From positions 248,001-312,000 of the forward strand of contig NZ_CP035130.1 of assembly GCF_004101785.1 (NCBI RefSeq): a stretch of DNA of 64,000 bases, given 5' to 3'. Origin of the DNA: Gudongella oleilytica (lineage in GTDB: Bacteria; Bacillota; Clostridia; Tissierellales; Tissierellaceae). A model generated the notes under the pieces. It ran no database searches. It was given only the letters and a program-made list of their open reading frames with translations, and was not told where the DNA came from. Each line of letters begins with the position of its first letter. Position 1 is the first letter of the stretch. Shown here piece by piece: positions 1 through 64,000 of the stretch. The translations under genes and the position numbers were made by a program.

Positions 1-391
1 CCCATCGGGAACCAAAACTCACAGAGACCCTGTAAAAACAATGGCTGAGTTGACTGGTCTAAGGTGCTTCAGGGAGCTTAAAGGCATTGACAGGATCCAG
101 AGAAGCATCGGTACCCTTGGAGGAGGCAATCATTTCATAGAAGTGGGCAGAGACAGCTCTGGAAATCATTATCTGGTGATCCATTCCGGGAGCAGGAGAA
201 TGGCCAGAGACGAAGGAGCCATGGAAAGTTTCAGAGAGTCAATGAAGGGGATATATTCAACATCAGTGCATGAGGGAACAATTGACGAGAGTCCATTTTC
301 ATACAAGCCTCTCGAGGAGATTTTAGAAAGGATCGGAGATACAGTCCAAGTGACAGACAGGATAGTACCCATATACAATTTTAAGGCATAG
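1..391 (+). pseudogene. rtcB: RtcB-type RNA ligase, 3' end with internal deletion
   Basis: The frame is open from the left edge of the window, so the start lies outside. The visible part reads like RtcB, the GTP-dependent 3'-phosphate RNA ligase: GTLGGGNHF and VIHSGSR carry two of the metal-binding histidines. Directly after HSGSR the sequence jumps to RMARDEGAMESF and the usual C-terminus (DESPF..YKPLEEI, ending PIYNFKA). In the family about 150-170 residues lie between these points, including a further metal histidine and the guanylylated histidine just before the GAGR motif. Both are missing. The junction falls in gggagcagg, which could encode both HSGSR and GAGR ends, suggesting deletion between short repeats. 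The product cannot be an active ligase by this reading. An assembly collapse is the alternative. Confidence 0.75.
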
Positions 392-401
392 GAGGATGCA
401 C

Positions 402-908
402 ATGAACTTGATATTTGCAGTCGATGGCAATTGGAAAATAGGCTACAACGGGCAGATGCTTGTTGAGATCGAAGAGGATCTGCACAGATTTAGAAGGATC
501 ACAGAGGGTCATATGGTGATCATGGGAAGAAAAACAATGGAAGCCCTGCCAAACCAACAGCCACTGGAAAACAGGATCAACATTATCGTAACAAGGAATA
601 AGGAATTCACTAAGGAAGGCTTTATAATAGTCAACTCTCTAGAGGACCTTTTTCCTCTTCTTAAGGAAATCAATCCTGACAAGGAAATGGAGGTATTTGT
701 GACTGGAGGAGGCACTATTGCAAGACAGCTGCTTCTATTTTGCAATAAGGCTTACATCACAAAGATATTCAGAGATTTCAGAAACACGGACACCTTTATT
801 CCAAATCTTGATTTGGACCCAGATTGGGAGATGGTTGAAGAATCTGAGGTTTTCAGACAAGATGACATCTACTATAGATATATAGATTACAAAAGAGTGA
901 GGTGGTAG
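402..908 (+). CDS. folA: Dihydrofolate reductase
   Basis: Cytoplasmic enzyme that reduces dihydrofolate to tetrahydrofolate with NADPH. The 168-residue length fits the family. Recognisable motifs are the N-terminal strand LIFAVDGNWKIGYNG, the acidic substrate-binding helix (EEDLHRF), VIMGRKTMEALP and the glycine-rich VTGGGTIARQLL. The usual LPW motif after the first glycine loop reads MLV here, a moderate departure. An ATG at 396 abuts the ggagg ribosome site directly, so the ATG at 402, six bases from it, is chosen. The gene follows the rtcB remnant by 10 bases and csaA starts 1 base after its stop, so the three are probably co-transcribed. Confidence 0.9.
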   Translation: MNLIFAVDGNWKIGYNGQMLVEIEEDLHRFRRITEGHMVIMGRKTMEALPNQQPLENRINIIVTRNKEFTKEGFIIVNSLEDLFPLLKEINPDKEMEVFVTGGGTIARQLLLFCNKAYITKIFRDFRNTDTFIPNLDLDPDWEMVEESEVFRQDDIYYRYIDYKRVRW

Positions 909-909
909 C

Positions 910-1254
910 ATGGACAGAAAAAAGGAAATCGCCTTTGATGATTTTATGAAGCTGGATATAAGAGTTGGGGAGATTTTGGAAGCAAAGGTATTTGAACGAG
1001 CAAAAAAACCATCCTATAAACTCCTTGTTGATTTTGGAGAACCAATTGGCAAAAAGCAGTCCAGCGCCCAGATCACTGAGCACTTTACGCCAGAAGAGCT
1101 TATTGGCAAGCAGGTGCTTGCTGTTGTAAATTTTCCACCGAGAAATATTGCAGGATTTCAGTCCGAGGTTCTGGTTCTTGGAACGTACTCCGAAGGAGGA
1201 GTCGTGCTCATAACACCAGACAAGAGAGTCAAGCCGGGAGACATACTTGGATAG
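910..1254 (+). CDS. csaA: CsaA-like tRNA-binding domain protein
   Basis: A 114-residue stand-alone OB-fold protein of the EMAP/CsaA tRNA-binding family, also found as the C-terminal domain of MetG (compare the gene at 56786). Family motifs seen are F..LDIRVGEILEA near the start, the K..SYKLLVDFG strand, Q.AHF-like Q..EHF, GKQVLAVVNFPPR and the C-terminal VLITPDKRVKPGD. CsaA has been described as a secretion-related chaperone in Bacillus, although tRNA binding is the structurally supported property. It ends just before a terminator at 1261. Confidence 0.88.
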   Translation: MDRKKEIAFDDFMKLDIRVGEILEAKVFERAKKPSYKLLVDFGEPIGKKQSSAQITEHFTPEELIGKQVLAVVNFPPRNIAGFQSEVLVLGTYSEGGVVLITPDKRVKPGDILG

Positions 1255-1260
1255 AATATG

Positions 1261-1291
1261 GACGCCAAATTGATATGGCGTCTAATATTTT
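1261..1291 (+). terminator. Rho-independent terminator after csaA
   Basis: GACGCCA at 1261-1267 pairs with TGGCGTC at 1276-1282 and is followed by a T-rich run. It separates csaA from the sigma factor gene and argues against the sigma factor starting upstream at 1258. Confidence 0.75.
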
Positions 1292-1301
1292 TTGATCGAA
1301 A

Positions 1302-1327
1302 TGAACCTTTTGATAGTCTTGAGACTC
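1302..1327 (+). promoter_or_regulatory. Possible ECF-type (self-regulated) promoter
   Basis: TGAACCTTTT at 1302 resembles the AAC-containing -35 element of ECF sigma promoters, and GACTC lies about 16 bases after it. Position between terminator and sigma gene fits autoregulation. The -10 match is weak, so this is tentative. Confidence 0.3.
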
Positions 1328-1350
1328 ATATATATGAAAGAGGTGAGAGG

Positions 1351-1875
1351 GTGGAGCTTAAAGAGCTGACAGAAAAAGCTAAAAAGGGTGACAAGGATGC
1401 ACTTGTAAGTCTTGTTATGAATGAGAAGGACAGCTACTACAGGCTGGCCCTCACTTATATGAGAAACCAGCAGGATGCTCAGGATATGCTGCAGGACATG
1501 ATAGTAGCTTTGTATCAAAATATCAGCCGACTTAGGGAATTGGAAAAATTCTACTCTTGGAGCAAGACCATTCTTGTCAATTTGTGCAAGAAAGAGCTGA
1601 CAAGAAGATCAAGGAGCAGCGGAACAGGCTTTGATGAGCTTGTAGAATCTGTTGACGATACAAAGAAAATCGCGGATAGACTGGATATAGAAGTATTTGT
1701 TTCCCAGCTTTCCTTAAAGCACCAGGAAGTGATCAGATTAAGATATTACATGGATATGGAGTATTCGGAGATAGCAGAGCTTTTACAAGTGCCGCTTGGA
1801 ACAGTTAAATCCAGAATAAATTCTGCTATGACACAACTTAAGGCTTTGATGGAGGGGGTGAGCTTCAATGAGTGA
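1351..1875 (+). CDS. ECF-family RNA polymerase sigma factor
   Basis: A 174-residue sigma-70 family protein with region 2 (DAQDMLQDMIVALYQNI, LEKFYSWSKTILVNLC) and region 4 (LSLKHQEVIRLRYY, YSEIAELL, GTVKSRINSAMTQL), without regions 1 and 3 as in ECF sigma factors. The reading frame is open from 1258, but a terminator occupies 1261-1291, and the GTG at 1351 has the ribosome site gaaagaggtgag, so that start is preferred. It overlaps the next gene by 8 bases. That gene encodes a membrane protein with a cytoplasmic N-terminus, the usual arrangement for a sigma factor and its anti-sigma partner. Confidence 0.9.
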   Translation: MELKELTEKAKKGDKDALVSLVMNEKDSYYRLALTYMRNQQDAQDMLQDMIVALYQNISRLRELEKFYSWSKTILVNLCKKELTRRSRSSGTGFDELVESVDDTKKIADRLDIEVFVSQLSLKHQEVIRLRYYMDMEYSEIAELLQVPLGTVKSRINSAMTQLKALMEGVSFNE

Positions 1876-3166
1876 TCTTGAAAAAATGCTATTAAATAAG
1901 AAGTTTGAGCTTGATGCCATAAAAGCACCAGAAGAACTTGAGAGTAAGCTTAGACAAGCGCTGCAAGGAAAGCACAGGAGAAGGCAGTGGAGCTTGTCCA
2001 AAGCTGCAGCCGTTCTACTCGTGATATCTATTCTTGCCTACAACAGCTCTACATTGGCGTTCTACGGTAAGCAGCTGCTTGGATATGAAGGAGTTATGGA
2101 TGGAACACTTCTTGAACTGGGAAGGCTGGGCAAGGGTCAACAGGTAGATAAAAGCTATATCTTCAGGGACGGTATGAAGGTTCAGCTTGACTGGGTCATG
2201 CTTGATGGCAATGGGATGGTGATTTTCTATACTATCGAGGATACGACAAAAACCAGAAATATCGAGGATCAAATAATAGGTGTTACGGTAAAGGCACCAT
2301 TTTTCAACAGCAGCTCAAGTGGAGCAGGAAAGATCCTCAAGGATGAATACTCACAAAAATGGGTCTTGACTACCCGGGATGTACCTAAATTCTTTGTTCA
2401 GACCATTAAGTTGGATTTAAGCAATCAACTTGAGAATGGAATATGGGAGTACGGTGAAATCTCATTCAAGCTCGATCGAAGTGAAGCATTGGGAGAAACC
2501 ATTAGAAATAGAATAAATAAAAAAATAGATCTTTCCGGCAGGACAATGACTATAGAAAGCATTAACATGTCTCCGATTTCAACTGTAGTGAAGGGTGAAA
2601 TCCAGGACATAATATCTCTCGGACTGGATAGGATGAAGGGTGAAGCTCTCATGCCTCAGGCCTTGGAGATGAGTCTTTACGCAGATGGAGTGCTTTTGAA
2701 CAGACTTGGGTCCGGAATGAGTACGAACATCAACGGAAGTAGATTCGAGGTTATCTTTGACAAGCTTCCACCTGGTACTAAATCCGTTGAGTTGGTTCTT
2801 GACAAGATAAGCGTCTCAGAGAAGCTGGAGGAGACGTATACGATAAAAGAGGGAGGCTATATCGAGATCATGGGTAACAGGCTCGATATTCTTAAGATCG
2901 AAAGAAGCGAGACATCTACTATGATAACCATAAGCACAGATATTGGTACAAGGATACCAGGGACTGTGCTCATCGCCGATGATGAGGAATATAAACTGGT
3001 GGAGACCTCCGAAAGCACTTTCGTGGAGTTTCCTGAAAACAAGTTCTCAAATATTAGGACCCTAAGCTTTGAAGGAATAGGCGAAGACCTAAAGCTATCG
3101 ATCAGAAATATCATTTATACAAAGAATTATGAAATGGTTGTTTACCAGGAAGCCTTAAAGGAATAA
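1868..3166 (+). CDS. Membrane-anchored anti-sigma factor (DUF4179-like)
   Basis: A 432-residue protein with a short cytoplasmic N-terminus (about residues 1-42), one transmembrane helix at about 43-62 (AAAVLLVISILAYNSS) and a large beta-rich extracytoplasmic part. This layout, and overlap with the ECF sigma gene, match the DUF4179 anti-sigma proteins that hold the sigma factor at the membrane until an envelope signal arrives. The signal cannot be read from the sequence. No catalytic motif was noted in the outer part. A terminator follows immediately. Confidence 0.75.
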   Translation: MSDLEKMLLNKKFELDAIKAPEELESKLRQALQGKHRRRQWSLSKAAAVLLVISILAYNSSTLAFYGKQLLGYEGVMDGTLLELGRLGKGQQVDKSYIFRDGMKVQLDWVMLDGNGMVIFYTIEDTTKTRNIEDQIIGVTVKAPFFNSSSSGAGKILKDEYSQKWVLTTRDVPKFFVQTIKLDLSNQLENGIWEYGEISFKLDRSEALGETIRNRINKKIDLSGRTMTIESINMSPISTVVKGEIQDIISLGLDRMKGEALMPQALEMSLYADGVLLNRLGSGMSTNINGSRFEVIFDKLPPGTKSVELVLDKISVSEKLEETYTIKEGGYIEIMGNRLDILKIERSETSTMITISTDIGTRIPGTVLIADDEEYKLVETSESTFVEFPENKFSNIRTLSFEGIGEDLKLSIRNIIYTKNYEMVVYQEALKE

Positions 3167-3205
3167 AAAAGACCGGCCAGATCAGATTGGCCGGTCAAAA
3201 CTTTT
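3165..3205. terminator. Bidirectional terminator
   Basis: GACCGGCCA at 3171 pairs with TGGCCGGTC ending at 3196. It is flanked by an A-run on the left and TTTTT on the right, so it can end both the anti-sigma gene (+) and the DJ-1 gene (-). Confidence 0.9.
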
Positions 3206-3232
3206 TGCGAAAGGCTGGACAGAAGCTTTCCC

Positions 3233-3817
3233 TTATGCAAATGGATCCTCCTCCATATTTTCATTCCACATATATTCCATAAAATGAGCTGCCTCAAGTG
3301 CTTTACCCCTACCGTTGATCATTTCGACGAAGCCAAGCGCCATATCTATTCCAGCTGAAACTCCTGAGGATGTCCAGAATTTTTCATCTGCAACCCATCT
3401 CGCTCTCTTGATCCACAATACCTCATGGTCAATAGTTTTAACCCAATCAAAGGAAATTTTATTGGAGGTTGCTTTAAGCCCCTTCAATAGTCCTGTTTTC
3501 GCAAGGATCGCTGAACCGGTACAAACAGTAAGACAGTACCTGCTCCTTGAAGCGAGATCCCGTACCATATTTATATAATCACCGTCGCTCACCAATACTC
3601 TGGTTCCATAGCCTCCAGGAATAAAGAGTATCCCATCTTCAACAAATTCCTGAAGTGGGTCAGTATGAACCAGGAAACCATGTCTGCTTCTAATAAGTCC
3701 GCCCTCCAAGGATAAATACCTTAAGGAATAGCTCTTGCCAATATTACCGAATACCTCAACTGGCCCAAATACATCCAATGTTTCATAATCATCAAAAAGT
3801 AGAATATTTATATCCAT
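3233..3817 (-). CDS. DJ-1/PfpI family protein
   Basis: A 194-residue class I glutamine amidotransferase-like protein. The acidic residue in FGPVEVFG and the elbow cysteine in LTVCTGSAILA correspond to the Glu/Cys pair of DJ-1, and overall it most resembles the isonitrile hydratase/transcription-regulator-like branch (SAGIDMALGFVE). Substrate is unknown; members act as glyoxalases, hydratases or chaperones. The start at 3817 is chosen because aaaggagg lies 7 bases before it. An ATG at 3835 overlapping the upstream stop as ATGA is the alternative. It is translated after the YaiI gene in one operon. Confidence 0.85.
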   Translation of the reverse strand: MDINILLFDDYETLDVFGPVEVFGNIGKSYSLRYLSLEGGLIRSRHGFLVHTDPLQEFVEDGILFIPGGYGTRVLVSDGDYINMVRDLASRSRYCLTVCTGSAILAKTGLLKGLKATSNKISFDWVKTIDHEVLWIKRARWVADEKFWTSSGVSAGIDMALGFVEMINGRGKALEAAHFMEYMWNENMEEDPFA

Positions 3818-3831
3818 TGCCCAGCCTCCTT

Positions 3832-4275
3832 TCATCCGTTGATCAGCTTGTCCAATAATCGCTTGAAGGCAATTCTAAAGTTTATATCCTGGTCTCTGGA
3901 TCTTTTACCCGACTTGGAGGTATAGATCCCCCTCTGCCTTAATTCTCTGTGCACATGTCTCGAATAAAGCATAGCATCTATATTGTCTGAGGTTATTACC
4001 ACTCCGTTCTGATTGATAACAAGGGATCCCTTTGCCAGACACATTGCTGCCAGGCCATTGTCCTGAGTAATGACAACGTCTCCCTTAGTTGAATGGTTTG
4101 CAATATAAAAATCAGCACTATCTCTTGAATTGTCAACTGTGATCACCGTGGCATAATCACTTTCTATAATATGTGAATGGTTTTTCACAATGGTCACAGG
4201 AATTCCTTTGCCTCTTGCAATAGATACAGCTGTATCAACCACAGGACAGCCGTCTGCATCTATGTATATCCTCAT
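3832..4275 (-). CDS. UPF0178 (YaiI/YqxD, DUF188) family protein
   Basis: A 147-residue protein with the family's opening IDADGCPVVD, followed by DNSRDSADFYI and VVITQDNGLA, aspartates that resemble a PIN-like nuclease metal site, and the C-terminal RGIYTSKSGKRSRDQ. The biochemical role of the family is not established. Start at 4275 is set by aaggaga at the right distance. An upstream extension to 4329 lacks a ribosome site. It is first in a two-gene operon with the DJ-1 gene. Confidence 0.88.
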   Translation of the reverse strand: MRIYIDADGCPVVDTAVSIARGKGIPVTIVKNHSHIIESDYATVITVDNSRDSADFYIANHSTKGDVVITQDNGLAAMCLAKGSLVINQNGVVITSDNIDAMLYSRHVHRELRQRGIYTSKSGKRSRDQDINFRIAFKRLLDKLING

Positions 4276-4378
4276 AGCACTATCTCCTTCTGGACAGAAA
4301 TTTATGTTGTCAGGTAGCTTCATACCCAAAGATGGCGATATATCTACAATATCCTTAATAAACCATCCTCTTGCATGT

Positions 4379-4525
4379 ATTTCGGGTTTGCCTATTGTTA
4401 TAGGCTATTTTCCAGTGGCAATCGTTGGAATAGCTGTATCGGGAGTTCTGTCATATTGGAAGGGCAATCTTGTCCTTTCGGTGTTTGCAGGAATTCTGTT
4501 ATGCCTTCCAGGATTGGGGGCATAA
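4379..4525 (+). pseudogene. Possible remnant of a small membrane protein
   Basis: About 49 codons read as a hydrophobic stretch (GLPIVIGYFPVAIVGIAVSG, then WKGNLVLSVFAGILLC) ending at a TAA. It resembles the last helices of an AzlD-type branched-chain amino acid transporter subunit. No start codon with a ribosome site lies in front, and the upstream part of the frame is antisense to the YaiI gene. I read it as a gene end left behind by a deletion, but chance hydrophobicity is possible. Confidence 0.3.
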
Positions 4526-4576
4526 TTATTTTTGACATTATCCCTAAATAAGTTTCTTATAGGAAACGTCAGGGTA

Positions 4577-4605
4577 TTGAATTAATTAATACGAGATGTT
4601 ACAAT
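4577..4605 (+). promoter_or_regulatory. Promoter of the selenoperoxiredoxin gene
   Basis: TTGAAT (4577-4582), 17-base spacer, TACAAT (4600-4605), 46 bases before the TTG start. The -10 hexamer is inside the palindromic operator. Confidence 0.75.
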
Positions 4606-4630
4606 ATATATAATATTGTAATCGTTACAA
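4599..4630 (+). promoter_or_regulatory. Fur/PerR-type double operator
   Basis: TTACAATAT and ATATTGTAA form a perfect 9-bp inverted repeat with a 5-base spacer at 4599-4621. It overlaps a second perfect repeat, TTGTAA-TCG-TTACAA, at 4616-4630. The operator covers the -10 element, so a bound repressor would block the peroxiredoxin gene. The Fur-family protein encoded at 5452 is the natural candidate regulator (inference). Confidence 0.65.
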
Positions 4631-4650
4631 AAAACATAGGAGGTGTAAAC

Positions 4651-5370
4651 TTGGCAGAAACATTGAAACCAGGCTGCGACAGACCAGCAATCAAGAAGAT
4701 CAAACAGGAGTCAACATCATCAACTGAGATCCAGCAAGAACTTAAGGAGGTAGAGTCAATGGTAAAAGTAGGCAAACCTGCACCACTATTTGAAGCACCG
4801 GCATTTTACAAAGGAGCTTTCACCAATGTAAAGTTAGAGGACTATAAGGGCAAATGGGTACTATTATGTTTCTACCCAGGCGACTTCACCTTTGTCTGAG
4901 CGACCGAGGTTTCAGCAGTTGCTGAAAAATACAATGAGCTTCAGTCACTTGGAGTAGAGGTTATTTCAATGAGCGTTGACAGCCACTTCGTCCACAAAAT
5001 GTGGAATGACCATGAGCTTTCAAAGATGATAGGCAAGGATATCCCATTCCCGATGGCATCCGATCAGGACGGCTACATCGGCAAGATGTATGGTATATAT
5101 GATGAGGACAGCGGAGTGGAGACAAGAGGCAGATTCATAATCGACCCGGATGGAGTGATCCAGGGATTTGAGGTGCTTACACCTCCAGTTGGAAGAAACG
5201 TCTCTGAGAGCATTAGGCAAGTAAAGGCATTCCAGTTGGTTAGGGAATCAAAGGGAACCAAGGCTACTCCATCAGGGTGGAAGCCAGGCAAAAAGGTTCT
5301 TGAGCCAAGTCCAGACCTTGTTGGAAAGGTATGGGAGGTATGGAATGTAAGCGAGGCATTTGAAGACTAA
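4651..5370 (+). CDS. Selenocysteine-containing peroxiredoxin
   Basis: A 239-residue 2-Cys-type (AhpC-like) peroxiredoxin, read through an in-frame TGA at 4897-4899 that encodes selenocysteine 83. The context F-Y-P-G-D-F-T-F-V-Sec-A-T-E is the peroxidatic site, normally FTFVCPTE. Downstream motifs ([30 protein letters not shown]-x-P-V-G-R-N) and a C-terminal region confirm the family and show that the frame continues. The protein reduces peroxides in the cytoplasm. Translation starts at TTG 4651, behind aggaggtg. A hairpin suitable as bacterial SECIS lies 11 bases after the TGA. There is an N-terminal extension of about 45 charged residues before VKVGKPAP that is unusual for the family; an internal ATG at 4759 could give a shorter form. 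Selenocysteine peroxiredoxins are known from clostridia. Confidence 0.93.
4900..4930 (+). promoter_or_regulatory. bSECIS hairpin of the peroxiredoxin
   Basis: TTTCAGC (4910-4916), loop AGTT, GCTGAAA (4921-4927), beginning 11 bases after the TGA codon. Distance and small GU-containing loop suit SelB-dependent selenocysteine insertion. Confidence 0.7.
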
Positions 5371-5385
5371 GATTGGTCAAAAACA

Positions 5386-5414
5386 TTGACCCTCCCAACT
5401 CATTACGGTATAAT
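5386..5414 (+). promoter_or_regulatory. Promoter of the Fur-family gene
   Basis: TTGACC (5386-5391), 17-base spacer, TATAAT (5409-5414). The -35 element is also the right arm of a GGTCAA/TTGACC hairpin (5375-5391) after the peroxiredoxin stop. Confidence 0.65.
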
Positions 5415-5451
5415 AAATCAGCATGTAAATAAATTGAGTGGGGTTGTGTGG

Positions 5452-5856
5452 ATGAAAAATTATGACAATGCAATTAAAATGTTAAAGCAAAAAGGGATAA
5501 GACCTTCCTTTATCAGAGTCAGGATACTTAGCCTGCTTATGAATGCTCGCATACACCCAACTGTGGATGAGATATATGAGGTTCTGTCAAAGGAAATACT
5601 CACTCTCTCAAAGACCACTGTATACAACACCTTGAAGCTATTTACAGAATATGAGCTGGCTCAGGCCTTGAACATTGAGGGCAATGAGCTTAGATATGAG
5701 GCGGCGAGAGGATTCCACGGACATTTCAAATGTCAGAGCTGCGACAGTATTTATGATTTGAATGTAGAGAAAATAGAATTTATAGACGACATGGACGGGT
5801 TTATAATAGCAGACGAGCAAGTTCTCGTAACAGGAGTATGTCCGAAGTGTCACTAA
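5452..5856 (+). CDS. Fur/PerR-family metalloregulator
   Basis: A 134-residue regulator with an N-terminal winged helix (IRPSFIRVRILSLL, TVDEIYEVLS, LSKTTVYNTLKLF) and a C-terminal dimerisation part with the Fur-family zinc cysteines CQSC and CPKC, plus the HGHFKC segment. The proximity to a peroxiredoxin gene with a double palindromic operator suggests a PerR-like peroxide sensor, but metal ligand residues alone do not separate PerR from Fur or Zur. The start at ATG 5452 behind gagtgggg is preferred to upstream alternatives that have no ribosome site. It has its own promoter. Confidence 0.88.
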   Translation: MKNYDNAIKMLKQKGIRPSFIRVRILSLLMNARIHPTVDEIYEVLSKEILTLSKTTVYNTLKLFTEYELAQALNIEGNELRYEAARGFHGHFKCQSCDSIYDLNVEKIEFIDDMDGFIIADEQVLVTGVCPKCH

Positions 5857-5871
5857 AATTGACTAATAAAA

Positions 5872-5895
5872 AACACCCCGCAGGGTGTTTTTTAT
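5872..5895. terminator. Bidirectional terminator
   Basis: AACACCC (5872-5878), loop CGCA, GGGTGTT (5883-5889), flanked by an A-run and a T-run. It lies between the convergent Fur-family and DUF4349 genes. Confidence 0.9.
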
Positions 5896-5908
5896 TGCCA
5901 GCTTTGTT

Positions 5909-6916
5909 CTATTCCTTATTATCTTCCTTTGGTTCTTCCTTTTGAGGCTCATGTGCTTTTGGACTTATATTTTTTTTGCTTTTTCCAAATAGTCTTCTTA
6001 AAATTCCCCTAAGGATCAGGAATATAATGAAGAATACTATTAGGAGTACTATAAGCGACGGACCGTTGTAGATCAGAAATATTGCGAAATTTTCAGCTGA
6101 TCTTACAAACTGGTACAATGAGTTATCAAAGGCATTTCTTACTCTGTCCATAAAAGTCGTTTCAACTGTCTCAGTAGTCGTTACCTTGGCTACCTCTTTA
6201 AGGCTTATATTAAATGTCGAATAATCTATCCTGTCATCGAGGTTTATCAATGTTGCCTTTAGATTTTCCTTTTCGTAGATCACCTCGCTCAGTTGATTCT
6301 CAAGAGCGATTATGTCCTCTATTTTTTCCGCTTTTTCAAGAAGTGAAAGAAGTCTCTCTTCCTTAATAGTGAGCACATTCAGCCTTGATTCAGTATCCCT
6401 GTAATATTGGGTAACGTCCTCTTTAGAAGTGCTTTCGCTTGTAATATTTCCGATCTCTGGAAGCTGGGTCCTGAACTGGTTTACTTTTTCCCTCGGTATT
6501 CTGATGGAAAAATCACCGCTTCGATATTGAGTGCCTTCATAGTGGCTTCCATAGTATATGTTGGAGCTTGCGAGATAACCCCCTGCCTGCTGGATCAGAG
6601 AATACAGAGATTCAAGAGACTTGTCAAACTCCGTTGTTTCAGCACCAAGATATACGGTAGTTATGATCTTGTCAGGTTCTATGGACCCTCCCATATCAGA
6701 TCCAAGACCGTAATCGCCACCCTTGGATTCCTCCACTATGGGCTCAGGCATAGGTGCTGGGGGAGCAAGTGCTTCTGCAGGCATCTCCTGAGGATATCCA
6801 GGCTCTGACGTTACTCCGTCATTTGGGGACTTTCTTGCGCTGCAGCCTGTAAACACAGCCATTGCAAGTATAAATACAAGCAACAGGGCACCATATTTGA
6901 TTCTTTTACTCATCAT
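5909..6916 (-). CDS. DUF4349 lipoprotein
   Basis: A 335-residue exported lipoprotein: hydrophobic signal segment, lipobox VFTGC, a proline/glutamate-rich linker, then the DUF4349 domain (TTVYLGAETTEFDKSL, GSHYEGTQYRSGDFSIRIP, DTESRL..LTIKEERLLSLL, a helical region likely to form a coiled coil) and a C-terminal transmembrane helix (LIVLLIVFFIIFLILRGI) followed by a charged tail. Function of the family is unknown. Presence of both lipobox and C-terminal helix means the central domain sits outside the membrane, held at both ends. Start at 6916 places the aaaggag site six bases upstream; ATG 6922 abuts it. Confidence 0.85.
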   Translation of the reverse strand: MMSKRIKYGALLLVFILAMAVFTGCSARKSPNDGVTSEPGYPQEMPAEALAPPAPMPEPIVEESKGGDYGLGSDMGGSIEPDKIITTVYLGAETTEFDKSLESLYSLIQQAGGYLASSNIYYGSHYEGTQYRSGDFSIRIPREKVNQFRTQLPEIGNITSESTSKEDVTQYYRDTESRLNVLTIKEERLLSLLEKAEKIEDIIALENQLSEVIYEKENLKATLINLDDRIDYSTFNISLKEVAKVTTTETVETTFMDRVRNAFDNSLYQFVRSAENFAIFLIYNGPSLIVLLIVFFIIFLILRGILRRLFGKSKKNISPKAHEPQKEEPKEDNKE

Positions 6917-6985
6917 TCTCATCTCCTTTGGCTTAATTATACCCTTTACAGGCTATCTATGTGAGACAAATCGGTTACAATCATT

Positions 6986-8329
6986 TTACAAAATGCCTAC
7001 AATTCTCCACCATGGGAGGTAAAAAACAAGTATTGACACTATAGTTACAAAGGTCATATAGATCCCAAAGCCGGTAACAGTATCTGAACTGAAGAAACCG
7101 TAGCCCTCACCGATCACAAGATGGACATTGTGGAATGGAAGGAAGAAGTGGGCAACTATGGAGATAAATACTAAGAGGGGCAATGCGATCTCAGGCATTA
7201 TGCCTGATGTAGCTATTGCTATACCTGGTATTGCGACGGACATAGTTGTAACAACACTCCCAAGCATCATGTGTATCACCATGGCAGCTGCTACGACTGC
7301 AAGAATCATAAGGATCGAAAAATCCTGTGGGAAAATCACTGAGAGCCTGCCGAAAATTATCCCCGCAACTCCACTTCCGGTCATAGCAGCACCTATGGAA
7401 AAGGTTGCCGTTAAGAATACCATAAGCGGCCACTCTATTGCCTTAAGGTCTTTTATGGAAAGTATCCTTCTGCCAAATAAAAGCAAAGTGCCAATAAGGA
7501 TAACTCCTGCACTGGGTATGGGATGATACTTTTCAAGCGCCCAGATGAGTATCGTTGCTCCTACGATTGACAGGTTTAACCAGTCTTCGCATCTCATATC
7601 CAGCTTAGGCTTCTGGATCAAACCAGGTGAATATCCCCTGAGCTCCTTTCTGTAAACAAAGAGAAAAACTACAATGGTAGCAGTAAGCATCCCAATACCT
7701 GGCGCTGCAAGAAGCCTGAACCATTGTGCCTCGCCAATATCGATGCCTGAAAGGTTCACTACAGCAGCATTCATTATTATGTCACCCTTGAGAATCAATG
7801 TGTTGGTTATCATCGATATCAGGAAAACCATAAGCAAAAGCAGTTCCTTTAGCTTTCCTTCAATTTTAATGCCATCGCAGTATTCCCTGATTATCATTGC
7901 AAGCATTATAAGGCGGCAGAAGGGTTGAGGAACCATAAATATCATTACAAATGCCATGCCGGAGATAACTGCAAGGAGCTTTGCAGGCGTAGTGGCCAAA
8001 TAACCTATGTAGGGCTTGAACAGCTTATCGATCAGCCTGCTCTTAACTATTCCCTCAGAGAACAGGAAGGAAAATATGATCAGATAGAAATTTTCAGAAA
8101 GCGGGAAGAAGAGTATCTCCTCCGCTGGTGCTCCGCTAAAAAGAAGAAAGGAGGAAAGCAGAACTAAGGATGACAGGGTTCTGCTCACTGCCTTGTTTAC
8201 CCAGAAGGTCAATACCAATAGAAGTGAGGAAAGTATGAACGCCTGGTTTATGGTCATGCCAAGAGGCCTTATCAAAAGGATAATGACTGGTACTATGAAG
8301 CTAAGTAGAATTTTCTTTTTTCTATCCAT
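6986..8329 (-). CDS. SLC13/DASS-type membrane carrier
   Basis: A 447-residue integral membrane protein with about 11-12 hydrophobic segments and a repeated organisation typical of the divalent anion/Na+ symporter superfamily, including short hairpin-like stretches (ATFSIGAAMTGSGVA; MLGSVVTTMSVAIPGIAIA; FHNVHLVIGEGYG). Members transport dicarboxylates, sulfate or phosphate, usually with Na+. The specificity motif (SNT) is not clearly present, so the substrate is left open. It stands alone, with the DUF4349 gene downstream on the same strand. Confidence 0.7.
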   Translation of the reverse strand: MDRKKKILLSFIVPVIILLIRPLGMTINQAFILSSLLLVLTFWVNKAVSRTLSSLVLLSSFLLFSGAPAEEILFFPLSENFYLIIFSFLFSEGIVKSRLIDKLFKPYIGYLATTPAKLLAVISGMAFVMIFMVPQPFCRLIMLAMIIREYCDGIKIEGKLKELLLLMVFLISMITNTLILKGDIIMNAAVVNLSGIDIGEAQWFRLLAAPGIGMLTATIVVFLFVYRKELRGYSPGLIQKPKLDMRCEDWLNLSIVGATILIWALEKYHPIPSAGVILIGTLLLFGRRILSIKDLKAIEWPLMVFLTATFSIGAAMTGSGVAGIIFGRLSVIFPQDFSILMILAVVAAAMVIHMMLGSVVTTMSVAIPGIAIATSGIMPEIALPLLVFISIVAHFFLPFHNVHLVIGEGYGFFSSDTVTGFGIYMTFVTIVSILVFYLPWWRIVGIL

Positions 8330-8504
8330 TGAATCACCCTATGTAAGTACTTGATTGCTTTACACTAATAATAGCACAATTAAGTTGTTTATGCTCCGGA
8401 TTCGAGAAAATAACCAGCCCTTAAAGGTCATATTATTGGGTATAATCAATTATTATGGAATTGAAGATTTTTAGAGAAGACATTTGGGACGAAGGGAGGA
8501 AGCG

Positions 8505-9899
8505 ATGAGGAAGATAATTGCCCTTGTGTTGGCATTTTCAATACTTATAATCGGAACAGCCTTTGTATATTCAAAACGAAATGGAGTGATGATACCCTTG
8601 AAGCTGCACATAGAATCAGTTGTAGTAGATTCACACAATGATACCATGATGAAGATAGTGGATGAAGAGACATGGCTTCCTTCAGTTGATTTAAGGGGAG
8701 ACACCGACCTGCAGATAGATCTTGCAAAGCTAAGGGCGGGCAACCTGAGCGTTCCGCTCTTTGCAGCTTACTCGTCTCCATACCATGGGAATCCGGACAG
8801 AAGCGTAAGCAGGACTCTTGCTCTGATCAATGCGCTCTATTATACGGAGAAGCACAACAGGGATATACTTAAAATATCCTCCAGCTACAAGGAAATAGAA
8901 GCTGCCTTGTTAAAAAAGATGATAGCAGCTGTGCCTGCAATCGAAGGAGCCTATTCCTTGTCTGAGGGAAATGCGCACGAGCTCCTTAAGCAGTATGACG
9001 ATCTGGGGATCAAAGCCATAGGATTTACCTGGAATTACTCAAATGCACTTGGCGAAGGATTATACAGGTCTTATGCCGACAGAGACGGCAGCTTTTCTCA
9101 GGGTGGACTAACTGAGCTGGGAAGAAAAACTGTTGAAGAAATGAACCGGCTTGGAATGGTGATTGATGTTAGTCATCTTGCTGAAACGAGCTTCTGGGAT
9201 GTGATAGAGACTTCCAGGCTGCCGATCATCGCGTCCCACTCCGGTGCGTTTTCAGAGTTTATCCACGAGAGAAACCTCAAGGACGATCAGATCCTTGCAA
9301 TCAAGGAGAACGGCGGAGTGGTAGGTGTCGTATTCTATACGGACTTTATCAGTGAACCGGGCACTGCATCAATATCCAGGATAGTTGATCACATAGACCA
9401 CATAGTGAAGCTTGCAGGCATTGATCACGCAGGACTTGGCTCAGACTTTGACGGCGCGGTAATGCCGCAAGATCTGGGGGATTCCTCCGGGATGTATAAG
9501 ATAACTGAGGAGCTTGTAAAAAGAGGTTACTCTGAGCTTGATATTAAGAAGATACTTGGCTTGAATATGCTTAGAGTGATTAAGGAAAATGACATGGCAA
9601 GGATAGAGGAGCCATCACTTGAAGGAGTAACTATAACACCGCTTCTTCAGATGGGTGAGCGGTTTATTACGAAAACGCCTTCTCTTAGGGCGTCCATAAC
9701 AGGAAATAATGGCAAGGATTTGAGTTATCGGGTGATACTAAACGGTATTCCCCATAAAGCAGTGATAGAGAATGATCAAATCCTGCTGGATATCTCCTCG
9801 CCCCTTAAAGAGAAGTTCTATGTAGTTACCTTCGAAGCAAGCGATGGATCAGGCTCGGTTGAAAGAGCCACGAGGATACTGTATATAGAAGAAAATTAA
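8505..9899 (+). CDS. Exported membrane dipeptidase (peptidase M19)
   Basis: A 464-residue protein. An N-terminal signal/anchor (IIALVLAFSILIIGTAFVY) is followed by a renal-dipeptidase TIM barrel: VVDSHNDTM metal site, AIEGAYSL bridging glutamate, VIDVSHL and IIASHSGA metal histidines, and HAGLGSDFDG. After about residue 370 there is a beta-rich C-terminal extension (SLRASITGNN.., VVTFEASDGSGS) resembling an Ig-like domain, which most bacterial M19 enzymes lack. It should cleave dipeptides, possibly D-amino acid or cysteinyl peptides, outside the membrane. Start ATG 8505 is behind gggaggaag. Confidence 0.9.
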   Translation: MRKIIALVLAFSILIIGTAFVYSKRNGVMIPLKLHIESVVVDSHNDTMMKIVDEETWLPSVDLRGDTDLQIDLAKLRAGNLSVPLFAAYSSPYHGNPDRSVSRTLALINALYYTEKHNRDILKISSSYKEIEAALLKKMIAAVPAIEGAYSLSEGNAHELLKQYDDLGIKAIGFTWNYSNALGEGLYRSYADRDGSFSQGGLTELGRKTVEEMNRLGMVIDVSHLAETSFWDVIETSRLPIIASHSGAFSEFIHERNLKDDQILAIKENGGVVGVVFYTDFISEPGTASISRIVDHIDHIVKLAGIDHAGLGSDFDGAVMPQDLGDSSGMYKITEELVKRGYSELDIKKILGLNMLRVIKENDMARIEEPSLEGVTITPLLQMGERFITKTPSLRASITGNNGKDLSYRVILNGIPHKAVIENDQILLDISSPLKEKFYVVTFEASDGSGSVERATRILYIEEN

Positions 9900-9953
9900 G
9901 GGAGTAGAAGCAGGCGACTCGGTCTGCTCAAAAGATAGAATTATGAAGCAATC

Positions 9954-10024
9954 GAGGGACACTACTTTTTTCGGACCGCTCACGGCCGCTTGGCCAGGAA
10001 ATGTCCTTAAAAGTAGTGTCCCTC
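9954..10024. repeat. Long inverted repeat (REP/MITE-like hairpin)
   Basis: GAGGGACACTACTTTT (9954-9969) and AAAAGTAGTGTCCCTC (10009-10024) are perfect 16-bp complements around a 39-base GC-rich loop that itself holds GGCC-gctt-GGCC. It is unlike a terminator because no T-run follows. The remaining intergenic bases to 10100 show nothing recognisable. Confidence 0.7.
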
Positions 10025-10100
10025 AATCATCTTTGCTCAACATGCAATTTTAATTTAATTGTATTCGAAAGAGAAATAACAGACGAATCTTACTATCCTA

Positions 10101-10493
10101 CTATCTAAACAGGTAAAACAGCGCACTGGGGAAGAAGATGTGGATCAGTAGCAGCACTACCGTCACCGCAGCCATCCTTTTATGCCACTGAAAAAGCACT
10201 CGCTTTTTCAACCTGTAGAAGCTCCCTCCAAGAGCTGCCGTTGCAAAGGCAGAAAGGTAAAGAAGAGTCCCCGTGTGGAGCCTGAAACCACCCAGTGCCA
10301 TATAGCCGTGAATAGGTGCAAGTATAGCGAGGGCAACACCCAGAGGCTTGTGGAATCTTCTTAAAATCTTTATCAGATCCCTGAAACCGTTACTCTTTGT
10401 CTTTATAATGTGTTTATTCAGAAAATTAAGCAGGAAGGGTGAAAGAAGAATCACCAATATACCTGCATTCAACCATCCCAATACCGAATACAT
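10101..10493 (-). CDS. Four-helix b-type heme membrane protein (putative)
   Basis: A 130-residue protein with four predicted transmembrane helices (about residues 4-24, 50-66, 75-92, 106-128). Histidines placed inside or at the ends of helices (RRFHKPLG, APIHGYMA, QWHKRMAA, LLIHIF) suggest bis-His heme b binding in the manner of cytochrome b561 or ferric reductase-like domains. It lies 18 bases downstream of a cytochrome b5-like lipoprotein gene on the same strand, so the pair may pass electrons across the membrane. I do not recognise a named family with certainty. Start ATG 10493 has gggggtg upstream. Confidence 0.6.
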   Translation of the reverse strand: MYSVLGWLNAGILVILLSPFLLNFLNKHIIKTKSNGFRDLIKILRRFHKPLGVALAILAPIHGYMALGGFRLHTGTLLYLSAFATAALGGSFYRLKKRVLFQWHKRMAAVTVVLLLIHIFFPSALFYLFR

Positions 10494-10511
10494 AGAACAC
10501 CCCCAGCTCTT

Positions 10512-10853
10512 TTAGTCTGCCAGCTTTCCAACTGCAGGAACATTTTCAAGCTTTCCAACTCCATGCGGGGAATCGTTTTTGATAGCATCTGTCAAATCCT
10601 GTCCGGCCTGGAAGCCATTGTGCCCGCCTTCCTTCCAAGCAGGCGAGTCTGTCATATCATATATGATGCCATCAACTGCAACGTAGGCTCTTCTTCCATC
10701 TTTTCCATCGTATTCAGCCAACTCCTCGAGTGTCAGCACCAGCTCCTCAGAGGGCTCCTCTGCCGGCTCTTCTGCAGGTGCAGTTGCACAACCAGCCAAA
10801 ACCATTATGGCTATCGCCAATATCAGTAGCAGATTAAAATACTTTCTTTTCAT
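10512..10853 (-). CDS. Cytochrome b5-like heme-binding lipoprotein
   Basis: A 113-residue exported lipoprotein. Lipobox LAGC follows a hydrophobic signal, then an acidic proline linker, then a small domain of the predicted heme/steroid-binding (cytochrome b5-like) type: LEELAEYDGKDGRRAYVAVDG, IIYDMTDSPAWKEGGH, AGQDLTDAIKNDSPHG. The two histidines in GGHNGF and SPHGVG are candidate heme ligands. It would act on the outer membrane face. Start at 10853 is set by aaaggag; a longer frame upstream has no site. Probably one operon with the four-helix gene. Confidence 0.75.
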   Translation of the reverse strand: MKRKYFNLLLILAIAIMVLAGCATAPAEEPAEEPSEELVLTLEELAEYDGKDGRRAYVAVDGIIYDMTDSPAWKEGGHNGFQAGQDLTDAIKNDSPHGVGKLENVPAVGKLAD

Positions 10854-11047
10854 AGATATCGCTCCTTTCGTATTTAAAGGGGTTGATGCTATTATACCCA
10901 GCAAGGGTTTAATGCCAACAAAAACAGTAGGTTATAAGCAAAAAAATGAATATGCATCAGGCTGTGAATTTGATATAATATACTAAAGTGCACACTTAAC
11001 TATTTCTAAAGTTGGCTCTTAAAATTCATAAATCAAGGGGGTAATAT

Positions 11048-11662
11048 ATGTACTTACATAAAAAGATAAAAACAGAAGATGCTCTTGACATAGACCGAAT
11101 TCAGGTTCGTAAGGCAAAGCCGGGCGATGAGGAAGGAATTTACAGAGTAGCCTGCAGCGTCAGCGGACAAAAGGATTCATATCAAGGCTTTCTGATGGAT
11201 GATTATCATTCAGACCCTGAATACTACTTGAATTTCTTCAGGGACAGAATAGAGAACCTGGAGTATTTTTTCGTGGCAACGATCAATAGTAAAATAATTG
11301 GATTTTCGCTCTCCTATAAGAAATCAATGTGGCTAAAGTATTATCCTGATTGGATAGAAAAAATCAACTGGCACCCCAGCTTTGATAAAAGCTTCCTCAA
11401 TGATTTCGTACTCATCGACAAAACCGCAATAGTGGCTGAGCACACAGGTGAAGGAATAGGAAGCCTGATATATGAAGAGATCATCAAGCAGATGAGGTCT
11501 CATAATATCCATTACATATTCTCAGAGACTCTTGTGGATCCTGTACCGAACTTTGCGTCACTTTCATTCAGAAAGAAGCAAAATTACCATCTTGCAGGGA
11601 TGAGATATGAGGAGCACAAAGGGATTATGTATACAGACCTGATTTACTGGAAGAAAATATGA
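11048..11662 (+). CDS. GNAT-family N-acetyltransferase
   Basis: A 204-residue protein with the GNAT fold: IQVRKAKPGDEEGIYRVA at the start of the domain, YFFVATINSKIIGFSLS as the central strands, and an acetyl-CoA loop region VLIDKTAIVAEHTGEGIGSLIYEEI that keeps the Q/R-x-x-G-x-G/A pattern loosely (TGEGIG). The substrate is unknown. A GC-rich terminator follows at 11669. It is a single-gene unit with ATATAATATAC-like promoter sequence about 70 bases upstream. Confidence 0.72.
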   Translation: MYLHKKIKTEDALDIDRIQVRKAKPGDEEGIYRVACSVSGQKDSYQGFLMDDYHSDPEYYLNFFRDRIENLEYFFVATINSKIIGFSLSYKKSMWLKYYPDWIEKINWHPSFDKSFLNDFVLIDKTAIVAEHTGEGIGSLIYEEIIKQMRSHNIHYIFSETLVDPVPNFASLSFRKKQNYHLAGMRYEEHKGIMYTDLIYWKKI

Positions 11663-11668
11663 TGGACT

Positions 11669-11690
11669 CCGCCTGAAGGCGGGGTTTTTT
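11669..11690 (+). terminator. Rho-independent terminator
   Basis: CCGCC-tgaa-GGCGG followed by GGTTTTTT, directly after the acetyltransferase stop. Confidence 0.88.
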
Positions 11691-11954
11691 GTTAATAAAA
11701 GCCAAATATTTAAATAAAATACTGTATTGCTGCTACGGATGGACAATAGGACTATTTTCCCATATTGAGTATAGCAGGACAATAACAATCAGATAAGTTA
11801 ACTGGACAGATAGTCCGATCTTAAGCTCATAAACATAGGGTAGCAAAGTCCATTGCTGATCTGACAGAAAAAGCTCGTCTGACTAAAGGATATACCATAG
11901 TCGCGTGCGTAGGCTGTAAAGTCTTCGAACAACAGATTTTAAGCCAATTGTTAA
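11691..11954. other. Intergenic stretch without a clear gene
   Basis: The gap between the acetyltransferase and the rhodanese lipoprotein is about 390 bases. A frame without start codon (about 11840-11985, containing IADLTEKARLTKGYTIVA) could be a decayed gene end, but I cannot assign it. The right part holds the promoter listed next. Confidence 0.4.
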
Positions 11955-11982
11955 TTGACATATTCCCTAAATCTGGTATACT
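11955..11982 (+). promoter_or_regulatory. Promoter of the rhodanese/FMN lipoprotein operon
   Basis: TTGACA (11955-11960), 16-base spacer, TATACT (11977-11982). It lies about 75 bases before the ATG, ahead of the cytochrome and maturation genes. Confidence 0.75.
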
Positions 11983-12056
11983 TTAAATATGCTTTGGTAT
12001 AATGCTACCAAAAAAAGTTAAAAATTTAACTAACAAAATCTGAGGAGGGCAAAAAA

Positions 12057-13250
12057 ATGAAAAGCAAAGCACGAATTATGAGCCTGCTTTTGGTACTTAT
12101 GATGTTTGCAACAGTGCTTACAGCATGCGCACCAGAGGCAGAACCTGCACCTGCACCAGCAGAGCGAAAGACTCTTACTGGAATCGGCGAGGGATTTGGA
12201 GGGGAAATAAAGGCAACTGTTGTAGTAGAAGGCGATAAGATAATCAGCGTTGAGGTAGTTGGAGAGGATGAGACTGCTGGAGTAGGCACACCAGCTCTTG
12301 AACAGCTTCCAGCTATTATTGTTGAAGCTAATTCAACAGAAGTTGATGTAATATCTGGAGCTACATATACCAGCGAAGGGATAATATATGCGGTGAATAA
12401 TGCATTGGATCCTGCCGCCTATCCAGCACCAGAACCAGCACCTGCAGAACCAGCTCTAATAGAAGAGGATGTACTTAGGGAAGCTGCTTTGAACTTGTTG
12501 AACAATATTCCTGACAACAACTTCATAATGGCTTCAGACGCAGCATTGGCACTTGCTGAGGAAAATCCCGATGCAGTACTTTGGGTAGACCTTAGAGCAG
12601 CTGAAGACTATGCTAAGGGTCATATAACAAACGCAGTAAACATTCCATGGGCTACACTTGGAGATAACCTTGAGGTCCTTCCAATGAACAAGCAGATCAT
12701 ATTCCAGTGCTATTCTGGACAAACCTCTGCTCAGGCAACTGCACTTGCTCAAATGCTGGGCTTCAATGCAGTATCCTTCAGAGGTGGAATGAACTTTGGA
12801 TGGGCTCCCCTAAACCTTGGAGAGGACACACTGCAAATGGATGCTAATCCACTTCCTGCAGCAAAGGCTCCTGAGCTTGACGAGAAAGAGCAAATCATCT
12901 GGGATGCTGTAAAGGCTTATTTCCCACCAGAAAAGAACAATATCATAGCTCCTGCAGATCTTCTTGCATTGGTAGAAGAAAATCCGGATGCAATAACAGT
13001 TCTGGACATCAGAGCGGCAGAGGACTATGCTAAGGGACACATTGAAACTGCAATGAACATCCCATTTAAGACTGTCGGAGCAAATATCGATCAGATCCCG
13101 ATGAACAGACCAGTTTATGTTACCTGCTACACAGGGCAGACAGCTGGAATTACAATAGCTCCAATGAGGATCATGGGCTTTAACGCAATCAGCCTTAACA
13201 GAGGAATGACCGGTTGGGATGGAGAAGCTCTTCCCACAGTAACTGAGTAA
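12057..13250 (+). CDS. Lipoprotein with FMN-binding and two rhodanese domains
   Basis: A 397-residue exported protein. Signal and lipobox (LTAC, Cys24) are followed by an FMN_bind domain (about 38-120) whose ISGATYTS motif matches the flavinylation site of ApbE-type FMN transferases, with Thr105 the likely attachment residue. After a proline/alanine linker there are two rhodanese domains (about 145-265 and 290-395), each with a DLRAAEDYAKGHI or DIRAAEDYAKGHI CH2-like motif and an active-site loop: QCYSGQTSAQ (Cys218) and TCYTGQTAG (Cys357). Both persulfide cysteines are present. The domains imply sulfur transfer coupled to a flavin on the outer membrane face. Its neighbour is a multiheme cytochrome 55 bases downstream, a likely electron partner (inference). 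No apbE lies in the window. Confidence 0.88.
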   Translation: MKSKARIMSLLLVLMMFATVLTACAPEAEPAPAPAERKTLTGIGEGFGGEIKATVVVEGDKIISVEVVGEDETAGVGTPALEQLPAIIVEANSTEVDVISGATYTSEGIIYAVNNALDPAAYPAPEPAPAEPALIEEDVLREAALNLLNNIPDNNFIMASDAALALAEENPDAVLWVDLRAAEDYAKGHITNAVNIPWATLGDNLEVLPMNKQIIFQCYSGQTSAQATALAQMLGFNAVSFRGGMNFGWAPLNLGEDTLQMDANPLPAAKAPELDEKEQIIWDAVKAYFPPEKNNIIAPADLLALVEENPDAITVLDIRAAEDYAKGHIETAMNIPFKTVGANIDQIPMNRPVYVTCYTGQTAGITIAPMRIMGFNAISLNRGMTGWDGEALPTVTE

Positions 13251-13305
13251 TAACTGGCAAAAGCGATTACACAATAACCTATTAGTTGGACAGGAGGTGA
13301 AGTCT

Positions 13306-14676
13306 ATGTCCAAACCCAAGGTTTTTAACAATTGGATAACAAGCCTTGTGGTTGTGGCAGTACTTGGCGTGGCGGCTTTAGGAGTATACCAGTTCGTCAT
13401 AGCTCCAACACTGCCTGAAGAACAGTATACTGAAGTAGGGGGCGGAGAGGACAAGCCATTTGAATTCCCGTCCATCGACAGCTCAAGCTGTGTGGCCTGC
13501 CATACAAGTGAGGCTGTCATAGCAGCATCGGATTGGGGCAAAGACAGGCCTGTTGCTGAAAACACTGGTGGCTGAGGCGCCGCTGGCCCACAGTTGGAAA
13601 CTGTGCAAATGTTTTTAGTATCAGAGGAATTCGTTGCATCAACTCATGGAAGCCTGGGCTGCATCACCTGTCATGGTGGCGAAAACGCACCTGACAAAGC
13701 AGTTGCCCATACCGACATGAATCCTTATCCGTCAAGAGATTATGAATCAACCTGCAGCGCATGCCACTCCGATGTAACAGGAGATTTCGACACTGCCATC
13801 CACTTCAACCTTAATGGAATGGCTAATGGTCTCTCGGAGTATGCAGGAATAACATCGTTGTCAGAGTCACCCCATCATGAAGAGGTATTTGGCAATGACT
13901 GTTACAAATGCCATGCAACCTGCGGGGACTGCCACGTCAGCAGACCAAAGAATTTTTCCAACGGTCTTGTTGAACAGCACACATTCCAGGGTACTCCTTC
14001 AATGGAGAACAACTGCTACGCATGCCATAATGCAAGAAACGGTGGAGAGTTTATGGGATTGGTAGGCTTTGGCAGTGACGTCCACTTTGATGCAGGCATG
14101 ACTTGTATGGACTGTCACCCGGTCAACAACTTCCATGGAACCGGAGAAGTACCTTATGATATGTGGGAGGTTGATCTACCGAGCTGTACCGACTGCCACA
14201 CTGACAAGGATCCTGCAGTTGCAACAGACGTAGAGCATAAGGTCCATGGGGATTCGCTTTCATGTCAGGTATGTCACGCTCAGGCAAACAACAACTGCTA
14301 CGAGTGTCACCTTGACGAAAAAGCTGATGGCTCAGGACTACAAAGCTCCTCGGAAATGAAAATTCAGTTTAGAGTAGGCTATAATCCCGAGCCTACTGAG
14401 GAAAGACCTTACAAGTATGTAGTACTTAGACACGTTCCCGGACAAGAATCCATGCTTGAGGTAGTTGAGGAGAATATGATGCCTAACTTTGACCAAAAGG
14501 TCAACTGGAACTATTCACCTTCCCACAATGTTCAGAAGAGCACCTTCCAGAACGAAAGCTGCGAAGCTTGCCATACCAACACCAGGATATGGCTTACCGA
14601 GGATGATTTAAGAGAAACGGACAGCGAGGCAAACAAGGCGCTTATTCCAGCGTTGCCGCCTTCACTGGATCACTAA
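13306..14676 (+). CDS. Membrane-anchored 11-heme cytochrome c with selenocysteine
   Basis: A 456-residue protein read through TGA at 13573-13575 (selenocysteine 90). An uncleaved N-terminal helix (about 10-33) anchors it. Eleven CXXCH heme sites begin at about residues 62, 119, 150, 199, 206, 237, 267, 294, 320, 331 and 419. Sec lies in N-T-G-G-Sec-G-A-A-G-P, between hemes 1 and 2. The frame is open on both sides with heme motifs on both sides, the codon is followed 13 bases later by a perfect hairpin, and aggaggtga precedes the ATG at 13306. The upstream gene encodes a flavin/rhodanese lipoprotein, and the downstream genes ResB and CcsA attach heme c. The role is probably extracytoplasmic electron transfer. 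Sec could be an active-site or metal/heme ligand, which the sequence cannot decide. No homologue with a known structure was recognised. Confidence 0.88.
13576..13608 (+). promoter_or_regulatory. bSECIS hairpin of the multiheme cytochrome
   Basis: CACAGTT (13589-13595), loop GGA, AACTGTG (13599-13605), perfect stem starting 13 bases after the TGA. The GG in the apical loop matches known bacterial SECIS loops. Confidence 0.75.
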
Positions 14677-14680
14677 AACA

Positions 14681-14705
14681 AGGGGGAGCCCAGCTCCCCT
14701 TTTTG
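14681..14705 (+). terminator. Terminator after the cytochrome gene
   Basis: AGGGGGAGC and GCTCCCCT pair with one bulged G, followed by TTTTT. It may attenuate rather than end transcription into resB, which starts 26 bases later without an obvious promoter. Confidence 0.75.
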
Positions 14706-14731
14706 TGCATTAATTCTCAATTAGGAGGTAG

Positions 14732-15988
14732 ATGACAATCAAGAAGTTCATCAGATATCTTACAAGTCTTGGGCTTGCGATCGCTCTTTTCATACTGATA
14801 GCAGCCTATTCCATCATTGGGACCGTTCTACCTCAGGGGTTGCAAAGGGAATTCTACATAGAAAGCTACAATAGTTTTGGAAACATAATACTTGCAATGC
14901 AGTTTGACAGAGTGTACAGCTCATGGATATTCAGGGTCCTTCTTGGAGTATTCATAGTAAATCTAGTGGGTTGTACCTTAAAAATACTTCCGTCACAGCT
15001 TGCCAGGCTGAAAGAGGAATATTTCCCACAGCCAAAGGCAGATGGAGACTCCTACAGCCTCGAACAGGGAGAAGATGAAGCCCTCAAGGATCAGCTTAAG
15101 AAACAGAGATATAGAATAACTGAAACTGATACAGGCTACAGAGCATCTAAAAGCAGAATAGGAAGTATAGGCTCTTCAGTGACCCATTTGGGGATAATCA
15201 TAATAGTCCTTGGAAGCTTTTTGGGAAATATGTTTGCCGAGGAAGGATTTTTTAATCTGGTTCCTGGCGATATAAAGCCTTTCCCGGAATATGGCTTCTC
15301 CTTAAGACTGGATGATTTTTACCTGGGCTTTAGAGAAAACAATACTGTTGAGCAGTATTACAGTGAGGTTTCAGTCTTGAGCCCGGAAGGAGGGGAATTA
15401 AAGGAAAAGCTGTGGGTCAACAAACCATTGAAGGTCCAGTCACTTAATTTCTACCAGACAAGCTATGGCTGGGCAAGCAGACTGTATATCAAGGACTCAA
15501 CAGGGGAGGTACTTGAAAGCAGGCTGCTCAGGAGTGGAGAATCCCATTTTTACCAACCGAGCCATATTACTATTTACCTCTACGGCTATTATCCTGACTT
15601 TAACATAACAAGCCAGGGAGAGCCTCTAACGATGTCGGAGAAGGAAAATAACCCCCACTATGCTGTCGTACTCTACCAGTTCAACAATCATATAGGCTCA
15701 TATATACTTGAACCTGGGCAGACGATAGATATGGATGGCTACACGATTTCCTTTAATGACTCTGTTCTTTACACGGGTCTTACCTATAGGAAGGATTTTG
15801 GCTACTTCTTCGTATTGGCAGGAAGCCTTGCGATGCTTCTTGGTTTGATACTTTCCTTCTATCTTTATCCAAGGTTTATTATTGTTGAGAATGGAAGGGT
15901 TTCTCCAATAACAAGGCAGAACAGCTGGGGCTTCAGCTACCAGGTAAGAAGGATGCTAAAGCAGATAACGGGACGGGAGGTAAGCTGA
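14732..15988 (+). CDS. resB: Cytochrome c biogenesis protein ResB/Ccs1
   Basis: A 418-residue System II component that works with CcsA to deliver and attach heme to apocytochromes c outside the membrane. Transmembrane helices are seen at about 12-32, 65-85 and 150-170, then a long extracytoplasmic domain with the family's LWVNKPLKVQSLNFYQTSYGW, and a last helix at about 350-372 (GYFFVLAGSLAMLLGLILSFYLYP). Start ATG 14732 follows aggaggtag. The neighbouring 11-heme cytochrome is the obvious client. ccsA begins one base after its stop. Confidence 0.9.
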   Translation: MTIKKFIRYLTSLGLAIALFILIAAYSIIGTVLPQGLQREFYIESYNSFGNIILAMQFDRVYSSWIFRVLLGVFIVNLVGCTLKILPSQLARLKEEYFPQPKADGDSYSLEQGEDEALKDQLKKQRYRITETDTGYRASKSRIGSIGSSVTHLGIIIIVLGSFLGNMFAEEGFFNLVPGDIKPFPEYGFSLRLDDFYLGFRENNTVEQYYSEVSVLSPEGGELKEKLWVNKPLKVQSLNFYQTSYGWASRLYIKDSTGEVLESRLLRSGESHFYQPSHITIYLYGYYPDFNITSQGEPLTMSEKENNPHYAVVLYQFNNHIGSYILEPGQTIDMDGYTISFNDSVLYTGLTYRKDFGYFFVLAGSLAMLLGLILSFYLYPRFIIVENGRVSPITRQNSWGFSYQVRRMLKQITGREVS

Positions 15989-15989
15989 T

Positions 15990-16811
15990 ATGGATATAAT
16001 ATTTTATGAGGAATTGTTTTTTACCTTGGGATTCATAGCATATACATTGTCTGCAATAGGATTTTTTATATATGTGGCACTTAAAAAGGATTCCGTTGGG
16101 AAAGCGGCTGTTCTGCTTGCAACACTGGGGTTTGCGATCCACACTCTGGCGATCGTCCTTAGGGTCATAGAGTCAGGCAGACTCCCCTTCAGCAATCAGT
16201 TCGAGTTTGCCACAAGCTTTACCTGGGGCATAGTAATGTGCTACCTCGTGCTTCACTATGCTTATAAATTCACTGCAGTAGGGGCATTTGTAATGCCTAT
16301 AGCTTTCCTTGTGATGGGATATGCATCTATGCTTCCTAAGAATATCAAGCCCTTGATGCCAGCTCTTCAGAGCGGTTGGCTGCCACTTCATGTGGGAACG
16401 GCCGTAATAAGCTATGGGGCTTTTGCAGTAGCAGCCGGTCTGTCAACAATGTATCTTCTGAATCTCAGAAAAGGAGCAGGCTCATCCGGGAAGGGATCCT
16501 TGCCTGATGCTGAGGTATGCGACTACCTAAGTTATAGGGTAATTGCATTTGGATTCCTTATGCTGACTCTTGTGATCATAACCGGGGCAATCTGGGCAAA
16601 AGCTGCCTGGTCCAGGTATTGGGGATGGGATCCAAAGGAGACCTGGTCTTTGATAACCTGGCTTATATACTCAGTATATCTTCATCTCAGGTTCAATAGA
16701 GGATGGAAGGGTAAGCCCGCGGCATTATTTTCGATAATAGGCTTTATTTGCGTCATATTCACATTTATTGGAGTCAATACCTTCTTGCCGGGTATACACA
16801 GCTACCGATAA
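15990..16811 (+). CDS. ccsA: Cytochrome c assembly protein CcsA/ResC
   Basis: A 273-residue membrane protein with about eight helices. It carries the tryptophan-rich heme-handling motif WGWDPKETWSLITW (about 208-221) and conserved histidines in LPLHVGTAVISYGAF and near SVYLHLRF. Together with ResB it forms the System II heme export and ligation complex. It is the last gene of the cytochrome block. Short dispersed repeats follow immediately. Confidence 0.92.
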   Translation: MDIIFYEELFFTLGFIAYTLSAIGFFIYVALKKDSVGKAAVLLATLGFAIHTLAIVLRVIESGRLPFSNQFEFATSFTWGIVMCYLVLHYAYKFTAVGAFVMPIAFLVMGYASMLPKNIKPLMPALQSGWLPLHVGTAVISYGAFAVAAGLSTMYLLNLRKGAGSSGKGSLPDAEVCDYLSYRVIAFGFLMLTLVIITGAIWAKAAWSRYWGWDPKETWSLITWLIYSVYLHLRFNRGWKGKPAALFSIIGFICVIFTFIGVNTFLPGIHSYR

Positions 16812-17111
16812 CAATTGACAGTTGACAATTGACAATGAAAAGCCAAGAGCTAAAAGCTAAAAAGGCAGTTATTAGCAGGTAGTAGGTAGTTGTTAGCGAA
16901 ATGATGAGATCCCTCGACTGCGCTCGGGATGACAGTAAATGAGTCATCGGAACGGTTAGAGGGATTTTTGATTTTAACTGAGATTCCTGAATTGTGAATA
17001 GTGAATTGTAATTTCAATTGTGCATTGTGCATTGTGAATTGTGAATTGTAATTTCAATTGTGCCTTGTGAATTATTAATAATTGGGTAACAATACCCTGA
17101 GGTGAGTTATC
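16812..17111. repeat. Cluster of short dispersed repeats
   Basis: A 300-base gap filled by repeat families: CAATTGACA units at 16812, TTAGC/AAGCTAAAA units near 16850, the hairpin-forming element GAGATCCCTCGACTG..GGGATGACA at 16906-16934, and AATTGTGAATTGTGCATTGTG units from about 16980 to 17070. The same families recur in at least five other gaps of the window. No gene is seen. Confidence 0.8.
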
Positions 17112-17369
17112 ATGGACAATTTTACTAAGAAACGATTCAAGAAACCAAAGGAATTTATCGAAGGGATCACCAGGGGAGATCTTTCCTTTAGAAAAAGAGA
17201 GTTTGATTTTAACAAGTCAGTGAAGACTGTCAAGGAGCTTTCGGAGGACGGAAAGCTATTAAAATCCAAGGCCGAGGAGCTTAAGGAGGCTCATGAAAGA
17301 CTCTTACATCCGGATCCCGAGCTGAAAAGAGAGTTCATAGACGGACAAAGAGGTAAGAAGAGGAAATAG
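17112..17369 (+). CDS. Small charged protein of unknown function
   Basis: An 85-residue, strongly charged, lysine/glutamate-rich soluble protein with a helical pattern (VKTVKELSEDGKLLKSKAEELKEAHERLL). No family is recognised. The ATG at 17112 has ctgaggtgag 7 bases upstream, and a terminator overlaps its stop, so it looks like a real single-gene unit and not a chance frame. Confidence 0.6.
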   Translation: MDNFTKKRFKKPKEFIEGITRGDLSFRKREFDFNKSVKTVKELSEDGKLLKSKAEELKEAHERLLHPDPELKREFIDGQRGKKRK

Positions 17370-17393
17370 ATCAACCTTCGTTGGTCTTTTTTT
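17369..17393 (+). terminator. Rho-independent terminator
   Basis: GATCAAC (17369-17375), loop CTTC, GTTGGTC (17380-17386), followed by seven T. Confidence 0.85.
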
Positions 17394-17409
17394 ACGAGGA
17401 GGCATCGAT

Positions 17410-17835
17410 ATGAAGGTGGAGAGAATAACTTTTAAGGACCTGAATGGTAGAACTGAAAGCCAGAGCCGGGCTGTATTGATAGAAGGACTTGGCATAGAAG
17501 GAGATCTCAAGGCGAATGGAGGCGATAGACAGATTTCCTTGCTGCCTCTTTGGGTCAGGGAGAGGATCGAGCAGGGAAAAGTTGAAGGCCTTTGCATCTC
17601 CAGGTTCAGGGAGAATATCACCTGGTCGGGAGAAGGTGAGCTGGTTAAGGGTGATAAGTATAAAATTGGTGAAGTATTGCTGGAGATTTCAAAATTGAGC
17701 AAAAAATGCTTTGGCGAATGTCACAATATTGTCAAAAACACTCCCTGTCCACTAATATTTACTGTCAGCTATGCAATTATTTTAAGGGGCGGAGTCATAA
17801 AAATAAATGACGAAATTGAGCCATTGCAATCGTGA
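17410..17835 (+). CDS. MOSC domain protein
   Basis: A 141-residue single-domain MOSC protein (molybdenum cofactor sulfurase C-terminal family). It shows the conserved GLGIEGDLKANGGDRQISLL block, and CFGECH near the C-terminus where MOSC proteins carry their conserved cysteine. Small bacterial MOSC proteins are predicted to bind sulfur or molybdenum-cofactor-like ligands; the reaction of this one is unknown. Start ATG 17410 follows gaggaggcatc. Confidence 0.85.
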   Translation: MKVERITFKDLNGRTESQSRAVLIEGLGIEGDLKANGGDRQISLLPLWVRERIEQGKVEGLCISRFRENITWSGEGELVKGDKYKIGEVLLEISKLSKKCFGECHNIVKNTPCPLIFTVSYAIILRGGVIKINDEIEPLQS

Positions 17836-17843
17836 CAACAATT

Positions 17844-17922
17844 TCTCAATGATTCGAATAATAAGAATTAATTGATAATTTATTCTCAAATTATTGATTT
17901 ATGGTTGCACTTAATATAAAAT
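17844..17922. repeat. 79-bp direct repeat, left copy (target duplication of IS)
   Basis: Identical over 79 bases to 19885-19963. The IS1634 family is known for making unusually long target duplications. The copy contains TTGATT-17-TAAAAT (17894-17922), a plausible promoter. Confidence 0.88.
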
Positions 17923-19884
17923 TCCATCTTTGACAGTTGAGAGACACAAAAACTCTGGAATGCATTGTAATTAGTGCACTTCAGAGTTTTCGCTTTGTTT
18001 AAAAACTGCGTAATGTATTCTTCTTTTTTGTTTCCTTAAAATAATTTTTCATCTTTTTTATGCTTACTATCTCATAATCTGTTCTGAACCCAAATGCCTC
18101 ATGCAAAGCATCAGTAAAATCAGTTCTCGTGTAGGTTGGAATATATCCTTCTGTTGGAATAGAGTAGAAATTCATATCTCTTAAACCATTAATAATCTCC
18201 TGACTTGTAAATTGTTCACCTAATAATTTCTCTAAATATCTATATAAAACTAATGCAAGAAAACATGTAGTGAAATGTGCCTGTATACGATCGTCTCTGC
18301 TTAAATAAACAGGCCTTGCCTTAAATTCTGATTTCATAATTCTAAAACATTCTTCAATTTCCCATCTTCTGTGGTTAATCTTTGTAATAGCTTCAGCATC
18401 ATCTTCTAAATTTGTACATACAGCATAAAATCCATCATACTTTTCTTCTTTAACCACTGCATCTGTATCTATACCATATATAGTTTCATCTGCAATTTCT
18501 CCATCCTTTGTAACGTTTGTAGATGATATAAACCTTCTGAAGTCATTTTGATTTTTCTTTTTGATATCTGATTTTCTGTTTGTAATTAACTTAGCTGCAC
18601 GTTCTAGCTGCCCAGCTCTAATCTTTCGTTGGTAATCTCTGTATTTGAGAGAATAGGTAACAATAAGCTTTTGCTCAAGCCCATCTTCTTTTATCCAACG
18701 TTCTTTGTAAAAGGTTTTATTTTTGTACTTATCATAGTTTTCTCCATCTTGATCGATTAGGTTAATATCAAATAAATTATCACTGCCTGCTAGGTGCCAT
18801 CCTGTTGGATCAAGAGCCCACTCTTTCAAATGTTTCTTTAATTTTTTTACAGACTGAGTTGTAATAAATGCTCTACCATTTATGTCATTAAATTTACGAT
18901 TATCTGTTGAAGATAATCCAGCATCAGTACATACAATGAATTTAGATAACTCAAAGTCTTTAAAAATTCTCTTCTCTAGCGGTTTCAGAGTAGTTTGTTC
19001 ATTGGTATTACCACTATGAATATCGAAAGCAAGGGGGATACCATCACCATCCATAAATAGTCCCATTCCCACTATAGGATTAGGCTTATGTTCCTTAGAA
19101 AATCCATATTGTTTAAGTCCATCTTCATTTTCTATCTCAAAAAAATAATTAGTGCAATCATAATAGAGAATACGGTCGTTTCTTTTTGAAACAGATAAAC
19201 TATTTTCATAGAGTTTTGACTGAATATAATCACTTTCTTTTGCAATAACCTCTAAAGCCCTATAAATATGCTGCAAATCAAAGTCTGGCTCTTCTAAAAG
19301 ATTACTAGACTCCTGATAAGTATTTAATTTTGAAGAAGGAAAAAGGATTCTTCCGTAAATTAACCTTGAAAGAATTGAGTCAAGATTAAATTCAAACTTA
19401 TATTTAGCAGAGATATTATCACAGATCTTATTTAGTCCAAGCATATGATAAAGCTGCTGTAAGAATAAATATCCACCATTAAAAGACCTTTGGATATTCT
19501 TATCAATTTGCCTTGATTGACTATATTTCACAATAACATCTCTATTTTGTTCATCTTCCTTTTTATTTAATTCATCAATATATTCTTTTGCCCATTCAAT
19601 AGGATCTTGTCCATTTAATTTTTCTTCTAATTCTCTTACAGTACCTAATTTCTCAACTATTTTAGTAGTACGTTTATTTCCTTCTATAACATCTTTGATA
19701 ACATAAAGTGAAGTCGAATTCTTAGACTTTGAAAATGATAATCTCATATTAAAACTCCCCCTATGCTTTATATTATAATATATTACGATATATTACGCAA
19801 TAAATATTTCCGAAAATTGACAAAAAAATAAAGCCTTTCCAATGGCTTTAGCGATTATTTTTTGAAGTAAGTGTCAAAGACCCG
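17923..19884 (-). mobile_element. IS1634-family insertion sequence
   Basis: About 1,962 bases between two identical 79-bp direct repeats. Near each end is the inverted motif TCTTTGACA (17927-17935) and its complement (19872-19880), four bases in from the direct repeat. The only gene is the transposase. Its AT-rich codon use differs from that of the neighbouring genes, which supports recent arrival. Confidence 0.85.
17999..19747 (-). CDS. IS1634-family transposase
   Basis: A 582-residue DDE transposase of the IS4 superfamily, IS1634 group. Seen are the N-terminal STSLYVIKDVIEGNKRTTKIVEKLG, the first catalytic aspartate region YYDCTNYFFEIE, the second VCTDAGLSS, and the C-terminal Y-x2-R-x3-E-like helix HRRWEIEECFRIMKSEF. 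Length is full for the family and no frameshift is visible, so the copy may be active. The start at 19747 has agggggag upstream. Confidence 0.92.
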   Translation of the reverse strand: MRLSFSKSKNSTSLYVIKDVIEGNKRTTKIVEKLGTVRELEEKLNGQDPIEWAKEYIDELNKKEDEQNRDVIVKYSQSRQIDKNIQRSFNGGYLFLQQLYHMLGLNKICDNISAKYKFEFNLDSILSRLIYGRILFPSSKLNTYQESSNLLEEPDFDLQHIYRALEVIAKESDYIQSKLYENSLSVSKRNDRILYYDCTNYFFEIENEDGLKQYGFSKEHKPNPIVGMGLFMDGDGIPLAFDIHSGNTNEQTTLKPLEKRIFKDFELSKFIVCTDAGLSSTDNRKFNDINGRAFITTQSVKKLKKHLKEWALDPTGWHLAGSDNLFDINLIDQDGENYDKYKNKTFYKERWIKEDGLEQKLIVTYSLKYRDYQRKIRAGQLERAAKLITNRKSDIKKKNQNDFRRFISSTNVTKDGEIADETIYGIDTDAVVKEEKYDGFYAVCTNLEDDAEAITKINHRRWEIEECFRIMKSEFKARPVYLSRDDRIQAHFTTCFLALVLYRYLEKLLGEQFTSQEIINGLRDMNFYSIPTEGYIPTYTRTDFTDALHEAFGFRTDYEIVSIKKMKNYFKETKKKNTLRSF

Positions 19885-19963
19885 TCTCAATGATTCGAAT
19901 AATAAGAATTAATTGATAATTTATTCTCAAATTATTGATTTATGGTTGCACTTAATATAAAAT
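19885..19963. repeat. 79-bp direct repeat, right copy
   Basis: Perfect match to 17844-17922. It abuts the right end of the insertion sequence and carries the putative V-ATPase promoter. Confidence 0.88.
19935..19963 (+). promoter_or_regulatory. Putative V-ATPase operon promoter
   Basis: TTGATT (19935-19940), 17-base spacer, TAAAAT (19958-19963), about 60 bases before the first ATPase gene. It lies entirely inside the duplicated target sequence. Confidence 0.55.
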
Positions 19964-20022
19964 CAATTAATATAGGCGTAGTGTTATTATTTTTTAAATA
20001 ACCGTATATTGGGGGTGAAGCG

Positions 20023-20349
20023 ATGGCAATGGATGCTATTCAGATTGTTAAGGAAGCGGAGGAGAAGGCGAGGGAAATTCTCGACTCAACCACTGCTGCA
20101 GCAAAGAGAGCCGCTGAGGAAGCAGTTAAAAATGCTGATGAGGAGTACCACAGAATACTGACTCAAGCGGAATCAGAGGCTGAGATGATAAAAAATAGAG
20201 CAATTGAAGAAGGAGAAGCCATAGCAAAACCGATTCTGGAAAAGGGTCAGTCAGAGGCTGAGGCCATAAGGGGCATCGACAGCGTCAAGCTGGACAGAAT
20301 CGTTGATATTATAATCGAGAGGATCGTGAAGACTGATGGCAATAGTTAA
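20023..20349 (+). CDS. V-type ATPase subunit G/H (peripheral stalk)
   Basis: A 108-residue, alanine- and glutamate-rich, almost wholly helical protein (EAEEKAREILDSTTAAAKRAAEEA) expected to pair with subunit E (22801) as one right-handed coiled-coil stalk. First gene of the nine-gene ATPase operon. ATG 20023 follows gggggtgaag. Its last 14 bases overlap the start of the subunit I gene, indicating translational coupling. Confidence 0.82.
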   Translation: MAMDAIQIVKEAEEKAREILDSTTAAAKRAAEEAVKNADEEYHRILTQAESEAEMIKNRAIEEGEAIAKPILEKGQSEAEAIRGIDSVKLDRIVDIIIERIVKTDGNS

Positions 20350-22282
20350 GATGAGCCAATTCAGCCTGTTTGCCTTCGATGATCACAAGGAGGAGCTTCT
20401 CAAGCACCTTCAAAGGTTCGAGTACGTCCATTTCAGCAATCTTGAGGAAGACAAGGATCTTACAAGCCTTGGACTCAAGGGCGTCAGGACTCCTGAAGGT
20501 CTTACAGAGGTGGAGGAGCAGCTGACCAGGATAAACAGCTGTATTGAAACCCTGTCAAAGTATTTTGTCAAGGAGACCGGACTAAAGGCGATGAAAAAGG
20601 GTCAGGATACCTACACATTCGCCGAGCTGGAGGAGAAATCCCATCAAATCGACAGCAACAGACTTTGCATTCAGGTCAGGGATCTCTGGAAGGAACGTGA
20701 AGGGCATAAGCAGGCTATAGATAAGCTCATGGTTCAGATTGGTGAGCTTAAGCCCTGGAAGGGTATATCATCTCCTCTGAAGGACCTGGACTCCATAAGG
20801 GATACTGAGTTGTTTATAGGGACTGTCCCCAGGAAGCTGAAGGAAAAGGTCATAACGGATCTTTCAGAGGTTGAGGGTATCTACTACGAGGTTGTGGATG
20901 AGGACAAGGAGAGCCTTTATCTGCTTGTTATGTCCTACGGCCAGGATGCTGAAAAAACAAAGGAATTACTTAGAAATTCAAGCTTTACCAAAGCGATCCT
21001 GCATGGTGAGGGAACTCCGTCGGAAGAAATCACTATACTTGAAAGTAAGATCGCTTTACTGCAGGAGCAGATTTCGGAAATAGACGAAAAGCTCAAGGAA
21101 CTGGCACCTTCCTTGGAAGAGCTCAAGCTAATGTATGATTATCTAAGCAATAAAAAGCTGAGGCTTGCATCTACGGAAAATTTTGTAATGACAGAGAAGG
21201 TCAATGTTATAAAGGGGTTCATACCATCAGACAAGGCTTCAGATTTTGAGGAAAGAATAAAGGAAGCTCTCGGAAGCGTATATTACCTTGAGCTTGAAGA
21301 GGTGGACAAGGACGATCCGAACGTTCCGATACTCCTTAAAAATTCTGACTTTGCAAGCACCTTTGAATCATTGACGAGCATGTATGCTCTTCCTCAATAC
21401 AATGAGGTCGACCCAACACCGCTGTTGGCACCATTCTATCTTATATTCTTTGGAATGATGGCTGCAGATGTTGGTTATGGGCTGATAATGCTTATTGGTT
21501 CAATGTTTGTTCTGAAAAATTTCAATCTTAAGGACAACACCAGGATGTTCCTGAAGTTCTTTTATTACCTGAGCTTTTCAGTAATAATTTGGGGATTCAT
21601 ATACGGGTCGCTCTTTGGAGGTATCATACCACTGCCGGGAATTTTCGATCCGGCCGAGGATTACAACACTCTTCTTATTCTTTCCATAGCATTTGGATTG
21701 ATCCACATCTATTTTGCTCTTGGAATAAAGGCATACAAGCTAATAAAAAGCGGAAAGCCCAGGGATGCATTATATGATGTAGGCTTCTGGTATATGGCGT
21801 TAACTGGCTCCATAGTCTATCTGCTTAATATTGTTATGACTATGCCGCCAATATTAAAGACTATAAGTCTTGTAGTAATGGTGCTGGGTATGCTGGGGAT
21901 AGTGGCAACAGGAGGAAGAGAAGCAAAGAGCGTAGCTGGAAGAGTCGGCGGAGGGGTATATGCACTTTACGGGATATCAGGCTATGTAGGCGACTTTGTT
22001 TCATATTCGAGGCTTATGGCTCTGGGATTGGCCGGCGGCTTCATTGCCGGCGCCGTAAACATGATGGCAGGGATGGTCGCTCAGTCAGGACCTATAGGCT
22101 TTGTTTTCGCCATAATAATCTTCATCTTTGGGCAGACCTTCAACCTGGGGCTTAGCCTCCTCGGTGCGTATGTCCACACAATAAGACTGACCTTCGTTGA
22201 GTTCTTCGGGAAGTTCTACGAAGGCGGAGGTAAAAGCTTCAATACATTTAAGAGCAAACCAAAATATATAAACTTAAAATAG
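20336..22282 (+). CDS. ntpI: V-type ATPase subunit I (a subunit)
   Basis: A 648-residue protein. The N-terminal half (1-340) is a soluble two-headed coiled-coil domain that contacts the peripheral stalks. The C-terminal half has about eight membrane helices and forms the ion half-channels against the K ring. The conserved arginine region near FVSYSRLMALGLAGGFIAGAVNMM and the AYVHTIRLTFVEFFGKFYEGGG signature are present. The length is usual for bacterial V/A-type enzymes. Confidence 0.93.
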   Translation: MAIVKMSQFSLFAFDDHKEELLKHLQRFEYVHFSNLEEDKDLTSLGLKGVRTPEGLTEVEEQLTRINSCIETLSKYFVKETGLKAMKKGQDTYTFAELEEKSHQIDSNRLCIQVRDLWKEREGHKQAIDKLMVQIGELKPWKGISSPLKDLDSIRDTELFIGTVPRKLKEKVITDLSEVEGIYYEVVDEDKESLYLLVMSYGQDAEKTKELLRNSSFTKAILHGEGTPSEEITILESKIALLQEQISEIDEKLKELAPSLEELKLMYDYLSNKKLRLASTENFVMTEKVNVIKGFIPSDKASDFEERIKEALGSVYYLELEEVDKDDPNVPILLKNSDFASTFESLTSMYALPQYNEVDPTPLLAPFYLIFFGMMAADVGYGLIMLIGSMFVLKNFNLKDNTRMFLKFFYYLSFSVIIWGFIYGSLFGGIIPLPGIFDPAEDYNTLLILSIAFGLIHIYFALGIKAYKLIKSGKPRDALYDVGFWYMALTGSIVYLLNIVMTMPPILKTISLVVMVLGMLGIVATGGREAKSVAGRVGGGVYALYGISGYVGDFVSYSRLMALGLAGGFIAGAVNMMAGMVAQSGPIGFVFAIIIFIFGQTFNLGLSLLGAYVHTIRLTFVEFFGKFYEGGGKSFNTFKSKPKYINLK

Positions 22283-22287
22283 GTTAG

Positions 22288-22779
<492 letters not shown>

Positions 22780-22800
22780 AAAAAGTAAGGATGTGAAGCC

Positions 22801-23364
22801 ATGTCAAAGCTAGAGAGCCTAACCCAGAGGATAATGGATGACGCCAAAGCAAAGGCTGATTCCATAATGGCGGAGGCGGATAGAAAAAGCAAAAGCCTTT
22901 TGAATGCCAAGATCAAGGAAGCCAAGGATAAAAGCGAAAAGCTCCTTGAGAAGGCGCATTCAGAAGCTGCCATGGCCAAAGACAGGGTCGTATCCAGCGC
23001 CAAGCTTAAGGTAAGGGATGAGAAGCTGTCGGCCAAGCAGGAGATATTGGACAAGGTGTTCGGTATGGCAAAAAATAAGCTTGAAAAATTGGATGACTCA
23101 AAATATGGTGAGCTTCTTGGGAAAACACTGGGCAATATTACTATAAAAGGCAAGGGTACCCTGGTGGTTCCGCCTTCCAGAAAAAGCATTGCGGAGAAGG
23201 TATCAGGGGAGCTTGCAGTCACAACAGACGAAAACATGCTGCAGGGCTTTATGATAAAGGACGAAGATATAGTGTACAACTACACCTTTGAGTCCTTGGT
23301 GGATGAAGCCAGAGAGCAGATGGAGGGCGATATAGCCTTAGAACTCTTCAAAGAATTGGAGTGA
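22801..23364 (+). CDS. ntpE: V-type ATPase subunit E (peripheral stalk)
   Basis: A 187-residue protein. A long charged N-terminal helix (1-105) pairs with the G/H subunit, and a C-terminal globular domain (about 110-187) binds the A3B3 head. Sequence style (MDDAKAKADSIMAEADRKSKSLL) and place between K and C genes support it. Start ATG 22801 follows aaggatgtgaag. Confidence 0.87.
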   Translation: MSKLESLTQRIMDDAKAKADSIMAEADRKSKSLLNAKIKEAKDKSEKLLEKAHSEAAMAKDRVVSSAKLKVRDEKLSAKQEILDKVFGMAKNKLEKLDDSKYGELLGKTLGNITIKGKGTLVVPPSRKSIAEKVSGELAVTTDENMLQGFMIKDEDIVYNYTFESLVDEAREQMEGDIALELFKELE

Positions 23365-23368
23365 TTTC

Positions 23369-24373
23369 ATGGATAGAATGGATTTTATCCAAGGGGTAAC
23401 CCGAGTAAGAGTCCTTGAAAACAAGCTCCTTGACCGGGCTGCTATCGAAAAGATGGTAGAAGCCAGGGATCTTGAAGAGGTATTCAGAACCCTTGGAGAC
23501 ACTGAATATGCAAGTGCAGTTACTCAGGCAGGAAAACCCGAAGAGTACGAAGTGATCCTGCATACAGAGCTTGAGAGGGTCTACAGGCTGGTAAGGGAGA
23601 TTTCACCGGATAGCCTGGTGGTGGACCTGATGGCTCTAAAGTATGACTTCCACAACCTCAAAGTCATGATCAAGGAAAGACTTATGGGCAAGGACCTTTC
23701 AGCCATCTATTCCCGTGTTGGGACAATAGACTTCGAAAAGTTCAAAACTCAGTTCAACGCCGGTGAATACAGGGATATGGAGCCTGTGAGCTACAAGGAG
23801 GCAGTCCTTTCTGTTTTGAAGGATTTTGAGGAAAAGAAGGATCCTCAGCGAATAGATATACTTATGGACAGATATTATTTTGAGCACCTTCACAAAATGG
23901 CAAAGGATTCAGGCATCAGTCTGTTCCAGGACCACGTGAAGGATCTGATAGATTTTACAAACGTATCCTCCGCGATCCGCTTGAAAAAGCAGGATAAGGA
24001 GCTGAAGTTTTTTGAGGAGGTCATCCTTGAGAACGGACACATCGAGAAGGATACAATGCTTTCTACAGTCAACGATTCGGTGGAGACGATGATAAACAGG
24101 TTCAGGAATTCCAGGATCAGCAAGGAGCTATCAAAAGGACTTGAGGACTACCTAGAAACAGGCAGGCTTTCTTCCTTTGAGAAGCATATGGACAACTACC
24201 TGATGAACCTTAACAAGAGCTCCAAGTCGGTGACCTTTGGACCGGAGCCCCTTTTCTCGTATCTGGTGGCAAAGGAAATGGAAATCAAGATCCTGAGGAT
24301 CATTATGGTGTCTAAGATGAACAATATTTCACCTGACGCCATAAGGGAAAGGCTGCGTGATTTGTATGTATAA
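23369..24373 (+). CDS. ntpC: V-type ATPase subunit C (d subunit)
   Basis: A 334-residue helical protein of the V/A-ATPase subunit C (AC39/d) family, the socket that joins the central shaft to the K ring. Features such as [12 protein letters not shown] near the start, [16 protein letters not shown], and the C-terminal [21 protein letters not shown] fit well. It begins 4 bases after the subunit E stop and overlaps the start of subunit F. Confidence 0.9.
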
Positions 24374-24674
24374 GGTAGGAGTTGTTGGGGACAAGGATTC
24401 TGTACTGGCCTTCAAAGCCCTTGGAGTGGACGTGAACACAGTCACTGACCGCGAAGAGGCACGAAGGATAGTGGACACTATGGCGAGAAGCAATTACGGC
24501 GTCATATTCATCACTGAGCAGATCGCAAGCCTGATACCAGATACTATTGAGAGATATGACAAAGAGATAATCCCTGCGGTAATACTCATCCCGAGCAATC
24601 AGGGTTCACTGAACATAGGGATGAACCGTATCAACGAGAATGTCGAAAAAGCCGTAGGATCAAATATTTTATAG
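24366..24674 (+). CDS. ntpG: V-type ATPase subunit F (central shaft)
   Basis: A 102-residue Rossmann-like protein beginning [20 protein letters not shown], followed by [11 protein letters not shown] and [12 protein letters not shown], typical of subunit F (called NtpG in E. hirae). It binds subunit D in the rotating shaft. The ATG at 24366 overlaps the stop of subunit C; an earlier in-frame GTG at 24357 is less likely. Confidence 0.88.
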
Positions 24675-24690
24675 AAAGAGAGGGCTTATC

Positions 24691-26455
24691 TTGAAAGTAG
24701 GAAAGATTATAAAGGTATCTGGACCCTTGGTAGTTGCCGAGGGTATGGATGAAGCCAACGTATATGACGTAGTTCAAGTATCCGACAACAGACTTGTCGG
24801 TGAAATAATAGAAATGAGAGGCGACAGGGCGTCGATCCAGGTATACGAGGAAACGACCGGAATAGGGCCTGGTGACCCGGTTTACACCACTGGGGAGCCT
24901 TTGAGCGTTGAGCTCGGGCCTGGTCTTTTGGAGGCCATGTTTGACGGTATCCAAAGACCTCTTGAGGAATTCAGAAAATTGTCAGGGGACTTCCTTACAA
25001 GAGGTACAAAGGTTGACAACCTGAACAGAGAGAAGAAATGGCACTTCGTTCCAACTGCAAAGGTTGGGGACAAGGTAATAGGCGGAGATATAATCGGAAC
25101 GGTCCAGGAGACTCCTCTGATCCTCCACAAGATAATGGTTCCAATAGGAATGAGTGGTGAGATAACCTCCATTACTGAGGGAATGTTTACAATTATTGAG
25201 GATATTTGCGTGCTTGACGGCACACAAAAAATCCAGATGCTTCAGAAATGGCCTGTAAGAAAAGGGAGACCCTTTAAGAAAAAATTGAATCCTGATGTGC
25301 CTCTGTTGACCGGACAAAGGGTTATAGATACCTTCTTTCCTGTTGCAAAGGGTGGAACTGCCGCAATCCCAGGGCCTTTTGGTTCAGGAAAGACAGTTGT
25401 GCAGCATCAGCTTGCAAAGTGGGCTGATACTGAGATAGTAGTCTATGTAGGCTGCGGCGAGCGTGGAAACGAGATGACTGACGTACTGATGGAGTTCCCT
25501 GAGATCATCGACCCTGCAACCGGAGAATCGTTGATGAAGAGGACAGTCCTCATAGCAAACACATCAAACATGCCGGTAGCTGCCCGTGAGGCTTCCATAT
25601 ACACAGGGATCACTATTGCAGAGTACTTCAGAGACATGGGCTATTCAGTCGCAATAATGGCTGACTCAACATCCAGATGGGCAGAAGCCCTGAGAGAGAT
25701 GAGCGGACGTCTGGAGGAGATGCCTGGTGACGAGGGGTACCCCGCTTACCTTGCATCCAGAGCAGCTGCATTCTATGAGAGAGCCGGGAAGGTAATATGC
25801 AACGGAAGCGACGACAGAGAGGGAGCGATCACCGTTAATCGGGGCCGTATCACCTCCGGGTGGAGACATATCAGAGCCGGTATCACAGGCAACCCTTAGA
25901 ATAGTAAAGGTATTCTGGGGACTGGACCACGCTTTGTCATACAAGAGACATTTCCCGGCCATCAATTGGCTGAACTCATATACTCTGTACCAGACTAAAA
26001 TGGACCACTGGATGGCAGAAAATATCGACCCGGAGTTTGCAAAGAACAGAGCGAAGGCAATGACGCTGCTCCAGGAGGAAGCACAGCTTCAGGAGATCGT
26101 AAGACTTGTAGGTAGAGACTCGCTGTCCTATGAGGACCAGCTGAAGCTTGAGGCTACAAAATCAATAAGAGAAGATTATCTTCAGCAAAATGCATTCCAC
26201 GAGATAGATACCTTCTGTTCACTACAAAAGCAGAACAAAATGCTAAAGCTGATACTGAAATTCTACGACCTTGGCGTGAAGGCCATTGAAAAGGGAGTGT
26301 ACCTTAAGAGTATTGAAAAAATGCCAGTAAGGGAAAAGATCGCGAGGTCAAAATATATCGAAGAGGCACACCTCGAGCAGATAGACGAGATTGCTCAGCA
26401 GCTTGAGGCTGATATGAATAAGCTTATAGAGGAAGGAGGTATTCTCGATGCGTAA
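24691..26455 (+). CDS. ntpA: V-type ATPase catalytic subunit A, with one-base frameshift
   Basis: The catalytic, nucleotide-binding subunit: Walker A GPFGSGKT, arginine and Walker B regions ([43 protein letters not shown]). TTG 24691 is the start, behind gaaagaggg. The frame breaks near 25837: the text reads ACC GTT AAT CGG where the family has [13 protein letters not shown]. Removing one A at 25837-25838 restores [14 protein letters not shown] and joins the segment to the C-terminal part that ends at 26455, giving 587 residues, the normal length. As written, the product stops at 25899 (402 residues). There is no long homopolymer at the site. A sequencing or assembly error is the simplest explanation in an otherwise intact operon. 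A real null allele is possible. Confidence 0.92.
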
Positions 26456-27836
26456 GGAGTACAACACAGTTAGAGAGGTCGTCGGACCACTTATGATAGT
26501 TGACGGGGTAGAGGGCGTCAAGTATGAAGAGCTTGTAGACATAGAATTAGGTACAGGAGAAAAGAGAAGAGGAAGAGTGTTAGAGGTCAACGGCGACAGA
26601 GCTATGGTACAGCTGTTTGAAAGCTCGACCGGGATCAACCTCAATTCCACCAGAGTCAAGTTCCTTGGCAAGCCCCTTGAGCTTGGAGTTTCCGAGGATA
26701 TGATAGGAAGGATATTCGACGGACTTGGTAGACCAAAGGACAACGGTCCGAAGATCATTCCTGAGAAAAAAGTAGATATAAATGGTGTTCCAATAAATCC
26801 GGTATCCAGGGACTACCCGGAGGAGTTCATTCAAACCGGGATATCCTGTATAGACGGTCTTAACACACTGGTTAGGGGACAAAAACTTCCCATATTTTCG
26901 GGATCAGGCCTCCCGCACGGCGAGGTTGCCGCTCAGATAGCAAGACAGGCAAGGGTACTTGGATCTGGAGAGAAGTTCGCGGTAGTTTTCGCAGCAATGG
27001 GCATCACCTTTGAGGAAGCTCAATTCTTCATTGAGGACTTTACGAAGACAGGTGCGATCGACAGGGCGGTGCTTTTCATAAATCTTGCGAACGATCCTGC
27101 AATTGAAAGAATTGCAACGCCGCGTATGGCACTTACCTGTGCGGAGTATCTGGCATATGAGAAGGACATGCACGTTCTTGTAATCCTTACCGACATGACA
27201 AACTATGCCGAGGCTCTTCGTGAGACCTCTGCAGCCAGAAAAGAGGTTCCCGGAAGAAGAGGTTACCCTGGATATCTTTACACTGACCTTTCCACGATTT
27301 ACGAGAGAGCAGGAAGGATAAGGGGGAGAAAGGGCTCCATTACCCAGATCCCGATTCTCACGATGCCTGAGGATGACATAACTCACCCTATCCCGGACCT
27401 GACAGGCTACATTACTGAGGGGCAGATAATTCTTTCCCGTCAGTTATACAAGAGGGGTATTGAACCTCCAATAAACATAGTGCCATCCCTTTCCCGTCTT
27501 AAAGACAAGGGTATAGGAAAAGGCAAGACAAGAGAAGACCATGCTGACACCATGAACCAGATATATGCAGCCTACACGTCAGGTATCGAGGCGAGAGAGC
27601 TTGCAACGATCCTTGGAGAATCTGCACTTTCCGATTCCGACAAGGCCTTCGCAAAATTTGCTGAAGCCTTTGACGAAAGGTATGTAAACCAGGGTTATGA
27701 GAACAACAGGACCATCGAGGATACCCTTGATCTGGGATGGGATCTGATGAAGATCATTCCAAGAGGAGAACTGAAGAGAATACGTACAGAGTACCTGGAT
27801 AAGTACCTGCCTCTGGAAGAAAAAGGGGATGAGTAG
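26448..27836 (+). CDS. ntpB: V-type ATPase subunit B
   Basis: A 462-residue non-catalytic nucleotide-binding subunit that alternates with A in the head. Beta-barrel start ([20 protein letters not shown]), [17 protein letters not shown] in place of a canonical P-loop as is normal for B, and [44 protein letters not shown] are all present. The start overlaps the end of subunit A by 8 bases, behind gaaggaggtattctcg. Confidence 0.95.
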
Positions 27837-28472
27837 ATGGCGGTTTTAAACGTAAATCCTACTCGTATGGAGCTTACAAGGCTTAAAGCAAGGCTGAAGA
27901 CCGCCACCAGAGGCCACAAGCTCCTTAAAGACAAGCAGGACGAGCTGATGAGACGCTTCATTGAGCTTATCAAGCAGAATAAAAAGCTGAGGACCCAGGT
28001 CGAGAAGGAGCTTAAGGAAGCCTTCCACGAATTTCTCCTGGCAAGTGCAGTAATGAGCCCTGAGCTTCTGGAGGAGGCAGTTGCCTTCCCCAAGGAGAAC
28101 ATCTCGGTGGACATAAAGAAGAAAAACGTAATGAGCGTCCATGTCCCTGTAATGAGCTTTATAAGAAAGCTTGAGGGAGATGAGGGAAGTATCTATCCGT
28201 ACGGCTTCGCAACGACATCCTCGGAGCTGGACGACGCCATTAGGAAGCTTTACACGATAATGCCCAAGCTTTTGGAGCTTGCTGAGGTCGAAAAGGCCTG
28301 CCAGCTTATGGCTGATGAGATAGAAAAGACCAGGAGAAGGGTAAATGCTCTCGAGTACAGGACGATACCTGAGCTTCAGGAAACAATAAGATTCATCAGG
28401 ATGAAGCTTGATGAAAACGAACGAAGCACGATCACAAGACTGATGAAGGTAAAAGAATTGATCAATAAGTAA
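27837..28472 (+). CDS. ntpD: V-type ATPase subunit D (central shaft)
   Basis: A 211-residue coiled-coil protein, the rotating axle inside A3B3. N-terminal [36 protein letters not shown] and the C-terminal helix [21 protein letters not shown] are family signatures. It starts directly after the subunit B stop and ends the operon. Dispersed repeats follow. Confidence 0.93.
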
Positions 28473-28665
28473 AGGCAATTGACAATGGACAATTGACGAT
28501 TGGCAATTGGCAATTGAAAAGAGAAGAGGCGGACGACTTGTCTGTATTTCTGTCATCCTAACAACTGCCTTTTTTAGCTTTTGGCTCTTGACTTTTAGCT
28601 CTTAGTTCTTAGCTTTTAGCTTTTAGTTCTTAGTTCTTCACTATTCAATGTTCAATAATAAAAAA
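28473..28665. repeat. Dispersed repeats after the ATPase operon
   Basis: CAATTGACAATGGACAATTGACG units (about 28476-28515), then TTTTAGCTCTTAGTTCTTAG units (about 28575-28640). Same families as at 16812, 42531 and 56160. No gene seen. Confidence 0.75.
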
Positions 28666-28669
28666 ATCA

Positions 28670-28703
28670 AAAAAATCCCCAGACCGATGTCTGAGGATTT
28701 TTT
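28670..28703. terminator. Bidirectional terminator
   Basis: ATCCCCAGAC and GTCTGAGGAT pair around CGAT, with A-run and T-run flanks. It serves the tRNA gene on the minus strand and possibly reads from the left. Confidence 0.85.
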
Positions 28704-28709
28704 TAGTTA

Positions 28710-28786
28710 TGGTGAGCGATATTGGACTCGAACCAACGACCTCCACGATGTCAACGTGGCGTTCTACCGGCTGAACTAACCGCTCA
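28710..28786 (-). tRNA. tRNA-Val (anticodon GAC)
   Basis: On the minus strand a full cloverleaf reads: acceptor TGAGCGG with TCGCTCA, D-arm GTTC/GAAC, anticodon stem CCACG/CGTGG around loop TTGACAT (anticodon GAC), T-arm GTTGG-TTCGAGT-CCAAT, and encoded CCA at the 3' end. The anticodon reads valine codons GUC/GUU. Confidence 0.9.
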
Positions 28787-28928
28787 TGTATTCCTATATT
28801 AGCACAAAAGTCCTTCTTTTTCAACAGTAATTTAGATGCCCAAAAACGTGAAATATCTGTGAAAGTGTTTACATCGTCCCTCATTAATATTAAACTTAAG
28901 GTAAGATAAATAAAGGGAGGCGGAGTGG

Positions 28929-29606
28929 ATGCTAAAGCTCTTGGAAGCTGTTGTTTTTTTCTTGTATCTGATCCTGTTGTTGTATATGGGCGCATACATA
29001 TCAAGAAACAAGCTGGGGAACAAATCCCATACCGTATTCGGGTATTTAGCATTTATTCTTGCCATGGCTGACTCTGTGTACTTCATCCCCAGACTTTACG
29101 GCCTCCTTACTGATGGTCTTGAGGAGAACCTCAGGATACTTGGATGGGGAAGGATAGGTCAGATGCTCATTATGACTCTTTTTTTCCTGGTGCTGTCCGA
29201 CCTGATAAAGACCAGGTTTTCAACAAAAAGAAAGCTGCCAATGGATAAGCTTCTATATGGACTCATGATATTCAGGGCTGTGATCGGATTATTTCCACAG
29301 AACCAGTGGTTTCTCCTGGAGCCTGACGGAACCTTCGCATTCCTTAGGTTCATACCTCTTGTAATTTATGTGCTGCTTCTTTCAATTACCTTGATGGCAC
29401 ACAGCATGAAAAAGGGAGACAGCAATATAATATTATTTACCATTCTGATGATCATCCAGCTCCTTTTGGTCGAGTATCCCATATGGGGAGCTGAGAAGCT
29501 TTGGATCACATACATGATGGCTGCGGGTAGAGGGCTGATCTTTTTGTCAATGATATTTATTGGTTACTTGGAAGTCAGGAAGGAAAATGAATTAAGCAGG
29601 TATTAG
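28929..29606 (+). CDS. Membrane protein of unknown function
   Basis: A 225-residue protein with about seven hydrophobic helices (e.g. AVVFFLYLILLLYMGAYI, MLIMTLFFLVLSDLI, IPLVIYVLLLSITLMAHSM, TILMIIQLLLVEYPIWGA). No family or catalytic motif is recognised. ATG 28929 follows aagggaggcggag. A possible promoter TTTACA (28868) with TAAACT (28891) lies ahead. The downstream YibE gene begins 40 bases later, so they may be co-transcribed. Confidence 0.7.
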   Translation: MLKLLEAVVFFLYLILLLYMGAYISRNKLGNKSHTVFGYLAFILAMADSVYFIPRLYGLLTDGLEENLRILGWGRIGQMLIMTLFFLVLSDLIKTRFSTKRKLPMDKLLYGLMIFRAVIGLFPQNQWFLLEPDGTFAFLRFIPLVIYVLLLSITLMAHSMKKGDSNIILFTILMIIQLLLVEYPIWGAEKLWITYMMAAGRGLIFLSMIFIGYLEVRKENELSRY

Positions 29607-29646
29607 GATCATAAACTATTACTAAAAGTAGGAAGGATTTGGTTTG

Positions 29647-30822
29647 ATGAAGAAAACCCCGATCATGTTCGTGATCATTTTGGTAGCAGTACTGCTTTCT
29701 CAGGCAGTCCTTGCAATGGAACCTGAGTACGAGGAAGAGATGGAATTCGTGAACCTTACTGAAAGGGGGACGGTCCTTGAGGCTGGAGAGGTCGAGTCCG
29801 GTGAAGGTCAATTCTTCAGAGTCCAGAATGTGACCGTAAGGATAGATTCCGGGAACAGAAAGGGCGAGGTAGTCGAGGTTGAGAATTCACTTTCAGACCA
29901 CCAATATTATGATATCATAGTGGAAAAAGGACAAAAAGTCGTCCTTATGCTGGAGGAGTACGAGGATGGAAGCTTCAAGACATATATCTCTGATTATTAC
30001 AGAGCTAATTACCTGGGGTATCTTCTTGTATTGTTTGCACTCTTAGTTATTGCGATAGGCAGGATAAAGGGGGTCAAAGCGCTTGTTTCCCTTGCAATAA
30101 CTGTAGCTGCAGTACTTTTTGTAATGCTTCCGCTGATGCTTAAGGGTTGGAATCCGATCCTGGTAAGCGTAATCACAGCAGTCGTAGTTACTATCGTTAC
30201 CATGGTCCTTGTAGCAGGTTTTAACCACAAGACAATGTCAGCAATTTTAGGTACCTCTTTTGGAGTAATAATTGCAGGGGTAATAGCCTTCTACGTAGGA
30301 AATAAGGCAAGTCTGTCAGGTCTTTCAGCCGAGGAAGCAACAATGCTCATGTATATACCTCAGGGAATAGAGTTCAACTTCAGGCAGCTGCTTTTTGCAG
30401 GGATAATAATGGGTTCCCTGGGTGCAGCTATGGACATAGGAATATCGATCTCATCCAGCATTGAGGAGATCCACAAGGCTAATCCAAGGCTCTCAAGGCG
30501 AAGGCTTTTCAGATCGGGCATGAATGTTGGAAAGGACGTTATGGGCACAATGGTAAACACACTTATTTTAGCCTATACAGGAACCTCCATCCCCATGCTT
30601 CTATTGTTCATGGCATATGAGACAGAGCTTAGCAAGGTATTTAATCTTGATGTGATAGCAACTGAGGTTGTAAGATCCCTTTCGGGAAGTATAGGCCTTA
30701 TCCTGACCATACCTATAACGGCTCTTTTCGCAAGCCACTACTCCAAGGAACAGGGCATAAAGCGAATGCGGGCTGCAAAAGCAGAGATAGATACCATGAT
30801 AGAAAATGAGGTGACCGAATGA
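29647..30822 (+). CDS. YibE/F family membrane protein
   Basis: A 391-residue protein: signal peptide (MFVIILVAVLLSQAVLA), an extracytoplasmic beta domain (about 25-115), then eight or so helices with the YibE/F motifs (GIEFNFRQLLFAGIIMGSLGAAMDIGISISSS, MNVGKDVMGTMVNTLILAYTG). The family's function is not established; transport has been suggested. Start ATG 29647 is set by aggaagg. Its stop overlaps the ATG of the first HesB-like selenoprotein (ATGA), so the two are translationally coupled. Confidence 0.85.
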   Translation: MKKTPIMFVIILVAVLLSQAVLAMEPEYEEEMEFVNLTERGTVLEAGEVESGEGQFFRVQNVTVRIDSGNRKGEVVEVENSLSDHQYYDIIVEKGQKVVLMLEEYEDGSFKTYISDYYRANYLGYLLVLFALLVIAIGRIKGVKALVSLAITVAAVLFVMLPLMLKGWNPILVSVITAVVVTIVTMVLVAGFNHKTMSAILGTSFGVIIAGVIAFYVGNKASLSGLSAEEATMLMYIPQGIEFNFRQLLFAGIIMGSLGAAMDIGISISSSIEEIHKANPRLSRRRLFRSGMNVGKDVMGTMVNTLILAYTGTSIPMLLLFMAYETELSKVFNLDVIATEVVRSLSGSIGLILTIPITALFASHYSKEQGIKRMRAAKAEIDTMIENEVTE

Positions 30823-31121
30823 TCACTATAACCATAACAAATGACGCAAAGGAACACATCCTGGAAAGATGCAATGATAAACCAGGCGTAATGATTGGCA
30901 TCATACAGCAGAGATCCGGGTGATGCCCTTACAATGAACTGTCAGTTCAGACAGGCGAGCCTAAGGAAAAAAGTGCATTTGACATCTATGAAATAGGAGG
31001 GATCACTGTTTATCTCCAAAAGGAAATGGAAATACCCAAAGATAGCGTCGAAATATATATTAAAAACCTTGTGTTCAAGAAGCAGATTTTTGCCAAGGGA
31101 ATTAAATACAGGGGTCTGTAA
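30819..31121 (+). CDS. HesB-like selenoprotein 1
   Basis: A 100-residue protein read through TGA 30921-30923 (selenocysteine 35). The motif QQRSG-Sec-C aligns with the GGGCSG cysteine loop of HesB/IscA proteins, but the C-terminal C-x-C of iron-sulfur carriers is not present (it ends FAKGIKYRGL). Translation continues in the same frame through ITVYLQKEMEIP..IKNLVFKKQIF to TAA. A hairpin 15 bases after the TGA fits bSECIS. It starts by ATGA overlap with YibE. HesB-like selenoproteins with a Sec-Cys pair are known in anaerobes; their function is not settled, redox chemistry being likely. Confidence 0.88.
30939..30954 (+). promoter_or_regulatory. bSECIS hairpin of HesB-like selenoprotein 1
   Basis: CTGTC-AGTTCA-GACAG, starting 15 bases after the TGA. 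The layout is the same as in the second copy. Confidence 0.7.
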
Positions 31122-31151
31122 CTAATATCGAAATCTGAGAGGTGTTATTAT

Positions 31152-31442
31152 ATGAAGGTAACGGTTTCAAGTGAAGCAGCTGAACACATAAAGAAAAAAT
31201 CAAACGGAGAACCAGCTGTAAGAATAGCAGTGATCCAGGTCAAGGGCGGGTGATGCTCCTCAAGCCAACTATCCGTTGAGATAGGACACCCGGGAGATAC
31301 AAAGCGTTTCTACGAATACGAGGATAATGGAGTGAAGGTATTCATACAGAAAGGGCTCAGTACACCAAACGATCAGGTGGATGTAAACCTGAGCAAGGTG
31401 CTGTTTGCCAAGTCCCTTTCAGTCAGAGGGATAAGGTATTGA
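31152..31442 (+). CDS. HesB-like selenoprotein 2
   Basis: A 96-residue paralogue of the preceding protein, read through TGA 31251-31253 (selenocysteine 34): IAVIQVKGG-Sec-CSSSQLSVEIG. The closing LSKVLFAKSLSVRGIRY parallels the first copy's end. It also lacks the C-terminal C-x-C pair of iron-sulfur carriers. The ATG at 31152 follows gagaggtgttat. The second copy carries its own SECIS-like hairpin at the same distance. Gene order yibE-hesB-hesB suggests a functional unit. Confidence 0.88.
31269..31284 (+). promoter_or_regulatory. bSECIS hairpin of HesB-like selenoprotein 2
   Basis: CTATC-CGTTGA-GATAG, starting 15 bases after the TGA. Compared with copy 1 (CTGTC..GACAG), the G-to-A and C-to-T changes keep pairing, which supports the structure. 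Confidence 0.7.
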
Positions 31443-31517
31443 CCAAATAATCGTTTATCGGATGCCTTAAAGGGTAGTAATGTATTGTACAAAATAAGAA
31501 TTAGGAGGTATCCGAGA

Positions 31518-32150
31518 ATGATTGACAAGAGCCTAAAGGCAATATTAAGAGGAGACATCGGATCAAACAAGGTCAAGAAATTGAGAAATGAAGCCCTGAT
31601 ACCAGGGGTAGTCTACAGAAAAGGAGAACCGTCAAAGAGCTTTGCAGTTGATGAGCTTGAGTTCACGAAGCTTTTCAGGCAGGTGGGGTCATCCGCGCTG
31701 TTTGAGCTTGACATGGAGGGCGAAAAGATCCCAACGATTGTAAAGTCCGTGCAAAGGGATCCTGTCAAAGGCAAAGTGATCCATATAGATCTTCAGAAGC
31801 TCGATATGGAACAGAGGATAAAGCTCCACGTTCCAATTACACTTTTGAACAGAGACAATATTGCGCTGCAGCCATCTGTTCTTATGCAAATGATGGATGC
31901 TGTAGAGATAGAGTGCCTTCCGGGAGATATTCCCGAATCGGTAGGGATAGACGTCTCAGGGATGGACTTTAATACCCCGATATTGGTTAAGGATCTTGAC
32001 ATAATGAAGGATGACAGACTCATAGTCTTGACTGATCCAGAGCAGCTTATCTGTTCACTGAATCCACCGTCAGTATCTGCTGGAGCTGAGACTGAAGGGG
32101 AGTCGCCATCTCCGGAAGCGGCTCCGGGAAAAGATGAAGATACAGAATAA
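31518..32150 (+). CDS. rplY: 50S ribosomal protein L25 (Ctc/TL5 type)
   Basis: A 210-residue long-form L25: an N-terminal 5S rRNA-binding domain (LKAILRGDIGSNKVKKLRNEALIPGVVYRKGE) and a C-terminal TL5 beta domain (HVPITLLNRDN..VEIECLPGDIPESVGIDVSGMD). An acidic tail follows. ATG 31518 lies behind ttaggaggtatccgag; the frame is open further upstream without a site. A terminator follows, so it is a single unit. Confidence 0.92.
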   Translation: MIDKSLKAILRGDIGSNKVKKLRNEALIPGVVYRKGEPSKSFAVDELEFTKLFRQVGSSALFELDMEGEKIPTIVKSVQRDPVKGKVIHIDLQKLDMEQRIKLHVPITLLNRDNIALQPSVLMQMMDAVEIECLPGDIPESVGIDVSGMDFNTPILVKDLDIMKDDRLIVLTDPEQLICSLNPPSVSAGAETEGESPSPEAAPGKDEDTE

Positions 32151-32160
32151 TAGATACACA

Positions 32161-32190
32161 GGACAGGCTGGAGAGTCTGTCCCTTTTTTT
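32161..32190 (+). terminator. Terminator after rplY
   Basis: GGACAG (32161) pairs with CTGTCC (ends 32182), followed by seven T. Confidence 0.85.
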
Positions 32191-32207
32191 AGTAAAGGAG
32201 GATAGTT

Positions 32208-33614
32208 ATGGGAAAAATTCTCTCAGCATACCTTACACCTCACCCGCCGATAATAATAGCTCAGATAGGTCAGGGGGAGGAGCAAAAGGCCATAAAAACC
32301 ATAGAGGGCATGGAGGAGATAGGAAGAGATATCGCCATGAGAAAGCCTCAGACGATACTGATCATAACTCCCCATGGGCCTGTATTCTCAGACGCCAATG
32401 CAATATCAATGGAGAAAACACTTAAGGGGGATTTCAGCTCCTTTGGCCACAACGAGCTTTCATACTCCTATGACACAGATCAGGAGCTGACCTGCCAGAT
32501 AGTCAAGAATTGCCTGAAAAACAATATTTCCGTTGCACAGATGACAAAGGACATGTATAAAAGATATAAGCTGGACGGCAAGCTCGACCACGGAGCCCTT
32601 GTGCCTCTTCATTTTGTGGACAAGTATTACTCAGACTTTCAGATCGTCCACATAACCTATGGCGTTTTATCCCCAAAGGAGCTGTACCTTTTCGGAAGGC
32701 AAATTGAAGCTTCGATCCTTCAACAAAAAAACAATGTGGTCATCATAGCCAGCGGGGATCTGTCACACAAGCTAAAGGACAGCGGACCATACAGCTATAG
32801 TCCTGAGGGACCTGAATTTGACAGACTTATAATAGAAATAATTGAAAAGGCAGATATTGGAGCCATATCATCCTTCGACATGGAGCTTGCCCATAAGGCC
32901 GGTGAATGCGGACTAAGGTCCCTGATGATACTTGCAGGGATCCTAAGCCCCTATGAGCTTGACACCAAGGTTCTGTCCTATGAGGGGCCTTATGGGGTAG
33001 GCTACGGAACAGCAAAGTTAATACCTGGAAAAAGGACAAACAGGGATTTGATGGATACCATCGAAAAATCACAGAAAACAAAGCAGACAGCAATAAGGCA
33101 GTCGGAAAGTCCACATGCTGCCCTTGCCAGGAAGAGTCTGGAGCATTACGTTCTGACCGGGGAATATTTAGAAGTCCCGGAGGATCTGCCGGAGGAGCTA
33201 TTGGTAGCTGCGCGGCCGGTATTCGTTTCAATTAAGAAGCACGGAAGCCTGAGGGGCTGCATAGGCTCCACTGCTGCATCCAGGGGAAGTCTTGCAAAGG
33301 AGATAATCCACTATGCCGTTGAAGCTGGAACAAGAGATCCCAGATTTTCAGCTGTCACCGAAGATGAGCTGGAGGAGCTGGTTTACTCGGTGGACGTACT
33401 GTCTCCATCAGAGCCAATTCATTCGATTGCAGAGTTAGACCCGGGAATCTATGGGGTAATAGTTGAGAAAGGATACAGACGAGGTCTTCTATTGCCGATG
33501 ATAGAGGGAGTGGATACCCCCCGGGACCAGGTGAGGATAGCGCTTCAGAAAGCAGGGATATCTGAGGATGATGATTATAAAATGGAACGCTTCAGGGTAG
33601 AGAGATACCAATAG
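32208..33614 (+). CDS. AmmeMemoRadiSam proteins B and A fused
   Basis: A 468-residue fusion. Residues 1-270 belong to the class III extradiol dioxygenase-like (LigB/Memo) group, protein B: LTPHPPIII, ITPHGPVFSD, LDHGALVPLHF and ASGDLSHKL hold the histidines and acidic residues of the family's metal site. Residues about 300-468 form an AMMECR1 domain, protein A: GSLRGCIGS and RDPRFSAVTEDEL. In most genomes these are separate genes. The radical SAM partner follows 12 bases later, so all three parts of the system, whose overall role is not established, are present in two genes. ATG 32208 follows aaaggagg. Confidence 0.9.
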   Translation: MGKILSAYLTPHPPIIIAQIGQGEEQKAIKTIEGMEEIGRDIAMRKPQTILIITPHGPVFSDANAISMEKTLKGDFSSFGHNELSYSYDTDQELTCQIVKNCLKNNISVAQMTKDMYKRYKLDGKLDHGALVPLHFVDKYYSDFQIVHITYGVLSPKELYLFGRQIEASILQQKNNVVIIASGDLSHKLKDSGPYSYSPEGPEFDRLIIEIIEKADIGAISSFDMELAHKAGECGLRSLMILAGILSPYELDTKVLSYEGPYGVGYGTAKLIPGKRTNRDLMDTIEKSQKTKQTAIRQSESPHAALARKSLEHYVLTGEYLEVPEDLPEELLVAARPVFVSIKKHGSLRGCIGSTAASRGSLAKEIIHYAVEAGTRDPRFSAVTEDELEELVYSVDVLSPSEPIHSIAELDPGIYGVIVEKGYRRGLLLPMIEGVDTPRDQVRIALQKAGISEDDDYKMERFRVERYQ

Positions 33615-33626
33615 GAGATGATTGCC

Positions 33627-34601
33627 TTGAGGGAAGCTATGTTCTACACCAATAAAGGTGAAAATGTAATCTGTAATCTTTGCCCTCATCATTGCAGATT
33701 GGGGGAAGGGCAGAGAGGGAGATGCGGAGCCAGACAGAATATAGGCGGCAAGCTATATTCTCTGAATTACGAGAGGGTAACGGCATACAACTACGATCCT
33801 ATTGAAAAAAAGCCACTGTATCATTTCTATCCTGGAAGTACAATATTTTCCTTTGGGAGCTACGGCTGTAACCTCGGTTGTGACTTCTGCCAGAACTGGC
33901 AGATAGTTACTGATCATAACAGCTTTGTGGAAGCAACTACTGAAGACATTCTCGACCTTGCAAAGGTCAGAGGATCCATTGGGATCGCCTACACCTACAA
34001 TGAGCCTACCGTTTTCTATGAATTTGTTTTGGACACAGCAAGGAAAGCAAGAGAGGAAGGGCTATTTAACGTCCTCGTCACCAACGGCTATATCAACAGG
34101 GAACCCCTGGAGGAACTATTGCAGTATATAGATGCAATGAATATCGATCTGAAGTCGTTTACAAACGAGTTCTATCAGAGCATTTGCAGGGGGACTTTGG
34201 AGCCTGTTCTTGAAACCATAAGACTTGCAGCTAAAAAAACGCACGTTGAGCTGACGACACTTATAATTGATGGAAGGAACAGCTCGAAAAAGGAGATGGA
34301 GGAGCTTTCAGGCTTCATAGCATCGATTGACCCCGGTATACCATTTCACCTGAGCAGATATTATCCAAACTACAGGATGAAGGATCCGCCCACATCTGTC
34401 TATACTCTCACTGAGCTTAAAAAGACAGCGGAGAAGAAATTAAAGCATGTCTATGTTGGGAATGTTCTGGGATATGACAATGATACTTACTGCCCGGAAT
34501 GCAGAAAACGTTTGATTGGAAGGTTCCCGCAGATCCGGATCGAAGGAATGGTGGAAGGACGCTGCAGTCAATGCGGCTACAAGGTTCCAGGAAGATTTTG
34601 A
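33627..34601 (+). CDS. AmmeMemoRadiSam system radical SAM enzyme
   Basis: A 324-residue radical S-adenosylmethionine protein related to pyruvate formate-lyase activating enzymes. The cluster motif is CNLGCDFC (C-x3-C-x2-C) in FGSYGCNLGCDFCQNWQI. An N-terminal cysteine group (CNLCPHHCRLGEGQRGRCGAR) and a C-terminal zinc-ribbon-like pair (CPEC..CSQC) flank it. The TTG at 33627 lies nine bases from the aggag site, whereas ATG 33618 abuts it. It forms an operon with the fused B-A gene, and by genome context acts with it on an unknown substrate. Confidence 0.9.
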   Translation: MREAMFYTNKGENVICNLCPHHCRLGEGQRGRCGARQNIGGKLYSLNYERVTAYNYDPIEKKPLYHFYPGSTIFSFGSYGCNLGCDFCQNWQIVTDHNSFVEATTEDILDLAKVRGSIGIAYTYNEPTVFYEFVLDTARKAREEGLFNVLVTNGYINREPLEELLQYIDAMNIDLKSFTNEFYQSICRGTLEPVLETIRLAAKKTHVELTTLIIDGRNSSKKEMEELSGFIASIDPGIPFHLSRYYPNYRMKDPPTSVYTLTELKKTAEKKLKHVYVGNVLGYDNDTYCPECRKRLIGRFPQIRIEGMVEGRCSQCGYKVPGRF

Positions 34602-34677
34602 TTTCCGGGATTTTGAGTTTCTGCAAAAAAAGTTTACAAATGCTAAAATAATAGTTTATTTATATTAAAGGATGCGC

Positions 34678-34683
34678 TATAAT
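34678..34683 (+). promoter_or_regulatory. -10 element before the decarboxylase gene
   Basis: TATAAT within an AT-rich leader. The -35 region (TTATTT-like) is poor, so the promoter is only tentative. Confidence 0.4.
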
Positions 34684-34728
34684 TATACCGTTGTTAACAC
34701 CGAAAAATTAGGAGGCTGATCGTGGGAG

Positions 34729-36144
34729 ATGAAAACACCCGTATTTGATGCATTGAAGAACCTGATGGAGGAAAACTCAGTATCCTTCCATATGCCCGGA
34801 CACAAGGGGAAGAATACACTTATTAATTGGGGAGACTATATACCGTATATAGATACTACCGAGGTTGAGGGCATGGACAACTTGCTTGAGCCCAGGGGCA
34901 TAATCCAGGATTCCCAGGACTATGCAGCTGAGGTTTTTGGTTCAAAGGCTACCTATTATGCCGTAAATGGATCTACAGGTAGCATTTACATTGCTCTAGC
35001 TGCAATAACTAAGCCGGGAGACAAGGTTCTCATTCAGAGGAATTGCCACAAGGCCGTTTATAACGCCCTTATACTAAACAGGATCCAGCCTGTATACCTG
35101 TATCCAAACTACAACGAGAATCACAATGTCCTTACCGGTCTATACCCGGAGGATGTCGATGAGGCTCTGAAAGCTGATCCTGAAATAAAGGCAGTGGTAA
35201 TTACCTATCCAAACTACTACGGTGTTTGCTCAGACCTTAAGTCCATTGCTGACATAGTCCACAAGTACAACAAGGTTTTGATGGTAGACGAAGCCCATGG
35301 TCCTCATTTCACATTTAATGACAAGCTTCCCGTTTCGGCTCTTAAGGCGGGCGCAGACATAGTGATCAACAGTACCCATAAGACATTGCCAAGCTTTACT
35401 CAGACATCAATGATCCATGTAGGTACTGACAGGATAGACCTGAACAAGCTGAGAGACAGATATCAGCTTTATACCACGACAAGCCCATCTTATCTGTTCA
35501 CTCTTTCAAACGAGCTGGCAGTTTCCTACATGGACAGCCAGGAGGGGAGGGAAAGACTTGAGTGGAGCATAAAAAAGGTAGATGAAGTAATAGAAAGACT
35601 TAATAAGATCCCAAGGGTGGAGGTATTTACCGGAGACCCTGATGATCCAACAATATATTCAAAGGACAATACGAAGATACTAATAACCATAGATGGTATT
35701 AGAGGCTCCATGGTGAAGAAAAAGCTTAGGACAGACTACAACATAAGACTGGAAATGGCTGACTTCTATTATGCCCTTATCCTGACCAGCCTAATGAATG
35801 ACGACGATGACTATGAGAAAGTGATCGCAGCAATAGAGGACCTGGCAAAGAATGCTCCCTACGAGGAAATAAACTGGGTAAACGTCAAGATGCCGACTCC
35901 TAAGATAATAATAAGACCGGCTGATGCGTACTATGGCAAGAAGGAACAGGTAAAGCTGAAGGATGCAATAGGCAGAGTATCAGCCGCGCCAATAATTCCT
36001 TATCCACCGGGGATCCCATTGATAGTCCCTGGAGAGGAGATAACTCAGGAGATATATGAGCATGTATTATTCCTTATGGACAATGGCATTGAGATAGTAG
36101 GACTTATGGGCAAGGAAAAGGACAACGTAGTAGTAGTCGAGTAA
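34729..36144 (+). CDS. Orn/Lys/Arg decarboxylase-family PLP protein
   Basis: A 471-residue fold-type I PLP enzyme of the short Firmicutes group (SpeA/YaaO-like, lacking the N-terminal wing domain). Motifs: SFHMPGHKG near the start, VNGSTGSIYIAL for the phosphate site, MVDEAHGPHF, and the Schiff-base lysine in INSTHKTLPSFTQT. C-terminal domain has AAPIIPYPPGIPLIVPGE. The likely reaction is decarboxylation of arginine, lysine or ornithine toward polyamines; substrate cannot be fixed by eye. The gene heads a chain that runs into tmk, as in many Firmicutes. Confidence 0.9.
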   Translation: MKTPVFDALKNLMEENSVSFHMPGHKGKNTLINWGDYIPYIDTTEVEGMDNLLEPRGIIQDSQDYAAEVFGSKATYYAVNGSTGSIYIALAAITKPGDKVLIQRNCHKAVYNALILNRIQPVYLYPNYNENHNVLTGLYPEDVDEALKADPEIKAVVITYPNYYGVCSDLKSIADIVHKYNKVLMVDEAHGPHFTFNDKLPVSALKAGADIVINSTHKTLPSFTQTSMIHVGTDRIDLNKLRDRYQLYTTTSPSYLFTLSNELAVSYMDSQEGRERLEWSIKKVDEVIERLNKIPRVEVFTGDPDDPTIYSKDNTKILITIDGIRGSMVKKKLRTDYNIRLEMADFYYALILTSLMNDDDDYEKVIAAIEDLAKNAPYEEINWVNVKMPTPKIIIRPADAYYGKKEQVKLKDAIGRVSAAPIIPYPPGIPLIVPGEEITQEIYEHVLFLMDNGIEIVGLMGKEKDNVVVVE

Positions 36145-36157
36145 GGAGCTGCATAGC

Positions 36158-36793
36158 ATGAGTGGATTATTCATAACTCTGGAGGGTCCCGACGGATCCG
36201 GTAAATCAACGATGATAGGCCTTATCGGTCAATATCTTAAGGAACAGGGCATAGAACATGTCATAACCCGGGAGCCGGGGGGCACTGCCATTGGAGAGAA
36301 AATCAGAGGGATAATAATAGACAGGGAGAATATAAACATGGGACCTGAGACTGAGGCATTGCTGTTTGCTGCGTCCAGGGCTCAGCATGTCCACGAGAAG
36401 ATACTGCCCGCCGTTGAGGAGGGGAAGGTAGTGGTATGCGACAGATTCCTGCTTTCAAGTCTGGCATATCAGGGAGTTGGAAGAGGCCTGGGGATCCAGG
36501 AGGTAAAGGCAGTAAATGAATTTGGATTGAGGGGAATGACCCCTGATCTTATCCTTTTCTTCCATGTGGATCCTGAGGTTACACTTTTGAGGAAAACCAA
36601 GGAAGGCGGGGACAGACTGGAGGAGGAAGGCGGAGTCTTCCACAGGGAGGTTTACGAGGGCTACATGACCCTCCTGAGAATGTATCCGGATAATGTCGTT
36701 GTAATAGATGCAGAAAAATCAGTGGAAGAGGTATACGCCCAAACTATTGCGGCACTAACAGAGGTGCTGAAGTCGAAGGAGGAAACGCTATGA
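36158..36793 (+). CDS. tmk: Thymidylate kinase
   Basis: A 211-residue kinase converting dTMP to dTDP. P-loop GPDGSGKST (residues 9-17), TREPGGTAIGEKIR, and CDRFLLSSLAYQG in place of the common DRY, plus the LID region near RKTKEGGDRLEEE. It starts 13 bases after the decarboxylase and its stop overlaps darA by 4 bases. Confidence 0.95.
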   Translation: MSGLFITLEGPDGSGKSTMIGLIGQYLKEQGIEHVITREPGGTAIGEKIRGIIIDRENINMGPETEALLFAASRAQHVHEKILPAVEEGKVVVCDRFLLSSLAYQGVGRGLGIQEVKAVNEFGLRGMTPDLILFFHVDPEVTLLRKTKEGGDRLEEEGGVFHREVYEGYMTLLRMYPDNVVVIDAEKSVEEVYAQTIAALTEVLKSKEETL

Positions 36794-37116
36794 AGCTTAT
36801 AGTTGCAATCGTTCAGGATCAGGATGCGCCGGGAGTTATAGAGGAGCTGATGGAGAAGGAATTCAGGGTGACGAAGCTGGCATCCACAGGCGGCTTTCTT
36901 AAGGCTGGGAATACAACACTGTTAAGCGGTGTTGAAGACGATGAGGTAGATAAGGTGATCAAGGTCATCGAGGACAACTGCAGAACCAGAGAGATAACTA
37001 CCTCACTTCTTACGGTTTCAATGCCCGGCGATACCTATATCCCATACCCTCTGGAGGTCAAGGTGGGAGGAGCAACTGTGTTTGTACTTGATGTAGAGAA
37101 GCATGTAAGGATATAG
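36790..37116 (+). CDS. darA: PII-like cyclic-di-AMP receptor (DarA/PstA family)
   Basis: A 108-residue PII-fold protein with the family signature TKLASTGGFLKAGNTTLLSGVEDD and the C-terminal TVFVLDVEKHVRI. The B-loop region (residues about 68-90) is present, so it matches the usual cyclic-di-AMP binding receptor. It overlaps tmk by ATGA and is followed by a shorter paralogue. Confidence 0.9.
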   Translation: MKLIVAIVQDQDAPGVIEELMEKEFRVTKLASTGGFLKAGNTTLLSGVEDDEVDKVIKVIEDNCRTREITTSLLTVSMPGDTYIPYPLEVKVGGATVFVLDVEKHVRI

Positions 37117-37128
37117 GGGGTCATTCGT

Positions 37129-37410
37129 ATGAAGCTGATTGTAGCCATCATAGACGATGAGTTTTCAGGCAAGGTGGTTAAGGCACTGATGGCTGAAAAA
37201 ATACGAGCCACTAAGCTTTCATCCACAGGCGGCTTTCTTAGCTCCGGGAATACCACTCTTCTTATAGTCGTTGAAGATGACAGGGCGGATGAAATCACTG
37301 AACTGATAAACAGGCATTGCAAAAGCAAGAGGATAAAAAACGGCACAGAAGAGGTCACAGTGGGAGTTAACCTGTTTGTAATGCCGGTTTCGGGATACGA
37401 AAGGATATAG
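37129..37410 (+). CDS. Second, shorter DarA/PstA-like protein
   Basis: A 93-residue tandem paralogue: TKLSSTGGFLSSGNTTLLIVVEDD, then a loop shortened by about 15 residues (KSKRIKNGTEEVTVG), then LFVMPVSGYERI. The glycine after the NTTLL strand (SGVEDD in copy 1) is replaced (IVVEDD), and the terminal phenylalanine is in FVMPV. Ligand binding may differ from copy 1. The two probably form separate trimers or a mixed one (inference). Confidence 0.85.
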   Translation: MKLIVAIIDDEFSGKVVKALMAEKIRATKLSSTGGFLSSGNTTLLIVVEDDRADEITELINRHCKSKRIKNGTEEVTVGVNLFVMPVSGYERI

Positions 37411-37413
37411 CCT

Positions 37414-38394
37414 ATGGATTACACTAATATATCAGGTCATAAGATCGCAGTAGAGGGATTGAAGAGAGCTGTCAAAAACGGTAATATCAGCCACTTTTAT
37501 ATATTTGAGGGCGAGGAAGGCCTTGGGAAAATGACTATTGGAAGGGTTTTTGCTAAAACCCTTCTTTGCTTGCAAAGAGGAGAGGAGCCATGTGGGTCCT
37601 GCAGCAGCTGCCGCAGATTTGAGACAGGCTCTCACCCGGATTACCTGGAGATCAGACCTGAAAAGGGCATGATAAGAAAGGGGGAGGTCGAGGGGATAAT
37701 CCACACAATGACTATGTCTCCCTTCGAGTCGGAGAGAAAGGTCATATTGATGGATGAGGCCCATCTTATGAATAAGGAAGCCCAGAACGCACTCCTTAAG
37801 ACCCTTGAGGAGCCGCCTGTCTATGCTCATATTATTCTTGTGACCTCGAGTCCGAAAGACCTTTTGCCTACCATAAGGTCCAGAGGTCAGAACATAAGAT
37901 TTTATCCCTTAGACAGAGCTGCGGTAAAAAAGATTCTATTGGAGGAGTATGGAGCAGACCGGTATAATGCCGACTTTCTTGCCGATTATTCCAAGGGCTC
38001 TGTTGGAAGAGCTATAAAACTGCTTCAGGACGAGGAGTTTTTCAGAGACAGGGAATGGGCCATAACTCTTATAGAATCTCTCTTGAAGGGAGAGAAGCAG
38101 ATGGTATTCAGTTCCTCTGAGGAATTCGCAGAAAGGAAGGACCGGATACTCCAGATACTTGACATTTTTTTGCTGTGGTTCAGGGACCTGCTCTTATACA
38201 AGGCCTCCGCTGACAGCAGCCTTATCGTCAACAGGGACAGGCTTAAATTGATATCAGAACAATCCGCTCTGGATTTTGAAAGAATTAATGGTATAATAGA
38301 GAAGATACAGAATACCATTTACAATGTTCAGATGAATGTGAATTATCAATTGTCCATAGAGACAATGCTGCTTAAAATACAGGAGGAGTTTTAA
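37414..38394 (+). CDS. holB: DNA polymerase III subunit delta'
   Basis: A 326-residue clamp-loader AAA+ subunit. Modified P-loop GEEGLGKMT, zinc-binding CLQRGEEPCGSCSSC, KVILMDEAHLMNKEAQNALLKTLEEPP and the sensor motif TIRSRGQNIRF. In the usual Firmicutes order it lies between darA and ricT; its stop overlaps the ricT start by one base. Confidence 0.93.
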   Translation: MDYTNISGHKIAVEGLKRAVKNGNISHFYIFEGEEGLGKMTIGRVFAKTLLCLQRGEEPCGSCSSCRRFETGSHPDYLEIRPEKGMIRKGEVEGIIHTMTMSPFESERKVILMDEAHLMNKEAQNALLKTLEEPPVYAHIILVTSSPKDLLPTIRSRGQNIRFYPLDRAAVKKILLEEYGADRYNADFLADYSKGSVGRAIKLLQDEEFFRDREWAITLIESLLKGEKQMVFSSSEEFAERKDRILQILDIFLLWFRDLLLYKASADSSLIVNRDRLKLISEQSALDFERINGIIEKIQNTIYNVQMNVNYQLSIETMLLKIQEEF

Positions 38395-39281
38395 TGGTTC
38401 GAGTAGTTGGAGTTAGGTTTAAAAAGGCCGGGAAGATATATTATTTCGACCCCGATGTCATAGAGGTTGCACATAACGATTTTGTAATTGTCGAGACTGC
38501 AAGGGGAATCGAGTTCGGTCACGTGGTAATAGGGCCAAGAGATGTTCCTGAGGAGGAAATAATCCTCCCGCTTAAGAAGGTTTTAAGGCTTGCGACCGAC
38601 GAGGATTTCGAGGTACATAGAAGCAATAGGGCAAAGGCGAAGGAGGCTATCGAGACCTGTCAAAGGAAAGTTGAGGAACATGGTCTTGATATGAAGCTGG
38701 TGGATGTGGAGTATACCTTCGACAACAACAAGGTAATATTCTACTTTACAGCAGACGGCAGGATCGATTTCAGGGAGCTGGTAAAGGACCTTGCAGCCAT
38801 TTTTAAGACAAGGATCGAGCTCAGACAAATCGGAGTGAGAGACGAAGCAAAAATGGTAGGAGGAGTCGGCCCATGCGGACAAGTTGTGTGCTGCGCCAAG
38901 TTCCTTGGAGAATTTGCGCCTGTATCAATAAAAATGGCCAAGGAGCAAAGCCTGTCACTGAATCCCACCAAGATATCAGGTCTTTGCGGGAGGCTTATGT
39001 GCTGTCTGAAATATGAGCAGGATACGTATGAGGAGCTTCTTAAGACAATGCCTTCTGTTGGTGCCATTGTTATGACGCCTCAGGGCAAAGGAGTAATAAT
39101 CGACACATATACCCTTCTTCAGAGAGTGAAAGCCAAGGTAAGGCTTAAGGACGGTACCGAGGATATATTCCAGTTCCAGGCGGATGAGATAAAGGCCACA
39201 GGGAAGTTTGATCCGGCGTATCAGAGATACGGCGACAAGCACGACGACGAGCTTCTGGAGGATTTCAGGAGTCTGGAATAG
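38394..39281 (+). CDS. ricT: PSP1/RicT (YaaT) family regulator
   Basis: A 295-residue protein with the PSP1 C-terminal domain and the cysteine pattern GPCGQVVCCAKFLG and ISGLCGRLMCCLKYEQ. In Bacillus, RicT with RicA and RicF forms an iron-sulfur complex that influences RNase Y and sporulation phosphorelay. Neither partner is in the window. Translational overlap with holB. Confidence 0.92.
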   Translation: MVRVVGVRFKKAGKIYYFDPDVIEVAHNDFVIVETARGIEFGHVVIGPRDVPEEEIILPLKKVLRLATDEDFEVHRSNRAKAKEAIETCQRKVEEHGLDMKLVDVEYTFDNNKVIFYFTADGRIDFRELVKDLAAIFKTRIELRQIGVRDEAKMVGGVGPCGQVVCCAKFLGEFAPVSIKMAKEQSLSLNPTKISGLCGRLMCCLKYEQDTYEELLKTMPSVGAIVMTPQGKGVIIDTYTLLQRVKAKVRLKDGTEDIFQFQADEIKATGKFDPAYQRYGDKHDDELLEDFRSLE

Positions 39282-39296
39282 ACACTATTTTTCTAT

Positions 39297-39528
<232 letters not shown>

Positions 39529-39552
39529 TACTTATTTGAGACAATGCTAAAA

Positions 39553-39575
39553 AGACCCGAACAAGGGTCTTTTTT
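39553..39575 (+). terminator. Rho-independent terminator
   Basis: AGACCC (39553), loop GAACAA, GGGTCT (ends 39570), T-run. Confidence 0.85.
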
Positions 39576-39604
39576 CATACATATATTTCGGAGGAATGAT
39601 ACCT

Positions 39605-40318
39605 ATGGAAAGACTGGATAAGGTGCCAGGGACACCATATGAAATAATACAGGATAAAAAGCTGTTTTCCTATGGAGTAGATGCCATACTTCTATCCTAT
39701 TTTGCAGAGCCCAAGGGAATTGTAATGGACCTTGGGACAGGGACCGGGATAATTCCCTTAAGACTTGCTGATCACCCCAGAATCAAAAAGATATATGGGG
39801 TAGAGCTCCAGACAAATGTGGCAGAAATGGCTGAAAAAAGTGTATACTTAAATAAACTGGAGAATAAGATCAGGATATTGAACGAGAATATCAAAGAGCT
39901 TCCGGGGAAGTTCCCGAAGGCATCTATCGACACCATCATAACAAATCCCCCTTATATGAAGCCTGGCGCTGCCCTTGTAAATCCGGAGGAGAACCACGCA
40001 ATCTCAAGACATGAGCTGGCCTGTACTCTCGAGGATATAATGAGAGTTTCCAGCTGGCTTTTAAGTCCATTAGGGAAGCTTTACATGGTACACCGGCCAA
40101 ACAGACTCGTCGATGTATTATACGCGATGAGAACCCACGGGATCGAACCAAAGCTGATGACCTGGGTATACCCAAAGCCTGGAAAGCCAGCCAATCTGTT
40201 CCTTATTGAGGGAGTAAAGGGAGGCAGGATGGATTTTAAGTATGGGGATCCCATTACGGTATACGGGGTAGACGGAAAATACACTGATCAGATAAGCACT
40301 ATATACGGAAGCAGGTGA
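39605..40318 (+). CDS. trmN6: tRNA1(Val) (adenine37-N6)-methyltransferase-like
   Basis: A 237-residue class I methyltransferase: SAM motif MDLGTGTGIIPL, and NPPY (ITNPPYMKPGAAL), characteristic of N6-adenine methylation, then the YPKPGKPANLFLIEG block of the TrmN6/YabB group. ATG 39605 is nine bases from ggagg, whereas ATG 39596 is too close. Overlaps rsmI-side sequence; next gene begins 5 bases after its stop. Confidence 0.88.
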   Translation: MERLDKVPGTPYEIIQDKKLFSYGVDAILLSYFAEPKGIVMDLGTGTGIIPLRLADHPRIKKIYGVELQTNVAEMAEKSVYLNKLENKIRILNENIKELPGKFPKASIDTIITNPPYMKPGAALVNPEENHAISRHELACTLEDIMRVSSWLLSPLGKLYMVHRPNRLVDVLYAMRTHGIEPKLMTWVYPKPGKPANLFLIEGVKGGRMDFKYGDPITVYGVDGKYTDQISTIYGSR

Positions 40319-40323
40319 TCGAT

Positions 40324-41151
40324 ATGGAACAGGGAATATTATATGTTTGTCCAACCCCTATCGGGAACCTTGACGATATTACCCTCAGAGTGCTCGATAC
40401 TTTAAGGTCTGTGGATATTATTGCCGCAGAGGATACAAGACATACACTGAAGCTGTTAAATCATTTTGACATCAAGAAACAGATGACAAGCTACCACGAG
40501 CATAATATCCGTGAAAAAGGTCCCTTAATAGTGGATATGCTTCAAAACGGGAAATCTGTTGCGCTGGTTTCCGATGCGGGGATGCCTGGGATATCTGATC
40601 CAGGAGAGGACATCGTAAAGCTATGCGTAGAGGCAGGAATACAGGTCATGGGGCTTCCAGGACCATCGGCAGCCCTATTGGCTCTTGTTGTTTCCGGGCT
40701 TTCAACCGACAAATTCGCATTTGAAGGCTTTCTTCCTTCAAAATCAACAGACAGGATAAAGGCTCTTGAAGGGCTTAAAACCGAGGAAAGAACCATAATA
40801 TTCTATGAAAGTCCCCACAGACTTCTTGACAGCCTAAAAGATATGTCATCCGTCCTTGGAAACAGAAGGGCTTCCCTTTCAAGGGAGCTTACAAAGAAGT
40901 TCGAGGAAACCATAAGAGGTACGCTGGAGGAGCTTTTGTCTGTGGCACATGAGAGACAGCTTAAGGGAGAAATGGTGATAGTGGTCCAGGGCGCTGAAAA
41001 AGGTGAGCAGGAGGAATTCGACATAGCGGCTATGCTGCTCCAGCTGCTTGAGAATGGCTATTCAAAAAAGGATGCGATAAGGTTTGTATGCGAGAAGACC
41101 GGAGCTCCAAAGAACCAGGTATACTCGGAGAGTCTGAGGCTAAAAAAATAA
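40324..41151 (+). CDS. rsmI: 16S rRNA (cytidine1402-2'-O)-methyltransferase
   Basis: A 275-residue SPOUT-unrelated tetrapyrrole methylase-fold enzyme: LYVCPTPIGNLDDITLR at the start, AAEDTRHTLKLLNHF, LVSDAGMPGISDPG and LPGPSAALLALVVSGL. It modifies C1402 in the decoding centre of 16S rRNA. It is placed after trmN6 as in many Firmicutes. A long symmetrical terminator follows. Confidence 0.95.
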   Translation: MEQGILYVCPTPIGNLDDITLRVLDTLRSVDIIAAEDTRHTLKLLNHFDIKKQMTSYHEHNIREKGPLIVDMLQNGKSVALVSDAGMPGISDPGEDIVKLCVEAGIQVMGLPGPSAALLALVVSGLSTDKFAFEGFLPSKSTDRIKALEGLKTEERTIIFYESPHRLLDSLKDMSSVLGNRRASLSRELTKKFEETIRGTLEELLSVAHERQLKGEMVIVVQGAEKGEQEEFDIAAMLLQLLENGYSKKDAIRFVCEKTGAPKNQVYSESLRLKK

Positions 41152-41185
41152 TAAAGCACTCAGGATAGCCTAAGTGCTTTATTAT
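41148..41185. terminator. Bidirectional terminator
   Basis: ATAATAAAGCACT-c-AGG and CCT-a-AGTGCTTTATTAT form a long stem around ATAG, between convergent rsmI and the AbrB-like gene. Confidence 0.85.
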
Positions 41186-41189
41186 ACGG

Positions 41190-41432
41190 TTATTTTTTTG
41201 TCAGCTCCTTAATACAGCCCGGGCATACGTTCTTGCCCTTGAAATCCTTGATCCCCTTAGCTTCGCCGCAGAAAATGCATGACGGTGAGAATTTTCTAAG
41301 GATGACCTTATCCTCGTCAACAAAGATCTCCAATGGATCCTTGACCTGGATATCCAGAGTCCTTCTAAGCTCTATGGGTATAACCACTCTACCCAGTTCG
41401 TCGACCTTCCTCACAATACCTGTGGATTTCAT
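41190..41432 (-). CDS. AbrB/SpoVT-family transcriptional regulator
   Basis: An 80-residue protein: N-terminal swapped-hairpin DNA-binding domain (STGIVRKVDELGRVVIPIELRRTLDI) and a C-terminal zinc-finger-like part with CIFCGEAKG and CPGC. The start at 41432 follows gggaggtgg. Longer frame to 41468 has no site. AbrB-like proteins control transition-state genes; targets are not visible. Confidence 0.88.
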   Translation of the reverse strand: MKSTGIVRKVDELGRVVIPIELRRTLDIQVKDPLEIFVDEDKVILRKFSPSCIFCGEAKGIKDFKGKNVCPGCIKELTKK

Positions 41433-41543
41433 CAAAGCCACCTCCCAATTAGGTTTGGTAAAAACCATGGGATTATGCTACCATAGATGTCAAAAAAAGT
41501 CAATATACTGCCAAGCGATATCTTGCTAAAGCGAGGGTTGAAA

Positions 41544-42530
41544 ATGGATTCTATCAACAAAGAATTAAGTAATTTACTTGAAAAAGTAAACAGTGAAATC
41601 CAAAAAAAACAAAAATCAGTCATGGATGGTGACAAAATCAAACTGAAAAGCTTCATGGACTCTGAGATCGGGAAGATCAAAAAGATTGAAAAACTAAGCA
41701 GCCTGGAGCTTCATAATATCCACTCCAAGGGAGGTATATCGGGAGTAGACGGCTCAGTCAACAGAGCAGGTGGGAGCTATCCACATTTTATAGAGCTTTA
41801 CCAGGGACTGGCAAAGTCCACCGTATTTAGAGACAACCCCATTTTCATTTCAGGAGTGTATACCCCTATCCTCAGCGAGGAGAAGGAAGACCCTCTGACA
41901 GGTGAAACAGATTTGCGGGAGGAGCAAAGGAACATCCGTCTGGCAACGATAGAGGTGGAAGCGGCCATTGGGAGCGTAAGGGAGCATAAGCCCTATGCCA
42001 TAATGATGGACGGAGGGCTTATACGCTACAATATCTATGCAGGGGACGCATGGTCAAGGCTTGTGGAGCTTTGTGAGGCCACCGGCACCATACTTATGGG
42101 AGTCATAAAGGATATAAAAACCTCGGCAGTAGGTGAGAGGCTGAAGGAGCTGGATGGCAGGATCGAGGGAGTCCTCTATGACAGGGAGCTTCTTTTCGGG
42201 CTCCTTGAATACGGGGAGTTCATCCATATAAACGAAGACATAAACAGAAAAGAACCAAAGGGCTACAGCTCGGGATTTTTAAGGAGCTCGCTATATCCAA
42301 TGGTAATAGGCATAGATATAATCGAAAGCCAGTCTCAAAAGCTTGAGGAAATGGCAAGGCTTGTATTGACCCTTACTCCTGAGAACAGCAGAGGAGTACC
42401 CTTGTGGCTCGACATTGTAGACAAGGAGGTCAAGATCTCCGACGATATGATGAAGGCTCTTATGGAGCGCTACCTGGACAGGGGGATCTATGAGAGGTAC
42501 TTCGTGTCGGAAAGGGATAAGAGGAGTTGA
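41544..42530 (+). CDS. nurA: NurA domain 5'-3' nuclease
   Basis: A 328-residue protein with the NurA fold. The conserved aspartate in ISGVDGSVN and a second acidic site near YAIMMDGGLI are metal-binding candidates, and YLDRGIYERYF closes the domain. NurA works with the HerA helicase in DNA end processing in archaea and some bacteria. Here herA follows at 43213 but is separated by a GIY-YIG gene and repeats. ATG 41544 is preceded by gcgaggg, a modest ribosome site; an upstream frame from 41487 is possible. Confidence 0.85.
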   Translation: MDSINKELSNLLEKVNSEIQKKQKSVMDGDKIKLKSFMDSEIGKIKKIEKLSSLELHNIHSKGGISGVDGSVNRAGGSYPHFIELYQGLAKSTVFRDNPIFISGVYTPILSEEKEDPLTGETDLREEQRNIRLATIEVEAAIGSVREHKPYAIMMDGGLIRYNIYAGDAWSRLVELCEATGTILMGVIKDIKTSAVGERLKELDGRIEGVLYDRELLFGLLEYGEFIHINEDINRKEPKGYSSGFLRSSLYPMVIGIDIIESQSQKLEEMARLVLTLTPENSRGVPLWLDIVDKEVKISDDMMKALMERYLDRGIYERYFVSERDKRS

Positions 42531-42712
42531 CAATTGACAATGGACAATGGACAATTGACAATTAGAAGCGTTATGCGGTAGTAGGGGATAGGAACTGGGG
42601 ACCAGGGGTTAGGTTTATGTCATTCCGACCTTCTCTTTCCTGTCATCCCGACCTTCTCTTTCCTGTCATCCCGACCGGAGTGGAGGGATCTCATCTTTTA
42701 AGGAGAGTAATC
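42531..42712. repeat. Repeat cluster left of the GIY-YIG gene
   Basis: CAATTGACAATGGACAATGG units at about 42531-42560, then a 23-base tandem unit TGTCAT(t/c)CCGACCTTCTC repeated from 42616, and at 42664-42693 a copy in inverted orientation of the hairpin element found at 42993-43021 (26 of 29 positions equal to its reverse complement). Confidence 0.8.
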
Positions 42713-42994
42713 GTGTACTGGGTATACATTCTAACTAATAAATTCAACAATGTCCTTTACATAGGCGTTACAAATGACTTGCAAAGAAGAGTCTTTGAAC
42801 ATAAGAATAAGCTCGTTGAAGGGTTTACTCAAAAATACAACGTCGATAAGCTAGTTTATTATGAATCCACAGAAGATGTAGAATCAGCGATACTTAGAGA
42901 AAAGCAGCTGAAGAACTGGAGAAAGGAAAAAAAGCTAGTGCTGATTGAGCGTATGAATCCAAAGTGGTTTGATTTGTCGGAGGATATTTATTGA
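42713..42994 (+). CDS. GIY-YIG nuclease family protein
   Basis: A 93-residue stand-alone GIY-YIG domain: VYWVYILTNK..NNVLYIGVTNDLQRRVFEH, with the catalytic Arg in LQRRV, KLVYYE, and the closing glutamate/asparagine region REKQLKNWRKEKK..LIERMNPKW. GTG 42713 is six bases from aaggagag. The longer frame from 42617 only translates repeat DNA. It lies between inverted copies of a 29-base repeat and splits nurA from herA. Its stop codon is inside the right repeat. Confidence 0.85.
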   Translation: MYWVYILTNKFNNVLYIGVTNDLQRRVFEHKNKLVEGFTQKYNVDKLVYYESTEDVESAILREKQLKNWRKEKKLVLIERMNPKWFDLSEDIY

Positions 42995-43212
42995 GATCCC
43001 TCGACTGCGCTCGGGATGACAATTTTTCTGTCATTCCGACCCTCACTTCCCTGTCATTCCGACCGAAGTGGAGGAATCTTAATTTGCTAACGCTTACCGC
43101 CTATCGCTTAACGCTTACCGCTTGTAACCGTGAATTGTGCACTGTGAATTGTGAATTTAATTGTCAATCGTCAATTGTCAATTATCCAATTGAATTAGGG
43201 GAGGTCCAACCA
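42993..43212. repeat. Repeat cluster right of the GIY-YIG gene
   Basis: Hairpin element at 42993-43021, an opposite-orientation copy TGTCATTCCGACCGAAGTGG.. at 43052-43080, degenerate GCTTACCGC units (43087-43122), AATTGTGAATTGTG units (43130-43160) and CAATCGTCAATTGTC units (43163-43185). No gene is present. Confidence 0.8.
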
Positions 43213-45069
43213 TTGAAAGTCGTAGGAATAACAACCCAGCAGGAATTTTATATTGGCTCAAAGGAGCGAAACTTCAGGATCAACGAGTTTCTAATAATCC
43301 AGGACCCCTTCCAGGGCGATCTTATGGGAGAGGTCGTAGAGGCCAGAACCTTCAACAGATATATTCCCTTGAACATCTACGGGGATTTTGTGGATGCCGC
43401 CGTCCTCGAAAGCCTGAAGGCCCTCGGCTACGACGTGGATGAGGATACGATCTACATTGCAAAGGTAAGACTTCTGAATGAAGCCCTCTACCCCGTGCAA
43501 ACAGGATCTGATGCCCGCATCCCAAGGTTTGAGGAGGTTCGGGAGCTTATGCTTAAGACCCCGCCAGAAAAAGGCCTTGTCGTGGGCGTCATAAGAAACA
43601 CTGACGATGTAGCTGTAGATATGGACGAGGAATTCTGCGATCTGATGTATACCTTTGAGGAAAAAGGACTCCAGTCACAAAGAGAGCTTCCATTCATAAT
43701 GGATATCAGGTCAATGCACCACTACCCCCACATAGGAGTATTCGGCGGCTCAGGCTCAGGCAAATCCTTCGGACTGAGGGTGCTTCTTGAGGAGATAATG
43801 CTTAAGGGCATACCGACCCTCGTCCTCGATCCTCACTACGAGATGGACTTTTCTGAGCTCCCTGGCTATTTCACAGAAAGGCACCTTGACTTTGAGGAGT
43901 CCTTCCGATGTTATCAGGTCGGGACCCATACAGGTGTAAAGTTCGAGGACCTTACTGCCGGCGACCTTAAGAATCTACTGGATGCAGCAAGTACCTTGAC
44001 TGATGCGATGAACAACGTAGTCGATGTCCTCTTCGGCCGCAGAGAATCCTACACCAGCTTTTCCCAGAAGCTGCAAATGCTCTCAGAGGCTCAGGAGGAG
44101 GGCTCTCTTGAAAAGCTTGAAGCAAGGATCAGGGACACCGATGGTGAGGAGAGGAAGGCGTGGACTGAACGAAGAAATCTGTTCAACACCTATGACAAGT
44201 CTTGTCCTTATTCCTCGGTTCGGGGAGTGCTCTGGAGGCTTCGAAGGCTCCATAACGAGGGCATATTCTCAAAGGACAGCCGGGCAATAGAGGAGGGCCT
44301 CCAGGACGGAAAGCTGGTCGTGATCCAGGGAAGCACAAGGATACTTCAGGTATACGGGACATATTTACTGAACAATCTTTATCACAAAAGAAGAGACTAC
44401 AAGGACGCATTGTATAAAAAGCTGCCCACAGACTTTTTCCCTCCATTTATACTTGTGACCGACGAGGCCCACAACTTCGCACCCAAGGGCTATGAGTCCC
44501 CTTCGAAATCTATAATCAAGGAAATCGCACAGGAAGGAAGAAAGTATGGGGTTTTTCTGGTGCTTGCGACCCAAAGGCCGACACTTCTGGATGAGACAGT
44601 CACAGCACAGCTTAATACCAAGCTTATATTCAGAACAGTAAGAGCCTCGGATATAGACACGATAAGGGAGGAAACAGACCTTACACCGGAGGAGGCCAAG
44701 AGGCTGCCATATCTTAGGACCGGAGACGTGTTCATTTCATCCGCGATGCTTGGAAGGACTACCTTTGCAAGGATAAGGGCAGCCTACAGCGCCAGTCCTC
44801 ATACATTGAACCCGTTTGATGAGCTGCTTCAGAGGACCAGGGAGGATGACGACAAATATCTTGATATGATTATCAATAAGCTCCCAATAAGTGAGACAGA
44901 CATGCTTCATGTTATCATGGAGCTGGAAAGGGAAACCGGGATTACGATGACCCGTGACAGGCTGGAAGAAAAGTTGAAGCTTCTGGCAAAAAAGAACTAT
45001 ATCCGAAAAGAAGAGACATTTTTGGGGTATAGATATATAAAATCAGAGAAAACCTCAGATGAGCTGTAA
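43213..45069 (+). CDS. herA: HerA-type DNA translocase/helicase
   Basis: A 618-residue hexameric FtsK/HerA ATPase. N-terminal HAS-barrel (VVGITTQQEFYIGS..EFLIIQDP), Walker A FGGSGSGKSFG (about residue 179), Walker B FILVTDEAHNFAP, ATQRP sensor, and a winged-helix-like C-terminus (LERETGITMTRDRLEEKLKLL). TTG 43213 follows ggggaggtcc. The frame runs open upstream through repeat DNA to 42991 but that part is not protein-like. It should act with NurA. Confidence 0.9.
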   Translation: MKVVGITTQQEFYIGSKERNFRINEFLIIQDPFQGDLMGEVVEARTFNRYIPLNIYGDFVDAAVLESLKALGYDVDEDTIYIAKVRLLNEALYPVQTGSDARIPRFEEVRELMLKTPPEKGLVVGVIRNTDDVAVDMDEEFCDLMYTFEEKGLQSQRELPFIMDIRSMHHYPHIGVFGGSGSGKSFGLRVLLEEIMLKGIPTLVLDPHYEMDFSELPGYFTERHLDFEESFRCYQVGTHTGVKFEDLTAGDLKNLLDAASTLTDAMNNVVDVLFGRRESYTSFSQKLQMLSEAQEEGSLEKLEARIRDTDGEERKAWTERRNLFNTYDKSCPYSSVRGVLWRLRRLHNEGIFSKDSRAIEEGLQDGKLVVIQGSTRILQVYGTYLLNNLYHKRRDYKDALYKKLPTDFFPPFILVTDEAHNFAPKGYESPSKSIIKEIAQEGRKYGVFLVLATQRPTLLDETVTAQLNTKLIFRTVRASDIDTIREETDLTPEEAKRLPYLRTGDVFISSAMLGRTTFARIRAAYSASPHTLNPFDELLQRTREDDDKYLDMIINKLPISETDMLHVIMELERETGITMTRDRLEEKLKLLAKKNYIRKEETFLGYRYIKSEKTSDEL

Positions 45070-45095
45070 TGCTGAAGGTTTTATCCGGATATCCG

Positions 45096-45119
45096 AAAGG
45101 CGGTAGATCTACCGCCTTT
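45096..45119. terminator. Palindrome after herA
   Basis: AAAGGCGGTAGA joined to TCTACCGCCTTT, a perfect 24-base palindrome. Only TTTG follows, so terminator activity would be weak. Confidence 0.5.
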
Positions 45120-45174
45120 GTTGCAATAATTGTGATTGACCGATGTACCACAGATCAGAAGGGAGGCAGGAGTC

Positions 45175-47106
45175 TTGGCGGAAAATGAGTATTTCTACAT
45201 AGAGGAAGGAGAAATGGATGCGTACCTGTTCCATGAGGGCACCTTTTACAGAGCCTATGAATTCATGGGAGCTCATCCATATAAAAAGGGAAGAAAAAAA
45301 GGACACCGTTTCACAGTTTGGGCTCCCAGGGCGAGAGAGGTATTTCTTGTGGGCGATTTTAACCAGTGGGACAGCGTCAGCCTGCCCATGAAAAGGATAG
45401 GCACAAGCGGTCTGTGGCAGATAATAATAACGACAGCCGAAGAGTACGACAAGTATAAGTACAGAATAATCGCAGAGGACGGAGAGGTCCGCATGAAGGC
45501 AGACCCCTTCGGTTTTCACATGGATACAAGGCCTCTCACTGACTCGAAGATATTTGACATAAAAGGTTACCAATGGAACGACAGGGAATGGATGAAAAAG
45601 AGAGGCAAAAAGCTCTACACGAGACCTATTTCGATATATGAGGTAAATCTGCTTTCCTGGAGGCAGAAAGAAGGAAATATCCAGTTTTCATATATTGAGC
45701 TTGCAAGGGAGCTTGTTAAATATGTTAAAAAAATGGGTTTCACCCATATAGAATTCATGCCGCTTTCTGAACACCCGCTCGATGCCTCCTGGGGCTATCA
45801 GATAACCGGTTATTACGCACCCACCAGCCGTTTCGGGACTCCCAAAGACCTTATGTTTTTAATAGACCAGTGCCACCAGAACGACATTGGCGTTATCATG
45901 GACTGGGTACCTGCTCACTTTTGCAAGGACGACTATGGTCTTGCAAGGTTCGACGGAACATACCTTTTCGAGTCCCTGGACAAAGCCAAAGCCGAAAACG
46001 AGCAATGGGGGACTCTCAACTTCGACTATACCAAGCCTGAGGTCTTTTCATTCCTTATTTCGAACGCAATGTACTGGCACGACTACTACCACATTGACGG
46101 CCTGAGGATGGATGCCGTTGCATATATGCTTTACCTGGATTTTGGAGGAAAAGATATAAGGAACAGCTTCGGAGGAAGAGAGAACCTTGAGGCCATCGAG
46201 TTTATAAAACGACTGAACTCCGTCGTTTTCAAGCATTACCCGGATACCATGATGATCGCGGAGGAGTCCACAGCCTGGCCGAAGGTCAGCCACCCCGTAG
46301 ACGAGGGCGGACTGGGCTTCAATTTCAAGTGGAATATGGGCTGGATGAACGACATCCTGAAATACATGGCGCTCGATCCAATCTACAGAAAGGATCACCA
46401 TGGAGCGCTTACCTTTTCTATGATGTATGCATTCTCCGAGAATTTCATACTCCCCTTCAGCCACGACGAGGTGGTCCACGGCAAAAAGTCCATGGTGGAA
46501 AAAATGCCGGGCAGCTACGAGCAAAAGTTTGCGAATCTCAGGCTGCTATACCAGTATATGTTTGCACATCCAGGGAAAAAGCTTCTGTTCATGGGAAATG
46601 AGATCGCCCAGTTCCTTGAGTGGAGAGAGTATGAATCAATTGAATGGCAGCTACTGGATCTGGAGCCACATAAGCTGATGCAGAAGTTCGTATCTGATCT
46701 GAATGGGCTTTATAGGGATGAGACAACACTATATGAGCTGGATACTACCTACGACGGATTTCAGTGGATCGACCATTCCAACTCTCAGGAGAGCATAATA
46801 TCCTTCGAGAGACTGGACAAAGCCGGAGAAAGGCTTATATGCATATTTAATTTCACACCGGTTCCAAGACCGGCTTATCCAATAGGGGTTTTGGAGGAAG
46901 GGACATACAGAACCGTACTTACCAGCGACCACAAGAGGTATGGCGGTTCCACGGAGCGGGTAAAGAGATATAAGGCAAAACCCGAGTCCTTCCACGGCAG
47001 AGACCTTAGCATAAGGATCGACCTGCCGCCATTGGCTGCAATATATCTTAAGCTTGACAGGAAGCCTCAAAACGAACACAAGACAGGGGGGAACAATTAT
47101 GATTGA
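45175..47106 (+). CDS. glgB: 1,4-alpha-glucan branching enzyme
   Basis: A 643-residue GH13 enzyme that makes alpha-1,6 branches in glycogen. A CBM48 domain ([23 protein letters not shown]) precedes the barrel: [20 protein letters not shown] (nucleophile Asp), [10 protein letters not shown] (acid Glu), [12 protein letters not shown] (Asp). TTG 45175 follows agaagggaggcagg. First gene of the glycogen operon; overlaps glgC by 8 bases. Confidence 0.95.
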
Positions 47107-48235
47107 GAACAAGGTTGTGGCAATGCTGCTTGCAGGCGGACAGGGTTCAAGGTTGAAAGCCCTCACAAGGAAAATAGCCAAACCGGCGGTCCCTTTTGGA
47201 GGGAAATACAGGATAATAGACTTCGCTCTCAGCAATGCAGCCAACTCAGGGATCGACAATATAGGTATCCTGACCCAGTATAAGCCATATTTGCTGAATT
47301 CACACATAGGAATAGGATCATCCTGGGACTATGACAGAAATGTCGGAGGCTTAAGGGTATTGCCTCCATTTACCTCGGAGGATGGGGGAAGGTGGTACAC
47401 AGGAACGGCCAATGCTGTATTTGAGAACATCGATTATATCGACGAGCAGGACCCGGAATATGTACTGATCCTTTCAGGAGACCATGTATACAAGATGAAT
47501 TACAATGATCTTCTGGAGGAGCACCAGGCAAAGAGTGCGGATGTCACGATAGCTGTAATGGAGGTACCATGGGATGAGGCACCCAGATTCGGGATCATAA
47601 ATGTGGATTCTGATGGAAGGATCGTCGAGTTCGAGGAGAAACCTGAAAATCCCAAAAACAACCTGGCTTCAATGGGGATCTACATGTTTAACTGGAAGGT
47701 ACTTAGAGACTATCTCATAAAAGATGATGCAGATCCAGGCTCCGACAACGACTTTGGGAAGAATGTACTCCCGCTTATGCTTTCCGAAGGGAGGAAGATG
47801 TACACCTGGGTGTTCGATGGATACTGGAAGGATGTTGGGACCGTAAGAAGCTATTGGGAGGCCAATATGGACCTTTTGGATCCACTGAATACCCTGAACC
47901 TCTACGACAAGGACTGGAGAATATATACCAGGTCCAAAAATCTGCCGCCCCAGTATATAGCCAGAGGAGCGATCGTGAAGAATTCACTTGTGAACGAAGG
48001 CTGCTATGTGAAGGGTGAAGTGGTAAGAAGCATTCTTTTCAGCGATGTCATCGTTGAGGAGGGTGCTATGATAGAGGACTCTGTGGTTCTTTCAGATTGC
48101 GTCATCAAGGCAGGAGCCAAAGTATCAAAGGCAGTGATCCTTGAGGGAGTTACTGTTGAAGCAGGCCAGGTGATCGGCCAGGGTGACGAAGACTGCATCT
48201 ACATGGTTTCGGATAGAAATATATCCAAGGAATAG
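47099..48235 (+). CDS. glgC: Glucose-1-phosphate adenylyltransferase, catalytic subunit
   Basis: A 378-residue enzyme that makes ADP-glucose. [29 protein letters not shown] is the nucleotide site, [14 protein letters not shown] holds the metal aspartate, and a C-terminal left-handed beta-helix ([20 protein letters not shown]) is clear. The ATG at 47099 follows caggggggaac. Paired with GlgD as in bacilli and clostridia. Confidence 0.95.
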
Positions 48236-48247
48236 GAGGGGGAGAGA

Positions 48248-49372
48248 ATGGAGAAGTGCATCGGAATAATCAGCGGCGCAAATATTGAGAACAACTTTGG
48301 TACACTGTGCATCCACAGGCCGGTATATATGCTCCCCTTTGGAGGACGTTACAGACTAATAGATTTTGCTGTCTCAAACATGGTAAACCACGGCATAAAG
48401 ACGATTGCAGTCTACACAGGTGAAAAGATAAGATCCACAATGGACCACCTGGGCGACGGAAAGCCCTGGGATCTTAACAGAAGGTTCAGCGGTCTCATGC
48501 TGTTTCCCCCCATAACCCATGACTTTACCCTGAACAGGTTTGGGGATGTGCCGCAATTCTACTCAACAATGGACTTTTACCGGCAAGCCCGGGAGAAATA
48601 TATACTACTTGTGCACCCGAATATTTTGGCTAAGGTCGACCTCACCTCCGCATTCAAGTACTTCAGGGAGACAGATGCTGATATAACCCTGTTCTATAAA
48701 AAACAGCAGGATCCGTGGGGGCAGTACATCAATTCGGATAAAATATCGATAAATGATGACGGGTCATTGGATAATATAGGGATAAATCTGGGGACAGAGG
48801 AAACCTTCAACATGTTCCTTAAGACAGGATTTATGAAGAAGGAGGTATTTATGAAGCTTGTCATGGAATCAATAGAGAAGGGCAATGCCGACTATCTCCT
48901 TGATGCGGTGATCAAGGGCAAGGACAAGCTAAATATAAATACCTTTGAGTTCAGGGGACACGTTGAAAACATAAGAAACCTCAAGAGCTTTTACGATGCT
49001 AACCTCAACTTGCTGAAGAAGAATGTTGCGCATGAGCTGTTCTACGAAAGGGGAACCGTATTTACCAAGACCAAGGATGAACCATCCACCCTATATACCG
49101 AGACCTCCGATGTTCAGAATTCACTGGTGGCAAATGGCTGTATAATCGAAGGGCAAGTAGAAAACTCCATAATTTTCAGAGGTGTCAAAATAGGCAAGGG
49201 AGCAGTCGTTAAAAACTCCGTGGTCATGCAGAAGGCCGAGATAGGAGAAAACGCACTTGTGGTCAACTCGATACTGGACAAGGACGCAATAATAGGAGAG
49301 GAAATACGTATCGCGGGAAGCTCTCTGATGCCCTATGTGGTCCAGAAGAAGCAGATACTGAGAAAGGACTGA
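48248..49372 (+). CDS. glgD: Glucose-1-phosphate adenylyltransferase subunit GlgD
   Basis: A 374-residue GlgC paralogue. The opening is CIGIISGANIENNFGTLCIHRPVYMLPFGG, without the GGQGSRL loop, and HPNILAKVDL replaces the SGDH motif. Both changes remove catalytic elements, as is usual for GlgD, which stabilises and modulates GlgC. The beta-helix C-terminus is kept. 12 bases after glgC. Confidence 0.93.
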   Translation: MEKCIGIISGANIENNFGTLCIHRPVYMLPFGGRYRLIDFAVSNMVNHGIKTIAVYTGEKIRSTMDHLGDGKPWDLNRRFSGLMLFPPITHDFTLNRFGDVPQFYSTMDFYRQAREKYILLVHPNILAKVDLTSAFKYFRETDADITLFYKKQQDPWGQYINSDKISINDDGSLDNIGINLGTEETFNMFLKTGFMKKEVFMKLVMESIEKGNADYLLDAVIKGKDKLNINTFEFRGHVENIRNLKSFYDANLNLLKKNVAHELFYERGTVFTKTKDEPSTLYTETSDVQNSLVANGCIIEGQVENSIIFRGVKIGKGAVVKNSVVMQKAEIGENALVVNSILDKDAIIGEEIRIAGSSLMPYVVQKKQILRKD

Positions 49373-49378
49373 TGAGGC

Positions 49379-50812
49379 ATGAGGATCCTTTACGCAGCCT
49401 CTGAGGTTGCCCCATATATAAAGACGGGAGGGCTGGCTGACGTTGCCGGCTCCCTTCCAAAAGCCATTGCAAAGGAGGGCCATGATGTTTTTGTGGTACT
49501 TCCCCTTTATTCGAGGATCAGCAGCACCTATAGAGACAGGATGAAGCAGGAGGCCTTTTTCTTCGTCGACCTGGATTGGAGGCACCAATACGCTGGAATA
49601 TTTTCCATAGAAGAGGATGGAATAAAGACATTCTTTATCGACAATGAATTTTACTTCCACAGAGATACCATATACGGACAGGGAGACGACGGAGAACGCT
49701 TCTTGTTTTTTTCGAGAGCAATTGCACAAATGATAAAGGCACTTGACCTTAAGGTCGATATAGTCCATGCCAACGACTGGCACACGGGACTTTTGCCTCT
49801 TTACATCAAGGATTACTCAAGGGGAGATGAAGCTTACTCGAGGATCAAAACCGTATTTACTATCCATAACCTGAAGTATCAGGGCGTATTTCCTCCCTCG
49901 ATCCTTCAACTGGCGGGGCTATCCAATGAATATTTCCACGAGGACGGCTTGAAGTTCTACGATGCGGCCAACTTCATGAAGGCGGGGATCGTATACTGCG
50001 ATTCTCTGACAACAGTTTCCGAATCATATGCTGAGGAGATAAGATATGAGTTCTACGGAGAGAATCTCCAGGGGGTCATAAGAAAGAACGATTGGAAGCT
50101 TAAGGGGATAGTTAACGGTATAGACTACGATGTATATGATCCTGAAAAAGATCCGAAGCTTCCTTACCACTATTCAAAGGACGATCTAAGGGGAAAAGCT
50201 CTTAACAAAGAGGCACTACAGAGACTGTTTGATCTGCCGGAGAATAAGAATGTACCTGTAATAGGCATGGTAACAAGACTTGTAGCGACGAAGGGTCTTG
50301 ACCTTGTAAGATATATCCTGGATGAGCTGCTTCAGGAGGAGGTCCAGGTAGTGGTGCTTGGAACCGGCGAAGAAGAGTATGAGGATATGTTCAGGCATTT
50401 CCAATGGAGATATCCTGACAGGCTTTCTGCTCACATATATTTCAACGAAGGAGAATCACACCTTGTATATGCAGGATCCGATATATTCATGATGCCATCT
50501 CTTGCTGAACCCTGCGGGATATCACAGCTTATTGCCATGAGGTATGGCACTCTGCCTGTAGTCAGGGAGACAGGAGGACTGAAGGATACCGTTAAGCCAT
50601 ATAACAGGTACACCGGCGAAGGTACAGGATTTTCCTTTGCCAACTACAATGCACATGAGCTTCTTTATTCATTGAAAGAGGCAATCGGCGTTTATGACGA
50701 TGAAGATACATGGAAGAGCCTTGTTGTACAGGCGATGACCGAAAAGACAGACTGGGCAGTGTCCTCTGAAAAATATATAAAGCTTTATGAGGAGCTGCTA
50801 CTACAGAGGTGA
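49379..50812 (+). CDS. glgA: Glycogen synthase (ADP-glucose)
   Basis: A 477-residue GT5 glycosyltransferase. KTGGLADVAGSLPKAI for ADP-glucose binding, VHANDWHTGLLP, the inter-domain linker, VIGMVTRLVATKGLDL, and the EPCGISQLIAMRYGTLPVVRETGGL nucleotide-sugar region. It extends alpha-1,4 chains. The start lies 6 bases after glgD. Confidence 0.95.
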   Translation: MRILYAASEVAPYIKTGGLADVAGSLPKAIAKEGHDVFVVLPLYSRISSTYRDRMKQEAFFFVDLDWRHQYAGIFSIEEDGIKTFFIDNEFYFHRDTIYGQGDDGERFLFFSRAIAQMIKALDLKVDIVHANDWHTGLLPLYIKDYSRGDEAYSRIKTVFTIHNLKYQGVFPPSILQLAGLSNEYFHEDGLKFYDAANFMKAGIVYCDSLTTVSESYAEEIRYEFYGENLQGVIRKNDWKLKGIVNGIDYDVYDPEKDPKLPYHYSKDDLRGKALNKEALQRLFDLPENKNVPVIGMVTRLVATKGLDLVRYILDELLQEEVQVVVLGTGEEEYEDMFRHFQWRYPDRLSAHIYFNEGESHLVYAGSDIFMMPSLAEPCGISQLIAMRYGTLPVVRETGGLKDTVKPYNRYTGEGTGFSFANYNAHELLYSLKEAIGVYDDEDTWKSLVVQAMTEKTDWAVSSEKYIKLYEELLLQR

Positions 50813-50816
50813 TAGC

Positions 50817-53069
50817 ATGACAGGAAACACAAAGACTATCGGTGAGAGGCTTCAGGAGATACTTTTCCAGCATGGAGCAGTCACAATCGAGGAAGCAGCA
50901 TCAGGCGAGCTTTACCGGGCTCTGTCCTACTACGTGAGAGAAACCCTCGGCAAGCAGATTTGGCAGACCGACAGAGAGATGGGAAGACATAGGATAATCG
51001 TCTATCTTTCCATGGAGCACCTGCCGGGACTTATGCTGCAGAAAAATCTTGATTACCTTGGGATATATGATGAAATAGATAAAACGCTGAAGGAGTATGG
51101 CAGGGAGCTTGAGGAGCTTTTAGCGGAGGACAGGGAGCTTGGCTTGGGTTCAAACGACATGGGTCTTCTTGCCAACGGACTTATGGATACCTTTGCCAGC
51201 TGCGGATACAGTGCGATCGGTTACGGCCTTCTCTATCGGGAGGGCTATTTTCGTCAGGGATTAAAGGATGGCGAGCAGACTGAGGAACCGGACAACTGGT
51301 GGAGCAGGGGAAAAAACTGGCTTTATAAAAGCACTGTAGCCCTGAAAACAACCATGGGCGGTTCTGTCGATATCTCCAAGGAAGGCGAAGACCTTATCTT
51401 CACCCAAAAAGGAGGAGAAGAGCATAACATAAGATATTACGATCTTCCATATACAGGCTGGGGAAATGACCGGACCTTAAGACTCAGGCTTATGGATAAT
51501 GAGCTTCTGACCAAAAGGCTTATTCCTTCAAACTCTTTACCGGAGAAGAACAGGCAGAGGTTCAAGCAGGAGTACCTTCTCATCAGCGGAGCAATGCAGG
51601 ATATAGTGCGAGAGCATCTTGAAAAAGGGAATCCCATAGACCTTCTGGATGAACACTACCTGTTCCTTATGATGGACAGCCATCTCCTCCTTGCGATACC
51701 TGAGCTGTTGAGGATACTACTTGACGATGTGAAGCTTTCATGGGATGAGGCCTGGGACATAACAAGCAGGGCATTCTATTACACGCCGATATCTTCAATA
51801 GAGGAAGCCATGAATAAGCTTGAAGGCGCAATGACCCGGGAGCTTCTTCCAAGGCTGTGGCTTATCCTGGAAGAGATCCATCACCGCTATCTGGCAAAGC
51901 TTTCAGATGCAGCCCCGCTTAAGGAGGAGGGCAGAAAAGCCTCAGGGATACTCTGGGACAATGAGGTAAGACTGATAAATATTGCAAAGGCTGGTGCCTA
52001 TCAGGGACCGCCTCTGGGGCACCCGTTGGCGATCTCCCACAGGAGGTGGCTGCTTTCAGCTAATCCCAAATTGAGGGATCTTTTGCTGGAAAGTCTTGGA
52101 GAAGGGTTTATATCTGATCCGTGGGAGCTAAAAAAACTGGATGAGTTAAAGGGGGATGCTCCATTTCTGGACTCTCTTGAGAGAATAAAAACAGACAACA
52201 AAAATACGCTGGCAAAGGCCATATTTGATACCAAAGGGATACTTCTGGATCCCTATGCACTTTTCGACGGTCACATACGTGATATAAACGATGACAACAG
52301 ACAGCTTCTCCAGGTGCTGTGGGTGATCGACCAGTATCTTGGGCTTAAGGATGAACCAAATCTGGATGTCGTCCCCAGGGTGATATTCATAGGCGGCAGG
52401 GCAGCCAGCCACGATATGACCTCTAAGCTTCTGATCAGGCTGATAAACCAGCTGGCAGACAAGATAAACAGGGATATCACGATCAAGGACAAGCTGAAGC
52501 TCCTTTTTATCGAGGATCTTTCCCAAAGGAGGGGCGAGCTTCTGATCCCTGCAATTGAGCTGGTTCAATCACTTACTGTTCCCTCAAAGGGAGGCCTTCA
52601 CATCGGAGGGCTTACCTCAATGGTGAACGGAGCCATAGCCATGGGAAGCAGAGATGATACCAATAATCTGATCAAAAGCTACTCAGGGAAGGAATGCATA
52701 AAGCTCTTTGGATCCACTAAGGAAGAAGCACAGCTTCACTACGAAATAAGGGATACCAAGCTTCAGGAGCAGTACTACAGGAACAAGGAGCTGAAAAGAG
52801 CCTGTGAAGCACTCCTGGGAAGGGAGAACCTTGTCGACGGCAACCTTTACAGGATCCTTAACGAAGGGCTTATCAAATACAACGATCACAGTCTGGTGCT
52901 CAAAGATTATGCTGAGTATGCAAGGGGAATGGATGAGGTATCCGGCTGGTATCTTGACAGATACGGCTGGAGCAGAAGGATGCTGAAGAGCATTGCTCTA
53001 TTGGCCGATTTTTCATCTGATTCCGTTGTCGGGATATATGCTAAGAAAATGTGGCAGGAGCTATCCTAG
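50817..53069 (+). CDS. Glycogen phosphorylase homologue lacking catalytic residues
   Basis: A 750-residue GT35 (glycogen/maltodextrin phosphorylase) homologue across its whole length. Compared by eye with rabbit muscle phosphorylase, the block from IPA to LNGA is gapless over 30 residues, and the PLP lysine (Lys680) is Thr600 (GGLTSMVNGA), while Glu672 is Gly. In the KRIHEYKRQ block (here RDINDDNRQ) Arg569 becomes Asp and Lys574 becomes Asn. His377 (YTNH) becomes Ile325 (YTPI). The segment between the INIA strand and HRRWLLSANPKL is shortened by about 25 residues, and GNGGLGRLA is GSNDMGLLA. Phosphorolysis therefore seems impossible. ATG 50817 behind agaggtgatagc. It lies between glgA and pulA with tight spacing and no frameshift, so it is being kept. 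A structural, glycogen-binding or regulatory role is inferred. Confidence 0.85.
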   Translation: MTGNTKTIGERLQEILFQHGAVTIEEAASGELYRALSYYVRETLGKQIWQTDREMGRHRIIVYLSMEHLPGLMLQKNLDYLGIYDEIDKTLKEYGRELEELLAEDRELGLGSNDMGLLANGLMDTFASCGYSAIGYGLLYREGYFRQGLKDGEQTEEPDNWWSRGKNWLYKSTVALKTTMGGSVDISKEGEDLIFTQKGGEEHNIRYYDLPYTGWGNDRTLRLRLMDNELLTKRLIPSNSLPEKNRQRFKQEYLLISGAMQDIVREHLEKGNPIDLLDEHYLFLMMDSHLLLAIPELLRILLDDVKLSWDEAWDITSRAFYYTPISSIEEAMNKLEGAMTRELLPRLWLILEEIHHRYLAKLSDAAPLKEEGRKASGILWDNEVRLINIAKAGAYQGPPLGHPLAISHRRWLLSANPKLRDLLLESLGEGFISDPWELKKLDELKGDAPFLDSLERIKTDNKNTLAKAIFDTKGILLDPYALFDGHIRDINDDNRQLLQVLWVIDQYLGLKDEPNLDVVPRVIFIGGRAASHDMTSKLLIRLINQLADKINRDITIKDKLKLLFIEDLSQRRGELLIPAIELVQSLTVPSKGGLHIGGLTSMVNGAIAMGSRDDTNNLIKSYSGKECIKLFGSTKEEAQLHYEIRDTKLQEQYYRNKELKRACEALLGRENLVDGNLYRILNEGLIKYNDHSLVLKDYAEYARGMDEVSGWYLDRYGWSRRMLKSIALLADFSSDSVVGIYAKKMWQELS

Positions 53070-53081
53070 GAGGTGGGGAAA

Positions 53082-55001
53082 TTGGACTACAAAAAACATA
53101 TAGCATCAGAGAGTGTTTTTGGAGCAAGCTGCTCAAAGGAGATGACGACCTTCAGGGTATTTTCTCCCACAAGGACTGATATCAGATTAAGGATTTATGA
53201 GGATCACTCCTCCCTTAGAAAAACGGAGTATGCCATGAACAGGGATCACGACGGTTCGTTCTCGATCACCATGGAGGAAGACCTTAAAGGGAAATTCTAC
53301 ACCTATATTGTCGATGGAAGGCTTGAAGTGACAGATCCCTACAGTGTTGCCTTATCCTGCAATTCCAAAAGATCAGCAATAATCGACCTTTCAGATACTG
53401 ATCCCGAAGGCTGGAAGGAGCACCGGCTCCCCGCACCAATTGAACCTGTCGACAGTGTGCTTTATGAGGTACACGTAAAGGACTTTACCGCACACGAAAG
53501 CTTTGGGTCAAAGCATCCTGGCACCTTCAGGGCCTTTGCTGAGAGAGGGAGGACACTAAACGGTCGATCATTGGGTATAGACCACCTTGTTGATCTTGGA
53601 GTTACTCACGTTCACCTGATGCCCGTCAACGATTTTTTGACAGTGAGAGAGGAGCCCCAACTGAGACTAAGAGATGACAACTACAACTGGGGCTATGACC
53701 CGGAGCACTATAATGCAGTGGAGGGTTCATACTCAACTGACCCATATGACCCCCGTGTCAGGATCAGAGAGCTAAAGGCGCTGATAATGGCGCTCCACAA
53801 GGCAGGGCTTAGGGTCGTTATCGACGTAGTTTATAATCATACCTACAGAGCAAAGGATTCCAACTTCCATATACTGGCACCAGGACACTGGCACAGGATG
53901 AGGCAGGACGGCACGTTCTCAGACGGAGCTGGATGCGGCAACGAGCTGGCAACCGAAAAACCACTGGTCAGGGAATTCATAGTTGAAAGTCTTGAGTACT
54001 GGGTCAACGAGTTCAAAATCGATGGCTTCAGGTTCGACCTGATGGCGCTTATCGACATAGATACCATGGAGCTCGCTGTTGACAGGCTCAGAAGGATAAG
54101 GCCGGACATATTGATATACGGAGAGCCGTGGACGGGAGGAATTACAACCCTGCCTTCAAATAAGACGACCTCAAGGGGCACTCAAAGCAGGAAGGGCTTC
54201 GCAATATTCAACGACAGCTTCAGAAATGCAATAAAGGGAGACAACGATGGAAGACACAACGGGTTCGCCCAGGGCAATCTGGACGAACGAAGAGGCGTTG
54301 AGACAGGGATCGCAGGCTCTATCTTCTATGACGAGGGAAGGATAGGCTTTGCATCCAGGGCGAGAGAAACCATAAACTACGCAAACTCCCACGACAATCT
54401 CATACTCCAGGATAAGCTGTTAAAGACCCTTCCCGGAAAGACAAGGGATGAATATATCAAGTACAATAAGCTTATTCATGGCATATTGTTTTTGTCACAG
54501 GGCATTCCATTTATCCATGCAGGCAATGAATTCCTGAGGACCAAGGGAGGTCACCACAACACCTATAATGCTCCCCTGTCGATAAATGCAATAGATTGGA
54601 CACTTAAGGAAAAAAACCTTGATTTTTACAGCTACCTTAAAGACCTGATAGCTTTCAGAAAGCTAAGACCGGAATTCAGGATCGACGATGGAGATGAAAT
54701 TAGGGACAGGCTTCACTTCCTTGAGAACACCGGCAACTGCCATATGCTCTCCTACACAATAAAAAGCAACGGTGGCTGTATTCTGGTTATACACAACGCC
54801 AATCAGAATGAGTGTCTTTTGCCCCATGCAGTGATGAGAAGGCATATAGAAGCTAAGAGAAAGAGAAATATCGAAGAGATTAAAATCAGGTGTCTTTTCG
54901 ATGAGAACGGGATAGTAAGGGAAAACGGTGAGTTCAATCACCCCCATGGGATAAGCGTCCCAGGGATAACGACATACGTATATGAGTTGAAGATAGAATA
55001 A
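53082..55001 (+). CDS. pulA: Type I pullulanase / glycogen debranching enzyme
   Basis: A 639-residue GH13_14 enzyme cleaving alpha-1,6 bonds. CBM48-type N-terminus (FRVFSPTRTDIRLRIY), the pullulanase signature YNWGYDP, VVYNHTY, DGFRFDLMALID (nucleophile), GEPWTGG (acid) and NYANSHDN. No signal peptide, so it acts in the cytoplasm on glycogen. TTG 53082 is eight bases from aggagg; GTG 53073 overlaps that site. Confidence 0.92.
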   Translation: MDYKKHIASESVFGASCSKEMTTFRVFSPTRTDIRLRIYEDHSSLRKTEYAMNRDHDGSFSITMEEDLKGKFYTYIVDGRLEVTDPYSVALSCNSKRSAIIDLSDTDPEGWKEHRLPAPIEPVDSVLYEVHVKDFTAHESFGSKHPGTFRAFAERGRTLNGRSLGIDHLVDLGVTHVHLMPVNDFLTVREEPQLRLRDDNYNWGYDPEHYNAVEGSYSTDPYDPRVRIRELKALIMALHKAGLRVVIDVVYNHTYRAKDSNFHILAPGHWHRMRQDGTFSDGAGCGNELATEKPLVREFIVESLEYWVNEFKIDGFRFDLMALIDIDTMELAVDRLRRIRPDILIYGEPWTGGITTLPSNKTTSRGTQSRKGFAIFNDSFRNAIKGDNDGRHNGFAQGNLDERRGVETGIAGSIFYDEGRIGFASRARETINYANSHDNLILQDKLLKTLPGKTRDEYIKYNKLIHGILFLSQGIPFIHAGNEFLRTKGGHHNTYNAPLSINAIDWTLKEKNLDFYSYLKDLIAFRKLRPEFRIDDGDEIRDRLHFLENTGNCHMLSYTIKSNGGCILVIHNANQNECLLPHAVMRRHIEAKRKRNIEEIKIRCLFDENGIVRENGEFNHPHGISVPGITTYVYELKIE

Positions 55002-55030
55002 AGGTGCCGCAAGCTGCGGCACCTTCCCTA
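55001..55030. terminator. Terminator of the glycogen operon
   Basis: AAGGTGCCGCA-AGC-TGCGGCACCTT, a perfect 11-bp stem between pulA and the convergent 3D-domain gene. T-run is short. Confidence 0.7.
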
Positions 55031-56053
55031 ATCTAATATATACACTTTTACATCTCTTCGGCCGAAGTATCTTACGTCGGTTGCCGAATTGAAAAACAGG
55101 TCTATTTTTTCGCCTTTAATGGCTCCTCCAACATCTTCTGCTATAGCAAATCCATAATCCTTTGTTCCATCCAGGGACTGGATGTACAGCTTGGTCCCCA
55201 GCGGTATAACTCTTGGGTCGACGGCAACAGTTCCAGGTCTTGCCCTCGTTCCAGTGGCGGTTATGCCGTAATATCGGTCTCCCGGCCTCTTTCCTGTGCT
55301 TGCGTAGGAAAGGTCGTAGGCCGTTGCCTCCAGGATCATAGTATCCTTAAAGCGGGTTTCTCCACGGGATGTCAGCACTATATTGTTGACCCCTTTTTCA
55401 ATAACCTGAGATACCGGCTCTTCCAGAATGGTATCGCTGATCATGACGGATGATGTGAAGACACCATTTACGTAAATATCGTTGATATGTGATCTTCTCA
55501 AGCCGTCCTTGCCCTCCTGAAGAACATGGACCACTCCTCTGTCCAATCGTTCGTTGGAAATGATCTCCTTTTCAAAGGGTATGACTGCTTCTTCGACTCT
55601 GGGAACCTCCACGACTCTAAACAACTCAATCGTGTCACCGTCTTTGACGGTAGAGTCCAGAGAAGGCTTCGTAAAGTCCTTTAACCCAACAGCTATATCT
55701 GCGTCTGCAAGGACATCAGATACCTTTGAGCTCAGGGATCTAAACTTAATAGTTTCATCCCCGATGATGAGTGTATAATCCTTCGGATTTATGATTGTAA
55801 TTTCAAGTTTTTCCTTGATCAAAGCGTCCAGACCGGGCTCTACGACTGCGCCCCTTCTGAGCTTGATACCTTCCTCTTCAAGAAGCTCCTCAACTGTCGA
55901 TGAATAGGAGACCATTTTTATGATCTCGCCATCCACATTCAGGCTTACTTCATTTCCCTGGAAGAAGTTAACCCCTAATGATAATGTCATTGCTATAGCC
56001 AGAAGTAAGAGGACTTTAACCTTACCGACCATTTTGGTCCTGTTATTGTCCAT
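55028..56053 (-). CDS. yabE: Cell-wall protein with DUF348, G5 and 3D domains (YabE-like)
   Basis: A 341-residue exported protein. N-terminal signal/anchor (VKVLLLLAIAMTLSLGVNFF), two DUF348 (ubiquitin-like) repeats (about 35-80 and 95-145), a G5 domain (about 150-225) and a C-terminal 3D domain, named for three aspartates, with LEATAYDLSY..TATGTRARPGTVAVDPRVIPLGTKLYI and AEDVGGAIKGEKIDLFF. Such Rpf/YabE/YocH-type proteins remodel peptidoglycan, the 3D part having a lytic transglycosylase-like (MltA) fold. A strong promoter and a WalR-like box lie upstream. Confidence 0.9.
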   Translation of the reverse strand: MDNNRTKMVGKVKVLLLLAIAMTLSLGVNFFQGNEVSLNVDGEIIKMVSYSSTVEELLEEEGIKLRRGAVVEPGLDALIKEKLEITIINPKDYTLIIGDETIKFRSLSSKVSDVLADADIAVGLKDFTKPSLDSTVKDGDTIELFRVVEVPRVEEAVIPFEKEIISNERLDRGVVHVLQEGKDGLRRSHINDIYVNGVFTSSVMISDTILEEPVSQVIEKGVNNIVLTSRGETRFKDTMILEATAYDLSYASTGKRPGDRYYGITATGTRARPGTVAVDPRVIPLGTKLYIQSLDGTKDYGFAIAEDVGGAIKGEKIDLFFNSATDVRYFGRRDVKVYILD

Positions 56054-56071
56054 AATTCTCCTCCTTGTTTT

Positions 56072-56099
56072 GTTACAAAATTTGTAACTCTTTTGTAAC
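56072..56099 (-). promoter_or_regulatory. WalR-like box in the yabE leader
   Basis: Plus strand TGTAAC (56083-56088), five bases, TGTAAC (56094-56099) matches the TGTWAH-N5-TGTWAH direct repeat of WalR (YycF). The first half also belongs to a palindrome GTTACAAAATTTGTAAC (56072-56088). It lies between promoter and start codon, which suggests repression. Confidence 0.5.
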
Positions 56100-56118
56100 T
56101 ATTTTTGACCGCCTCTGT

Positions 56119-56147
56119 ATTGTAAACGAAAAATCTAAGCTTGTCAA
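56119..56147 (-). promoter_or_regulatory. Promoter of the yabE-like gene
   Basis: On the minus strand TTGACA (56147-56142), 17-base spacer, TACAAT (56124-56119). Near-consensus sigma-A promoter, about 65 bases before the ATG. Confidence 0.78.
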
Positions 56148-56159
56148 ATTTTTGACTTC

Positions 56160-56480
56160 ATAGGCGAAATATTCTGACTAGTTATTAGTGGATAGTAGCT
56201 AGTAGTTAGCTAAAGAAATAAGAGAAAATCAGGGATTAAAGTAGGGGTGGTCATTGGCCGCCAGGCTTTTCCTTGTAATCCTTAACGAAGTGAAGGATCT
56301 TTCTTCTGGCGACCATTGGTCGCCCCTACAACCGATTAACGCTTTGTGCTTTCTTTTCCCTTTCCAACATTCCAACTCTTCCAACATTCCAACGAAATAC
56401 GAGATTCCTCGACTACGCTCGGAATGACAAAAAATTGTGCATTGTAAATTGTGAATTGTGAATTGTATTGACATTCCTCC
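56160..56480. repeat. Repeat cluster between yabE and the metG T-box
   Basis: TAGTAGCTAGTAGTTAGC units (about 56180-56210), an imperfect 24-base inverted repeat GTAGGGGTGGTCATTGGCCG.. with its partner ending CGCCCCTAC (about 56242-56329), CCAACATTCCAACTCTTCC units, the hairpin element variant at 56401-56429, and ATTGTGAATTGTGAATTGTA units (56440-56470). No gene. Confidence 0.75.
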
Positions 56481-56524
56481 TTCAAATACGCTATAATACT
56501 TGTTAATCGTAAATTAAAGATATC

Positions 56525-56762
56525 GACGGGAAGAGTAGGGGACACATGCCTTTACAAGAGAGTCCGGGATGGTGGGATCCGGGCAATGGCGATCCTTGAA
56601 CATGGCCCCTGAATCTCCTGGCTGAAATGTAGGCCTGGACGGTGACATCCGTTATTATGTAAGGTTAAAAACCTGCTGAGATCCATGCCGTGAGGCCTGA
56701 GATAATTAGAGTGGTACCGCGAAGTCGCCTTCGTCTCTATGAGACCGGAGGCTTTTTTATTT
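56525..56762 (+). promoter_or_regulatory. T-box riboswitch (methionine)
   Basis: Leader of metG. Stem I base AGGGG (around 56536) pairs with CCCCT (around 56606), and an ATG at 56602-56604 at the specifier position fits tRNA-Met. The T-box core AGAGTGGTACCGCG is at 56708-56721, with TGGT to pair with the ACCA end of uncharged tRNA. The terminator GCCTTCGTCTC/GAGACCGGAGGC with T6 is at 56727-56758. Uncharged tRNA-Met should allow read-through into metG. Confidence 0.9.
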
Positions 56763-56785
56763 TCCATAAAGAGAGGATGATAGCT

Positions 56786-58759
56786 TTGAAAAATTTCTAT
56801 TTAACGACCCCGATCTATTACCCCAGCGACAACCTGCACATAGGCCACACCTACACAACAGTTGCCGCTGACACCATCAAGCGCTATAAGAAGCTCCAGG
56901 GCTATGACGTATTCTTCACGACAGGCTCAGATGAGCACGGACAAAAGATCCAGGAAAAGGCAGCCCAGGCTGGAATGAGTCCCCAGGCTTACGTTGACAA
57001 AATAGTTGCCGACATAAAGGTACTTTGGAATATGCTCGAGATCGACTACGATTCCTTCATAAGGAGCACCGATCCAAAGCACGAGAAAGCCATAGCCGAT
57101 ATATTCAAGAAGCTATATGACAAGGGCGAGATATATAAGGACCAATACGAGGGAGCCTATTGTACGCCCTGCGAGTCCTTCTGGTCCGATTCCCAGCTGG
57201 TAGACGGCAACAAATGCCCGGACTGCGGCAGAGAGACCCATCTTGCCAAGGAGGAGGCATACTTCTTCAGACTTTCAAAGTACAGAGACAAGCTACTAAA
57301 GCTCTACGAGGACAATCCGGAGTTCATCCAGCCAGAGAGCAGGAAGAACGAGATGATAAACAACTTCCTCAAGGACGGATTGGATGACCTTAGCGTATCA
57401 AGAAGCAGCTTCGATTGGGGAATAAAGGTGCCCTTCGACGAGAAGCACGTGGTGTACGTATGGATAGACGCACTTTCATGCTACCTTACAGCCCTTGGGT
57501 ACGGCACAGAGGATGAAACCAACTTCAACAAGTTCTGGCCGGCGGATGTACACCTGGTAGGAAAGGAAATAGTAAGGTTCCACACCATAATATGGCCAGC
57601 GATCCTGATGGCTCTTGACCTTCCCCTTCCCAAAAAAGTATTTGGCCATGGCTGGATCCTGTTTGAGGACGACAAAATGTCAAAATCAAAGGGCAATGTT
57701 ATATATCCTGAGCCAATAATTGAGCTTTACGGCATAGATGCCTTCAAATACTTCCTTATGAGAGAATTCTCCTTTGGACAGGACGGCTCATTCTCAAGAG
57801 AGAAGTTCCTTCAAAGACTTAACTCGGACCTTGCGAACGATCTGGGGAACCTTGTATCAAGAACCGTGTCTATGGTAGAGAAGTATAACGGCGGGATCCT
57901 GCCTTCACCTAAGGCCGTTGAGGAGCTGGATCAGACCCTTATCACCCAGGCCACGGAAACAGCCGGCAAAGTTGAAGAATTGATGGACAAGCTTAATTTC
58001 TCCAATGCACTTGAGGAGATTTGGAAGCTCATAAGAAGGACCAACAAATATGTCGATGAGACCATGCCATGGATCCTCGCCAGGGACGGCAACACAGAAA
58101 GACTTGATACGGTTCTCTACAACCTGTCTGAGAGCCTGAGGATAGTATCGATCCTGATCCAGCCGTTTATGGTTAGGACCTCAGACGAGATAAGAAAACA
58201 GCTTGGAGTAGAAGGAGCAGTCAACTGGGAGGATGCAAAGACCTGGGGATTTCTTAAGGAAGGAACAAAGCTTCAAAAGGGAGGTATTATCTTCCCAAGA
58301 CTTGATATAAAGGTTGAGCTTGAAAGACTGAATACAGCAAACAATAAGCTGATCGAGAAGAGGACTGGTGCCAGGAAGGAGACTAAATCCGAGGAGAAAA
58401 AGCCGGAGGCTCCTGTCGAAGTGGAGCCTGTTGAGGAGATAACCATTGACGACTTTGCAAAGGTTCAGCTTAAGGTCGCCAAGGTAATTGCATGCGAGGA
58501 TCATCCAAAGGCCGACAAGCTCCTTGTCCTTACCCTGAAGGTAGGAGAGGAGATCCGCACCGTAGTATCCGGGATAAAGCAATGGTACAAGGCAGAGGAC
58601 CTTGTTGGCAAGAAGGTCATAGTAGTGGCAAACCTTAAGCCTGTAAAGCTTAGAGGAGTTGAATCGAGAGGGATGATCATGGCTGCTGAGGATGCAGACG
58701 GCAACCTGACCCTTTTGTCAACACTTGAGGATATTGCAGATGGTTCATCCATCTCATAA
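56786..58759 (+). CDS. metG: Methionyl-tRNA synthetase
   Basis: A 657-residue class I synthetase. HIGH-type motif (NLHIGHTY), zinc knuckle CTPCESFW..CPDCGRETH, KMSKSKGN, and a C-terminal tRNA-binding OB domain (about 555-657: FAKVQLKVAKVIACEDHPKADKL) as in many Gram-positive enzymes. TTG 56786 gives the expected MKNFYLTTPIYYP start and proper spacing from agagagg; ATG 56777 abuts the site. Controlled by the T-box. Confidence 0.95.
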   Translation: MKNFYLTTPIYYPSDNLHIGHTYTTVAADTIKRYKKLQGYDVFFTTGSDEHGQKIQEKAAQAGMSPQAYVDKIVADIKVLWNMLEIDYDSFIRSTDPKHEKAIADIFKKLYDKGEIYKDQYEGAYCTPCESFWSDSQLVDGNKCPDCGRETHLAKEEAYFFRLSKYRDKLLKLYEDNPEFIQPESRKNEMINNFLKDGLDDLSVSRSSFDWGIKVPFDEKHVVYVWIDALSCYLTALGYGTEDETNFNKFWPADVHLVGKEIVRFHTIIWPAILMALDLPLPKKVFGHGWILFEDDKMSKSKGNVIYPEPIIELYGIDAFKYFLMREFSFGQDGSFSREKFLQRLNSDLANDLGNLVSRTVSMVEKYNGGILPSPKAVEELDQTLITQATETAGKVEELMDKLNFSNALEEIWKLIRRTNKYVDETMPWILARDGNTERLDTVLYNLSESLRIVSILIQPFMVRTSDEIRKQLGVEGAVNWEDAKTWGFLKEGTKLQKGGIIFPRLDIKVELERLNTANNKLIEKRTGARKETKSEEKKPEAPVEVEPVEEITIDDFAKVQLKVAKVIACEDHPKADKLLVLTLKVGEEIRTVVSGIKQWYKAEDLVGKKVIVVANLKPVKLRGVESRGMIMAAEDADGNLTLLSTLEDIADGSSIS

Positions 58760-58768
58760 GGAGGAAAT

Positions 58769-59539
58769 ATGTTTATAGATAGTCACGCCCACCTGGACGA
58801 CCCAAGGTTCGACCAGGACAGGGAGAATGTAATTGAAAGCCTTAGGGAAGACGGCGTCGATGTGGTCATTAATATCGGTGCTGACAAGGAATCAAGCCTT
58901 TCGACCCTTGAGCTTGCAAGGAAATACGATAATATATATGCCGTAGCCGGAGTCCACCCCCATTCAGCCAGCGAGCTTGAGGAGGATGGTCTTGATTGGT
59001 TGAGGGAGATAGCCAAAGAGGAAAAGGTCGTGGCAATAGGTGAGATCGGGCTGGATTTTTACTACGATAATTCACCCAGGGATATACAGAGAAAATGGTT
59101 CAAGGCTCAGCTCCAGCTTGCAAAGGAGCTGGGTCTTCCCGTCGTTATCCACACAAGGGATGCCGCCAAGGAGACCTATGACATCCTTAAAGAGGCTGCA
59201 GCTGACGGGAAGCTGAAGGTCCTTATGCACTGCTATTCAGGAAGCGCGGAGATGGCAATGGATTATGCAAGGCTTGGATTCTACATTGCCCTTGGAGGAG
59301 CAGTCACCTTTAAGAATGCAAGAGTACCGAGGGAGGTTGCCTCAGTCGTACCACTTGAAAATCTAATGATAGAGACCGACTGTCCATACATGACACCTGA
59401 GCCCTTCAGAGGCAAAAGGAACGAGCCAAAGCTGGTGAACCTGGTGGCTGAGAAGATAGCAGAGATAAAGGCAATGCCAGTAGAGGAGCTTGCAAAGGCA
59501 ACTGCCGATAATGCCAGGAACTTCTTCAGGCTGCCCTAA
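58769..59539 (+). CDS. tatD: TatD-family metal-dependent deoxyribonuclease
   Basis: A 256-residue TIM-barrel hydrolase. Metal ligands: FIDSHAHLDD, GEIGLDFYYD, VIHTRDA, MHCYSGS and ETDCPYMTPEPFRGKRNEP. It starts 9 bases after metG, the common metG-tatD-rnmV-ksgA order. Confidence 0.95.
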   Translation: MFIDSHAHLDDPRFDQDRENVIESLREDGVDVVINIGADKESSLSTLELARKYDNIYAVAGVHPHSASELEEDGLDWLREIAKEEKVVAIGEIGLDFYYDNSPRDIQRKWFKAQLQLAKELGLPVVIHTRDAAKETYDILKEAAADGKLKVLMHCYSGSAEMAMDYARLGFYIALGGAVTFKNARVPREVASVVPLENLMIETDCPYMTPEPFRGKRNEPKLVNLVAEKIAEIKAMPVEELAKATADNARNFFRLP

Positions 59540-59556
59540 CAGGAAGGAAAGATTTG

Positions 59557-60102
59557 ATGATCAAGGAAGTAATCGTAGTAGAAGGCAGAGACGATATAAC
59601 CGCAGTTAAAGCCGCCCTTGAGTGCGAGGTAATCGCAACCAACGGCTTTGGCTATGGGAAGTCATTAATAAGGACCTTGAAGTCCCTCCAGGAAAGGAGA
59701 GGGCTTATTATCCTTACCGATCCGGACTTCGGAGGAGAGAGGATCAGAAAGGACCTTTCAAAGCACATCCCCAACTGCAAGCACGCCTTCCTTCCACAGG
59801 GGAAAGCCCTTAAGAAGGGAGACGTCGGAGTTGAAAACGCAACACCTGACGATATCCGTGAAGCCATACAGAAAGCAAGGCCAAATAATGTTGAGAAGGT
59901 TGATACATTTGACTGGGAGGACATCCTCATGTTCAACCTTGCAGGTGGAAAGGGCTCAAGCGAAAGGCGTGAGAGGCTTGGAGAGATACTTGGAATCGGC
60001 TACTGCAACGGAAAGCAGATACTAAAAAGGCTCAACCACCTTGGGGTAACCAGAGACGAATTTATAAGGGCCATGGAAAGGATCGATGAGGATGGAGAAT
60101 AA
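59557..60102 (+). CDS. rnmV: Ribonuclease M5
   Basis: A 181-residue Toprim nuclease that matures 5S rRNA. Toprim glutamate in VVEGRDDITAVKAALEC, DxD in ILTDPDFGGERIRK, and the C-terminal GILGIGYCNGKQ-like EILGIGYCNGKQILKRL. ATG 59557 follows aggaagga. Overlaps ksgA by 17 bases. Confidence 0.93.
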   Translation: MIKEVIVVEGRDDITAVKAALECEVIATNGFGYGKSLIRTLKSLQERRGLIILTDPDFGGERIRKDLSKHIPNCKHAFLPQGKALKKGDVGVENATPDDIREAIQKARPNNVEKVDTFDWEDILMFNLAGGKGSSERRERLGEILGIGYCNGKQILKRLNHLGVTRDEFIRAMERIDEDGE

Positions 60103-60952
60103 AAGACTGTATTCCCCAAAGCAGGTCAGAGAGGTTCTTGACAGACACGGCTTTACCTTTTCCAAGGGCCTTGGACAAAACTTCCTGATAGACGGCAACA
60201 TTGTAAGAGGGATCGTAAGAGGTGCCGGTATCACAAAGGACGATTATGTTCTCGAGATAGGCCCGGGCATGGGGACTCTTACAGAGGAGCTCGCCCTCAA
60301 TGCAAAAAAAGTTGTTGCCATAGAGCTTGACAACAGGCTTAAGCCCATACTTGAGGAGACCCTTTATCCCTACGATAATGTCGAGGTGGTATATGGAGAT
60401 GTCCTTAAGCTCCCCTTGAGGGAAATAATCGATGAAAAGCTTGGAGGCGGCCCCGTTAAAGTGGTCGCCAATTTGCCATACTATGTTACCACGCCGATAA
60501 TTGGAAGACTTCTTGAGGAGGAGCTGCCTTTCAAATCTATAAGCGTCATGGTGCAAAAAGAAGTGGCAGATCGAATGGTTGCAAGGCCGGACACCAAGGA
60601 CTACGGCTCTCTTACCCTGTTTGTAAGCTTCTATACTAAGCCTGAGATCATATTGAAGGTCCCTAAGACAGTATTTATGCCTCAGCCTAAGATAGACAGC
60701 TCGGTAATCAGACTCACGATCAAGGACGAGCTTCCGGATACCAACAGGGAAAGCTTTTTTAAGCTTGTTCGAGCAGCATTCTCCAAACGAAGAAAGACTC
60801 TGATAAACGCACTGTCAACCTATGGTCTTGAGGCTGACAAGGACGAGCTTAGAGCTGCATTGGTCCGTGCAGGCATAGACGAGACGGTGCGGGGTGAGGA
60901 CCTGGCACTGGAGGACTATGTAAGGCTTGCAAGGGAACTGCCGAAGCTGTAA
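60086..60952 (+). CDS. ksgA: 16S rRNA dimethyladenosine transferase
   Basis: A 288-residue methyltransferase that dimethylates A1518 and A1519. KGLGQNFLIDGNI, EIGPGMGTLTEEL, the N6-adenine motif NLPYYVTTPI, and a C-terminal helical domain with AFSKRRKTLINAL. ATG 60086 behind aaaggatcg; ATG 60092 is possible. Last gene of this chain; a repeat array begins right after the stop. Confidence 0.95.
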   Translation: MRMENKRLYSPKQVREVLDRHGFTFSKGLGQNFLIDGNIVRGIVRGAGITKDDYVLEIGPGMGTLTEELALNAKKVVAIELDNRLKPILEETLYPYDNVEVVYGDVLKLPLREIIDEKLGGGPVKVVANLPYYVTTPIIGRLLEEELPFKSISVMVQKEVADRMVARPDTKDYGSLTLFVSFYTKPEIILKVPKTVFMPQPKIDSSVIRLTIKDELPDTNRESFFKLVRAAFSKRRKTLINALSTYGLEADKDELRAALVRAGIDETVRGEDLALEDYVRLARELPKL

Positions 60953-61072
60953 TTCACAATTCACAATGCACAATTCACAATGCACAATTCACAATTCACA
61001 ATTCACAATGCACGATTAACAATTCACAATTCACAATTCACAATGAACAATGAACAATGAACAATAAACAAT
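60953..61072. repeat. Short tandem repeat array AATTCACAATG
   Basis: Some ten units of (C)AATTCACAAT / AATGCAC / AATGAAC, 8-11 bases each and imperfect, right after ksgA. Units run together without unique spacers, so it is not a CRISPR array. The reverse complement of the family appears at 16980, 43130 and 56440. Confidence 0.85.
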
Positions 61073-61152
61073 AGAAAAAGCAAAAAGTCAGTAGTGTTAA
61101 TTCATCACTGACTGCAAAAAAAGAGAAGGATGGCAACAAGAGATTCTATTAA

Positions 61153-61299
61153 ATGCCCGTCAATGATATAAATAATGAGCTTGGAAATTCAAAGATAGAA
61201 AACATGGACACGATCGGGGCATACATAGAGCTCACGGGATTTGCTTCTGACGAATATATTAAACAGGCTTATGGCAAGGTTTTTGGTGACTCACACTAA
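61153..61299 (+). CDS. Possible 48-residue protein, unrecognised
   Basis: Reads MPVNDINNELGNSKIENMDT.. and ends FGDSH. No ribosome site of note and no family recognised. It may be a small gene or a remnant. Together with the hairpin GTCAGTAGTG/CATCACTGAC at about 61088-61113 it fills the gap between ksgA and the glutaredoxin gene. Confidence 0.3.
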   Translation: MPVNDINNELGNSKIENMDTIGAYIELTGFASDEYIKQAYGKVFGDSH

Positions 61300-61351
61300 A
61301 GTATGCTGGTTTAATTTCCTGATCGTGTGGGTATCATAAATTGGGAGGTAC

Positions 61352-61380
61352 TTGACACAAATACCCATATGGGGTATAAT
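61352..61380 (+). promoter_or_regulatory. Consensus promoter with CsoR/CstR-like operator
   Basis: TTGACA (61352-61357), 17-base spacer, TATAAT (61375-61380), a perfect consensus. The palindrome ATACCC-ATATG-GGGTAT (61361-61377) fills the spacer and enters the -10. This is the G/C-tract form recognised by the CsoR family (copper or persulfide sensors). Confidence 0.75.
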
Positions 61381-61412
61381 CAAACTGTGGATCATATAAA
61401 GGGGGATTAAAT

Positions 61413-61643
61413 ATGCATGAAGTAACAGTTTATACAAGCAGCACTTGCCCATATTGCACACTGGCTAAGAACCACCTGGCTGAAAAGGGTGTTTCGTATG
61501 TAGAAAAAAATGTATCGACGGATAAGGAAGCAAGGAAAGAGCTTATGGCTATGGGACATATGGGAGTTCCGGTAATAGTGATAGACGGACAGGAAGTAGT
61601 GGGCTTCGACAAGGAAAAGATAGACAATCTGCTAAAATCATAG
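61413..61643 (+). CDS. Glutaredoxin-like thiol-disulfide protein
   Basis: A 76-residue thioredoxin-fold protein: VTVYTSSTCPYCTLAKNHL with the CPYC active site (Cys12 and Cys15), the cis-proline in MGVPVIVIDG, and GFDKEKIDNLL. NrdH/YruB-like group. It reduces disulfides or, given the operator, may handle persulfides. Single-gene unit with its own promoter and terminator. Confidence 0.92.
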   Translation: MHEVTVYTSSTCPYCTLAKNHLAEKGVSYVEKNVSTDKEARKELMAMGHMGVPVIVIDGQEVVGFDKEKIDNLLKS

Positions 61644-61653
61644 CAAAAAAAGA

Positions 61654-61687
61654 AAAAGCTGAGGCGATATCGCTTCAGCTTTTGTTG
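61654..61687 (+). terminator. Terminator of the glutaredoxin gene and intron insertion site
   Basis: AAAAGCTGAGGCGA and TCGCTTCAGCTTTT form a long stem. The group II intron begins a few bases after the T-run. Confidence 0.85.
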
Positions 61688-63498
61688 GTACGACGGGCAT
61701 GCCTTCTGTCTGTGGTGAAAGTCCACAAGGGGCGTAGTTGCCGACGAACCCTATAGCGACTTGCAAGGTTCACATCGTGAGGTGTGGGCGAGAGGAAGCA
61801 ATAGCGAAATCGTAGCCTGACGGACAGAAACCTGATACCAAGGCTTGCATGGAGGATAAGCTGGCCAAAAGCAGTGAAGTCCAAAAGGCAATCGTAACCC
61901 ATGCAGGTAGATCAGGCAGGTAGACGAGGAAAGACAGAGGACTTATCCCGTGAGGTCTCATGGGCGGCTAAAACCGTAGTAATAACGAACCATGAGAAGT
62001 CAGCAGAGGTCATAGTACTTGGAAACAAGGAAGGACTGAACAATTCAAAGTCAAATGGACTTACGGATGTAAATGCATAGGCCTGACGAGAATCTCAGTA
62101 GCGAAGACGTAACGGAGCGAAGGGTTCACAGGAGGTAAGGTTGATATGCATGAAAGCAAAACAGGAAAAGGAGACAAATCATGTCACAACTAATGGAACA
62201 GATATTATCAAGAGAGAATATGCTGCTTGCATACAAGAAGGTAAAAGCCAACAAAGGAGCAGGAGGCATAGACAACATAAGTGTAGACGAAATTGATGAA
62301 TATCTGAAAGGAAACTGGGAAGACATCAAGGAACGTATTCGTAACAGAAAGTACAAACCTCAGCCGGTGCTAAGAGTTGAAATACCAAAGCCAAATGGTG
62401 GAGTAAGAAAACTTGGTATACCCACAGTGATGGACAGAATCATAGAACAGGCAATAGTGCAGGTAATCACACCCATAGTGGAGCCACATTTCAGCGAATA
62501 CAGCTATGGTTTCAGGCCGGGTAGACGAGCACAACAGGCAGTCATCAAACTATTGGAATATCTGAATGACGGATATATCTACATAGTGGATATTGACCTT
62601 GAGAAGTTCTTTGATAATGTACCACAAGACAAGCTGATGACCCTTGTAGGCAAAATCATACAAGACCCTGACACAGAATCACTCATAGCTAAATATCTAA
62701 AGGCAGGAGTGATGGACAAAGGAAAATATGAAGAAACCAACGAGGGGACCCCGCAGGGAGGAAACCTCTCCCCAATACTCAGTAACATCATGCTCAATGA
62801 GCTTGACAAAGAGCTTGAAGCAAGAGGACTTAATTTTGTTAGATATGCAGATGACTGTGTAATAGCAGTAGGAAGTAGTGCAGCTTCCAACAGAGTTATG
62901 AACACCATAACAAAATGGATAGAGAGAAAACTCGGATTAAAAGTCAACGCAGAAAAGACAAGAACCACAGAACCAACAAAGCTAAAATATTTAGGATTTG
63001 GTTTTGTGAAGATGGATGGTAAATGGGAGGCAAGGCCTCATCGGGACTCCATAGTTAAATTCAAGAGAAAACTCAAGCAGCTCACAAAACGCTCATGGTC
63101 AATCAGCATGGACGATAGAATAAAGAGACTCAATTGGGTAATCAGAGGCTGGATAAACTACTTTCGAATAGGTAAAATGAAGACTAATATGATACGAATA
63201 GATGGACACTTGCGTACAAGAATCCGTATCGTGATATGGAAGCAGTGGAAAACCAGTCAGAAGAGAATGTGGGGCTTAAGAAAACTCGGTGCTCCGGAAT
63301 GGATGGTAAGACAGTCGGTAGGGTTTAACAACCATTACCAGGCAGTGGCTAAAACCACAGGTTTACGTAAAATATCAAAAGAAATCCTCGCAAAGCGAGG
63401 TCTCATTAGTTGTTTGGATTATTATTTGAATTGAACCGCCGTATGCCGAACGGCACGTACGGTGGTGTGAGAGGGGAATTAATTTTCCCCTACTCGAT
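61688..63498 (+). mobile_element. Group II intron with reverse transcriptase
   Basis: About 1.81 kb. The 5' end is near GTACG (61688), followed by roughly 490 bases of structured RNA (domains I-III), the IEP gene in domain IV, domain V at 63433-63466 (GAACCGCCGTATGCC..GGCACGTACGGTGGT), and domain VI ending CCCCTACTCGAT at 63498. Placement directly after a terminator hairpin and lack of an endonuclease domain resemble class C (IIC) introns. Class by structure was not determined. Confidence 0.85.
62181..63434 (+). CDS. ltrA: Group II intron-encoded reverse transcriptase/maturase
   Basis: A 417-residue LtrA-type protein. RT blocks: IPKPNGGVRKLGIPTVMDRIIEQAI, YSYGFRPGRRAQQAV, YIVDIDLEKFFDNV, EGTPQGGNLSPILSNIMLNELD, and the catalytic YADD in FVRYADDCVIAV. 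Then the maturase X domain (SWSISMDDRIKRLNWVIRGWINYFRIG). No C-terminal HNH endonuclease. The protein looks intact. Its stop overlaps domain V. ATG 62181 (ATGTCACAACTAATG) has aggagac just upstream. Confidence 0.93.
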   Translation: MSQLMEQILSRENMLLAYKKVKANKGAGGIDNISVDEIDEYLKGNWEDIKERIRNRKYKPQPVLRVEIPKPNGGVRKLGIPTVMDRIIEQAIVQVITPIVEPHFSEYSYGFRPGRRAQQAVIKLLEYLNDGYIYIVDIDLEKFFDNVPQDKLMTLVGKIIQDPDTESLIAKYLKAGVMDKGKYEETNEGTPQGGNLSPILSNIMLNELDKELEARGLNFVRYADDCVIAVGSSAASNRVMNTITKWIERKLGLKVNAEKTRTTEPTKLKYLGFGFVKMDGKWEARPHRDSIVKFKRKLKQLTKRSWSISMDDRIKRLNWVIRGWINYFRIGKMKTNMIRIDGHLRTRIRIVIWKQWKTSQKRMWGLRKLGAPEWMVRQSVGFNNHYQAVAKTTGLRKISKEILAKRGLISCLDYYLN

Positions 63499-63517
63499 TG
63501 TCTGAGTAATTCTGATA

Positions 63518-63703
63518 TTAAGCGTTAAGAGTCTCCATAAGCCTGTCAAGGTCCAGGCCGTGAACCATCGCTGCTTCCTCAAGGCTCTCCATCTGGCTGG
63601 ACGGACATCCAACGCAACCCATGCCGAATCTTAATAGAATCTCTATAGCTTCAGGCTTCTTTCTAATAAGCTCGCCAATAAGCATATCCTTCTTGATTTC
63701 CAT
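63518..63703 (-). CDS. DUF1858 domain protein
   Basis: A 61-residue protein of the DUF1858 type: MLIGELIRKKPEAIEILLRFGMGCVGCPSSQMESLEEAAMVHG, with the typical GMGCVGC cysteine pair. The domain is also found attached to hybrid-cluster or DUF438 proteins; its function is not known, although a redox or iron-sulfur link is suspected. Start 63703 follows aaaaggagg. Convergent with the glutaredoxin gene and the intron. Confidence 0.88.
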   Translation of the reverse strand: MEIKKDMLIGELIRKKPEAIEILLRFGMGCVGCPSSQMESLEEAAMVHGLDLDRLMETLNA

Positions 63704-63869
63704 GCTTCATTCCTCCTTTTAATTCATAGCATTATAGTAGCATATAAATATCATAATTGCTACATGATTTTTTGCTTTTTTGAAAATACTTTAGTCAATT
63801 TTTTAACATAAGCCGGGAATGTTTAGCTGATATCCAATAAGGATATAGATAACTACAGGAGGTGTGAGA

Positions 63870-64000
63870 ATGAAAAAGAAAGGTTTATTTTCACTCTTGG
63901 TCAAGATATTTGTGTCCGCAGTTGTGCTGGGTATTGCCGCCTGGCTGACACCTGGCTTCTCAATATCCGGAGGCTTTGGAACTCTGTTAATAACGGCTGT
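63870..64000 (+). CDS. Phage holin family-like membrane protein (partial)
   Basis: The first 43 codons before the window ends: short basic start, then VKIFVSAVVLGIAAWLTPGFSISGGFGTLLITA, which resembles the small four-helix DUF/holin (PF04020, YvlD-like) family. ATG 63870 follows aggaggtgtgag. Incomplete, so the assignment is tentative. Confidence 0.6.
   Translation, partial: MKKKGLFSLLVKIFVSAVVLGIAAWLTPGFSISGGFGTLLITA

Follow-up and report, generated by a model that had tools for sequence, protein, structure and literature searches.

Results

The window, that is, the whole 64,000-nt stretch of DNA analysed, whose numbering we use throughout, contains at 12057-16811 a block of four plus-strand genes for a lipoprotein, a cytochrome, ResB and CcsB/CcsA (Table 1). 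Profile matches confirmed at these positions what the original prediction had read from the DNA, namely an FMN_bind/double-rhodanese lipoprotein, an 11-heme cytochrome with an internal TGA, ResB and CcsA, all on the same strand. A promoter-like site lies 75 bases 5' of the lipoprotein gene, and ResB together with CcsA/CcsB constitutes a system II for cytochrome c maturation, its ResB being the sole one found by a search of the genome. Two neighbouring genes on the opposite strand encode possible partners, one of which, the small membrane protein, gave no match in a family search; in two congeneric genomes, linked counterparts of it share ~68% identity. An Rfam scan of the block region returned zero matches, no rnf or psr genes adjoin the block in the window genome, and no molybdopterin catalytic subunit of the Psr/Phs kind is encoded among the four genes. 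The host of the block is an anaerobe with a fermenting lifestyle.

Table 1. Features of the four-gene block and its surroundings, in window coordinates (A6, alignment of lipoproteins)
Feature	Position	Strand	Evidence
Small membrane protein with His residues; possible partner, perhaps a b-type cytochrome	10101..10493	-	linkage
Cytochrome b5-like heme lipoprotein; possible partner	10512..10862	-	PF00173; linked in two congeneric genomes
Promoter-like site, TTGACA-16-TATACT, TG ahead of second hexamer	11955..11982	+	consensus scan, 11/12 matches
Lipoprotein, 397 aa: lipobox, FMN_bind, two rhodanese domains	12057..13250	+	PF04205 60.1 bits; PF00581 98.1 bits
FMN_bind domain, residues 46-118, motif SGATYTS with T105	12192..12410	+	PF04205 60.1 bits, cut-off 22
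C218, active-site cysteine of rhodanese domain 1, loop CYSGQTS	12708..12710	+	invariant in eight A6 lipoproteins
C357, active-site cysteine of rhodanese domain 2, loop CYTGQTA	13125..13127	+	invariant in eight A6 lipoproteins
Membrane-anchored c-type cytochrome, 456 aa, 11 hemes, predicted Sec at residue 90	13306..14676	+	translation with TGA=U; PF14522 and PF14537 over cut-off
In-frame TGA read as Sec (U90) within motif TGGUGAAG, flanked by heme motifs 1 and 2	13573..13575	+	column kept in homologues
bSECIS-like hairpin, 7-bp stem, loop GGA	13589..13605	+	fold; one compensatory change, six Clostridial loci
Terminator-like hairpin and T-run, between cytochrome gene and resB	14682..14698	+	scan; similar number of sites expected by chance in region
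ResB, cytochrome c maturation (system II)	14732..15988	+	PF05140 176.3 bits
CcsB/CcsA, heme handling and attachment (system II)	15990..16811	+	TIGR03144 267.3 bits, cut-off 187.6; PF01578

The lipoprotein has an LTAC lipobox (residues 21-24) and two rhodanese stretches recognized by PF00581, each with its cysteine in a CxxGx active-site loop. All lipoproteins that we inspected possess a single cysteine per rhodanese domain besides that of the lipobox, one copy having an additional Cys ahead of its likely start. The predicted flavin site follows the SGATxT pattern with T105 at the expected place; however, the seven homologous lipoproteins of alignment A6 lack the FMN_bind domain, and its fusion to the rhodaneses occurs only in the window species. 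As judged from this alignment, the domain is an add-on of that species and not part of the conserved core, so that the flavin lost the central role originally assigned to it. In alkaliphile genomes, a separate FMN_bind lipoprotein adjoins the block. Elsewhere in the order, genes for YeeE/YedE, CoA-disulfide reductase, and selenouridine synthase accompany related lipoproteins with two rhodanese domains.

The cytochrome is encoded by a frame with 11 CxxCH motifs and one in-frame TGA, and its N-terminal hydrophobic segment spans approximately residues 11-31. As only ten free histidines are conserved across 24 homologues, against the eleven histidines of the motifs, one of the eleven hemes may be unusual. 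Two conserved methionines, M233 and M265, are nevertheless possible ligands of the eleventh heme, so that a connection between such a heme and the selenocysteine is not a forced one. An AlphaFold2 model built with 12 homologues as alignment (mean pLDDT 41) was too poor for placing the selenocysteine or the histidine partners.

The TGA occupies the same column in 24/24 cytochrome homologues, which diverge down to 33% identity, and a cysteine form at this column was encountered in none of them. In the window, the hairpin starts ~14 bases 3' of the TGA and carries G in the first loop positions. Since its folding energy was by itself not significant compared with shuffles, covariation was used instead: in 11 Chloroflexota/Syntrophomonadaceae loci, where the hairpin sits one codon closer to the TGA, it covaries, and 0/500 shuffles reached the observed pairing or covariation score, while the six Clostridial loci alone displayed one two-sided change and no significant covariation. 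Furthermore, the genome contains a tRNA-SeC with anticodon tca and SelB (384.6 bits, cut-off 242). Owing to the conservation, the covarying hairpin, and the presence of this tRNA and SelB, the TGA very probably codes for selenocysteine, as had been proposed from the codon and its hairpin. If it were instead a true stop, two separate cytochrome fragments would be made, a reading in line with the way in which ORF finders divide the gene and with the unremarkable hairpin energy; yet the downstream piece has neither a signal nor an anchor sequence of its own, and, set against the evidence above, this alternative is extremely improbable.

Co-occurrence of lipoprotein and cytochrome in other genomes had been fixed beforehand as the test of the original prediction. 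The rhodanese lipoprotein gene adjoins the cytochrome gene in 19 of 23 testable loci from Clostridia and Chloroflexota, thus in two phyla and in both gene orders, and in one Chloroflexota locus counted among these 19 (L154) the rhodanese repeats and the Sec cytochrome form one open frame. An adjacent lipoprotein was absent at the remaining four testable loci (L067, L069, L070, and L162). Among cultured bacteria, Anoxynatronum buryatiense carries the block (L065). The claim of an extracytoplasmic redox unit hence stands with respect to a rhodanese lipoprotein accompanied by a selenocysteine cytochrome and dedicated maturation genes, with the flavin removed from its core. The homologues come mainly from metagenome-assembled genomes, and in a class-wide search of 391 genomes the cytochrome family was found only in the window genome, which indicates that it is rare in Clostridia. 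A literature search on selenocysteine multiheme cytochromes in Chloroflexi retrieved no paper, and we found no expression, biochemical, or phenotypic record of a homologue.

The genes around related blocks hint at the origin of electrons. In two relatives (G018 and G024), genes that read as rnfCDGEAB from the sequence follow directly downstream, whereas in other loci NrfD (at L068 and near L164) or a Mo-oxidoreductase with a ferredoxin/DmsC protein (L160) was found. These rnf-like genes, the 11 hemes, and the membrane anchor might also be explained by electron transfer out of the cell, with minerals, humics, dyes, or flavin shuttles as acceptors, in which the cytochrome would serve as a surface wire and the rhodanese would protect, sense, or repair it. 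For instance, the membrane-associated multiheme cytochrome MmcA of Methanosarcina acetivorans reduces Fe3+ and AQDS (PMC11024163). Moreover, growth on Fe(III) was described for Tissierella-rich alkaliphilic cultures, and indigo reduction for a Tissierellaceae isolate. However, the authors of the Fe(III) cultures invoke secreted mediators, and the block was not demonstrated in those cultures. Because such a role would also leave the fusion, the invariant selenocysteine, and the one active-site cysteine per rhodanese domain unexplained, we consider it unlikely.

The best NCBIfam match of the cytochrome was ExtM (NF040943) at 40.9 bits, below the curated cut-off of 800. ExtM is encoded in the Geobacter ext cluster, and profile comparison indicated homology with a probability of 99.4% over 298 columns. 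In contrast, ExtH (NF040901) was not among the matches of the lipoprotein at E <= 0.001, and a profile comparison of the lipoprotein with two ExtH-like proteins gave a probability of 10.6%. Likewise, the ExtKL model (NF040886) had no match in the window genome, nor did a scan of protein P0001 up to E 10 return it, and the comparison of the cytochrome with ExtKL (17.8% probability over 22 columns) reflected heme-motif similarity only. Membership in both families was also tested with sequences from 297 genomes of the phylum of locus L069, and was rejected. By these profile comparisons, the cytochrome is distantly ExtM-like with a selenocysteine of its own, and neither protein of the block belongs to the ExtH or ExtKL families.

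Discussion

The block is best read as encoding a new selenoprotein family, placed in a module that varies the Ext-type combination of rhodanese and multiheme cytochrome. This module probably reduces sulfane sulfur (or selenium) passed on by the rhodaneses, although this substrate is inferred. In our model, ResB and CcsB/CcsA would attach eleven hemes to the membrane-anchored Sec cytochrome, while the lipid-anchored rhodanese would hold sulfane sulfur, derived from polysulfide, elemental sulfur, or thiosulfate, as a persulfide on the single cysteine of each domain (or possibly selenium, as a perselenide). The selenolate of the cytochrome might then accept or attack the sulfur or selenium atom held by the rhodanese, and a nearby heme, perhaps one without a conserved histidine partner, would supply electrons so that sulfide or selenide is released. 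The remaining hemes would act as a wire from a membrane donor, which may be Rnf in those Tissierellia relatives with downstream rnf, and, for some of the Chloroflexota, a module of the NrfD or molybdo-oxidoreductase kind.

This proposal of a two-protein sulfane-sulfur (possibly selenium) redox unit outside the cytoplasmic membrane is supported by the pairing and the fusion, the cysteine economy of the rhodaneses, the invariant selenocysteine, the mismatch between hemes and histidines, the rnf, NrfD, and Mo neighbours, the sulfur- and selenium-related genes next to related lipoproteins, and the precedents of Geobacter extHIJKL and Methanosarcina MmcA. It is weakened by the four loci lacking the lipoprotein, by a window block without rnf or psr beside it, by homologues that are mainly metagenome-assembled, and by the nearest described analogue, Ext, being tied to selenite, tellurite, Fe(III), and Mn(IV), not to sulfur. 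On balance, we hold it tentatively, its chance of being correct as a whole falling somewhat short of even.

As the reactions of rhodaneses and multiheme cytochromes are reversible, the direction is not fixed by gene content, and sulfide or other reduced sulfur might instead be oxidised, with persulfide delivered to the rhodaneses and electrons to the membrane. Nevertheless, the carriers known by name are mainly anaerobic fermenters, and Rnf and NrfD/DmsC-type neighbours suit a reductive role better, which renders oxidation very unlikely. Going further in the reductive direction, the cytochrome could represent a new class of Mo-free terminal reductase, in which a selenocysteine beside or ligating the His-lacking heme would take sulfur or selenium from a tandem or fused rhodanese for reduction by the heme wire, in a respiratory module common to Gram-positive fermenters and Chloroflexota; this extension is, in our view, rather doubtful.

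Very few multiheme cytochromes are known to contain selenocysteine, and the window cytochrome adds a family to them. In a table from 2026 that lists selenoprotein families of prokaryotes, a term search returned ExtKL and an octaheme tetrathionate reductase type as the multiheme entries, and we found the present family in no catalogue. In none of the 24 homologues was selenocysteine swapped for cysteine, which suggests a need for selenium chemistry. Both gene order and the natural fusion couple the Sec cytochrome to rhodaneses whose domains hold one cysteine each. The role of rhodanese lipoproteins beside multiheme cytochromes becomes testable on one fused protein. In addition, the family marks genes that ordinary ORF calls split at the TGA.

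The closest described counterpart is the extHIJKL(MNOPQS) cluster of Geobacter sulfurreducens, with the rhodanese lipoprotein ExtH, the selenocysteine multiheme cytochrome ExtKL, and further multiheme cytochromes (PMC6148476, PMC5877670), whose existence overturns the statement that no system of such composition had been described. Both share the rhodanese-like lipoprotein, the Sec multiheme cytochrome, and extracytoplasmic electron transfer, and a LysR-type regulator is encoded upstream of extHIJKL as well as beside the block in Chloroflexota loci. Ext mutants have phenotypes with selenite, tellurite, Fe(III), and Mn(IV), and the extI mutant is defective with selenite and tellurite (PMC6148476, PMC5877670). 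Accordingly, one may ask if our module serves Ext-like reduction or detoxification, in which the rhodanese would bind reduced selenium as perselenide and the Sec cytochrome would reduce Se/Te oxyanions outside the membrane. The common composition, the homology to ExtM, and selenouridine synthase genes near related lipoproteins all point in this direction, but the lipoprotein is not ExtH, the selenoprotein is not ExtKL, the porin ExtI has no counterpart among the four genes or their near neighbours, and the carriers have no known selenium-rich habitat in common, so that this role is improbable. The two modules also differ in other respects: ExtKL is pentaheme with the Sec motif GHAIPDGUPTPNR, whereas the 11-heme window cytochrome has GxGU(G/A) between hemes 1 and 2, and ExtM has 12 hemes and, in the proteins that we fetched, no selenocysteine. 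Clostridia and Chloroflexota would hereby gain a counterpart of the Geobacter module.

The proposed sulfane-sulfur unit is also reminiscent of Sud of Wolinella (PDB 1qxn), an extracytoplasmic rhodanese with detectable similarity to the lipoprotein (E 4.3e-6), which acts as sulfur carrier to polysulfide reductase. However, Sud is a single soluble domain serving the molybdoenzyme Psr, whereas the domains of the window lipoprotein are in tandem and anchored by lipid, and its neighbour is a multiheme selenoprotein. MmcA, in turn, is linked to rnf. It has 7 hemes and lacks both selenocysteine and a rhodanese, while the window block unites 11 hemes, a predicted selenocysteine, and rhodanese domains.

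Results

The window lies in a complete 2.36 Mb genome, and gene calls, translation and family models bore out the four-gene block of the original prediction: a rhodanese lipoprotein, a selenocysteine cytochrome with an N-terminal hydrophobic anchor and 11 CxxCH motifs, ResB, and a last gene that passes the CcsB equivalog model. Genome searches found this ResB to be the only one and the cytochrome to be the sole Cytochrome_C7 match, so that ResB and CcsB most likely serve the cytochrome of the block. Between the cytochrome gene and resB lies a terminator-like hairpin that may reduce how strongly the maturation genes are expressed.

Positions in the window and in other loci (L, loci in other genomes; G, other genomes)
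Feature	Location	Strand	Remark
Cytochrome b5-like lipoprotein, small His-containing membrane protein, GNAT protein	10101-11662
Four-gene block	12057-16811
Rhodanese lipoprotein	12057-13250	+	FMN_bind and two rhodanese domains
Cytochrome	13306-14676	+	11 hemes
In-frame TGA	13573-13575	+	Sec residue 90, between heme motifs 1 and 2
Terminator-like hairpin	14682-14698
AT-rich intergenic short repeats	16810-17080		type tgaattgtgaattgtaatttcaattgtg
582-aa ORF just downstream of the block	17999-19747	-	resembles IS transposase, by reading only
Rhodanese-cytochrome open frame, L154	G789:C164, 3-2489		Chloroflexota
Adjacent pairing, set 1	window, G002, G003, G018, G024, L065, L066
Adjacent pairing, set 2	L068, L153, L154-L161, L163, L164

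Co-occurrence of lipoprotein and cytochrome, which the original prediction had named as its test, was recovered widely: a lipoprotein with two or four rhodanese domains directly adjoins the cytochrome in 19 of the 23 loci with sufficient flanks (G011, where the contig ends, was excluded), and is absent from that position at L067, L069, L070 and L162. The Tindallia genome of L070 carries a close lipoprotein relative on a separate contig, next to a protein that has multiple FMN_bind domains. Most Chloroflexota have the inverted order, with the cytochrome first, and the link is thus not a single inherited gene order. Furthermore, at L154 rhodanese repeats and an 11-heme selenocysteine cytochrome share one open frame, a natural fusion; its 5' end is lost at the contig edge, and a 4Fe-4S protein gene comes next.

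The TGA is kept in five relatives from two genera, in six further contigs (Clostridia, Chloroflexi and one deltaproteobacterium) and in further Chloroflexota loci. It is present in 24/24 aligned cytochrome homologues, none of which has a cysteine in this column, and such conservation is informative since identity falls to ~33%. A hairpin lies 3' of the TGA in all seven folded sequences, the minimum-energy fold of L154 favouring a different pairing. Across 11 Chloroflexota and Syntrophomonadaceae loci, 93.5% of stem cells pair and three pairs are changed on both sides; 0/500 shuffles scored as high in pairing percentage or in covariation, a count that is no probability, as the sequences are related; the pattern is also partly coding-derived. 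Shifting the stem partner in a sliding control of these loci abolished the signal. Six close Clostridial sequences showed one two-sided change, not significant alone. The genome also encodes tRNA-Sec (anticodon tca) and SelB, ~1 kb apart.

The lipoproteins inspected contain exactly three cysteines when double and five when quadruple, namely that of the lipobox and a single one in each rhodanese domain; an extra cysteine stands upstream of the likely start in one copy. All 11 heme-motif histidines are invariant among the 24 cytochromes, whereas no more than ten conserved free histidines are present (114, 135, 166, 225, 260, 277, 311, 314, 376 and 407; two of them in 23/24), which leaves one heme with no conserved histidine to pair with. 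This heme might have selenocysteine 90 as its ligand or neighbour, the conserved M233 and M265 being alternatives.

Flavin, originally proposed as a core component, did not prove to be one: the relatives' lipoproteins align only from residue 116-126 of the window protein on, and FMN_bind is missing from them in an alignment of eight rhodanese lipoproteins. The window protein is an FMN_bind fusion. A separate FMN_bind lipoprotein gene lies downstream on the opposite strand at L065 and L066 (and, by reading the sequence, at L070), which makes a functional link possible, if optional.

Discussion

What might the block reduce, and from where might its electrons come? As to supply, apparent rnfCDGEAB genes, as read from the sequence, directly follow the four genes in G018 and G024. 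Genes for a 4Fe-4S protein, NrfD and a 10-heme cytochrome lie upstream at L068, NrfD is close by at L164, and L160 has a molybdopterin oxidoreductase with a ferredoxin/DmsC protein. Three genomes of the window's genus show linkage of the b5-like lipoprotein, the small membrane protein and the GNAT protein with the block, the distance varying; in Tindallia, the rhodanese lipoprotein likewise has a GNAT homologue upstream (L100).

The evidence best supports a role in reducing sulfane sulfur or selenium that the rhodaneses hand over. Elsewhere in the order, related multi-rhodanese lipoproteins without the cytochrome (L104-L110) neighbour YeeE/YedE-like, CoA-disulfide reductase-like and sulfonate/taurine-type ABC transporter genes, and selenouridine synthase genes at L108 and L110, consistent with sulfur or selenium handling. 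One strain of the related genus Soehngenia reduces sulfur and thiosulfate, which is only circumstantial support. Electron transfer to minerals or shuttles is a possible alternative; we found no experiments with homologues.

The claim that no described system has this composition did not stand, as Geobacter sulfurreducens extHIJKL combines a rhodanese family lipoprotein with ExtKL, which has a predicted selenocysteine (PMC6148476, PMC5877670). Mutation of extI impairs the reduction of selenite and tellurite, and participation of ExtKL was proposed (PMC6148476, PMC5877670); for the window block, such a reduction is likewise possible. The true ExtKL genes that we fetched encode five hemes, with selenocysteine in GHAIPDGUPTPNR in the C-terminal half. 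The window cytochrome is not an ExtKL, having no ExtKL model match and no relation past the heme motifs, and profile comparison ruled out that the lipoprotein is an ExtH. ExtKL-family (NF040886) genes above cut-off without an in-frame stop, apparently non-selenocysteine forms, occur at G509:C12, G763:C10 and G685:C132, and G509 and G763 additionally have a TGA-containing form.

No NCBIfam model covers the window cytochrome family in NCBIfam scans, and the selenoprotein table of a 2026 review, as read by term search, names as cytochromes ExtKL and an octaheme tetrathionate reductase type. We conclude that the window cytochrome represents a new selenoprotein family. By profile comparison it is homologous to ExtM, the 12-heme cytochrome of the same Geobacter cluster, and we take the block to be a module of the Ext kind assembled from other parts.
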